Below, in pieces: positions 1 to 36,920 of a DNA stretch of 36,920 nucleotides. How positions within the stretch are numbered: position 1 is the first letter of the stretch; each line of letters begins with the position of its first letter. Under the pieces are notes generated by a model. The model saw only the letters and a program-made list of their open reading frames with translations, was not told the DNA's origin and made no database searches. Source of the DNA: Candidatus Poribacteria bacterium (GTDB lineage Bacteria; Poribacteria; WGA-4E; GCA-2687025); NCBI GenBank assembly GCA_016866785.1, contig VGLH01000025.1:1-36920 (forward strand), given 5' to 3'. The position numbers and the translations under genes are program-made.

Positions 1-2184
1 TCCGCCGGGAACCCCTAGGAATGATGGCGGCAGCGATCCGCGCCATGCACCGAGGCTCGCGGACAGGTTCGTGGAAGCGCCCAGACGCCTCGCAGCTCCT
101 GCGACGACAGACCACTCGCGCTCCGATGCTCTGTCCCTTCCCGGGCCCGTCGCGTGGAACGCCGTGTGACTTCCCGCCCCAACCGAGAACGCGATACCGG
201 ATCGGTTCCACAGGCTGCCAAGACCGACATCCGGCGCGCCCACGGACACCGGTGTCACCATCGCGTAGCCACGGACGCCTCCCGTCCAGCCCGACAGGTC
301 GGCGCGAAGGGACGCTCTGGGTCTGCCGTCGTCATCGGTCGCCAGGAGAAGCCCGAACCGATCCAGCTCAGGAACCGATGGTACCCGCGCCGACTCGACT
401 TGAGGCTCCATCGGACTGTGGCGCTCCGGCATGTGCTCGGCGAACGACTCGCGTTCCACAGGCTCGCGGAGCAGCTCTCCGGCATCAAGCGTGAAGATCG
501 ATACGCCTACGTCCGCTTGCGCGGAGAAAGACAGCCGCCGGCCGTCCGGCGAGAACGACGGTTCCTGCGCAGGTACGAGCAGCTTCGTCGCCTGGCTGAT
601 CCCCGAACCGTCGGACGACGCCGTATAGACGTCTCGCGTGCCGTCGAGGTCAGCCGTGAACACGAACGACCCGCCGTCCGGGGCCCACGCGGGAGACCCG
701 ACGCCGGCTCCCTCGACGAGCGTCTCCGAGCGTCGCGTCGCTAGGTCGAGCCGCACGATCCGCGACACGCCGTCCTGCTCCGAGGAGTAGAGCACTTGGG
801 CGCGAGACGCTGGGTCCAGGGCAGGTTCCGAATCGAACGCCGAATCGTCCGTCAGCCGAACCCACTGTCCGCGAGTCAGGTCGATCTCATAGAGGTCGGA
901 CTGACCGAGCCGAACTCCCGCAACGACAACCACCTCATCGCTTCGGAAGACCGGAGACCAGATGTCGTCCAACGGGGAGCGGAGATGGTGGGTACGCCGC
1001 TTCGTGACGGCGTTGGTGACGTCCAAGAACGTCCCGCTCGCCTCGTGCACCACGTACGCGAGGCGGTCACCGTCGGGAGACCACGCCAGCGCCCTGCCAC
1101 GCGTGTCGATGCCGGACTGACGGTTCGCGGAATGCGACGTGACGGATCGAACGCGCTTCCCGTCGCGTGCGGAGATCAGCCACACTTCGTCGGTGCGGCC
1201 CGTCCTTGCCACGCAAGCGATGACCTCGCCGGTGGGCGACCAGGCTGGGTCAGACACGACCTCGGCGCCTTCCGGGCGAAGCTCCACAGCGACGCTGTTG
1301 AGCGTCTGCCTCGACCGGATCAGAGGCCAGTACCGCTTCTTCAGCGAACGGTGCCATCGCTGGGTGAGGCGTTCCCCATCGAGCCCGATTCGCTCGATCA
1401 GAGCCTCGTCGATGCCTCGTCGCTGACTCAGCAGTCGGACGATGTCACCCAGCGCGGGCTCGCCGAACGTACCCGCCACGTACGACACGGCGGAGTAGGA
1501 GTGCATCGCCGCGAGCGGCAGGTCCGTCTTGGAGAAGTCCGTCAGCTCATCGAGGGGCAGCAACCGGTTCCCCAGGCTCGCGCCCCGTAGGATGAGTTCG
1601 CCGCCTGCCGACGGTTCTCCTGCGAAGTAGAGCGCGAGACCGTACGTCAGCCAATCCGGGGCGTGTGAGCGCAGCCGCCCACGGAGCCAGCTCGACCTGG
1701 CGTTCAGCATCCTGGCGACGGCTTCGTGGACTGCCGCGTGGGTGACGTCGCGTCGCAGTTCCGCGTAGGAGCCGTCGAACACGATGATGCGCCGCCGCCG
1801 AACGTGCCGCGTCCAGAGCGCGCCTTCGGGGTTCTCCGACGCGATGGGTATCTGGGATTCCGCCAGGAACCGGCTCGACGGGAGAACCATCCAGGTCGGA
1901 CGTCCTGCCCACGTCATCCCCAGCCGACGTTCGATGTCGGCGATGGACGCTTCGGCGGCTGCGGCGGCAGCCTCAGCGACGATTCGCGCGTGCCCCGGGT
2001 ACAGAACGACGACCTTGTCGGTACGGATCGCTTGCCAGGAGCTCCGCGCCGTCGGGCGATCTTGGGCTGGCGCGGTCTCAGGAGACGCGACGACCTGCTC
2101 CTGCGATGCCCCGGTCACGGGCGGCAGCATCAGAACTGCGCCCAGCAGGGCCGCAAGCCAGCCTCTTTGACGGACTGGGCTCAT
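1..2184 (-). CDS. Exported TolB/PD40 beta-propeller protein with peptidase-MA-like domain (3' end outside window)
   Basis: A single open frame of 728 codons runs from an ATG at 2184 to the window edge with no stop, so the C-terminus is missing. It opens with a signal peptide (MSPVRQRGWLAALLGAVLML, then a small-residue stretch). A domain resembling Peptidase_MA follows, with 'HEAVARML' and further on 'PDWLTYGLALYF'. The usual HExxH zinc motif is degenerate because the second His is replaced by Ala. Next come several WD40-like PD40 repeats ('PAWSPTGEVIA', 'LAWSPDGDRLAY', 'PAWAPDGGSFVF', 'PSFSPDGRRLSF'), which form a TolB/DPP-IV-type propeller. The last visible ~70 residues alternate polar and apolar residues and could begin an outer-membrane beta-barrel. 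The start overlaps the stop of the upstream lipoprotein gene by ATGA, so the two are probably translationally coupled. I infer an envelope-associated, probably catalytically inactive scaffold. The propeller call is firm; the role is not known. Confidence 0.8.
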   Translation of the reverse strand, partial: MSPVRQRGWLAALLGAVLMLPPVTGASQEQVVASPETAPAQDRPTARSSWQAIRTDKVVVLYPGHARIVAEAAAAAAEASIADIERRLGMTWAGRPTWMVLPSSRFLAESQIPIASENPEGALWTRHVRRRRIIVFDGSYAELRRDVTHAAVHEAVARMLNARSSWLRGRLRSHAPDWLTYGLALYFAGEPSAGGELILRGASLGNRLLPLDELTDFSKTDLPLAAMHSYSAVSYVAGTFGEPALGDIVRLLSQRRGIDEALIERIGLDGERLTQRWHRSLKKRYWPLIRSRQTLNSVAVELRPEGAEVVSDPAWSPTGEVIACVARTGRTDEVWLISARDGKRVRSVTSHSANRQSGIDTRGRALAWSPDGDRLAYVVHEASGTFLDVTNAVTKRRTHHLRSPLDDIWSPVFRSDEVVVVAGVRLGQSDLYEIDLTRGQWVRLTDDSAFDSEPALDPASRAQVLYSSEQDGVSRIVRLDLATRRSETLVEGAGVGSPAWAPDGGSFVFTADLDGTRDVYTASSDGSGISQATKLLVPAQEPSFSPDGRRLSFSAQADVGVSIFTLDAGELLREPVERESFAEHMPERHSPMEPQVESARVPSVPELDRFGLLLATDDDGRPRASLRADLSGWTGGVRGYAMVTPVSVGAPDVGLGSLWNRSGIAFSVGAGSHTAFHATGPGRDRASEREWSVVAGAARRLGASTNLSASLGAWRGSLPPSFLGVPGG

Positions 2185-2894
2185 CGCGCCAGGTACCTTT
2201 CCTCGGTTTCGTAGTGCGGCGCCACCCGACGGAGGAAGTCCCGAACCGGGGCGCGGATCAAGCGCCCCACAACGCTGGACTGCCCGGCGACCTCACGCAC
2301 GACGTAGCCGACAACCGATTCCTGCTGCTGCAACTGCCGCCGGCGTGTGAACGGCAGAACCACTTCGCCGGACTCCGCGTTCCACACCGCCAGCTCGACG
2401 CTGACGTAGTGGGTGCGAACGATCTGCGTCTCGATGTCCGTGACGTACCGCTGCTGTTGGTAGGAGTACCGCTCCACATACTGACGGCGCGGCGACGCGA
2501 CGCTGTAGTATCGCACGATGCCGGCGACGATTGCGTCGCTCTCGAGCATGCCGCCCCACGACCGGATGTATTCAGGGTCGCGCAGCGTCTCCGCCGTCAG
2601 TTCCTCGCGAGACAGCGCGGCACTCGTGGTCGATGCCGGCACAATCGGCAGATTCGTGGTTCGCGTCAGGCTGCGCCGGACCATCGTGGTCAGCTCGTCG
2701 AGCTCGTCTGCTTGCAGCCGGTTGTCCTGGTCTACGAAGGGCAAGACGGCGATCCGGCGATACCGGGACAGATCGACCTCAGACCCGACGCGCACGCGCA
2801 TCGGCACGACGACGGACGATCCGCATCCCAGTGCCCACGCGGCACAGAGCAAGATTGCCAGCCGTCGACTTCGTGCCTGCAAGCGCCGGTTCAT
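2181..2894 (-). CDS. Putative lipoprotein (LpoB/CsgG-like fold suspected)
   Basis: A 237-residue protein whose N-terminus has Arg-rich positive charge, a hydrophobic stretch and a lipobox (AWALGC), so it is predicted to be lipidated at about Cys24 and anchored in the envelope. After the anchor it reads 'RYRRIAVLPFVD', an opening typical of lipoproteins that share the CsgG/LpoB/GNA1162 alpha-beta fold. Later segments, such as 'SVELAVWNAESGEVV', fit the strand that reports modification state in that fold. There is no catalytic motif. Its ATG overlaps the stop of the TPR lipoprotein gene by four bases, and its own stop overlaps the start of the propeller gene, so the three proteins are probably made together and may form one envelope complex. 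The lipoprotein call is strong; the fold assignment is by eye only. Confidence 0.8.
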   Translation of the reverse strand: MNRRLQARSRRLAILLCAAWALGCGSSVVVPMRVRVGSEVDLSRYRRIAVLPFVDQDNRLQADELDELTTMVRRSLTRTTNLPIVPASTTSAALSREELTAETLRDPEYIRSWGGMLESDAIVAGIVRYYSVASPRRQYVERYSYQQQRYVTDIETQIVRTHYVSVELAVWNAESGEVVLPFTRRRQLQQQESVVGYVVREVAGQSSVVGRLIRAPVRDFLRRVAPHYETEERYLAR

Positions 2895-3304
2895 GGAAGG
2901 GGTTCCGCCTCGTCCGTATCGTCTCCCGGGTCATCCGACGCGTCGCTGTCCGGCGGCGGAGGCAGCTCAGCCGCGCGGGTCCGATGCGCCTCGCCGCGAC
3001 GAAGGTTCCGTTGATAGTCGGCATTCCCAGGATCTAGGGCGACGGCTCGGCGGTACTCCGCGAGTGCATCGTCGAAACGCGCTTGGGATTCGTACGCCAC
3101 GCCCAGATTGTTGGCGATGCGCGGATCGTTCGGCGAAATCGAGCGCGCTTGCTCCCACCGCAACGCGGCTTCGAGCCACAGTCCGTGACGCGCGGCATCG
3201 ATGGCGTAACCGTTGTACGCGTCGGTCATCTCCGGTGCGACGCCGCAGCCGGTCACTAGAGCCGAGACGGCGCACAGGGCGGCTCCAGTAAGGCGGAGAC
3301 TCAT
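2891..3304 (-). CDS. Small TPR-repeat lipoprotein
   Basis: A 137-residue protein. The chosen start at 3304 (MSLRLTGAALCAVSALVTGC) gives a textbook lipoprotein signal with a Cys at residue 20. The frame stays open further upstream, but those residues look non-coding and would bury the signal. Two tetratricopeptide repeats follow at about residues 30-100. Recognisable helices include 'WLEAALRWEQARSISPNDP' and 'RFDDALAEYRRAVALDPGN'. The acidic, Pro-rich tail (PPPPDSDASDD...) is probably disordered. It is the first gene of the three-gene minus-strand operon and shares an ATGA overlap with the next lipoprotein. TPR modules usually mediate protein contacts, so it may assemble the other two envelope proteins; this is an inference from the operon. 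Confidence 0.82.
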   Translation of the reverse strand: MSLRLTGAALCAVSALVTGCGVAPEMTDAYNGYAIDAARHGLWLEAALRWEQARSISPNDPRIANNLGVAYESQARFDDALAEYRRAVALDPGNADYQRNLRRGEAHRTRAAELPPPPDSDASDDPGDDTDEAEPLP

Positions 3305-3363
3305 CGAGTGTCGGGTTCGGCTGGAGCCCAAGTCGCGCCTGCCTTCCGTTCCGAGGACGATGC

Positions 3364-3393
3364 ATTCTAGCCAAGCGCAGGGCGGGGGCGCAA
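3364..3393 (-). promoter_or_regulatory. Candidate sigma-70 promoter for the envelope operon
   Basis: Reading the minus strand there is TTGCGC (3393-3388), an 18-base spacer and TAGAAT (3369-3364). The predicted transcription start lies about 50 bases before the ATG at 3304. It sits in the divergent intergenic region shared with the sugar-transport operon. The assignment is by consensus similarity only. Confidence 0.4.
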
Positions 3394-3422
3394 CCAGGCG
3401 AGGAACCGCCGCTCGCGTCGCG

Positions 3423-3451
3423 TTGACCACTGCCGCTGCGCGTGCTAGATT
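3423..3451 (+). promoter_or_regulatory. Candidate sigma-70 promoter for the sugar-transport operon
   Basis: TTGACC (3423-3428), a 17-base spacer and TAGATT (3446-3451). The -10 box is preceded by TGC, giving an extended -10 (GTGCTAGATT). The expected transcription start is about 37 bases before the ATG at 3495. Spacing is ideal, and the same GTGC-TAGA(A/T)T core recurs at 19538-19543 on the other strand. Confidence 0.5.
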
Positions 3452-3494
3452 CCGACCACCCCGCGACGTCCCGTCCGAAAGGTCTGCACACCGA

Positions 3495-5969
3495 ATGCCC
3501 CGACGGAACCTGCCGACGCGACTCGTTCTCGCCGCCCTGATCTCGATTGCCGTGGGATATGGTTCGCGGGCCCTCGCGCAAGGCGATGGCGCGCAGCCAC
3601 CGGTCGAGCTCGTTGTGTGGGGGCTCGGCGAAGGCGAATCCCAGATCGGTCGGATCGCAGCGATGGACGAGTTCGAGCGCCGCTGGAACGCAGACACGCG
3701 CCGCGTCGCTCAGTTCGGTCCGGTCCGGCTGGTGCAGTCCGTCCAGGGCGGACGGATGAACCCGCAGAAGCTGATGACGGCGATCGCCGGCGGCGCGCCA
3801 CCCGATGTCATCAACCAAGACCGCTTCTCCATCGGAGGGTGGGCGGCGCGCGACGCCTTCCTGTCTCTGGACGACTTCCTCAACGCCCAATCGCCCGACG
3901 ATCCCCTGGCGATCCGCGAGCAAGACTACTTCGCCGCCTGCTGGCAGGAGGCGGTCTACAACGGGCGGGTCTACGCGATCCCCAATAGCACCGACGACCG
4001 GCTGCTCTTCTACAACAAAGGCCTGCTGAAGGCGGCGGGCTACGTCGACGAACACGGCGAGACTCGACCCCCGAAGAATTGGGACGAGCTCAAGGAATAC
4101 GCAGTCAGACTGACGTCGCGCGACGAACTGGGCAACATGGAACGCGTGGGCTTCATCCCGAACTACGGCAATAGCTGGCTCTACCTCTATGGCTGGCAGA
4201 ACGGCGGCGAGTTCATGAGCCCGGATGGTAGCCGCGCCACGCTGGACGACCCGCGCATCGCCGACGCGCTGGACTGGATCACCGACGTCTACGATGCGCT
4301 CGGAGGCAGACCTGCCGTCGAGAGCGTCGTCTCGACATTCCAGCCCGGGGCTCTCGATCCGTTCCTTACGGGTCGGCTCGCGATGAAGATCAACACCAAC
4401 GGCGAGTTGGGCAACATCGCGCGCTATATGCCCGACTTGAACTTCGGCGTCGCCCCTGCCCCGATGCCGCCCGGGCGAGAGGATTCGCCGATCACATGGT
4501 CCGGCGGGTTCTCGTGGGCGATACCGAGGGGCGCTGCCCATCCCGAGGTCGCGTGGGAGTTCATCCGGTGGATGGTCAGCGAAGAAGCGACGCTCCTGAT
4601 GAACCGGGTCCGCGACCGCTACAATCGCGCTCGCGGACGGCTCTACGTGCCGGACATGTCGGCGAACCGGCGAATCAACGATGTCGTGTACGCCCAGTTC
4701 GTCGAGCGCAGCCCGTACCTGCCCCCGGCGTTCAAGCAATACTCGCGGCTCGCAGCGGACATGATGCCCGCCAGTCGGTTCCGCCCCGTCACGCCAGTCG
4801 GTCAACTCTTGTGGGACGAGCACGCGCGCGCCTTCGAACGCGCGACGAGGCACGAGTACTCGTCCCAGGAAGCTCTGCAGCTCGGAACGCGCGAAGTCCA
4901 GCGGGAGCTGGATCGTCTGCATCGCGACACGGGCGGCGTGCCGATGCGATGGGGTCTGCCTGTCGCGGCAATTCTGGCGGCGCTGATCGTTGCCGGCGCG
5001 TTCCTCGTCGCGCGTGCGTACCGGCGGCGCGCTGGCGCGTGGCATCGACGCGGCGTGCTCGAAGGGCTGGCGGGTCTCGCGTTCGTCTCTCCGTGGCTCG
5101 TTGGGTTCGCCGTCTTCACGGCAGGACCCGTTGTCGCGTCGATCCTCATCAGCTTCACGGAGTACGATGTGCTCCACCGAGCCGAGTTCGTGGCGTGGCG
5201 GAACTACTGGGAGCTGCTCGCCGCCGACCCGGTGTTCTGGAAGGCGTTGGGCAACACGGCGTTCATGGTCCTCGGAGTTCCCATCGGTATGGCGGTCGGA
5301 CTGGGGATCGCCCTCCTGCTGAACGCGGATGTGCGCGGCATGGCTGCCTACCGGACGGTGTTCTACCTTCCCGCCATCGTCCCGGTCGTCGCGAGCTCGG
5401 TGCTCTGGATCTGGGTCCTCAACCCAGACGGTGGACTGCTGAACTCAGGGCTCCGCTTCCTGCGGGTCGAGGGCATTCTGACCTGGCTCGCGCGCGCTGC
5501 GGGAGCCGGCGGGCTCTACTGGCTGCAGGAGCAGGTTCTGGCGAAGCCCGCCATCATCCTGATGGGGCTGTGGAGCGCCGGGTCGAGTATGATCATCTGG
5601 CTCGCAGGGCTCAAGGGCATTCCTTCGCACCTCTATGAAGCCGCTGCCATTGATGGCGCGAACCGCTGGGAACGGTTCGTCCACGTGACGCTGCCCATGC
5701 TGAGCCCGTACATCTTCTTCAATCTCATCATGGGCATCATCGGAACCTTCCAGATATTCACGCAGGCTTATGTGATGACGCAGGGCGGACCGGCGGACGC
5801 GACGCTCTTCTACGTCTACTACCTCTTCAACAGCGCGTTCCAGTACTTCCGCATGGGCTACGCGTCGGCGATGGCTTGGATCCTCTTCGCGATTGTCCTC
5901 GCGCTAACGCTGATCCAGCTTCGGCTCGCGCCACGATGGGTTCATTACGAGGCGGACGACACGCCATGA
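3495..5969 (+). CDS. Fused sugar ABC transporter: solute-binding protein plus MalF-type permease
   Basis: An 824-residue protein that joins two normally separate parts of a CUT1-type sugar importer. Residues 1-29 are a signal peptide ending in ALAQ. Residues ~35-460 are a family-1 extracellular solute-binding domain ('VELVVWGLGEGES', 'QEAVYNGRVYAIPNSTDDR', 'WSGGFSWAIPRGA'). A membrane helix at ~486-508 then leads into a permease from ~525, opening 'GLAFVSPWLVGFAVF'. The EAA loop that contacts the ATPase is present near residue 715 (EAAAIDGANRWERFVHVTLP). The start at 3495 is chosen because it opens directly with the signal sequence; the frame extends upstream but through the promoter. The stop overlaps the next permease by ATGA. 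Free binding proteins are usual for this family, so tethering one binding domain per complex is unusual. The sugar specificity cannot be read from sequence. Confidence 0.88.
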   Translation: MPRRNLPTRLVLAALISIAVGYGSRALAQGDGAQPPVELVVWGLGEGESQIGRIAAMDEFERRWNADTRRVAQFGPVRLVQSVQGGRMNPQKLMTAIAGGAPPDVINQDRFSIGGWAARDAFLSLDDFLNAQSPDDPLAIREQDYFAACWQEAVYNGRVYAIPNSTDDRLLFYNKGLLKAAGYVDEHGETRPPKNWDELKEYAVRLTSRDELGNMERVGFIPNYGNSWLYLYGWQNGGEFMSPDGSRATLDDPRIADALDWITDVYDALGGRPAVESVVSTFQPGALDPFLTGRLAMKINTNGELGNIARYMPDLNFGVAPAPMPPGREDSPITWSGGFSWAIPRGAAHPEVAWEFIRWMVSEEATLLMNRVRDRYNRARGRLYVPDMSANRRINDVVYAQFVERSPYLPPAFKQYSRLAADMMPASRFRPVTPVGQLLWDEHARAFERATRHEYSSQEALQLGTREVQRELDRLHRDTGGVPMRWGLPVAAILAALIVAGAFLVARAYRRRAGAWHRRGVLEGLAGLAFVSPWLVGFAVFTAGPVVASILISFTEYDVLHRAEFVAWRNYWELLAADPVFWKALGNTAFMVLGVPIGMAVGLGIALLLNADVRGMAAYRTVFYLPAIVPVVASSVLWIWVLNPDGGLLNSGLRFLRVEGILTWLARAAGAGGLYWLQEQVLAKPAIILMGLWSAGSSMIIWLAGLKGIPSHLYEAAAIDGANRWERFVHVTLPMLSPYIFFNLIMGIIGTFQIFTQAYVMTQGGPADATLFYVYYLFNSAFQYFRMGYASAMAWILFAIVLALTLIQLRLAPRWVHYEADDTP

Positions 5970-7678
5970 CCTCAGACGCCGCTCCGCCGACCCGACGGAG
6001 GACCCGGAGCGCGACCGCGCAACGCGTGGTGCTGCACGTCGCCCTTTGGGTGGGGGCGGCGGTCTTTGCGCTCCCGTTCGTGTGGCTCGTCGCGACGAGC
6101 GTGAAGTGGGACCGCGAGGTGTTCGCCGAGAGCCAGAGCTGGCTCGCCCGACTCGTTCCGCGCCTGCCATATCGCGTGGATCGCACGCCGTACATCGCGG
6201 TCGCTGAGACGCCCGATTTCGTCCGACCCGGCTCGCTGAGCCGGCGCGACTGGGACGCGCTGAGGGACCGCCTCGAACCGGTGCTGTGGGACGCGGTTCA
6301 GCCTGCCATCGCCAAACAAGAGGTCCCGGATCCGCTCCGCAACGATATCCGTCGCACGATGACTCGCGACCTGTGGCGTCGAGTCATCGGCGAGGTGCCC
6401 GAGGAGCTCTGGCGCCAGCCCACATCGAGGATCGTGACGGAGGTCGCCGCGCGCGTGACGCCGGAGAAGGTCGCCGCGGCGTGGAGCTCGGTCTACCGGT
6501 CGGTCAGGATCGGCGCGCCAACCATTCAGGCGCTCGACCAAAGCGACTACGCGCTCGAACGGATGGATTGGCACGTGGCGCGCGGGGAGCTACGGGCAGT
6601 GGCTCCGGGAATCGACGTCAACGCTGGCACGGAGCTCTGGACGAACTACCAGAGGACTCTCCAGCGTTCCGTCGTGGGCTTGTTTTACGCCGACGCCAAG
6701 CTGCCCATCGATCCTGCCAAGGTCCGCGCCATTACGATCCCAGTGCATGGGGATGAGTCGTACCACCACTTCACCGCCTCGGTCGAAGTGAGCGGCGCGA
6801 CCTACCAGAGCAGCGAGCCCATCGTCCTACGCAACTACACGTGGCAGGAGGTCACGCTCCAGGTTCGCGGCAACCCGCTCCCGCACGAACGCGAGAACAT
6901 CCAACTGTCGCCAGCCACCAGCTCCGCCGGCGCGAGCTTGTCCGGCAATCTGCGCGTCACGCTGACGCTACACCGAACTCCATATTGGCAAGCGATCTGG
7001 CGGAAGTTCGCCCGAAACTACGAGGACGCCTCGACCTTCGTTCGCTTCTGGCTCTTTGTCAGGAACACGGTCCAGATCACGGCGTTGAGCATCGTCGCGC
7101 AGCTTCTTTCGTGCTCTCTGGCCGCCTTCGGGTTCGCCCGTCTGCGATGGCCCCTGCGCGAGCCGACGTTCCTCGTCCTGTTGAGCACGATGATGCTGCC
7201 GCCCCAAGTCACGATGATCCCTGTCTTTCTCATCATGCGGCGGCTCGGGCTCTATGACACGCTCCACCCGCTCTGGATCGGGTCGCTGTTCGGGAGCGCG
7301 TTCTTCATCTTCCTGCTGCGGCAGTTCCTGCTCGGAGTGCCGCGCGACTTGGAGGACGCTGCGAAGATCGACGGATGCAGCTACTTCGGCATCTACTGGC
7401 GCATCATGCTCCCTCTCGTCAAACCGGCGCTCGCGGCAATCGCCATCTTCCAGTTCATGGGCGCTTGGAACGACTTCCTGGGCCCTCTCATCTACGTCAG
7501 CAGTGAGCGCAACACGACGCTCTCGCTCGGGCTTCAGATGTTCCAGTCGCTGCACACGAACGAGTACGGAATGCTAATGGCGGCGGCGACCGTGATGGCG
7601 ATCCCGGTCATCGTCGTGTTCTTCGTCGCTCAGCGCTATTTCATCCAGGGAGTAACTCTGACGGGCATGAAGGGATGA
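5966..7678 (+). CDS. MalG-type sugar ABC permease with a large extracytoplasmic insertion
   Basis: A 570-residue inner-membrane permease, about twice the usual ~280 residues for MalG-type proteins. The first membrane helix (~residues 24-46, 'LHVALWVGAAVFALPFVWL') is normal. It is followed by roughly 300 hydrophilic residues (~50-350) before the second helix at ~360 ('VRNTVQITALSIVAQLL'). The rest is a standard CUT1 permease core with the EAA loop near 460 ('LEDAAKIDGCSYFGIYWRI') and the family's C-terminus. Given the helix order, the insertion should face the periplasm, next to the tethered binding domain of the partner. The insert has a helix-rich first half and a strand-rich second half ('VRAITIPVHGDESYHHFTAS'). 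The start at 5966 is set by the ATGA overlap with the fused gene, and the stop overlaps the lactonase gene. No ATPase lies beside it, so a shared MsiK-like ATPase is likely. Confidence 0.87.
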   Translation: MTSDAAPPTRRRTRSATAQRVVLHVALWVGAAVFALPFVWLVATSVKWDREVFAESQSWLARLVPRLPYRVDRTPYIAVAETPDFVRPGSLSRRDWDALRDRLEPVLWDAVQPAIAKQEVPDPLRNDIRRTMTRDLWRRVIGEVPEELWRQPTSRIVTEVAARVTPEKVAAAWSSVYRSVRIGAPTIQALDQSDYALERMDWHVARGELRAVAPGIDVNAGTELWTNYQRTLQRSVVGLFYADAKLPIDPAKVRAITIPVHGDESYHHFTASVEVSGATYQSSEPIVLRNYTWQEVTLQVRGNPLPHERENIQLSPATSSAGASLSGNLRVTLTLHRTPYWQAIWRKFARNYEDASTFVRFWLFVRNTVQITALSIVAQLLSCSLAAFGFARLRWPLREPTFLVLLSTMMLPPQVTMIPVFLIMRRLGLYDTLHPLWIGSLFGSAFFIFLLRQFLLGVPRDLEDAAKIDGCSYFGIYWRIMLPLVKPALAAIAIFQFMGAWNDFLGPLIYVSSERNTTLSLGLQMFQSLHTNEYGMLMAAATVMAIPVIVVFFVAQRYFIQGVTLTGMKG

Positions 7679-8514
7679 CCGCCTTGATCGTCGATACGCA
7701 CACGCACTTCTACGACCCGACCCGTCCGCAAGGCGTTCCGTGGCCGCCCAAGGACGACGCCGTGCTCTACCGAACGGTTCTGCCGGAACATCTGCGGGCG
7801 CTCGCCGAACCGCTCGGGATCGCAGGAACCGTTGTCGTCGAAGCGAGCCCTTGGCGCGACGACAACGATTGGATCCTCAGCCTGGCTGCGGTGGAATCCT
7901 ATATCGTCGGCTTCATCGGGAACCTCGACATCACGGGAACGGAAGTCCTGGATGACCTGGCGCGGTTGGGAGCGAATCCGATGTTCCGAGGGCTCCGCAT
8001 CGGGTCTGCCGCTTTGCATCGCGCGATGGACGATGGCTCATTCCGCGTCTTCGCCGCGTTGGCAGACCAGGACCTAACGCTGGACCTCCTCGCCGGAGCC
8101 GACGATCTGCCCGCCGTCCGGCGACTGGCTGCGGCGTTCCCGCGTCTGAGAATGGTCCTCGATCACATCGCGCATGTGCGCGTCGACGGTCAGGCTCCGA
8201 ACCCTGGGTGGAGAGACGGCATCGAGCGTCTTTCGGACACGCCGAACGTGTTCTGCAAGGTGTCGGGCATGGTCGAGGCGACTGGCTTGAGCCCTGCGCC
8301 GTCCGATCCGGGCTTCTATGCGCCGACGCTCGATGTGCTTCGGGGTTCCTTCGGTGATGGGCGGCTCGTATTCGGAAGCAACTGGCCCGTCTGCGAACGG
8401 TTCGCGAGCTACGCGACCGTGCTCCGCATTCCAGAGCAATACTTCTCGACCTGCGGCGCGACCGAACAGGTCTTTTCGCTCACCCACGTTGCGGCGTATG
8501 GGCGGCGAGCTTGA
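7675..8514 (+). CDS. Amidohydrolase-2 family protein, sugar-lactonase-like
   Basis: A 279-residue TIM-barrel metal hydrolase of the amidohydrolase_2 group (COG3618-like), which includes L-fuconolactonase, L-rhamnonolactonase and 2-pyrone-4,6-dicarboxylate lactonase. The strand-1 motif is 'VDTHTHFYDP' (His9, His11). 'LDHIAHV' around residues 162-168 supplies the next His. Near the C-terminus, 'VFGSNWPVCERF' occupies the place of the GSDWP motif, with Asn where many members have Asp; GSN variants also exist in this family. The start overlaps the permease stop by ATGA. Placement straight after two sugar permeases suggests hydrolysis of an aldonolactone derived from the imported sugar. The substrate is inferred, not shown. 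Confidence 0.78.
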   Translation: MTALIVDTHTHFYDPTRPQGVPWPPKDDAVLYRTVLPEHLRALAEPLGIAGTVVVEASPWRDDNDWILSLAAVESYIVGFIGNLDITGTEVLDDLARLGANPMFRGLRIGSAALHRAMDDGSFRVFAALADQDLTLDLLAGADDLPAVRRLAAAFPRLRMVLDHIAHVRVDGQAPNPGWRDGIERLSDTPNVFCKVSGMVEATGLSPAPSDPGFYAPTLDVLRGSFGDGRLVFGSNWPVCERFASYATVLRIPEQYFSTCGATEQVFSLTHVAAYGRRA

Positions 8515-8550
8515 CAGTCGCCGGCGGCAAACCCGGTAGAGCCCAGGGCG

Positions 8551-11500
8551 ATGCTGGTTCACAAAGTCCATCTCCGAAACATCCGAAGCTACCACGACGA
8601 GACGCTGGAGTTCGGCGGGGGCGTCCATTTCATCTGCGGTCCTAACGGGGCCGGCAAGACCAGCATCATCGAGGCGATCGGATTCGCGCTGTTCGGAGCG
8701 TCGCCTGAGCATCTCGCCCGGTTCGTCCGGGAAGGTCAGACCCGTGGCGACGTGCGCGTGTGGTTCCGCGCCAACGATCACCGTGACTACATTGCCGAGC
8801 GTGCCATCCGCGTGTCTGGACGCACAGCGTCCAGCTCGTGGTCGATCCGAGATGCGGCGACGGACGACCGCGAGATCGCCCACGGCGCGGCTGACGCCGA
8901 GTTCTTCCTGAGGCAGCACCTGCTGTCTTCGGTCGACGACCGCCCGCTGAGCGAGCTGTTCGCCAAGGTCGTCGGAACCGCGCAAGGATCGTTCACCGCT
9001 CCGTTCCTCGACACGCCTTCCCAACGCAAGGCGGCGTTCGACTCCTTGCTCCGCGTCGCCGCCTACAAACGGACGTTCGAGCGAACGTCCGGGATCGACT
9101 CCCGGTTGTCGGATCGCCTCGCCGAGCTTGGAAGCCAGATCGCGCGCGTGAGTGAAGAGGCTGCGTCGCTGGAGGGCATTCGCGCTGAGATCGAACGCAT
9201 CGAAACCGAGATCGAGAGCCGGAAGGCAGCGGTAGAGGACCTGGATCGCCGATGCGCCGAAGCCGAGCAAGCCGTCACCAACCTCGAAGCCGCTCGACAG
9301 CGACTGTACTCCGCTCGGGCAAAGGCGCTCGAGCTGCACTCGACCTTGTCGGATGCCAGCGCGCGCGCCGAAGCCGCATCCGCTAGGCTCGAGGAAGCTC
9401 AACAGGCAGCGGTTGCCCTGGAGGACGCCCGCCCAGCGCACGAGCGCTATCTCCGCGTGATGGAACGGCTGGAGCACCTGCGCCAGCGCCAACGTCAGGC
9501 CAGCGAGCTGCGAGCTGAGTTGGCGCGTGCCGCCGAACGGGCTGACCAGGCGGAGAATGAGCTACAGCGTACGAGGGCGCTTCTGGCGGACGCCCATGCG
9601 ACGTGCGACGCGACCTCAAGAGCTCGTGCGAACGCGGAACAAGCTCTCAACGACCTCGAGAAGCGGCAAGTCACCCGAGCCGAAACCATCGAGGATCGTA
9701 TCAGCGGCTTGCAGCGAGCCAACGATTCGCTTCGAGCCCTGAGCGCCGTTCGACACGATCTGGCGCAGATCGAAACCGATGCGCGTGAAGCGGTTCGCTC
9801 CGCGGCTGTGCTCGACGCCGAGATCAGCCGATACGATACCGAGCTGAGCCAGCGACCCGACGTCGCCGAGATCGCCGCGTCGGAAGGCGCGCGCGTCAGC
9901 GAGAAGGAAGAGGCTGTCCGGGCGCTCAGCAGCGTGTCCGCCTTGAAGGAGCAGGCTCGGTGCAACCTCGACTTGGCGGCAGATGGGCTATGTCCGATCC
10001 TGGGAGAGCCATGCCGTAACGTCGAAGGCGATTTGGCGACGCATTTCGTCCGCGAGCTCCGACTGCTGGAGTCCGAGGTCGAACAGCGGACACTCGACGT
10101 CGCCAATGCCAGCGAAGCCCTGGAGCGCTCCACAGACGCCCGGATGCGCCTCTCGCGCCTGGATCGCGCGCACGACCGCCGCGAAGACGCCGTCCGCGAG
10201 CGAGAGTCGCTGGTCGCGCGCGTCAGATCGCAACTCGAACGCGTGCGGTGGGACGAATGGGCAGAGGCGGCGCCGTCTCTGGCGGACGCCCTCCGCAAGC
10301 TGGCGCCGGACCCGAAGGCGCGCGGCGAGCTCGACGCGCTGCTCGGCGAAGTCGGGAGCCTTCAGTCCGTGCTGGACTCGCGTGAATCGGACGAGCTGAC
10401 GGGGCTTGGCGAGGCGCTGGCGCAGGCGCGGCAGAAGGTGGAAGCGGCGTACGACGACTGGGCATCAAGGCTCGACGGTGCGCTGTCGGCCGCGCAACGC
10501 GAGCTCTTCGAAGCGCGCCGTCTCGAAGACGAACTGCGAGTTGCCCAGGCGGAGATGGATCGGCTCTCGTTCCAGATGCGCCAAGCCGAGAACGAACGCG
10601 CCCGGCACGAGCAGGCAGAGCGCGAGCTTGTCGCACGGATCGGCTCCTATCAGCGCGACCTGGATGCGGCAAGGGAACGAGTCACGGCATATCAGGGCAT
10701 TGACGAACTGGTGGCGTCCGTCGAAGCGGAACAGCGAGACTTGTCACCCGGATACACCCGATTCCTTGAGAACCGTGGCATCGCCGCCGAGCTCTCCGAA
10801 CGTCAACGACTCCACGAGCAGGCGAAGTCAGCCGCCGCCGCCGCAGACCGAGAGCACAAGGCGGCGCAAGCGACAGTCGAGGACATTGCGTCGCGTTTCC
10901 GCGAGGAGGATCTTCGGGAAGCGACGGAGCGTAGCCGGTGCTTAGTGCGCGATGCCGAGAAAGAGCGCGGCGCGATCGCTGGCTTGGACCTCGAGCTGCG
11001 AACGGTCCATGACAAGGCTTCCCGACTCAGCGACCTCGAGCGCCTACTCGCCGATGCTCGGGCCCGACGAGAACAGCACGAGCGTATTCGCGAGCTTTCC
11101 AGGTTCGTCCGCACCCGCGTGTTGAGCCGTGCGGGAGAGCGGATCGCCCAGGCGTACCTTCGACGCGTCAGCGATGGAGCGACAGCAATCTACAGGACGC
11201 TCGCCAAGGAAGCCGCCGATCTGGAGTGGACGTCGGACTACGACATCAACCTGCGCACCAGCGAGACGGGCCCATCGCGGCAGCGCGTGTTCCGCCAACT
11301 CTCCGGCGGCGAGCAGATGACGGCTGCGCTTGCCGTGCGTCTCGCCCTGCTTCGCCTCGTGTCGGATCTCGGGTTCGCCGTCTTCGACGAACCGACCACG
11401 AACCTCGACAGCGACCGGCGCGCGCATCTCGCCGCCGCCCTTCCCGACCTGCGAAACGTGTGCCCGCAGCTCTTCGTGATCAGCCACGACGATACGTTCG

Positions 11501-11568
11501 ACACCGTGGTGGAGCAGGTGATCCGCATCGAGAAGACGCCGGATCGAGGCAGCCATCGGGTTCTCTGA
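8551..11568 (+). CDS. sbcC: Rad50/SbcC-like ATPase with an atypical Cys-x6-Cys hook
   Basis: A 1005-residue SMC-type ATPase of about the usual SbcC length. Walker A is at 30-38 (GPNGAGKTS). The ABC signature LSGGEQ is near 917, Walker B with DEPTTNLD near 946, and an 'ISHDD' switch region follows. Two long coiled-coil arms rich in Glu, Arg, Ala and Leu fill ~170-470 and ~500-880. At the apex, where Rad50 and SbcC normally carry the zinc hook CPxC, this protein has CPILGEPC (Cys481 and Cys488), a CX6C spacing. Known Rad50/SbcC proteins work with the Mre11/SbcD nuclease on DNA ends and hairpins, but no such gene is in the window. It follows the sugar operon by 36 bases with only a weak ribosome-binding site, so its transcription may be separate. 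It could alternatively be a solitary SMC-like family member. Confidence 0.87.
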   Translation: MLVHKVHLRNIRSYHDETLEFGGGVHFICGPNGAGKTSIIEAIGFALFGASPEHLARFVREGQTRGDVRVWFRANDHRDYIAERAIRVSGRTASSSWSIRDAATDDREIAHGAADAEFFLRQHLLSSVDDRPLSELFAKVVGTAQGSFTAPFLDTPSQRKAAFDSLLRVAAYKRTFERTSGIDSRLSDRLAELGSQIARVSEEAASLEGIRAEIERIETEIESRKAAVEDLDRRCAEAEQAVTNLEAARQRLYSARAKALELHSTLSDASARAEAASARLEEAQQAAVALEDARPAHERYLRVMERLEHLRQRQRQASELRAELARAAERADQAENELQRTRALLADAHATCDATSRARANAEQALNDLEKRQVTRAETIEDRISGLQRANDSLRALSAVRHDLAQIETDAREAVRSAAVLDAEISRYDTELSQRPDVAEIAASEGARVSEKEEAVRALSSVSALKEQARCNLDLAADGLCPILGEPCRNVEGDLATHFVRELRLLESEVEQRTLDVANASEALERSTDARMRLSRLDRAHDRREDAVRERESLVARVRSQLERVRWDEWAEAAPSLADALRKLAPDPKARGELDALLGEVGSLQSVLDSRESDELTGLGEALAQARQKVEAAYDDWASRLDGALSAAQRELFEARRLEDELRVAQAEMDRLSFQMRQAENERARHEQAERELVARIGSYQRDLDAARERVTAYQGIDELVASVEAEQRDLSPGYTRFLENRGIAAELSERQRLHEQAKSAAAAADREHKAAQATVEDIASRFREEDLREATERSRCLVRDAEKERGAIAGLDLELRTVHDKASRLSDLERLLADARARREQHERIRELSRFVRTRVLSRAGERIAQAYLRRVSDGATAIYRTLAKEAADLEWTSDYDINLRTSETGPSRQRVFRQLSGGEQMTAALAVRLALLRLVSDLGFAVFDEPTTNLDSDRRAHLAAALPDLRNVCPQLFVISHDDTFDTVVEQVIRIEKTPDRGSHRVL

Positions 11569-11573
11569 CGAAC

Positions 11574-12446
11574 CTAGCGCTGCAGCACCATCTTGTGGTC
11601 GAGTGGGTCGAAAGCCGGGGGGAAGGCGGTATCTGGCGAGTAGAGCGCCCCAGTGACATCGGCATCGGTCAGGTCGGCGTCCGTGAGGATCGTTCCGACA
11701 AGCTGCGCTCCCCGCAGGTCGCACCCCGTCAGATCCGCGCCCGTCAGGTCAGCCTCTTGCAGATCGGCGCGAACGAGCGTGGCTCCGCGCAGGTTGGTCC
11801 TCCGCAGACACGCCATCGAAGCCAGCGCATGGGTCAGATCCGCCGAGGCGAGATCGGCGTCCCGCAGTTGCGCGCCTGCCAACCCGGCAGCGGAAAGGCG
11901 CGCGTGGTGGGCGGTCGCGCCGGATAGGTCGGCTTGCCAGAGACGCGCCTCGCGCAAGCCCGCGTATCGGAGCGTGACGCGCGATGCCATCGCGCCGACC
12001 AGATGGGCTCCGTCCAGTTGCGCCCAGTCCCAGTCCGAGTCCTCGAGACGGGCGTAGTCCAACCGGGACCCTCTAAAGTCGGCGCCACGGACATGCGAAC
12101 CTGCGAGGTCGGCTCCCTGCAAGCTCGAGCTGGCGCACATCGACCACTGGAGGTTGACGCCGGTCATCTTCGCGTTCTGCAGATTGGCTCTGACAAGGTT
12201 GGCGTCTTCCAGAACCGCACGAGTGAGAACGGCTTCCTGCAAGCTCGCTCTGGCGAGCACGGACCACCGCAAATCGGCTCCTTCGAGTCGAACGCCTTGG
12301 AGCAAAGCGCTCGACAAGTCCACGCCGCGAGCATTCGCGCCCCGAAGCACTGCGCCCTGCAGATCCGCGCCTCGGAGCTGTCGCCATCGCAGGTCCGCCC
12401 CTTCCAGTGCGCCCCACGGTGTCGGGTCGTTTAAGCGGGAACGCAT
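11574..12446 (-). CDS. Pentapeptide-repeat protein
   Basis: A 290-residue protein made almost wholly of tandem A(D/N)LxX repeats, starting near residue 15 ('GALEGADLRWRQLRGADLQG') and running to about 270. Such repeats fold as a right-handed quadrilateral beta-helix. No signal peptide or membrane segment is seen, so it is probably cytosolic. A GGAG sequence eight bases before the ATG at 12446 supports the start. Some relatives mimic DNA and shield gyrase, but most are of unknown role, and the sequence does not decide. The gene ends five bases from the convergent Rad50-like gene and starts 66 bases after ppk1. A cysteine ('CASSSL') near mid-protein interrupts the otherwise regular pattern. Confidence 0.88.
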   Translation of the reverse strand: MRSRLNDPTPWGALEGADLRWRQLRGADLQGAVLRGANARGVDLSSALLQGVRLEGADLRWSVLARASLQEAVLTRAVLEDANLVRANLQNAKMTGVNLQWSMCASSSLQGADLAGSHVRGADFRGSRLDYARLEDSDWDWAQLDGAHLVGAMASRVTLRYAGLREARLWQADLSGATAHHARLSAAGLAGAQLRDADLASADLTHALASMACLRRTNLRGATLVRADLQEADLTGADLTGCDLRGAQLVGTILTDADLTDADVTGALYSPDTAFPPAFDPLDHKMVLQR

Positions 12447-12487
12447 TCATGGCTCCGGCGTGGACAGGCGCAACGCGCTCTGCGGAA

Positions 12488-12500
12488 CAAACCTGGTTTG
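12488..12500. repeat. 13-base palindrome between ppk1 and the pentapeptide gene
   Basis: The sequence CAAACC-T-GGTTTG is a perfect dyad with a one-base centre, too tight for an RNA hairpin but the right shape for a dimeric DNA-binding protein. It lies 42 bases upstream of the pentapeptide gene start. An operator role is speculative. Confidence 0.3.
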
Positions 12501-12512
12501 GGCGTCTGACGT

Positions 12513-14684
12513 TCAAAATTCGGGTGGTTGTCGGAGCAGGAAGTCGGCGCTGAATGGTCGCAGTGGGTGGATCCGATGCTGCGATTCCGCAAGCGAAAGG
12601 AACTCCGCCTGGCTATCGACACGGCTTCCGATCGGTTCCCGATGCCACGTGTAGGACCCGTCCGCGTGCAACTCGCGAGCCCCTCGGCTGTCGCGCAGTC
12701 CCAAGCCGAGCACCTCATCGATGAGACGCTGGCGGTGCCCGGGGTCCTCGATGGGGAACATCACCTCGACCCGCCGCAGGAAGTTCCGGGGCATCCAATC
12801 GGCGCTGGATAGATACACTTCCTCGTCGCCGTTGTTGTGGAAGTAAACGATCCGACTGTGTTCGAGGAACCGTCCGACGATGCTCCGCACTCGGATCCGC
12901 TCACTCACGTCAGGGATCCCAGGTCTGAGACAGCAGATGCCGCGAGCGATCAGGTCGATCTCCACGCCAGCGCACGAAGCCCGATAGAGCGCCTGAATGA
13001 TCTTGGCGTCGACGACGGAGTTCATCTTGGCGATGATCCTGGCAGGACGCCCCTGGCGGGCATGCTCCTCTTCTCGACCGATCAGGTCGACGGTCATGTC
13101 GCGCAGCCCGAGCGGAGCGACCGATAGCCGGCGCCATTGCGGGAACTCCGAGTAGCCGGTCAGGATGTTGAAGATACGGGATGCGTCCCTGCCGAACTGC
13201 AGGTTGCACGTCAACAGCCCAAGATCGGTGTAGAGCCGGGCTGTGGAGGAGTTGTAGTTGCCGGTTCCAAGGTGGACGTAGCGTCGCAGGCGTTCTTCGC
13301 CAGCCTCTCGTCGCACGACCAGCAGGAGCTTGCAGTGGGTCTTGAGACCGACGAGTCCGTACACGACGTGGACACCGGCTTCTTCGAGACGCCTCGCCCA
13401 GGTGATGTTCGCTCGCTCGTCGAATCGCGCCTTGAGTTCGACGAGGGCTGTGACCTGTTTCCCGTTCTGGGCAGCCTTCACTAGAGCTTGGATGATCGCC
13501 GAGTCGCCGTCGGTTCGGTAGAGCGTCTGTTTGATCGCCAGCACGTTCGGATCATCCGCTGCCTGCTCCACGAACCGGATCACGGGCTCGAACGACTCGT
13601 AGGGGTGGTGCAGCAGGATATCGCGCTCCCGTATCGCTGCGAAGATATCGCGCTGTCCCCGGAGCTGGGAGACGAAGTGCGCTGCGAATGGCGCATGCAG
13701 GAGGTCGGGTCGGTCGATGGATAGAGCCAGACCCATCAGATCGCTGGGTCGGAGGAGGCCTTCGACGGCGTAGATGTCGTCCGGCATGATCTCCAGGTCG
13801 TCGGTGAGTTGGAGCACCAGATCGCGCGAGCACCGGGACGTCACATCCAGCCGGACGACCGCGGAACTGTCGCGCTTGCGGATCTCGTCCTCAATCGTCT
13901 CCAGCAGGTCCTCGCCCTCTTCCTCGTCGATCTCGATGTCGCTGTCTCGCGTGACACAGAACGGATGGACATCGACGAGCTGCAGCCCCTCGAAGAGCTC
14001 GGCGACGTGCTGGACGATGACGTCTTCCAGGAGCACGAACTGGTCGCCGCCGCCCGGTAGACGGACGAACCGAGACAAGCCTCGCGGCACTTGAACCACG
14101 GCGAAGTACGGCGCGTCCTGTCGGCGGTTGGGTCCGAGAAGCCGGATCGCCAGGTTCAGGGTGCCGCTGCGGAGTTGTGGGAACGGGTGGCCCGGATCGA
14201 TGGCGAGTGGCGTCAGGACCGGGAACACCTGCCGGTGGAAGTAGTCTTCAGCCCATGCAGCCTGTTCCGGGGTCAACTCCCCCATCTCGAGGATTGAGAT
14301 GCCCTCCTCGCGCAGGGCAGGTAGGAGCTCGTGCAGAAGGCATGTGTAGAGCTCGCTGACTTGCTTGTGGCAGTTCTCGGAGATCGCGGCGAACTGCTCG
14401 TCGGGCGTGAGCCCGTCAGGCCCAGCCTGCGTGCTGTTGAGAGCGACAAGCCGTTTCACGCCAGCCACCCGGATCATGAAGAACTCGTCCAGGTTGCTGG
14501 AGACGATGGCGACGAACTTGAGCCGCTCTAGCAACGGCTTCTCGACGTCACGAGCCTCGCCGAGTACGCGCCCGTTGAACTCGATCCAGCTCAACTCGCG
14601 ATTGATGTAGAGACTAGGATCGCGGAACCGACGGCCACGGCCATCCTCAGAACCTTCCTCGTCCGCCTTCTTGGACTGCCGCAT
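12513..14684 (-). CDS. ppk: Polyphosphate kinase 1
   Basis: A 723-residue enzyme of normal PPK1 length that makes long-chain polyphosphate from ATP, reversibly. The N-terminal domain opens with 'SLYINRELSWIEFNGRVL' and 'NLDEFFMIRVAGVK', both diagnostic. The two phospholipase-D-like catalytic domains carry the expected histidines: His450 in 'GLKTHCKLLLV', the autophosphorylated residue by family comparison, and His609 in 'FLEHSRIVYFHNNGDE'. 'YVHLGTGNYN' at ~469-478 and 'RFDERANI' are also conserved. The ATG at 14684 is preceded by a strong GGGAGGT ribosome-binding site. It lies 20 bases after the sigma-54 response regulator gene on the same strand, so it is probably cotranscribed with the two-component genes and may be under their control. 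Confidence 0.97.
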   Translation of the reverse strand: MRQSKKADEEGSEDGRGRRFRDPSLYINRELSWIEFNGRVLGEARDVEKPLLERLKFVAIVSSNLDEFFMIRVAGVKRLVALNSTQAGPDGLTPDEQFAAISENCHKQVSELYTCLLHELLPALREEGISILEMGELTPEQAAWAEDYFHRQVFPVLTPLAIDPGHPFPQLRSGTLNLAIRLLGPNRRQDAPYFAVVQVPRGLSRFVRLPGGGDQFVLLEDVIVQHVAELFEGLQLVDVHPFCVTRDSDIEIDEEEGEDLLETIEDEIRKRDSSAVVRLDVTSRCSRDLVLQLTDDLEIMPDDIYAVEGLLRPSDLMGLALSIDRPDLLHAPFAAHFVSQLRGQRDIFAAIRERDILLHHPYESFEPVIRFVEQAADDPNVLAIKQTLYRTDGDSAIIQALVKAAQNGKQVTALVELKARFDERANITWARRLEEAGVHVVYGLVGLKTHCKLLLVVRREAGEERLRRYVHLGTGNYNSSTARLYTDLGLLTCNLQFGRDASRIFNILTGYSEFPQWRRLSVAPLGLRDMTVDLIGREEEHARQGRPARIIAKMNSVVDAKIIQALYRASCAGVEIDLIARGICCLRPGIPDVSERIRVRSIVGRFLEHSRIVYFHNNGDEEVYLSSADWMPRNFLRRVEVMFPIEDPGHRQRLIDEVLGLGLRDSRGARELHADGSYTWHREPIGSRVDSQAEFLSLAESQHRIHPLRPFSADFLLRQPPEF

Positions 14685-14704
14685 ATGGACCTCCCTCTGA
14701 CAGG

Positions 14705-16168
14705 CTAGCTCTCATCGGTCCGGCGCGAGATCAGCACGTCTTTGCCGATCTGATACCGGTCCATCTTGCTCCGCAGCGTGTTGCGAGCAATGCCCAGGAG
14801 CTCCGCTGCCCGCTTCTGGTTCCCCTTGAGCCGTTCCAGGGCGCGCGTGAGCAAGAGACGCTCGATGTACGCAAGCGCTCCTTCGGTCGGCGGGCTCGCC
14901 AGGACTGAGTCCAACCCGGATATCAACATCTGCTCAGGTGACTGTGTCACCGTCTGCTGAACCGCCGCGACGGGAGCGTCGCTCTCGAGCTGCAAGTCCG
15001 CTCGCGTGATCGTGCCGCCTCTGCTCAGCAGCACGGCTCGCCGCAGGCTGTTTTCGAGCTCCCGGACGTTCCCGGGCCACGGGTACGACTTCATGAACCG
15101 CATGACGTCGTCGCTGACGACATCCACCGTCTTGCCGAGCTCCTTCCCGAACCGAAGGAGGAAGTACCGCACCAGTTCCTCGACGTCGTTCCCGCGTTCC
15201 CGCAGCGGCGGTAACTGGATCGACACCACGTTGAGACGGTAGAAAAGGTCCTCGCGGAACTGCCCCCGCTCGACAGCCGCCTGCAGGTTCTTGTTGCTGG
15301 CTGCCATGATGCGAACGTCCACGCGGATCGTTCGCTGGCTTCCCACGCGCGTGATCTCGCCGTCCTGGAGCACGCGCAGCAGCTTCGCCTGGAGCGACAG
15401 CGGCATGTCGCCGATTTCGTCGAGGAAGATGGTCCCTCCGTCGCACTCCTCAAACCGACCGATGCGCTGGCGGTCTGCGCCAGTGAACGAGCCCTTTTCG
15501 TGACCGAACAGCTCGCTCTCCAGAAGGTTCTCTGGAATCGCCGCGCAGTTGATCGGCATCATCGGCCGCGAACCCCGGGGCCCGTAGCGCCAGATGGCGC
15601 GAGCCACCAGGTCCTTGCCGGTCCCGCTTTCGCCCGTGATGAGCACGGTCACGTCGGTCTCGGCAACGCGCCCGATGAGTTTGTACACCTCCTGCATCGG
15701 CGGCGACGAGCCGATCAGATTGTCCGTCTCATCGGCGCGCTCTGTAGACGGCACGGCGAACGCGCCGCTGCGCGTCGTCGCCTGACGCTGTTCGGCATCC
15801 GCCAGCGCCTGGTCGATGCTCTGACGCATCTTCGGCATCTCAGGCGGCTTGATGAAGTACTCGTACGCTCCGAGCTTCATCGCCTCGATGGTGTGGCGCG
15901 TCGAACTGAACGCCGTCATCACGATGACCGGCAGCAGAGGATGGCTCTCGCGGATCGCCACGAGCGCGTCCAATCCGCTGATTCCCGGCAGCTTGATGTC
16001 CAGGATGACCAGGTCCGGCGGTTGCGTACGGATCGCCTCAAGACCCTCCTCGCCAGAGGTCGCCTTCAGCAGCGCGTAACTGTCGCCCAACACGCGCTGG
16101 AACGCGAAGTGGATGTTCTCTTCGTCGTCGACGATGAGGATCGTCTTGGTCTTACGTCCAGTCGTCAT
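14705..16168 (-). CDS. NtrC-family sigma-54 response regulator
   Basis: A 487-residue regulator with three domains. Residues ~8-125 are the receiver, with the acidic pair Asp14/Asp15, phospho-acceptor Asp57 in 'LVILDIKLPG' and Lys107. Residues ~148-375 are the AAA+ sigma-54 activation domain, with Walker A GESGTGKD at 179-186, the sigma-54 contact loop GSFTGA at 226-231 (the common form is GAFTGA) and Walker B 'TIFLDE' at ~246. Residues ~430-475 are a Fis-type helix-turn-helix ('NQKRAAELLGIARNTLRSKM'). The start at 16168 begins just before the receiver and has AAAGGG upstream; the frame extends further into the kinase gene without domain content. It follows the histidine kinase gene by 31 bases. 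It should activate sigma-54 promoters; its targets are unknown. Confidence 0.95.
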   Translation of the reverse strand: MTTGRKTKTILIVDDEENIHFAFQRVLGDSYALLKATSGEEGLEAIRTQPPDLVILDIKLPGISGLDALVAIRESHPLLPVIVMTAFSSTRHTIEAMKLGAYEYFIKPPEMPKMRQSIDQALADAEQRQATTRSGAFAVPSTERADETDNLIGSSPPMQEVYKLIGRVAETDVTVLITGESGTGKDLVARAIWRYGPRGSRPMMPINCAAIPENLLESELFGHEKGSFTGADRQRIGRFEECDGGTIFLDEIGDMPLSLQAKLLRVLQDGEITRVGSQRTIRVDVRIMAASNKNLQAAVERGQFREDLFYRLNVVSIQLPPLRERGNDVEELVRYFLLRFGKELGKTVDVVSDDVMRFMKSYPWPGNVRELENSLRRAVLLSRGGTITRADLQLESDAPVAAVQQTVTQSPEQMLISGLDSVLASPPTEGALAYIERLLLTRALERLKGNQKRAAELLGIARNTLRSKMDRYQIGKDVLISRRTDES

Positions 16169-16199
16169 AGTGCCCTTTGGCGTGATCGCCACGGTCGGC

Positions 16200-17900
16200 T
16201 CATTGGCGACTCGATAGAGGCAGCGTGATCGTGAAGCACGTGCCCGATGAGGAGCTGACCGCTTCGATCTGCCCCTGGTGGTCCCCGACGATGCGACGGA
16301 CGATGGAGAGCCCCAATCCCACGCCGTTGTCCTTGCTCGTGTTGAACGGCTCGAACAGCCGGGCTTGAATCTCCGGAGGAATCCCCACGCCCGTGTCACG
16401 AACTCGTACCTTGACGCTCGATCCCGCGGCGCCCGTCTCGACGGTGAGCGTCCCGCCCTTCGGCATCGCGTCCATCGCATTGAGGAATAGGTTCACGAAC
16501 ACCTGCTCCAGTTGCGTCGGATTGGCGAGAACGATTGGGGCGGACTCTGCGAACTCGATGGCGATATCGACCTCTTGGCGAGACGCGCGCGGTTCCAGCA
16601 GCCGGATACCACTGCGGATGGTCTCGTGCAACGATACGGTCTGCCAGCGCGTCGCGTCCGGCTTCGCGTACCCCAGGTACTGTTCGACGATTGCCGCGAG
16701 CCGGTTCACCTCCGCGCTGATGACGCTGCGGTCGTCGTCCATTAACGGAATCGCGGAATCGAGTAGCATCTTGATCACCGTCAGCGGGTTCCGCACTTCA
16801 TGGGCGAACCCGATGGCGACCTCGCCTGCCGTTCCGATCTTCTCGAGCCGCCGGACCTGCTCTTCGAGATTCATCAGCCGGTTGTAGAGCCGTGCGTTCC
16901 GAATGGCAATCGCCGCCTGATCCGCCAAGCTGGTGGTGATCGACACCTCCTCGCGCTTGAAGACGTGACGATGCCCTTTGTAGATGCTCAACACGCCGAG
17001 GACGTTGTCGCGGAACAGCAGCGGAACCGCCAGCAACGACCGCAAGCCCTCCTGCCGCGCGAGATCGGCGAATTGATAGCGACCATCCCGCTGGACGTCG
17101 TCCACGACGACCGGTAGCTTTGTCCGTATCACCTCGCCGATCCGGCTCTTCGACACCGGCAGCGGCGGCTTTCCGGCATATCCGTGGCTCTGCCCGGCGA
17201 CCGCGCTCGTGACGAGTTCCAGCCCGTCTTCGGACAGCAACGACAGAGCGGCGATCCGAGCCTCCATGATGTGAACGGCGTGCTGAACGACGCGGTTCAG
17301 GAGCAGCTCCAGGTCGAGCGTCTGCGACACGCTCTTCCCGATGTCGAACAGCGCGTGGAGCACCTCAGCCCGCTGCTGCGTCTCGCCGAACAGGCGGGCG
17401 TTCTGGACTCGCGGCGCCATCTGCGTCGCGAACTCGAGGAGCGTCCGCGCGTCTTCGTCCGAGAACGCCTCCGGATGGAGCGTGTTGACGTCGAGCGAAC
17501 CGATGACCACTTCGCCGAGCCGCATCGGAACCGCCATCTCGGAGCGGACGTCGATGTCTCCCGCGATAAAGCGCGGCTCGAACCGAGTGTCCGGCACGAT
17601 CATGGGCGTGTCGTGCTGGACGACCCAGCCGATCACACCCTCCCCAACGCCGATCTTGAGGTTTCGGACCGTCTCCTCGGAGAACCCCTTCGTCAGAGGG
17701 ATGATGAGGATCCGGGTCTCCTCGTCGACGAGAACGAGCGATCCGGCATCGGACTGCGTCAGCGTCAGCGCGCCGTCCAAGACGCTCGAGTACATGCTGT
17801 CCGGGTCCAGTGGGAACCCGATCGACCGCACCAGCGCGTCGATCTCCGCCTGTCGTCTGCGCGGCAACCGTACGCTCTCGATGGAGGACAGGCTCTTCAC
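16200..17900 (-). CDS. Soluble GAF-GAF histidine kinase
   Basis: A 566-residue sensor kinase with no membrane helix, so it should read a cytoplasmic signal. Two GAF domains occupy ~25-175 and ~185-340. The HisKA motif 'AHEVRNPLTVIKML' places the phospho-accepting His at 367. The ATPase domain has its N box around Asn474, G1 'DTGVGIP' at ~502-508 and G2 'GVGLGLS' at ~526-532. The start is a GTG at 17900 with AGAGGGG upstream. It precedes the NtrC-type regulator, its likely partner, on the same strand. Neighbouring genes encode a glycerophosphodiesterase and polyphosphate kinase, so the signal may relate to phosphorus or energy state; this is inferred from context only. Confidence 0.93.
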   Translation of the reverse strand: MKSLSSIESVRLPRRRQAEIDALVRSIGFPLDPDSMYSSVLDGALTLTQSDAGSLVLVDEETRILIIPLTKGFSEETVRNLKIGVGEGVIGWVVQHDTPMIVPDTRFEPRFIAGDIDVRSEMAVPMRLGEVVIGSLDVNTLHPEAFSDEDARTLLEFATQMAPRVQNARLFGETQQRAEVLHALFDIGKSVSQTLDLELLLNRVVQHAVHIMEARIAALSLLSEDGLELVTSAVAGQSHGYAGKPPLPVSKSRIGEVIRTKLPVVVDDVQRDGRYQFADLARQEGLRSLLAVPLLFRDNVLGVLSIYKGHRHVFKREEVSITTSLADQAAIAIRNARLYNRLMNLEEQVRRLEKIGTAGEVAIGFAHEVRNPLTVIKMLLDSAIPLMDDDRSVISAEVNRLAAIVEQYLGYAKPDATRWQTVSLHETIRSGIRLLEPRASRQEVDIAIEFAESAPIVLANPTQLEQVFVNLFLNAMDAMPKGGTLTVETGAAGSSVKVRVRDTGVGIPPEIQARLFEPFNTSKDNGVGLGLSIVRRIVGDHQGQIEAVSSSSGTCFTITLPLSSRQ

Positions 17901-17936
17901 CGGACCCCTCTGACCGTCATCTCGAATCAGCGTCGG

Positions 17937-18680
17937 CTAGCGAACGCTCTTGAGCTCGCCCCAGCGCGTCGCAGCCTTGTCGCGGGCTTGGACCGCGGTC
18001 GCCGTATAGCCCTTGATGACCGCAGCGAGTTCAGTCTTCGTGATCCCCCGCTTGTAAAGGAACGCCTCATCGACGCCCCCGATGTACGTCTCGCCGCCGT
18101 ACTTGCCCAGCCCAAGCGTGGTTGCGGGTCGGTCGACCTTGCCCTTGAGGTTCGCTGTCGAATCTAGCTCGCCATTCACATACAGACTGAGCACCGACCC
18201 GTCGAACGTCCCCGCGATGTGGGTCCATTCCCCCTGCTTGATCTTCTTCTGACCCCATACCAGCGTGATCCCGCCCCCGCTCCACACGCCGAAAGCCCAA
18301 CCGTCAGGGTTCTGCTCGGTCGCCGACTGGTCCTCGAGCAGGTAGCCGGAATCTCGTCGGAGACCTGTGTCGGAGTCCTTGTCGATGCGGAACCAGCCAC
18401 CGATGCTGAGACCATCGACAACGGAGTTCAGGCTGTCCGAGATCGGCACGACGGCTCCGTTTTGCGGGCTCGCCAACAGCGCCTGACCCCACTTGCCCGA
18501 CGTCCACTTGGCGGCTGCGTCCAAGGTCGCCGTGTTCTTGGCTCCTGACGAATCGAGCGCCTCGTTGCCCTTGCCCTCGTCGAAGAGCCAGAGACCCACG
18601 AGACCGTCCGTAATGTCCGCTCGCACCGCGCCGACCAGCCACATCGCTCCAATGCACACACATACCAGCTTACGCAGCAT
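17937..18680 (-). CDS. Exported LamG/concanavalin-A-like jelly-roll protein
   Basis: A 247-residue protein. A signal peptide (MLRKLVCVCIGAMWLVGAVRA) is followed by a LamG_3-type jelly-roll domain at ~25-225. The domain has the characteristic opening 'GLVGLWLFDEGKG', then 'GLSIGGWFRID', 'EWTHIAGTFDG' and 'LSLYVNGELDS'. The start at 18680 has a perfect AAGGAGGT ribosome-binding site and opens on the signal peptide. A start 33 bases upstream in the same frame would place 11 extra residues before it and overlaps the previous gene. Such domains bind glycans or proteins and are greatly expanded in Poribacteria and related groups. No enzyme domain is attached. It lies between the glycerophosphodiesterase and the histidine kinase on the same strand. 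Confidence 0.87.
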   Translation of the reverse strand: MLRKLVCVCIGAMWLVGAVRADITDGLVGLWLFDEGKGNEALDSSGAKNTATLDAAAKWTSGKWGQALLASPQNGAVVPISDSLNSVVDGLSIGGWFRIDKDSDTGLRRDSGYLLEDQSATEQNPDGWAFGVWSGGGITLVWGQKKIKQGEWTHIAGTFDGSVLSLYVNGELDSTANLKGKVDRPATTLGLGKYGGETYIGGVDEAFLYKRGITKTELAAVIKGYTATAVQARDKAATRWGELKSVR

Positions 18681-18709
18681 CGCTACCTCCTTCGCGTACC
18701 CGTAACCGC

Positions 18710-19480
18710 TCATGCCGCGTCGTCTCCGCTCCCCCGCCCAAGCAAGTGGAGCAGCCTGCGCGGATGGTTCGAAGTGATCGAATCCACCCCGTATTCGACG
18801 AGCTGCGCCATGCGCTCCGGCTCATCGACCGTCCACGTCCACACGGCGAGCCCTCGCATACGGGCTGCCCGCACCAACTCGGGCGTCACACCCGAATGAT
18901 GCCAGTTTAGCCCTTGAAGCCTCGCCCGCAGCGCGCGCTCGATGCCACGCGCGATCAACTCGCGACCATCGGTCTTCTGCAGAGAGGCGAACTCATCGTC
19001 CCAGTCGAGACAGATCGTCAGGCTGGGTTCTTCCGAATGAACCCGACGCGCTCGAGCTTCCGTGCATCCGGACACGACGACCTCGCGGAGCATCCCCGCG
19101 TCTCGCACGGCTCGGACGGTCGGCGAGACAGCGGCGTCGCACTTGATATCCAGATTCATCAGGCATCGTCCGCGAGCCAGCTCGAGGGCTTCCGCCAGCG
19201 TCGGAACGCGCTCGCCCCGGAAGCGTTCGTCCTTCCACGCGCCTGCGTCGAGTCGTCGCACGGCGTCGAAGTCCATATCCACCACGGTTCCCTTGCCATC
19301 CGTCGTGGCGTCCACCGTGTGGTCATGCAGGAGGATCGCCCTTCCATCGCGCGTCAGACGGACATCTACTTCGACCACGTCGACACCGAGCCGGATCGCC
19401 TGCTCGATGCTGACGAGGGTGTTGGCGGGCGATTCGCCTGAGTTGCCTCGATGACCCACGACCGTCGGCAGTGTTCGCAC
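18710..19480 (-). CDS. Glycerophosphodiester phosphodiesterase (UgpQ-like)
   Basis: A 256-residue GDPD-family TIM barrel that splits glycerophosphodiesters to glycerol-3-phosphate and an alcohol. Catalytic and metal residues are visible: His10-Arg11 in 'VVGHRGNSGESPANT', Glu37 and Asp39 in 'DVVEVDVRLTRDG', and His52 in 'LLHDHTVDATTDG'. The C-terminal 'VWTWTVDEPERMAQLVEYGVDSITSNHP' is also family-typical. There is no signal peptide, so it is the cytoplasmic UgpQ type rather than periplasmic GlpQ. The start is a GTG at 19480 with AAGGAG nine bases upstream. A candidate promoter lies 58 bases before it, making it the first gene of the minus-strand run that reaches PPK1. Confidence 0.92.
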   Translation of the reverse strand: MRTLPTVVGHRGNSGESPANTLVSIEQAIRLGVDVVEVDVRLTRDGRAILLHDHTVDATTDGKGTVVDMDFDAVRRLDAGAWKDERFRGERVPTLAEALELARGRCLMNLDIKCDAAVSPTVRAVRDAGMLREVVVSGCTEARARRVHSEEPSLTICLDWDDEFASLQKTDGRELIARGIERALRARLQGLNWHHSGVTPELVRAARMRGLAVWTWTVDEPERMAQLVEYGVDSITSNHPRRLLHLLGRGSGDDAA

Positions 19481-19537
19481 ACGGGCTCCTTAGAGATGGA
19501 CTCGCTTCCGAATATGCCGTTTTGCGCCGACACTGCG

Positions 19538-19567
19538 ATTCTAGCACGGCAGGCAGACCGTGTTGAA
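19538..19567 (-). promoter_or_regulatory. Candidate extended -10 promoter for the GDPD-to-PPK1 run
   Basis: On the minus strand, TAGAAT (19543-19538) is preceded by TGC, giving GTGCTAGAAT. A weaker -35 (TTCAAC, 19567-19562) lies 18 bases upstream. It overlaps nothing but the short gap after mutY. A short inverted repeat (CACGG/CCGTG, 19545-19562) overlaps the spacer. Confidence 0.4.
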
Positions 19568-19575
19568 GGCGCGAC

Positions 19576-20697
19576 CTAGAACAGCGTCGGGTCGCCCGGA
19601 CCGTCGAAGGCGTGCGACAGCAGTCTGCGCTGCGGGTTCGATAGGGCGTAGTCGCCCAGTTCGTCCTGCGCGACCCATACGGCTGCGTCGCAGGCAAGGG
19701 GCTCGGGGTCGCCGCCGACCCACTGCGCGCGAAGGCCGTGCAACGTCACTCGGTGCCGTGTGACGCTGTGTCGGATGCGCGCGAACGGCATCGGCTCGGA
19801 GACCTCGATGCCGCAGACTTCCTTTGCCGCCCGACGCGCGGCAGACCTCAACGGCTCTCCGAGGTCTCGGCGCACGCGTGGAAGCTCCCACAGCCCAGCC
19901 CACAGACCGTCGCGGGACCGTTTTGCCAGAACCAACGAGTCTCCCTGCTGGACGAGGATCGCGACATCCTCGACATGCGAGGTCTGGGACCTATCCCGAA
20001 CCTCCGGGTAGCGTGACTGCTTGTCCGTGGCGTTTGCCTGGCAGGACCCGGATAGGGGACACTCCCCGCACTTCGGGTCGGTGGGCTTGCACACGAGCGC
20101 CCCGAGCTCCATGAGCGCGGCGTTGTGGTTCCGAGGATCGTCCGGCGAGACGAGTCGGGACGCAATCGCCCACAGCCGCCGGTTCGTTGCGGAGGACTTC
20201 GGGTCCCCAACGACGCAGAACAGACGCGCGAGCACTCGCATGACGTTGCCGTCGAGAATCGGTTCCGCGATACCGTACGCGAGGCTCGCCACCGCTCCCG
20301 CCGTGTACCGCCCAATGCCCGGTAACGAGCGAAGCGAGCGGGCATCAGCCGGTACCCGTCCCCCATACTCGGCGACGATCCTGCGGGCTGACTCGTGCAG
20401 GTTCCTCGCTCGGTTGTAGTAGCCCAACCCCTGCCAGATTCTATACACATCGTCCACGGACGCCGCCGCGAGTGCCGCCACCGTTGGGAACTTCGCGAGG
20501 AACCGGACATAGTAATCGCGGACCGTCGCGACCTGCGTCTGCTGCAGCATGATCTCGGACACCAGGATCGCGTAGGGGTCGTCGAGGTCGCGCCATGGAA
20601 GATCGCGCTTGGCGTCTCGGTACCATGCCAACAGGTCGGTACGAATCCGTTCGGCGAGACCGTCGGTCACGTCGCCGGTCAGGAGGTCGGAGCTCAT
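19576..20697 (-). CDS. mutY: A/G-specific adenine DNA glycosylase
   Basis: A 373-residue MutY, which removes adenine mispaired with 8-oxoguanine. The glycosylase domain contains the catalytic Glu in 'LVSEIMLQQTQVATV', the helix-hairpin-helix 'LPGIGRYTAGAVA' and the catalytic Asp in 'ILDGNVMRVLAR'. The 4Fe-4S ligands follow the CX6CX2CX5C pattern in 'CKPTDPKCGECPLSGSC'. The C-terminal ~120 residues are the NUDIX-like 8-oxoG recognition domain ('DGLWAGLWELPRV', 'HSVTRHRVTLHG'). The start at 20697 leaves four bases after the upstream DUF4126 stop; a longer start at 20754 would overlap that gene. It is the last gene of a five-gene minus-strand run with sugar-type enzymes. Confidence 0.96.
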   Translation of the reverse strand: MSSDLLTGDVTDGLAERIRTDLLAWYRDAKRDLPWRDLDDPYAILVSEIMLQQTQVATVRDYYVRFLAKFPTVAALAAASVDDVYRIWQGLGYYNRARNLHESARRIVAEYGGRVPADARSLRSLPGIGRYTAGAVASLAYGIAEPILDGNVMRVLARLFCVVGDPKSSATNRRLWAIASRLVSPDDPRNHNAALMELGALVCKPTDPKCGECPLSGSCQANATDKQSRYPEVRDRSQTSHVEDVAILVQQGDSLVLAKRSRDGLWAGLWELPRVRRDLGEPLRSAARRAAKEVCGIEVSEPMPFARIRHSVTRHRVTLHGLRAQWVGGDPEPLACDAAVWVAQDELGDYALSNPQRRLLSHAFDGPGDPTLF

Positions 20698-20701
20698 GTC
20701 C

Positions 20702-21313
20702 CTACGGGCCCTTGGCGAGGTAACGGTCGAGGGCGCGGCTGAGGGCGCGGACAAACGCGAAGAACACTCGTGGGAGCACCAAGCCCATCGTGACTAGGGA
20801 GACGAACACAAAGCCGAGACTCCACACGGGTTGAAACACGGCGAGATACACGACCACGACGGTCAGCACGTCCTCCATGGCGCTCAGCCCCAGGTTGGAG
20901 TTCCGGTGCTGAGAGGCGTTGGCGGCGAAACGCACGCTCGCCTTGGTCGAGTGAGCGGCGAACGCGAGGCTCCCGCCGATAGCCGCCGCCCCCATACGTA
21001 CCGCCAGCGAGTGACCATCCAGCGCCATGAACGAGAGCAGCGCGCCGCCTGGCGAGCGAATGAAGGTGTGCAGGGCATCCCAGAGGCTGTCGGCTTGCCG
21101 CGCCTTGTCGGCGAAGAACTCCAGACAAGCCATCAGCGTGGCTCCCGCAACGATGACCGTCGCGCCTAGAACGGACATCGACGATAGCAGTTCGGGCGCC
21201 GCTCCCATTCGGACCATCCAGCCCAACAGGGCGACGGTCGCGTAGAACCTCACGCCGGATGCCAGCGCGCATCCCAGCCACAGAGCCACGAGCGTCGTCG
21301 TCACGGGCAGCAT
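20702..21313 (-). CDS. DUF4126-type integral membrane protein
   Basis: A 203-residue hydrophobic protein with about four or five predicted membrane segments: 'VALWLGCALASGVRFYATVALLGWMV', 'VLGATVIVAGATLMACLEFFADK', 'AVRMGAAAIGGSLAFAAH' and 'VLTVVVVYLAVFQPVWSLGFVFVSLVTMGLVL'. The pattern 'EFFADKARQADSLWDALHTFIRSPGGALL' matches DUF4126, whose function is unknown. The start at 21313 lies four bases after the TGA of the VOC gene, consistent with coupled translation. A start at 21361 is possible but overlaps that gene and adds a charged leader. It is followed at four bases by mutY. Confidence 0.75.
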   Translation of the reverse strand: MLPVTTTLVALWLGCALASGVRFYATVALLGWMVRMGAAPELLSSMSVLGATVIVAGATLMACLEFFADKARQADSLWDALHTFIRSPGGALLSFMALDGHSLAVRMGAAAIGGSLAFAAHSTKASVRFAANASQHRNSNLGLSAMEDVLTVVVVYLAVFQPVWSLGFVFVSLVTMGLVLPRVFFAFVRALSRALDRYLAKGP

Positions 21314-21317
21314 GGGG

Positions 21318-21743
21318 TCAATCGCTTGCTTCCGTCTGGCTCCGAGCCTGCAGGGAGTCATCGAGTATCTGCATCAGTTCAATCCGTGTGCCATCGGGAT
21401 CGGTGAGCCAGTACTGGAGACTGCCCGACTTTCCCTTCCGAACCGTGTCGTCGAGGGGCACGCCGCGTTCTCGGAGCTCTTCGAGCGTTGCTTCGAGATC
21501 ATCCACGCGGAGACAGACGTGCGCGAATCCCGCCGAGCCCGGCGGTGGAGCGTAGGGATCGCCTGCGCCCGGAAACAGCTCGATGAAGTTGTCGCCGCTG
21601 AGTCGGATATAGACGATCCACGGCTTGCCGTCGTCGCCCAGAAGCCGGAACGCCTCACTCAACCCCAGCCCACGGCAGTCGAAGTCGAGCGATCGCTCCA
21701 AATCTGCGATCCGGTATGCAACGTGTCCCAAGCCGACGATCAT
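21318..21743 (-). CDS. VOC-superfamily (glyoxalase-like) protein
   Basis: A 141-residue vicinal-oxygen-chelate protein with two beta-alpha-beta3 units. Candidate metal ligands are His7 ('GLGHVAYRI'), Glu55 ('NFIELFPG'), His75 ('GFAHVCLRV') and Glu122 ('GTRIELMQ'), the two-His two-Glu set of this fold. The size and single-domain form match lactoylglutathione lyase and methylmalonyl-CoA epimerase relatives. AAAGG upstream supports the ATG at 21743. It sits 12 bases after the Gfo/Idh dehydrogenase gene in the same run, so it may act on the same sugar-derived metabolite. The substrate is unknown. Confidence 0.88.
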   Translation of the reverse strand: MIVGLGHVAYRIADLERSLDFDCRGLGLSEAFRLLGDDGKPWIVYIRLSGDNFIELFPGAGDPYAPPPGSAGFAHVCLRVDDLEATLEELRERGVPLDDTVRKGKSGSLQYWLTDPDGTRIELMQILDDSLQARSQTEASD

Positions 21744-21755
21744 CGAGATGCCTTT

Positions 21756-22850
21756 CTAGGTCGTCTGAACCGGCACGCCGCGCCGGTCGCTTGCGGCGTA
21801 GGCGGCTTCGACGCACGCCATCGTCCGCAGGGCGTCGTCGACCGATGTCGGCAGTTCACGGCTCGGGTCCTCCAGCTTGCGCATCAGGCTCGCCATCGTT
21901 CCGACGAAGGCATGCGGATACCACGAGCCCTCGACGTCGACCCGCGTCCAGGTCGGCGGCTCGTCGTCGAGCAGGCAGTATTCACACACATCCTCGCGTC
22001 CAGCCGGATAGTCGAGCATCAGCCCCAACTGGACAAAGACCGCGCCCCGCGTTCCCTCGATCTTGACGTACGATTCCTGGTGCCGCACCCCATAGCCGTG
22101 CCCGTGGTTCGTCGTGACATTGGCTCGAATGACCTCGCCATAGTCCATGATGATGTTCGTGCGCGTCGACGCCATGTTCATCATCGCCGGATGTTTCACG
22201 GTCCGGGCTTGGATGCTGCCCGGATCGCCCAAGAATGAACGGATCAGATCGACGTAGTGGATCGAGTGATAGAGGATCTCCATCCGCGGACACGATTCGA
22301 GGAAGTCCCACAGATGCCACGGGGTGTACGCCACGATGCGCACTTCGATATCGTGAACATCGCCGACACGACCGGATGCGATGAGCCGCCGCGCCGCGAT
22401 GAGCTGGGGCGCATACCGAAGCTGGAAGTTGACGGCGGCGACGTACCCGCGCTCACGGCACACGTCCACGAGACGCTTCGCTTGATCGAGGTCCTCACCC
22501 AACGGCTTCTGGATGAGCACGCCCGCGCCGCGCGGGAACGCGCCAATCACGCGCGGAAGCTCCGATGCGGGAACCGCCACGTCGAACACGGCGTTGTGAG
22601 GCGCAGCGCGAACGGCTTCCGCGACCGACCCCGAGACGCGCGGGATCGCGTACTCGCGCGCCAACTCGTGGGCGCGCTCGACGCGTACGTCGGCGATGCC
22701 GGCTACGGGGAACCCAGCGAGGCGATACGCCGGCAGGTGGGCGCCCCGGACGATGCCCCCGGCGCCGATCAGGACGATGGGGCGCGGCGAGCCCGGCATG
22801 TCATGCCGCGAGTCAAGCGTCAGGGCTCCTGCGCCCTCGCGATGCGGCAT
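21756..22850 (-). CDS. Gfo/Idh/MocA-family dehydrogenase
   Basis: A 364-residue NAD(P)-dependent oxidoreductase. The Rossmann motif is 'IVLIGAGGIVRGAHLPAY' (~25-42). The usual EKP motif before the substrate domain reads QKP (Gln114-Lys115-Pro116, 'VLIQKPLGED'), keeping the key Lys but replacing Glu. The C-terminal domain includes 'ILYHSIHYVDLIRSF', with the conserved His. The ATG at 22850 has GGAG six bases upstream; a later ATG at 22799 lacks a ribosome-binding site. A strong inverted repeat (22865-22893) lies just before the start. Relatives oxidise sugars, inositols or uronates; the substrate is not predictable. It heads a tight run with VOC, DUF4126 and mutY. Confidence 0.92.
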   Translation of the reverse strand: MPHREGAGALTLDSRHDMPGSPRPIVLIGAGGIVRGAHLPAYRLAGFPVAGIADVRVERAHELAREYAIPRVSGSVAEAVRAAPHNAVFDVAVPASELPRVIGAFPRGAGVLIQKPLGEDLDQAKRLVDVCRERGYVAAVNFQLRYAPQLIAARRLIASGRVGDVHDIEVRIVAYTPWHLWDFLESCPRMEILYHSIHYVDLIRSFLGDPGSIQARTVKHPAMMNMASTRTNIIMDYGEVIRANVTTNHGHGYGVRHQESYVKIEGTRGAVFVQLGLMLDYPAGREDVCEYCLLDDEPPTWTRVDVEGSWYPHAFVGTMASLMRKLEDPSRELPTSVDDALRTMACVEAAYAASDRRGVPVQTT

Positions 22851-22864
22851 GAGGTCTCCGTTTC

Positions 22865-22893
22865 CGCCCGGAGGCACGAACCGCCTCCGGGCG
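22865..22893. repeat. 11-bp perfect inverted repeat in an intercistronic gap
   Basis: The arms at 22865-22875 (CGCCCGGAGGC) and 22883-22893 pair perfectly around a 7-base loop. It lies between the DUF1080 and Gfo/Idh genes. Read on the minus strand it is followed by GGAAACGGAGACC and the next start, not a U-tract, so it is not a classical terminator. It may stabilise or process the message. Confidence 0.7.
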
Positions 22894-22900
22894 CTTCGGT

Positions 22901-23431
22901 CTACAGCTCGCGGATGCGGATATTGCGGAACTTCACGGGCCCGTGGTCGCCCTGGAGCATCAGCGGACCCTTCGGCGGGTTGTCGTTGCCGAGCTGCCCG
23001 CCAGTGGGTCCGGCAATCGTGACGCCGCTGTGGATCTTCTTCCCGTTGAGCGTCACGTCGAGCACCATGCCCTTGAGAGTCACGTCCATGATCTGCCACT
23101 CGCCGGCGGGTTTGGTCGCTTCGACGTCGGGGCGCTTCTGGTTGTAGAGCGCGCCGTTCTCGGCGGGGTAGTTGTAGGTCTTCCCGAGGCTGTCGAGGAT
23201 CTGGAGCTCGTAGCGACCCCGCAGGTAGATGCCGCTGTTGGAGTCCTTCGGGAAGCAGTACTCGATGTGCATCTCGAAGTCGCCGAACTCATCCTCAGAA
23301 ATGATATCGCTGCCGGTTCCCGTGTTGTCGAGAACCCCGTCCTTGACGACCCACATGTTGGGCTGACTCGCGTTCCGCATCCGCCAGCCGTCCAGGTTTC
23401 TGCCGATCAGCTCGCGCGATTCCTTCGCCAT
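22901..23431 (-). CDS. DUF1080 (3-keto-disaccharide hydrolase-like) protein, no signal peptide
   Basis: A 176-residue single-domain protein with a concanavalin-A-like fold matching DUF1080/PF06439. The typical sequence order is present: 'LDGW' near the start, 'GVLDNTGTGSDIISEDEFGDFEMHIEY', 'DSNSGIYLRGRYELQILDS', 'GEWQIMDVTLKG', 'VTLNGKKIHSG', and a final 'GPLMLQGDHGPVKFRNIRIREL'. It begins MAKESRELIG at 23431 after AGGAAC, without a signal peptide, whereas many relatives are secreted lipoproteins. An upstream in-frame ATG at 23482 would add 17 polar residues and still no signal. It is the first gene of the minus-strand run ending in mutY, divergent from a second sugar-type run. Some relatives cleave 3-keto-glycosides; the role here is inferred. 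Confidence 0.87.
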   Translation of the reverse strand: MAKESRELIGRNLDGWRMRNASQPNMWVVKDGVLDNTGTGSDIISEDEFGDFEMHIEYCFPKDSNSGIYLRGRYELQILDSLGKTYNYPAENGALYNQKRPDVEATKPAGEWQIMDVTLKGMVLDVTLNGKKIHSGVTIAGPTGGQLGNDNPPKGPLMLQGDHGPVKFRNIRIREL

Positions 23432-23477
23432 GGTTCCTGTTCCTTCGGTGTGATTGGAGCCAATCGCGGATGGGCTA

Positions 23478-23521
23478 TTCATAGCACAGTCGGTGTCTTG
23501 AATCCAGCCGCTTGGTAGAAT
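23478..23521. promoter_or_regulatory. Divergent pair of candidate extended -10 elements
   Basis: On the plus strand, TGG-TAGAAT (-10 at 23516-23521) lies 45 bases before the Gfo/Idh ATG at 23566. On the minus strand, TGC-TATGAA (-10 at 23483-23478) lies 47 bases before the DUF1080 ATG at 23431. Neither has a good -35. Both match the extended -10 pattern seen elsewhere in the window. Confidence 0.35.
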
Positions 23522-23565
23522 GGCGTCGCAATCGGTCCGGAGGTTCCCAACGAGGAGAACGATTC

Positions 23566-24588
23566 ATGTTCCGATGTGCGTTCTTGGGATGCGGTGGTAG
23601 AGCTCGGGGGCACGCCCAAGCCTACAAACACGTCCAGCGCGGACGGTTGATCGCCCTCTGCGATATGGACGAAGCGCGGCTCAAGTCATTCGGCGACGAT
23701 TTCGGCGTCGAGACTCGTTACACGGACATGTCCACGATGCTCGAGAAGGAGAAGCCCGACCTCCTCCACATCGTCACGCCGCCGACGATCCGCCACTCCC
23801 TAATGAGCCTCGCCTCGGAGCACGGTGTACCTGCCGTCATCATCGAGAAGCCGATAGCACTCCAGAGCGAGGACTACAAGCAGATCCGCGAACTCGAGCG
23901 AACCAGCAAGACGAAGTTCGTCGTCAACACGCAGCTTCACTTCCACCCGCACAACCTGATGCTCAAGAAGCAGGTCATGGACGGTGAGATCGGCGACGTG
24001 CGCTTCGTGGACGCCAGCGCGCGTTCGACGCCCATCGACCAGGGTCCCCACGTCCTCCAGCTCGTGTCGTCCTACATCGACTGGGCGCGGCCGACGCAGG
24101 TCTTCGGGAACGTCTCCGGAGGCGGCGGACACCTCGAAGGCAGGCAGCCGTCCCCGGCGCACGGCGAAGCCGCCATAGCGTACGAGGGCGGCATCCGTGC
24201 GCAGGTCACTTTCGGCACGCGTTCGGCTCCCATGAGCAACCCCAGCGAGTCTGTGTACATGCACAAGCGCGTTGCGACCTACGGGACGAAGGGGTGGACG
24301 CACTGGTACATGGCGGGATGGGAACGCTTCACCGTCTCCGGTGGCTACGAGGCGGGCTCCCACAGCTACGGCGAACAAGACCTGCTCGCCCAAGCCGGCT
24401 TGACGGAAGCCGTTTTCGACTGGCTCGAACACGACAAGCCCCATCCGACGCGTCTGGCGACCTCTCTTCACGAGTTCGGTATCATTCTCGGCATGTACAC
24501 GTCGGCGCTCCGACGCGAGCCCATCGATCTGCCCTTCGATCCGCCCGACGGACTCATCGACGAACTCAAGAAAGCCCTTCCGAGCTGA
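23566..24588 (+). CDS. Gfo/Idh/MocA-family dehydrogenase (second copy)
   Basis: A 340-residue NAD(P)-dependent oxidoreductase, distinct from the copy at 21756-22850. The Rossmann motif is 'CAFLGCGGRARGHAQAY' (~4-20). The EKP motif is intact ('VIIEKPIALQSEDY'). The substrate domain includes 'QLHFHPHNLMLKKQVMDGEIG' and 'PIDQGPHVLQLVSSYIDW', with the conserved His-containing helix. The start at 23566 has GAGGAG upstream; the frame extends 18 codons further but over the promoter element. It leads a plus-strand run with an amidohydrolase and a DUF4838 protein and faces the DUF1080 gene. This suggests the two divergent runs serve one carbohydrate pathway. The substrate is not known. Confidence 0.92.
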   Translation: MFRCAFLGCGGRARGHAQAYKHVQRGRLIALCDMDEARLKSFGDDFGVETRYTDMSTMLEKEKPDLLHIVTPPTIRHSLMSLASEHGVPAVIIEKPIALQSEDYKQIRELERTSKTKFVVNTQLHFHPHNLMLKKQVMDGEIGDVRFVDASARSTPIDQGPHVLQLVSSYIDWARPTQVFGNVSGGGGHLEGRQPSPAHGEAAIAYEGGIRAQVTFGTRSAPMSNPSESVYMHKRVATYGTKGWTHWYMAGWERFTVSGGYEAGSHSYGEQDLLAQAGLTEAVFDWLEHDKPHPTRLATSLHEFGIILGMYTSALRREPIDLPFDPPDGLIDELKKALPS

Positions 24589-24595
24589 ATCATCC

Positions 24596-24627
24596 GGCGG
24601 GCGGCAGCGTCCATGCTGCCGCCCGCC
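24596..24627. repeat. 13-bp perfect inverted repeat in an intercistronic gap
   Basis: The arms at 24596-24608 (GGCGGGCGGCAGC) and 24615-24627 pair perfectly with a 6-base loop. It starts seven bases after the Gfo/Idh stop and ends 22 bases before the amidohydrolase start. The downstream sequence TTGCCTTCG has too few T residues for a confident intrinsic terminator. Partial termination or transcript stabilisation is plausible. Confidence 0.75.
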
Positions 24628-24649
24628 TTGCCTTCGATAGGGAGAGAAG

Positions 24650-25960
24650 ATGCCGACCGACCTCGCCCACCACATCGCCGAGACGCCGCTCGTCGATACG
24701 CACAACCACCTCCAGCGCGAGTCGTCGTGGGTCGACAAGGGCCCCGACATCCTACAGGACCTGTTCGGGAACTATGTCCCAGCCGACCTGCACTCGGCGC
24801 GCGTCTCGTCCGAAGCGATGCAGCGGCTCTTCAACGCTGAGGACGACGATATCGCCGGACGCTTCCGTGGCATCCGCGCCGCGTGGGAAGCGGTTCAGTT
24901 CACCGGCTACGGCGCAGCGGTTCGACTGATCGCTGAGCGCGTCTACGGGCTCGACAAGATGACGCCCAAGCGGATCGCCAAAGCCGCCAGCCTCGCGCGC
25001 AGGATGCAGAAGCCAGGCGAGCGGTATCGCATGCTCCGCGACGACGCTAATCTCGACCACATCCAAGTTGACGACTTCTCGTGGGCGTGCGCGCCGGACG
25101 AGTCAGGTCCCGACTTCTTTCTCTACGACATCTCATGGGCTGGGCTCAGCTTCGGCGAGGTGAACGCCAAGCAGATCCACGACCACACAGGCATCGACGT
25201 CGTCGATATCGCCAGCCTGCGGGCCGCCATCGAGGCGATCTTCGCCAAGTACGCACCCTTCGCCATCGCGGTCAAGGCGCAGCATGCCTACAACCGCACG
25301 CTGGAGTGGACGGAACGCTCGGACGCCGAAGCCGGCGCAGCCCTGGACGCCGTTCTGCAGAACCCGCCCGAAACCATCGGCGTCCACACTCGGCTGTGTC
25401 TCGGCGACTGGTGCTGGGCGCGGGGAGTCGAACTGGCAGCGGAGCACTCGCTGCCGTTCAAGCTCCATACCGGCTACTACGCCGGAAACGACCGGATGCC
25501 CGTCAGCCGCATCGCACCCGGGCTCCTCGGCGGCATGCTGGCGAAGTACCCGAACACGCGGTTCGTCCTCATGCACGCGTCGTATCCCTATACCCAAGAG
25601 CTCGTCGCCCTGACGAAACACTACCGCAACGTCTGGGCTGACCTGTGCTGGGCGTGGACGATCGATCCGTTCAGCTCGCGCGACTTCCTCCGCCGGTTCA
25701 TCCACGCCGCGCCGATCAACAAGGTATTCGCCTTCGGCGGCGATACGGCGTGGCCCACGAGCACGCTCGCCTACGCGGCGCAGGCGCGCCAAGAGATCGA
25801 TCGCGCTCTCCAGGCGGAGGTCGACGAGGGTTACCTCACCGAGAAGCAAGCGAAAGCCATCGCGACGCGCATCATGCGCGGCAACCAGCATGACTGCTTC
25901 GATGTCGAAGGCACGCGCGCGAACATCCGTAAGGCGCTCGAAACCGGAGCGGCAGGATGA
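24650..25960 (+). CDS. Amidohydrolase family protein (uronate-isomerase-like TIM barrel)
   Basis: A 436-residue metal-dependent amidohydrolase_2-type barrel. The strand-1 metal motif is 'LVDTHNHLQRESSW' (His18, His20). Other barrel-end residues appear in 'AIAVKAQHAYNRTLEW', 'FKLHTGYYAGNDRMPVSR', 'VLMHASYPY' and 'VFAFGGDTAWPTSTLAYAAQ'. The layout resembles uncharacterised members between glucuronate isomerase and the glutamine-synthetase-linked amidohydrolases. GGGAGAG precedes the ATG at 24650, and the stop overlaps the DUF4838 start by ATGA. With a sugar dehydrogenase before it and a glucuronidase-like protein after it, action on a uronate or its derivative is a reasonable inference, but not shown. 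Confidence 0.82.
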   Translation: MPTDLAHHIAETPLVDTHNHLQRESSWVDKGPDILQDLFGNYVPADLHSARVSSEAMQRLFNAEDDDIAGRFRGIRAAWEAVQFTGYGAAVRLIAERVYGLDKMTPKRIAKAASLARRMQKPGERYRMLRDDANLDHIQVDDFSWACAPDESGPDFFLYDISWAGLSFGEVNAKQIHDHTGIDVVDIASLRAAIEAIFAKYAPFAIAVKAQHAYNRTLEWTERSDAEAGAALDAVLQNPPETIGVHTRLCLGDWCWARGVELAAEHSLPFKLHTGYYAGNDRMPVSRIAPGLLGGMLAKYPNTRFVLMHASYPYTQELVALTKHYRNVWADLCWAWTIDPFSSRDFLRRFIHAAPINKVFAFGGDTAWPTSTLAYAAQARQEIDRALQAEVDEGYLTEKQAKAIATRIMRGNQHDCFDVEGTRANIRKALETGAAG

Positions 25961-27804
25961 GCCAGAGCGTGACGCTCGTCCGGGACGGGGAGCCGGCAGC
26001 CGTCATTCTGACCGACCCAGCCCCGACGCCGTCGGCGCGTCTGGCGGCGATGGAGCTCCAGTATCACGTCGAGCGCATGACGGGAGCCCGGCTCGCGATC
26101 ACGGCAGACGCCGCGAGTGCGCCGGGAATCGTTCGCCTGCTCGTCGGCGAGAGCGAGCGAACACGCCAGCTCGGGCTCAGGTCGTCCGATTTCGCGTCGC
26201 AGGAGTACGCGATCCGGTTCACGGGCGACGAGGTCGTCCTGATCGGCCGCGACTGGCAAGACACGCCGGAGAACCGCGCCGAAGTCGGTCGCGGCACCAA
26301 CTTCATGACGCTCCAGGACGCGCGCCACCGGATCGACTACCTGGCGGCGACCGGCGGATCGCCCAAGAGCAACGGCGACCGCGTTTCCATCGAGCTTCCA
26401 GGCTTGTTCGACGACCAGGGCACGGCATACGCCGTCTACGACTTCCTCGAACGCTTCTGCGGCGTACGGTGGTACGGGCCCTCGACTCTCAACGTCGTGG
26501 TTCCTCGCGCTCAGACGCTGACTGTCGAAGGCGAGGACGTCCGGCGGGCTCCCGCGATGTCCTACCGCGAGGGCATCGGCGGCGGATGGCCCATCCTGCA
26601 AGGGCAATGGGGGAATCCCAACGGCGACCAGCTCGCGCTCTACTGGCGGCGGATGCGCGTCGGCGGCGAGCGTTGGGGAGCCAACCACTCGTTCCGCAGC
26701 TTCTACGACCGGTTCCTCAAGCAGAACCCCGACAACCCCCATCTGTTCGAAGGCGAGCGCCCGGACTACTTCGCGCAAGGGTGGACACAGGGCGAGCGGC
26801 AGTTCTGCTACACGAACGCCGCCCTCGTCGAGCAAGTCGCCCATGACGCCCGCGACTACTTCGACGGCAGGGGCCTCAAGGGCTACCAAGTCGCCATGGG
26901 CGACTACTTCGCCGTCGTACCCATGGACAACGCCAACTGGTGCAAGTGCGACCGATGCCAGGCGTGGCTCGAACGCGATCGAGACAACATCCGGGGCTCG
27001 CACTTCAGCAGCGGAACCGCGACGCACTACCTGTTTCAGTTCGTCAACGCCGTCGCGCGCGAGGTCGGCAAGACGCATCCGTCCAAGTGGATCGCGACGC
27101 TCGCGTACCACGTCTACGCCTTCCGACCGACGGACTTCGAGCTGGAACCCAACGTCGCCGTCGCGCCGTGCCTGCAGAACCGCAACTACTGGGCTCCTCT
27201 CATCCGCAAGAACGACATCGACCTCTACAAGGCGTGGGTTGAGCCGCGCGACCGACCCATTCACCTGTGGAACTACTACTGCTTCCCCATGGAGCCCGCC
27301 CTCATCAGCGGGTGGAAGTGCTTCCCCGGATTCAACATCCGCGGCCATGCCGCCCAGATCCGCATGTACCACGAGGACGGCGTTCGAGGCGTCTTCCTCT
27401 GCGGCATCGGCGAGCAGGTGGACTACTACGTAACGATGCGGCTCTACCACGACGCCACGCTCGATGTCGAAGCCACGCTGGACGAGTTCTTCCGGCTTTA
27501 CTTCGGGCGCGCAGCGGAACCGATGAAGCGGTTCTATGACCTGATCGAGCGCCGGTTCGCGGACCCGTCCAACTATCCGGACCCAATCCGCCAGGTCGAG
27601 ACCCAGTACCACCAGACAGCGGAGCTCGCCTGGAAGTATCTCGGCACAGACGGCGTGATGTCCGAGTTAGGGCGTCGCATCGACGAAGCCGAAGGGCTCG
27701 CGACGGACCCCCTCGAACGGGAGCGCGTCGCCTCTTGGCGTTCGGCGGTGTGGGACTACATGGTCGCGGGCAAAGCCGAGTACGGCTCCAAGTCCGGCGG
27801 CTGA
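25957..27804 (+). CDS. DUF4838 protein with a GH67-like N-terminal domain
   Basis: A 615-residue protein without a signal peptide. Residues ~1-180 resemble the N-terminal alpha/beta domain of alpha-glucuronidases ('RLAAMELQYHVERMTGARL', 'QEYAIRF', 'GTAYAVYDFLERFCGVRWYGP'). Residues ~230-510 match DUF4838, with 'SHFSSGTATHYLFQFVNAVA' and 'IHLWNYYCFPM'. A small Cys cluster ('NWCKCDRCQAW') could bind metal. The C-terminal ~100 residues are helical ('LDEFFRLYFGRAAEPMKRFYDLIERR'). It overlaps the amidohydrolase gene by ATGA and ends three bases from the convergent deacetylase-like gene. Family function is largely unproven; a glycoside-processing role is inferred from the N-terminal domain and context. 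Confidence 0.85.
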   Translation: MSQSVTLVRDGEPAAVILTDPAPTPSARLAAMELQYHVERMTGARLAITADAASAPGIVRLLVGESERTRQLGLRSSDFASQEYAIRFTGDEVVLIGRDWQDTPENRAEVGRGTNFMTLQDARHRIDYLAATGGSPKSNGDRVSIELPGLFDDQGTAYAVYDFLERFCGVRWYGPSTLNVVVPRAQTLTVEGEDVRRAPAMSYREGIGGGWPILQGQWGNPNGDQLALYWRRMRVGGERWGANHSFRSFYDRFLKQNPDNPHLFEGERPDYFAQGWTQGERQFCYTNAALVEQVAHDARDYFDGRGLKGYQVAMGDYFAVVPMDNANWCKCDRCQAWLERDRDNIRGSHFSSGTATHYLFQFVNAVAREVGKTHPSKWIATLAYHVYAFRPTDFELEPNVAVAPCLQNRNYWAPLIRKNDIDLYKAWVEPRDRPIHLWNYYCFPMEPALISGWKCFPGFNIRGHAAQIRMYHEDGVRGVFLCGIGEQVDYYVTMRLYHDATLDVEATLDEFFRLYFGRAAEPMKRFYDLIERRFADPSNYPDPIRQVETQYHQTAELAWKYLGTDGVMSELGRRIDEAEGLATDPLERERVASWRSAVWDYMVAGKAEYGSKSGG

Positions 27805-27807
27805 CAC

Positions 27808-29109
27808 CTAGACGTAGCAGACGAGCCGCGTCGAGCCCGGGTCGAGGTGGACGCCGATGTAGGTGTCGGAGCCCTCCGGCAGGTAGCCCGGCGCTCGGAA
27901 CGCCCGTTGGCTGCCGCGCTCAGGCATCCAGCGAACGCCGCCAGTCGGCGGGTCCGGCATCCGGACCGATCTAGCTCGAACACCCCGCAGCGAGAACGTG
28001 AAATCAGGACAGGCGATCGGCGATGAGACCGTGACGACGACTGTGTCCTCCGCCCTCTGGACGGCGACGGTCGCCATCTCGCGCGCCGCGTAGTACCGCG
28101 CGATCTCGCCGTTGGTCATCCAGATCGTGCGCTCAGCGTCAGGGTCGTAGGCGTCCAGGCGCCGCTTCACTTCCTTCAGCACGCCGAACCCGTACTCCTC
28201 CCCGGCGAAGTAGAACCCGGGCCAATGTCCGCACATGACGGCCGGAGCTCCCGCCTCGATGACCTCCACGAGCCGTCCGCCGCGCAGATCGGGCGTGATG
28301 AACCGGTCGGGGTCGCCTCGGTCGTAGCCCGTCCATCCGCCGAACCAGTCGCCGGTGCACGCGATGACGCTGACCGCGCCCGTTCCTGTCCCGCGATCCA
28401 TCTCGCGGATCGGCACGTCCGGCGGACGGCCCGTGTAGGTGCGCAGGAAGTAGAAGGGCAATCGGTTCCCCGTCGTCTCGATGCTGGCGGCGAGCGTCGC
28501 GCGGGCGTAGGTCTCCTCCATCCGAACGCCGAAGCCTCCCGGCGAAGTCACTCCGGTCGCCTCAACTCCTACTTCACGCAGCAACCGAAGCGCGGCGGCG
28601 ATGTATTCCGTCAGCAAGCCTTCTTCGACGGGACCCTCCCAGTCGAACTGCTCCCAGATGTCTGTCGGTTCCCACGTCGCCAGGTCCACGACGAACGTGT
28701 GCGAGAGCATCTCCGGCGTCAGGTCGTAGTTCTGACGCAGCAGATCGCGGTACACGTCGAGCCACGCCTTGAGCTCGCTGTCGGAATGCCCCTCGATCCG
28801 CGTATCGACCGTTCCGAGGCAAGCCGGAAACGGGATGAGGCTGAACTTCCCCCGGAGACCCTCGACGATGCTCCACTCGGCGAACTGCCGAGCGAAGTCC
28901 GAAGGAATCGCGTTCGGATGGCTCGCGATCCGCTCCGGGTCGCCGTCCGCTCGGTGCAGCGGTTGTCCAGCGTAGCGCCGCGCCTTCCACGCCGCGCGGT
29001 CGCGGATCCAGTACCAGCTCAGGTTCACGCACGGCGCGGAGTCGTCGACGATGAGCGACAGCGGGACGCGACGAAGCGGGTTGAGCACCTCGACAGCAAC
29101 GGTAGACAT
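27808..29109 (-). CDS. Polysaccharide-deacetylase-like (beta/alpha)7-fold protein, function uncertain
   Basis: A 433-residue protein without a clear signal peptide. Near the N-terminus, 'VPLSLIVDDSAPCVNLSWYW' resembles the Asp-Asp strand of NodB-type polysaccharide deacetylases. Later segments include 'ALRLLREVGVEATGVTSPGGFG', like the RxPxG motif region, and 'PAVMCGHWPGFYF'. The final ~80 residues look like a beta-sandwich appendage ('VAVQRAEDTVVVTVSSPIACPDFTFSL'). ACGGAG precedes the ATG at 29109. It follows the GH10 gene by 26 bases on the same strand, so it may remove side groups from the same glycan. The fold is suggested, not certain, and it could be an inactive relative. Confidence 0.65.
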   Translation of the reverse strand: MSTVAVEVLNPLRRVPLSLIVDDSAPCVNLSWYWIRDRAAWKARRYAGQPLHRADGDPERIASHPNAIPSDFARQFAEWSIVEGLRGKFSLIPFPACLGTVDTRIEGHSDSELKAWLDVYRDLLRQNYDLTPEMLSHTFVVDLATWEPTDIWEQFDWEGPVEEGLLTEYIAAALRLLREVGVEATGVTSPGGFGVRMEETYARATLAASIETTGNRLPFYFLRTYTGRPPDVPIREMDRGTGTGAVSVIACTGDWFGGWTGYDRGDPDRFITPDLRGGRLVEVIEAGAPAVMCGHWPGFYFAGEEYGFGVLKEVKRRLDAYDPDAERTIWMTNGEIARYYAAREMATVAVQRAEDTVVVTVSSPIACPDFTFSLRGVRARSVRMPDPPTGGVRWMPERGSQRAFRAPGYLPEGSDTYIGVHLDPGSTRLVCYV

Positions 29110-29135
29110 CGGGCTCCGTCTGTGATCTGCGTCGT

Positions 29136-30359
29136 CTACTGGATGGGCAGAGCAATCGTCTCAGGACCGCCGCGATCGATGGCGAACTCGCACGACGCGG
29201 ACGCCCCGTTATCGCCTCGCACCGTCGCGCGATGGGTTCCGTGGAACCCCGTCAACGACGCGCGCCCTTCCGCGTCGGTTCGCACGTCCACGCTCGTCCG
29301 CCACGCGTCCTGAATCAGGCTGTGGAGCCGTTCGTACGCTGGCTTCGGCGACATGTCCTCGCGGAGCAGTCCAGCCGGAGCCGACTGCCACGCGTGCAGG
29401 TCCGAGAAGTCCCACCACGTGATCGCCTCGACCGCAGGATGGCTGAACAGGAGCGAGTAGAACGCTTCGACGTCGTCTGCCTGCCGCGCCTCGCCGTCGG
29501 GAGTCGTCTTCCATCCGCCGTCCGAGCGGGGCCCGCTGACGAAGGTCGTCTCCGTGAAATGCAGCGGGACGCCGAACCGCGAGAATCGCTCGCAGGTATC
29601 CCACAGCCGATCGAGCGGGATCGCGCCGCCGTGCTGGTGGGTCTGGATGCCGATGGCGTCGTAGAGCGGCTTGCCGTTGTTGTCGATGAGCTCCTCGATG
29701 AGCCGTTCGTAGGCAGCATCGTGACGGTAGTCGTTGATGAGGAGCGTCGCCTGCGGATTCGCCTCGCGCGCAATGCGGAAGCAGTGCTTCGTCCACTCGA
29801 CCCGACCGTAGTCGCGCCAGGCGTCGGACATCAGGTTGTCGAAGTTCAGGTCGGAGCGGAAGGGATCCGTCGCCTCGTTGACGACATCCCAGATGCCGAT
29901 GCTGTCCGCGAACCGAGTCATGCAGTCGCGGACGCGCTCGTCGGACAGAGTTCTGATCTCAGCCAAGTCGTCAGGGAGCCATTGCGGCGCTGCGTAGTTC
30001 CACACCAACGGATGACCCTTGGTGACAACTCCGCGCTCAGCGCACCAGTCGGCAACGGCTTCTGCGTAGGCGTGCCTGGGTTCCCCACGTCGGGGCTCGT
30101 ACGCCCACCAGTAGAACCCGATCGTGGCGAAGTTCAGCAGGTCCGTGAACCGGCGGCGGTACTCCGACTGCCAGTCGGACGCGTCCTCGCGCCACATGAA
30201 GATGTTGCTGCCAAACAGGAGGTCGTGTCGGGTCTGTTGAACGTGGACGGTCGCGTTCGCGAGGGGTTCACCCCCGGGTTGGCTGATGACGAGCGTCACA
30301 TGGCGCTTGCGGTGCGACTCGATTCGTGCGCGCACGGAGTCGGGATGGGTCGCGCTCAT
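29136..30359 (-). CDS. Glycoside hydrolase family 10 (endo-beta-1,4-xylanase-like), no signal peptide
   Basis: A 407-residue protein. After a short beta-rich N-terminal module ('VTLVISQPGGEPLANATVHVQQTRHDLLFGSN'), the GH10 barrel spans ~50-345. The acid/base Glu is Glu162 in 'IWDVVNEATD', and the nucleophile is Glu270 in 'LHFTETTF'. 'KGHPLVWN', 'GIQTHQHGG' and 'AITWWDFSD' are family hallmarks. The C-terminal ~60 residues form another beta-module ('TDAEGRASLTGFHGTHRATV'). The start at 30359 has CAGGAG upstream. With no signal peptide it should act in the cytoplasm on imported beta-1,4-xylo-oligosaccharides. It is the second gene of the minus-strand run starting with the MBL hydrolase. Exact substrate preference cannot be read. 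Confidence 0.92.
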   Translation of the reverse strand: MSATHPDSVRARIESHRKRHVTLVISQPGGEPLANATVHVQQTRHDLLFGSNIFMWREDASDWQSEYRRRFTDLLNFATIGFYWWAYEPRRGEPRHAYAEAVADWCAERGVVTKGHPLVWNYAAPQWLPDDLAEIRTLSDERVRDCMTRFADSIGIWDVVNEATDPFRSDLNFDNLMSDAWRDYGRVEWTKHCFRIAREANPQATLLINDYRHDAAYERLIEELIDNNGKPLYDAIGIQTHQHGGAIPLDRLWDTCERFSRFGVPLHFTETTFVSGPRSDGGWKTTPDGEARQADDVEAFYSLLFSHPAVEAITWWDFSDLHAWQSAPAGLLREDMSPKPAYERLHSLIQDAWRTSVDVRTDAEGRASLTGFHGTHRATVRGDNGASASCEFAIDRGGPETIALPIQ

Positions 30360-30408
30360 CGCTGGCTCCTGGCGACGCAATGATCCGACCGCGCGCCACG
30401 GCGACGCA

Positions 30409-31371
30409 TCACCCCGGCGAGGTCAGATCGTAGGTATCGCCCGCGTAGGCAATCTCGATTTCTACCTGTGCGTCGGGATAGGCGAAGGCGAGGTAGTCGC
30501 GTGCTTGTTGGATCAGATCTGCAATCGTGTCGTCGGAGTATGCCGGCTCGTGATGGCTGATCAGCAGTGTTCGGATATTCGCGCGAACAGCGAAATCGAC
30601 CCCGACCAGGGCAGAACTGTGCCCCCAGTTCTCTTTGATGAATGCCTCTTGTAGGCTGTACTGACCATCGAAGTACACGAGGTCCGCATCTTGGAAGAAA
30701 TCGGTGTACCGATTCAGTTCCTGCTCGGTCGGGTTCTTGTACTCCGAGTCCGACGCAAAGACGAAAACCCGATCCCGCCAGCGGACGCGGTAGCCGTACG
30801 ACACTCCAGGATGGTTCATCTGGGACGCGGTGATCGTGAACTCCCCGACCCGAATGGGGACGTCTTCCTCCATCTGGTGAAAGGCTTTCTTCGACGCCAT
30901 CACATGGAACGGCACCGGGAAGTACTCGCGCGCCTGTAAGCCCATCATCCGCGTGTCGATGTTCTCGTGCACACCGTAGAAGTGGATCTCGTTCCCGGGT
31001 ATGTAGGCGGGCGTGAAGAATGGGAAGCCGCACGTGTGGTCGTGGTGATGGTGGCTGAAGAAGATATGGGCGCATCCAGCCCCGCGCGCGAAGGGACCGG
31101 ACATGAGCGACTGGCCCAGAGGCCGCATCCCAGAGCCGGCGTCGAAGATGAGATGCGTCTCGTCGTCGTGGACTTGGACGCACGTCGTGTTGCCTCCGAC
31201 GAGCTCTCGATCGCCTTTGGGCAGGCGTGCCACGAACTCGGCGATGGCGTCATCGTCGGAAAGGTCGGCTTTCGCAGCGCGTCGCAGGACGCTACGCAAT
31301 TTTGCCTGATACTGCTCGGTAGACATGGGTGTTGGGATCGAGCCCCGGACACCCCAGAGTGTGACTTTCAC
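30409..31371 (-). CDS. MBL-fold metallo-hydrolase
   Basis: A 320-residue metallo-beta-lactamase-fold protein. It opens 'VKVTLWGVRGSIPTP' and continues 'GGNTTCVQV', both typical of the PF12706-type group related to PhnP and phosphodiesterases. The metal motif is HHHHDH at 107-112 (HxHxDH), with 'FVFASDSEY' and 'ISHHEPAYSDD' as later ligand motifs. The start is a GTG at 31371 with a strong GGGAGGT. The frame extends 22 codons upstream, but that part is not family-like. It leads the run with GH10 and the deacetylase-like gene and has a candidate promoter ~190 bases upstream. The substrate is unknown; a phosphodiester is one option. Confidence 0.85.
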   Translation of the reverse strand: MKVTLWGVRGSIPTPMSTEQYQAKLRSVLRRAAKADLSDDDAIAEFVARLPKGDRELVGGNTTCVQVHDDETHLIFDAGSGMRPLGQSLMSGPFARGAGCAHIFFSHHHHDHTCGFPFFTPAYIPGNEIHFYGVHENIDTRMMGLQAREYFPVPFHVMASKKAFHQMEEDVPIRVGEFTITASQMNHPGVSYGYRVRWRDRVFVFASDSEYKNPTEQELNRYTDFFQDADLVYFDGQYSLQEAFIKENWGHSSALVGVDFAVRANIRTLLISHHEPAYSDDTIADLIQQARDYLAFAYPDAQVEIEIAYAGDTYDLTSPG

Positions 31372-31397
31372 GCGATACAGACCTCCCGGCGCATGTC

Positions 31398-31412
31398 GCC
31401 GTGGTCCACGGC
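31398..31412. promoter_or_regulatory. 15-base palindrome, possible operator in the MBL leader
   Basis: GCCGTGG-T-CCACGGC is a perfect dyad with a one-base centre, 26 bases upstream of the MBL GTG start. Too tight for a hairpin, it resembles a binding site for a dimeric regulator. It is isolated, with no second copy noticed. Confidence 0.35.
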
Positions 31413-31507
31413 ACGCGCCGAAGCACCGCCGTCTCAACGATGCAGTGTTTCACACCTATCCCGTCATCGGTGCCCCGCGTCGATCCGAAAGTGCAGGATC
31501 AGCGGGC

Positions 31508-31537
31508 TTGCGGACGCGACATCTCGCGTCCCATAAT
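31508..31537 (+). promoter_or_regulatory. Weak candidate promoter for the protease gene
   Basis: TTGCGG (31508-31513), 18 bases and CATAAT (31532-31537). It would give a leader of about 115 bases before the ATG at 31660. The hairpin at 31512-31531 occupies its spacer, which could be regulatory or coincidence. Confidence 0.25.
31512..31531. repeat. 8-bp inverted repeat in the divergent 31372-31659 region
   Basis: GGACGCGA (31512-31519) pairs perfectly with TCGCGTCC (31524-31531) around a 4-base loop. It would be about 20-40 bases into the MBL transcript and inside the candidate plus-strand promoter. The rest of this 288-base non-coding stretch shows no further gene. Confidence 0.5.
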
Positions 31538-31558
31538 CGACCCGAGGCATCCTCGTGC

Positions 31559-31587
31559 GTTATACCACATCGCCTCGACAGACTCAA
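31559..31587 (-). promoter_or_regulatory. Strong candidate promoter for the MBL-GH10 run
   Basis: On the minus strand, TTGAGT (31587-31582), a 17-base spacer and TATAAC (31564-31559) preceded by TGG (extended -10). It predicts a leader of about 180 bases ahead of the MBL start at 31371, containing the inverted repeat and the palindrome listed here. Confidence 0.5.
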
Positions 31588-31659
31588 CGCAGATGTCGCG
31601 CCGCCAGTTGCACCGCCAGTCGCACCGTACGTCGTGACCCGTAGCCCGGAGGCAACCCG

Positions 31660-33105
31660 ATGGGACGTCGTCTCGCGAACGTGCTCCTGTTGGTCGCTGT
31701 CACCGTACCGTTTCCGCTATCCGCAGCGAGGGACTGGACGGAGGACATCGCTCGGTTCAAGCCGTCCGTCGTCAACATCGAGCGCTCCGCCGAAGTCGTC
31801 TTTGAGTCGGAGTCCCAGGGCACCTCGTACGCGACCGGCTTCGTCGTCGATGGCGCGCGCGGGATCATTGCCACGAACCGGCACGTCACCGGCGTGAGCC
31901 CCGCCTACGTCAAGGTGAACTTCTACGACGGATCATTCACCGAGGCTCACCTGCTGTACTACGACCCGATACAGGACTTCGGGTTCTACAAGATTGACCC
32001 GGAGCAGGTCGGATTTGAGCTCCAGCAAGTCTCGTTCGAGTCGTGGCGGAACCTCAGCGTCGGCGATGAGCTCCTGATGGTCGGCAACAACGAGAAAGAG
32101 GAGTACTCGATCAAGACCGGCGCTGTCACCAACCTGATCGTGAACAAGGGCGACCGCCACGGAGCCTACCTGCATACGACGTTCGACCGCACTGGCGGGA
32201 GCAGTGGCAGCCCGGTATGGAATGCACGCGGCAACGTCGTCGCCATCCACGCCGCAGGAACCGACACGTCGAGCTTCGAGTTACCCAGCGACTACCTGAC
32301 GACCGCCCTGAAACAACTGCAAGCTGGGGAACGCATCGCCAGAGGCGACACAGGGGCTGACCTGGAGTTGATCTCGATTGGTGAAGCGATCCGCCACTAC
32401 CGGCTGCCAGGGGCGTCCGCCGCTGAGATCGGACCCTCGATGACCGGCGGCACGCCGCACGTCATCCAGATCGAGGGCATCATACCGCAGACTCCCTCAG
32501 CCGGGCTGCTCCAGCCGGGCGACATCATCTACCGCGCCGACGGAAAGCTGTTGCGCGACGACCTGTTTCTCTACGACAGGATTCTGGACGACTATGTCGG
32601 CAGCACGGTCGCGATGGAAGTGTACCGCAATGGAGAGTTGCTCCGACTCGACGTGCCGGTGTTCGATCTGGAGACCGGCAAGCTCCGCCGGTTCGCCCGA
32701 TTCGCCGGAGGAATCTTCCACGACCTCAGCCTGAACCTGAGACACCAGATTCACATCGAGGGGGACGGCGGGTTCATGCCGTTCGCCGTCGCCGGCAGCA
32801 GTTTCTCACGGGCAGGCGTACGCGACCGAAACGGCAATTCGAAGGTGCTCATCATTGAGCTGAACGGCGTGCCGGTCAGGAGCCTCGACGACCTGGTGAA
32901 CGCCGCGCGGACCATCCCCAGCGGGCTGCATACCTACGTAGTCGCCCACGACTACAACCTGTACGACAGTTCCGCCAAGCCACGGAGCCTGACCCTGAAC
33001 CTTCAGTACGGTCCACTGGAGGTGTTCACCTGGGACGAACCGACGCTCGACTGGGTTCCAGAAGGCGAACCCGCGTCTCAGAGCGGCGATCCGACGAGCC
33101 GCTGA
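31660..33105 (+). CDS. Exported HtrA/Nma111-like serine protease with PDZ region
   Basis: A 481-residue protein with a signal peptide ([20 protein letters not shown] then SAA). The trypsin-like domain covers ~28-225. The catalytic triad is His75 ('[10 protein letters not shown]'), Asp106 ('[11 protein letters not shown]') and Ser182 in '[10 protein letters not shown]'. The GGSSGSP form resembles eukaryotic Nma111 and some bacterial relatives more than DegP GNSGG. One PDZ domain is visible at ~265-340 ('[21 protein letters not shown]') and a second, weaker one near 385-440 ('[22 protein letters not shown]'). CGGAGG precedes the ATG. It should act in the periplasm in protein quality control. 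Its 3' end overlaps the convergent purC gene by 28 bases. Confidence 0.9.
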
Positions 33106-33965
33106 TACGCTTCTCGGTAGCGAGCGCTGGTTCCCGCGACGACCTCGTCGGTGAGGGGAGGAGCCGGAGGCTGCTTGCCCCAGTCGAGCGTCTCTAGGTA
33201 GTCGCGGACATACTGCTTGTCGAAGCTGGCTTGGCTTCTGCCCGGAGCGTAGTCGTCTACGGGCCAGAAACGCGAGGAATCCGGCGTCAGGACTTCGTCG
33301 ATCAGGATGAGCTCGCCGTTCCGGTATCCGAACTCGAACTTCGTGTCGGCGATAATGATGCCCCGCTCGAGGGCGTAGGCAGCGGCGCGCTCATACACGG
33401 CGATGCTGGTGCGCTGGAGGGCGTCGGTCACCTCGTCGCCGACCAGTTCGCGCATCCGCTCGACCGATATGTTCTCGTCGTGACCTGAGTCCTCTTTGGT
33501 CGCCGGAGTGAAGATCGACTCGGGCAGTCGGTCGGACTCGCGAAGCCCCGATGGCAGCCGAGCGCCGCAGACGGTTCCGCTCGCGCGGTACTCGCGCCAT
33601 CCGGAGCCGCTCAGGTAGCCACGAACGACGCACTCGCTATCGACGCGCTGCGCCCGATGGACGAGCATCGAGCGCCCCTCGAGCTGGTCCGCGTATTGGC
33701 GCGCGACTGGTGGGAAGTCGGCGATCCGCGTGCTGATCAGATGGTTCGGCACGATATCCCCGATGAGACCGAACCAGAACTCCGAGAGCGCGGTCAGGGT
33801 TCTGCCCTTGTCGGGTATGGCGTTCGGCAGCACGCAGTCGAATGCCGAGATGCGATCCGTGGCAACGATGAGGAGTTGGGCGCCCAGGTCATACACGTCC
33901 CGCACCTTGCCACGATGCGCGAGCTTCAGGTCCGGGCAACTGGACTCGAGGACGATACGCGCCAT
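33078..33965 (-). CDS. purC: Phosphoribosylaminoimidazole-succinocarboxamide synthase
   Basis: A 295-residue SAICAR synthetase, which joins aspartate to CAIR using ATP in purine synthesis. Family motifs are '[13 protein letters not shown]' near the start, '[20 protein letters not shown]', '[20 protein letters not shown]', '[11 protein letters not shown]' and '[15 protein letters not shown]'. The ~295-residue length matches the longer form found in many bacteria and fungi rather than the ~240-residue E. coli type. The start at 33965 is chosen for its GGAGG six bases upstream; an ATG at 33977 lacks one. It follows the beta-CASP gene by 36 bases on the same strand. Its 3' end overlaps the protease gene. 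Confidence 0.97.
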
Positions 33966-34001
33966 GCGATCCTCCATGTTCTGTTGATGCCTTCGGCAGC
34001 C

Positions 34002-35612
34002 TCAGCCGACCTCTTCGTTCTCGCCATCGTCAGCCATGACCGGTTTGACGAGCAGCCTTTTGCCGGTGAACTTCGCTTCGACGGTGTCGTACCCCTGGAA
34101 GTACTGACGCCACGCCTCGTGGCGGAACAGATCGCCCCCGAACCGAATCGTGATGCCCTCCCCGTCGAAGCGCACATCGCCGATGAATCGGTCGCGCTCC
34201 GTGTCGATGCGCGCACGTCGGTGGTCCGTCATCCAGCCTGGGGTCGCCATCGGATCGAATGTGTCGCCGTTCATCGGGACGAAAACGACGTGCCGGTCGA
34301 TGAGCTTCTGCCGCAGCGTTTGCAGGGCTCGCGGCTCGCCATGAACCAATACGATGTTTGTTGGGTTCATGTAGCTGACCTGCTGGCAGAGCTGCACCTG
34401 ATCGGCATGTGCGGACAGGTTGTACTTGGCGACGCGGCACAGCACAGGAACCGTTTCGTCGTCGATGCGGAGCGAGTCGCCCGTCTGCAGCTCCAGGAGC
34501 CGACGCCCGGGGGCTTCTTCGTCCTGATAGCCGGTGATGAAGATCGCGTTCTTCGGGTCCGCGGAGAGGACGCGCGCATAATATGCGCTGGGTCCGCCGA
34601 CCAGCATGCCCGATGACGCAATGATACACCGAGGCGATGCCGTGAAGAGCGAGATCCGCTCCGACGGCAGGACGCGAGTCACCTCCGGGATGCTTTTCTG
34701 CGGGCGGCTCCAGAAGACGTGTTGTCGCGAGTTGCGTACGAAGTTGCGCAGACGGTCCGGCAGGTAGTCCAGGAGCTCCGTGTATGCGTCGCAGATCGAG
34801 CGGACCATTCCGTCCACACAGATCGGGAACACGGGAATCAAGCCGCTCATCATCGCGGATTTCAGGATGAGGATGATCTCCTGCGCGCGTCCCAACGCGA
34901 AACTGGGGATGAGCACGGTTCCGCCAGACTGGACGACCTCCGCGACGTCTCGTGCGAGCTTCTGCTCCTGCTCCTTGCGACCGTCGTGGATGCCGTCGCC
35001 GTACGTCCCTTCGAGGATGAGGATGTCCGGCTGGAAGAAGTCCACGGGCGTCATGCCGGCGACCGTGCGCTGCGTCGCCACGGAGATGTCGCCGGAGTAG
35101 ACCACGCGCGCTTCGGAGGTCTCGATGAGAATCGACGCGGCTCCCACGATATGACCGGATCGGTGGAAGTAGCACCGGACCCCGTCAATCGGCTCGAACC
35201 ACGTGTTGAACTCCTCGACCCGCAGGGCGAAGAGCGCGCTCTCGACATCCTCCTGGTCGAACAGCGGGAACTCGGCGGACTCCTCCGACTGCTTCTGCAT
35301 GATGCGGATCGTGTCGCGGAGGAGGATGTCCACGATGACCCGGGTCGGGGGCGTCGTGACGACCGGAGTGCCGGGGTAGAGGCTGTGGACAATCGGCAAT
35401 GCGCCCGTGTGGTCGATGTGCGCGTGGCTGAGCAGGATGAGATCGAGCCTCTCTCCGGTCAGCGCGCTGAGCTTGTCGAGATCGGGAAGGCTGCTCTCGC
35501 CTCGTTGGTTGGGTCGCAGACCGGCATCGATGAGGATACTTCGACCGGCGAGCTGCAACAGATGGCAGCTTGCGCCGACTTCAAATGCGCCGCCTAGAGC
35601 CGTGTAGTGCAT
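34002..35612 (-). CDS. Beta-CASP MBL-fold exonuclease-like protein (RNA-processing type)
   Basis: A 536-residue metallo-beta-lactamase with a beta-CASP insert, related to CPSF73/YSH1-type and RNase J-like nucleases. The metal motif HAHIDH is at 63-68 ('ILLSHAHIDHTGALP'). 'FHRSGHIVGAASILIE' and 'VVYSGDIS' supply later ligands. The beta-CASP part includes 'VLIPSFALGRAQEIILIL' and 'IIASSGMLVGGPSAYYAR', and 'KYNLSAHADQ' and 'VLVHGEPRALQTLRQKL' close the core. A C-terminal ~80-residue extension is unassigned. The ATG at 35612 begins at the family's usual N-terminus but has only a distant GAGAAG; a GTG at 35660 would add 16 residues and has no better site. Role inferred: RNA maturation or decay. 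Confidence 0.9.
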   Translation of the reverse strand: MHYTALGGAFEVGASCHLLQLAGRSILIDAGLRPNQRGESSLPDLDKLSALTGERLDLILLSHAHIDHTGALPIVHSLYPGTPVVTTPPTRVIVDILLRDTIRIMQKQSEESAEFPLFDQEDVESALFALRVEEFNTWFEPIDGVRCYFHRSGHIVGAASILIETSEARVVYSGDISVATQRTVAGMTPVDFFQPDILILEGTYGDGIHDGRKEQEQKLARDVAEVVQSGGTVLIPSFALGRAQEIILILKSAMMSGLIPVFPICVDGMVRSICDAYTELLDYLPDRLRNFVRNSRQHVFWSRPQKSIPEVTRVLPSERISLFTASPRCIIASSGMLVGGPSAYYARVLSADPKNAIFITGYQDEEAPGRRLLELQTGDSLRIDDETVPVLCRVAKYNLSAHADQVQLCQQVSYMNPTNIVLVHGEPRALQTLRQKLIDRHVVFVPMNGDTFDPMATPGWMTDHRRARIDTERDRFIGDVRFDGEGITIRFGGDLFRHEAWRQYFQGYDTVEAKFTGKRLLVKPVMADDGENEEVG

Positions 35613-35638
35613 CTGATGACGTGCTTCTCGTGATAGGA

Positions 35639-35667
35639 TTGCGTAGCGACCGCAGCGCACCTACAAT
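35639..35667 (+). promoter_or_regulatory. Candidate sigma-70 promoter for ppk2
   Basis: TTGCGT (35639-35644), a 17-base spacer and TACAAT (35662-35667). The expected start of transcription is about 35 bases before the ATG at 35709. It lies in the divergent gap shared with the beta-CASP gene. Confidence 0.5.
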
Positions 35668-35708
35668 CGTTTGCGTCGTGCACTTGTTGTCTACCGAGGG
35701 AGGCGTCC

Positions 35709-36575
35709 ATGCTGGGTGACAGGTACCGTGTCGATCCGAAGTCGTTCGCGCTGAAGAAGTGCCCGACCGATGATCCAGGAGAGTATACGAGGAAGACTGC
35801 GACGGCAAAGCTCGCAGAGGATGTCGAGCAACTTCAGGACCTCCAAGACCGATTCTACGCCTTTGACCGCTACTCCCTGCTGCTGGTCTTCCAAGCTCTG
35901 GACGCCGCCGGCAAGGATGGCACCGTCAAGCACGTCATGTCCGGCATCAACCCGGCCGGATGCGAAGTCCACTCGTTCAAAGCCCCGTCCGCAGAAGAGC
36001 TGGACCACGACTTCATGTGGCGCACGACGCGTCGACTCCCGGAGCGAGGACGGATCGGCATCTTCAACCGATCCTACTACGAGGAGGTGCTGGTGGCGAG
36101 GGTTCACCCCGAGATCCTCGCGCACCAACATCTTCCTGCTGAGGTCGTGACGAAGCGCATCTGGGAGGAGCGCTACAAGGACATCAACAACTTCGAACGC
36201 TATCTGGCGCGGAACGGCACGCGGATCCTCAAGTTCTACCTCCACGTCTCCAAGCATGAGCAGAAGCGGCGCTTCCTGCAGCGCATCGAAGACCCGGCGC
36301 GCAACTGGAAGTTCTCCCAGTCAGACCTACGGGAGCGCGCGCTCTGGGACGACTACCAGGAGGCATACGAGCAGGCGCTCCTCAACACGAGCACGGACTG
36401 GGCCCCGTGGTTCGTCATTCCCGCCGACCGGAAATGGTACAGCCGCCTCGTCGTCGCCGAGATCATCGTCAACTGCCTCAAGGACATCGACCCGCAGTAT
36501 CCCGAAGTGACCGCCGAACAGCGCGCCTCCTTGGAGGCGGCGCGCCAAGCGCTGGAAGCCGAAGACCAGCCGTGA
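35709..36575 (+). CDS. ppk2: Polyphosphate kinase 2 family protein (class III-like)
   Basis: A 288-residue PPK2 phosphotransferase, which uses polyphosphate to phosphorylate nucleotides (AMP and/or ADP in class III). Walker A is at ~65-71 ('FQALDAAGKDGTVKHVMSG'). Walker B region is 'IGIFNRSYYEEVLVARVHPE' (~116-135). The signature 'GINPAGCEVHSFKAPSAEELDHDFMWR' is typical of class III, and lid residues lie in 'KRRFLQRIEDPARNWKFSQSD'. The C-terminal 'WYSRLVVAEIIVNCL' is also conserved. GGGAGG supports the ATG at 35709. It shares a GTGA overlap with the next gene. With PPK1 in the same window it allows both making and spending polyphosphate. Confidence 0.95.
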   Translation: MLGDRYRVDPKSFALKKCPTDDPGEYTRKTATAKLAEDVEQLQDLQDRFYAFDRYSLLLVFQALDAAGKDGTVKHVMSGINPAGCEVHSFKAPSAEELDHDFMWRTTRRLPERGRIGIFNRSYYEEVLVARVHPEILAHQHLPAEVVTKRIWEERYKDINNFERYLARNGTRILKFYLHVSKHEQKRRFLQRIEDPARNWKFSQSDLRERALWDDYQEAYEQALLNTSTDWAPWFVIPADRKWYSRLVVAEIIVNCLKDIDPQYPEVTAEQRASLEAARQALEAEDQP

Positions 36576-36920
36576 CGTTCGAGCGTGCCGTCGCTCGACT
36601 GCTCCGGCAGCCGGAGGGCGCCCGACAGCCGTATCTGTTCGTGCTCGACAGCAGCGGTCTACTTGGGTCGCTCACCGAGCTGGCGGTCGGCTGTCGGCGT
36701 GTGCCGGCGATCACCTACCACAACGACCTCCAGCTTCGTGATTCGCTGGAGCCCTACCGAGAGCAGTCCGACGGACCAGCTCCGGCGGTTGCCGTGCTCT
36801 TCTGCCGTGACCCGTCAGGAAGTCGGGCGATCGTCGATATGGCGCGTCGAGCCCGCGTCGTTTCCGTCACGCCGCAAGCGATGCTGGAGGCGGCGGGTCC
36901 GGACTCCGATTGGCACGACG
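36572..36920 (+). CDS. N-terminal fragment of an unidentified protein, possibly PglZ-like
   Basis: An open frame starts at a GTG (36572) that overlaps the ppk2 TGA and runs 116 codons to the window edge. It reads 'MTFERAVARLLRQPEGARQP', then 'YLFVLDSSGLLGSLTELAVG' and 'VPAITYHNDLQLRDSLEPYR', then 'PAVAVLFCRDPSGSRAIVDMA'. The pattern of a strand with Asp ('FVLDSSG'), then 'LQLRDSLEPY', then a second hydrophobic strand and 'VVSVTPQAMLEA' recalls the N-terminal region of some PglZ-domain proteins. That region is poorly conserved and the catalytic part is off the window. The coding frame is supported by the overlap and clean frame; identity is only a guess. Confidence 0.55.
   Translation, partial: MTFERAVARLLRQPEGARQPYLFVLDSSGLLGSLTELAVGCRRVPAITYHNDLQLRDSLEPYREQSDGPAPAVAVLFCRDPSGSRAIVDMARRARVVSVTPQAMLEAAGPDSDWHD

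Follow-up and report, generated by a model that had tools for sequence, protein, structure and literature searches.

A probable CUT1-type sugar importer with its solute-binding domain fused to the MalF-like subunit in Candidatus Poribacteria and other phyla

Architecture of the fusion gene and its operon

The 36,920-nucleotide stretch of Candidatus Poribacteria DNA analysed here (the window) carries an operon in which a solute-binding protein and a permease are encoded as one polypeptide, with the gene for a MalG-type partner permease adjoining it (Table 1). The domain order given by a sequence-only reading of this DNA, namely a family-1 binding domain, a membrane helix and a MalF-type permease in a single chain, was recovered by Pfam searches and hydropathy analysis. 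Both the SBP_bac_1 (aa 82-365, E 9.4e-33) and BPD_transp_1 (aa 598-815, E 7.1e-15) matches exceed the curated Pfam cut-offs. The permease part is best matched by UgpA and MalF (UgpA model, E 1.3e-24), with SugA (7cad, E 6e-21) as a solved relative of this half, while a Foldseek search with the model of the fusion returned family-1 binding proteins first, the best being CpMnBP1 (4r9f, E 3.4e-21).

Table 1. Features of the fusion operon, with positions counted along the window
Feature	Position	Strand	Basis
Fusion ORF, 824 aa, single unbroken frame	ATG 3495 to TGA 5967-5969	+	frame translation
Putative Sec-type signal peptide, aa 1-28 (MPRRNLPTRLVLAALISIAVGYGSRALA), no lipobox cysteine	3495..3578	+	inspection: hydrophobic segment, AxA-like cleavage site
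SBP_bac_1 family-1 solute-binding domain, ~aa 36-475	3600..4919	+	Pfam, AF2, Foldseek
Junction transmembrane helix, aa 487-512, then basic cytoplasmic stretch	4953..5030	+	hydropathy, AF2, homologues
MalF/UgpA-type permease core, aa 518-815	5046..5939	+	BPD_transp_1, UgpA model, SugA 7cad
MalF-part EAA loop, on which the ATPase docks, EAAAIDGANRWERFVHVTLP	5637..5696	+	conserved alignment block
Partner permease of MalG type (570 aa), start codon overlapping fusion stop (ATGA)	5966..7678	+	BPD_transp_1 E 9.6e-20
Periplasmic domain inserted in MalG after helix 1 and before helix 2 (aa 47-352), made of a helical subdomain and a beta-sandwich	6104..7021	+	alignments A1-A3, AF2
MalG EAA loop, 22 aa	7349..7414	+	invariant residues in alignments A1/A2
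Amidohydro_2 enzyme; start overlaps malG stop (ATGA)	7675..8514	+	Pfam E 2e-37

The AF2 model of the whole fusion chain (pLDDT 83.0, pTM 0.81), in which the binding domain mostly scores above 90, places a helix at residues 487-512; this region contains a strongly hydrophobic segment (aa 488-506, LPVAAILAALIVAGAFLVA, mean Kyte-Doolittle 2.64) and is followed by the basic stretch RAYRRRAGAWHRRG. Given the signal peptide, the junction helix with basic residues after it and the MalF core, we infer that one extra helix takes the chain from the periplasm to the cytoplasm, so that the MalF core would begin in its usual orientation. The MalF part lacks a large periplasmic loop and retains a conserved EAA block (E715, A716, D720, G721, A722, T732 and P734 in the 41-row alignment A4), which in type I importers is the loop on which the ATPase docks. 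The EAA loop is likewise intact in the partner permease, whose best matches are UgpE, GlcU and MalG. The presence of an SBP_bac_1 domain together with two distinct BPD_transp_1 subunits, of MalF and MalG type and each with an EAA loop, points to the CUT1 class.

The Amidohydro_2 gene is a probable third member of the operon, confined to the window's genome; its product scores 126.6 bits against the L-fuconolactonase model, short of the 400-bit cut-off, and no such neighbour was found at the other fusion loci. Across these loci no conserved neighbour besides malG was found, and no kinase, regulator or ATPase gene recurs. The gene neighbourhood was therefore rejected as a guide to the substrate, the downstream amidohydrolase included, since it is not shared. 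Directly downstream of the operon lies a gene for a Rad50/SbcC-like ATPase of 1005 aa (window 8551-11568). Elsewhere in the window a DUF4838 protein (25957-27804) starts at the end of another Amidohydro_2 gene (24650-25960), near GFO/IDH/MocA oxidoreductases; this region is possibly a glycan-degradation cluster.

Conservation and phyletic distribution of the fusion

A scan that took a single genome from each species gave 80 loci, and at 45 of these both halves lie within one ORF; at a further one (L039) there is an additional fusion copy truncated by the contig end. The nearest relatives of the window's protein belong to Candidatus Poribacteria (72% identity), a phylum in which the fusion was found in 8 of 85 genomes (one copy being cut by a contig end), comprising all 6 genomes of the window's family and 2 others. 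Of 251 genomes sampled from the phylum to which a Chthonomonas homologue belongs, 151 gave a match at E <= 1e-120, and among the matches listed nearly all are full length, in one frame of at least ~800 aa with no internal stop. The remaining fusion loci come from Abditibacteriota, Planctomycetota, Sumerlaeota and Hydrogenedentota, all of them draft MAGs.

The window itself comes from a draft assembly of 291 contigs, and binding-protein and permease genes do occur back to back in other CUT1 operons (e.g. Sinorhizobium, L081), which could favour a sequencing or assembly error that joined two genes and hid a stop codon. However, the same uninterrupted fusion with its conserved junction helix recurs at 45 independent loci and in the majority of the genomes sampled from another phylum. 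A hydrophobic segment is predicted at the junction in all 46 sequences, the window's included, and junction dN/dS is below 1 in 6 of 6 computable pairs (0.05-0.73), with values of 0.01-0.13 for MalF. The open frame at the junction near 4950, noted in the sequence-only reading, thus extends to 45 homologues, and the uninterrupted ORFs, the conserved helix and the dN/dS values exclude an undetected stop or frameshift there. An artefact, to which we would assign practically no probability, is refuted by independent assemblies. Two apparent fusions elsewhere were discarded: 1) a single tblastn piece on Sinorhizobium pSymB, which on inspection represents two separate adjacent genes; 2) the apparent long frames of a large Poribacteria family (f8), where binding protein and permease are encoded by distinct genes that share a reading frame and are divided by stop codons.

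In a MalF tree the 46 fused rows form one clade (SH-aLRT 99, by a quick method), and in a binding-domain tree all fused rows fall on one side of a branch (support 79). That the fused proteins form one clade in the MalF tree marks the architecture as inherited and not an assembly error. Unfused near relatives are known for both halves: in Latescibacterota (L045) the binding protein ends at the junction, in a Bacillota operon (L069) the two are separate genes, and in L039 an unfused MalF adjoins the fused gene. Unfused MalF paralogues (~47-51% identity) also coexist with the fusion in the same genomes, where the fusion itself is usually single copy. The simplest account of these data is a single fusion event followed by long retention.

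The N-terminus varies among the 46 homologues, taking the form of a cleavable signal, a lipobox-like motif (11 of 46 in a simple pattern search) or a hydrophobic stretch possibly kept as a membrane anchor; given this variation, the binding domain of some members may be tied to the membrane by its two ends. A gene adjoining the unfused Latescibacterota binding protein (L045:4981-6498) has a start that appears TIR-domain-like by eye (FVFISHASKDDDFVQKLR).

The MalG partner and its periplasmic insert

At most loci where it was found, malG lies directly downstream of the fusion, overlapping it or separated by no more than ~150 bp. More than 1 kb separates the two genes in L026, L028 and L043, and L014, L044 and L046 lack a neighbouring malG, so that their partner must be encoded elsewhere. 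The intervals L026:8383-10013 and L028:8447-9944 each hold two genes between the fusion and malG, which by eye are tyrosine-recombinase-like and helix-turn-helix-like.

The MalG of the window bears a periplasmic insert of ~306 aa. Comparable loops of 304-320 aa are seen in every readable MalG of one of two sister clades (Poribacteria, L005-L008, L010, L036, L041 and L042), and those of the other clade measure 33-198 aa, several of these MalGs having an extra hydrophobic N-terminus. For the insert alone AF2 gave a fairly confident prediction (pLDDT 83.8, pTM 0.80) that consists of a helical region and a beta-sandwich. No Pfam family matched the window's insert, and Foldseek returned weak matches to CBM61 and CBM11 (E 0.0075-0.026); on these grounds its assignment as a carbohydrate-binding module was rejected. 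It is a new domain for study. In E. coli the large periplasmic loop sits on MalF, whereas here it is MalG that carries one. Given that the MalF part has no such loop and MalG does, the MalG domain may have taken over the positioning of the binding domain or the handling of glycans.

The ATPase

No ATPase gene was found in the operon or near the fusion. In all 7 fusion-bearing genomes examined exactly one ATPase passes the UgpC cut-off, and in these draft contigs no BPD_transp_1 gene was found on its contig or within 100 kb of it, the exception to the former being G009, in which the nearest one on the ATPase contig is ~145 kb away. One such UgpC-type ATPase, encoded elsewhere in the window's genome (L083, G000:C115:9409-10491, 487 bits, above the cut-off), sits on a 13-kb contig on which no permease or binding-protein match was found, and is probably a shared ATPase. 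Several further MalK-like ATPases are present in the fusion-bearing genomes. By exclusion, and within the limits set by draft contigs, a shared ATPase of the MsiK/MsmK style would serve the importer; like the known shared ATPases of the UgpC/MsiK/MsmK type, the UgpC-type ATPase here is not encoded with a permease.

Proposed function

In light of the above, we propose that the fusion is most probably part of a CUT1 (MalFGK-type, type I) ABC sugar importer, in which a single binding domain is tethered to the MalF-like subunit and transport is powered by a shared ATPase. To judge from its relatives, the substrate is probably an oligosaccharide. A single fusion chain would pair with one MalG and a dimer of the ATPase, so that each complex would hold exactly one binding domain; this domain would capture the oligosaccharide, dock on its own channel and release the sugar without leaving. 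Kept at a high local concentration, the binding domain would dock and undock in turn but not diffuse away, and the shared ATPase would power the cycle. As a guess, the periplasmic domain of MalG may position the tethered binding domain or hold the glycan. The scheme draws on what is established for CUT1 importers and on results with fused or cross-linked MalE as related in PMC7756565, according to which MalE fused to MalF is transport-competent.

Genomes with the fusion usually carry just one copy of it and have unfused MalF paralogues as well, so that other systems could do the transport, and at some loci an adjacent malG is missing; the fused protein might then act mainly as a sugar sensor, that is a trigger or receptor with little transport. 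We consider this very unlikely, as strong conservation marks the EAA loops and permease core of MalF and MalG alike, MalF evolves under the low dN/dS reported above, malG is usually the next gene, and neither a kinase nor a regulator recurs beside the fusion. The importer is thus retained as the preferred reading. A more elaborate version of it, possible though on balance doubtful, is that a tethered CUT1 importer was a separate ancient invention in Poribacteria, Armatimonadota and a few other phyla, and that the MalG of one clade gained a ~306-aa glycan-handling domain that cooperates with the binding domain and replaces the docking role of the E. coli MalF loop.

The tethered CUT1 design with one binding domain is a stable family that apparently arose once and occurs in most of the sampled genomes of one phylum. 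Its members are natural material for testing whether import depends on an excess of free binding protein. There is also a risk of mis-annotation, as a protein of this kind may be given a name that reflects just one of its halves.

Comparison with known systems

A MalE-MalF fused maltose importer from Bdellovibrio bacteriovorus has been characterised (Licht et al. 2019, Res Microbiol 170:1-12, doi 10.1016/j.resmic.2018.08.006, as cited in PMC9045158 and PMC7756565), and was the only studied case of the tethered one-binding-domain CUT1 design found in the literature. The suggestion in the sequence-only reading that binding protein-permease fusions were new to CUT1 importers therefore does not stand, since the architecture is both common in one phylum and already described, a combination which that reading had itself named as grounds for refutation; a literature search found no earlier description of the particular lineage reported here.

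As far as the title and these accounts describe it, the Bdellovibrio protein likewise belongs to a CUT1 importer and joins one family-1 binding domain to MalF in the same order, and its binding domain (PDB 6ffl) is among the Foldseek matches to our fusion model (E 6.8e-16). One could thus suppose that the two are the same fusion, spread or inherited, and that the window's system is therefore a maltodextrin importer. We hold this to be unlikely: by sequence the window's binding domain is much closer to CpMnBP1 (4r9f, E 1.5e-36) than to 6ffl (E 7.2e-8, with 18% identity in structural alignment), and each half has unfused nearest relatives (L045, L069 and the second MalF in L039), which fits a separate fusion event. 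The window system is further set apart from the maltose/maltodextrin importer described for Bdellovibrio by its MalG with the large periplasmic domain. The window family shares the Bdellovibrio plan, differs from it in sequence and in the MalG domain, and probably had a separate origin.

The closest solved binding protein is the mannooligosaccharide-binding CpMnBP1 (4r9f/4r9g, E 3e-37 to 1.5e-36), which is free-standing, whereas the binding domain here is tethered; at ~22% identity the two are too distant for specificity to be transferred. Permease folds, EAA loops and the family-1 binding domain are shared with E. coli MalEFGK2 (2r6g), mycobacterial LpqY-SugABC (7cad) and UgpBAEC, but in these the binding protein is separate, either soluble or a lipoprotein. 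Permanent tethering of binding domain to permease is held in common with OpuA and GlnPQ, which are importers of the OTCN and PAO classes with other substrates and at least two binding domains per complex. Against this background the system is a modest variation on the described Bdellovibrio design, common in a few little-studied phyla.
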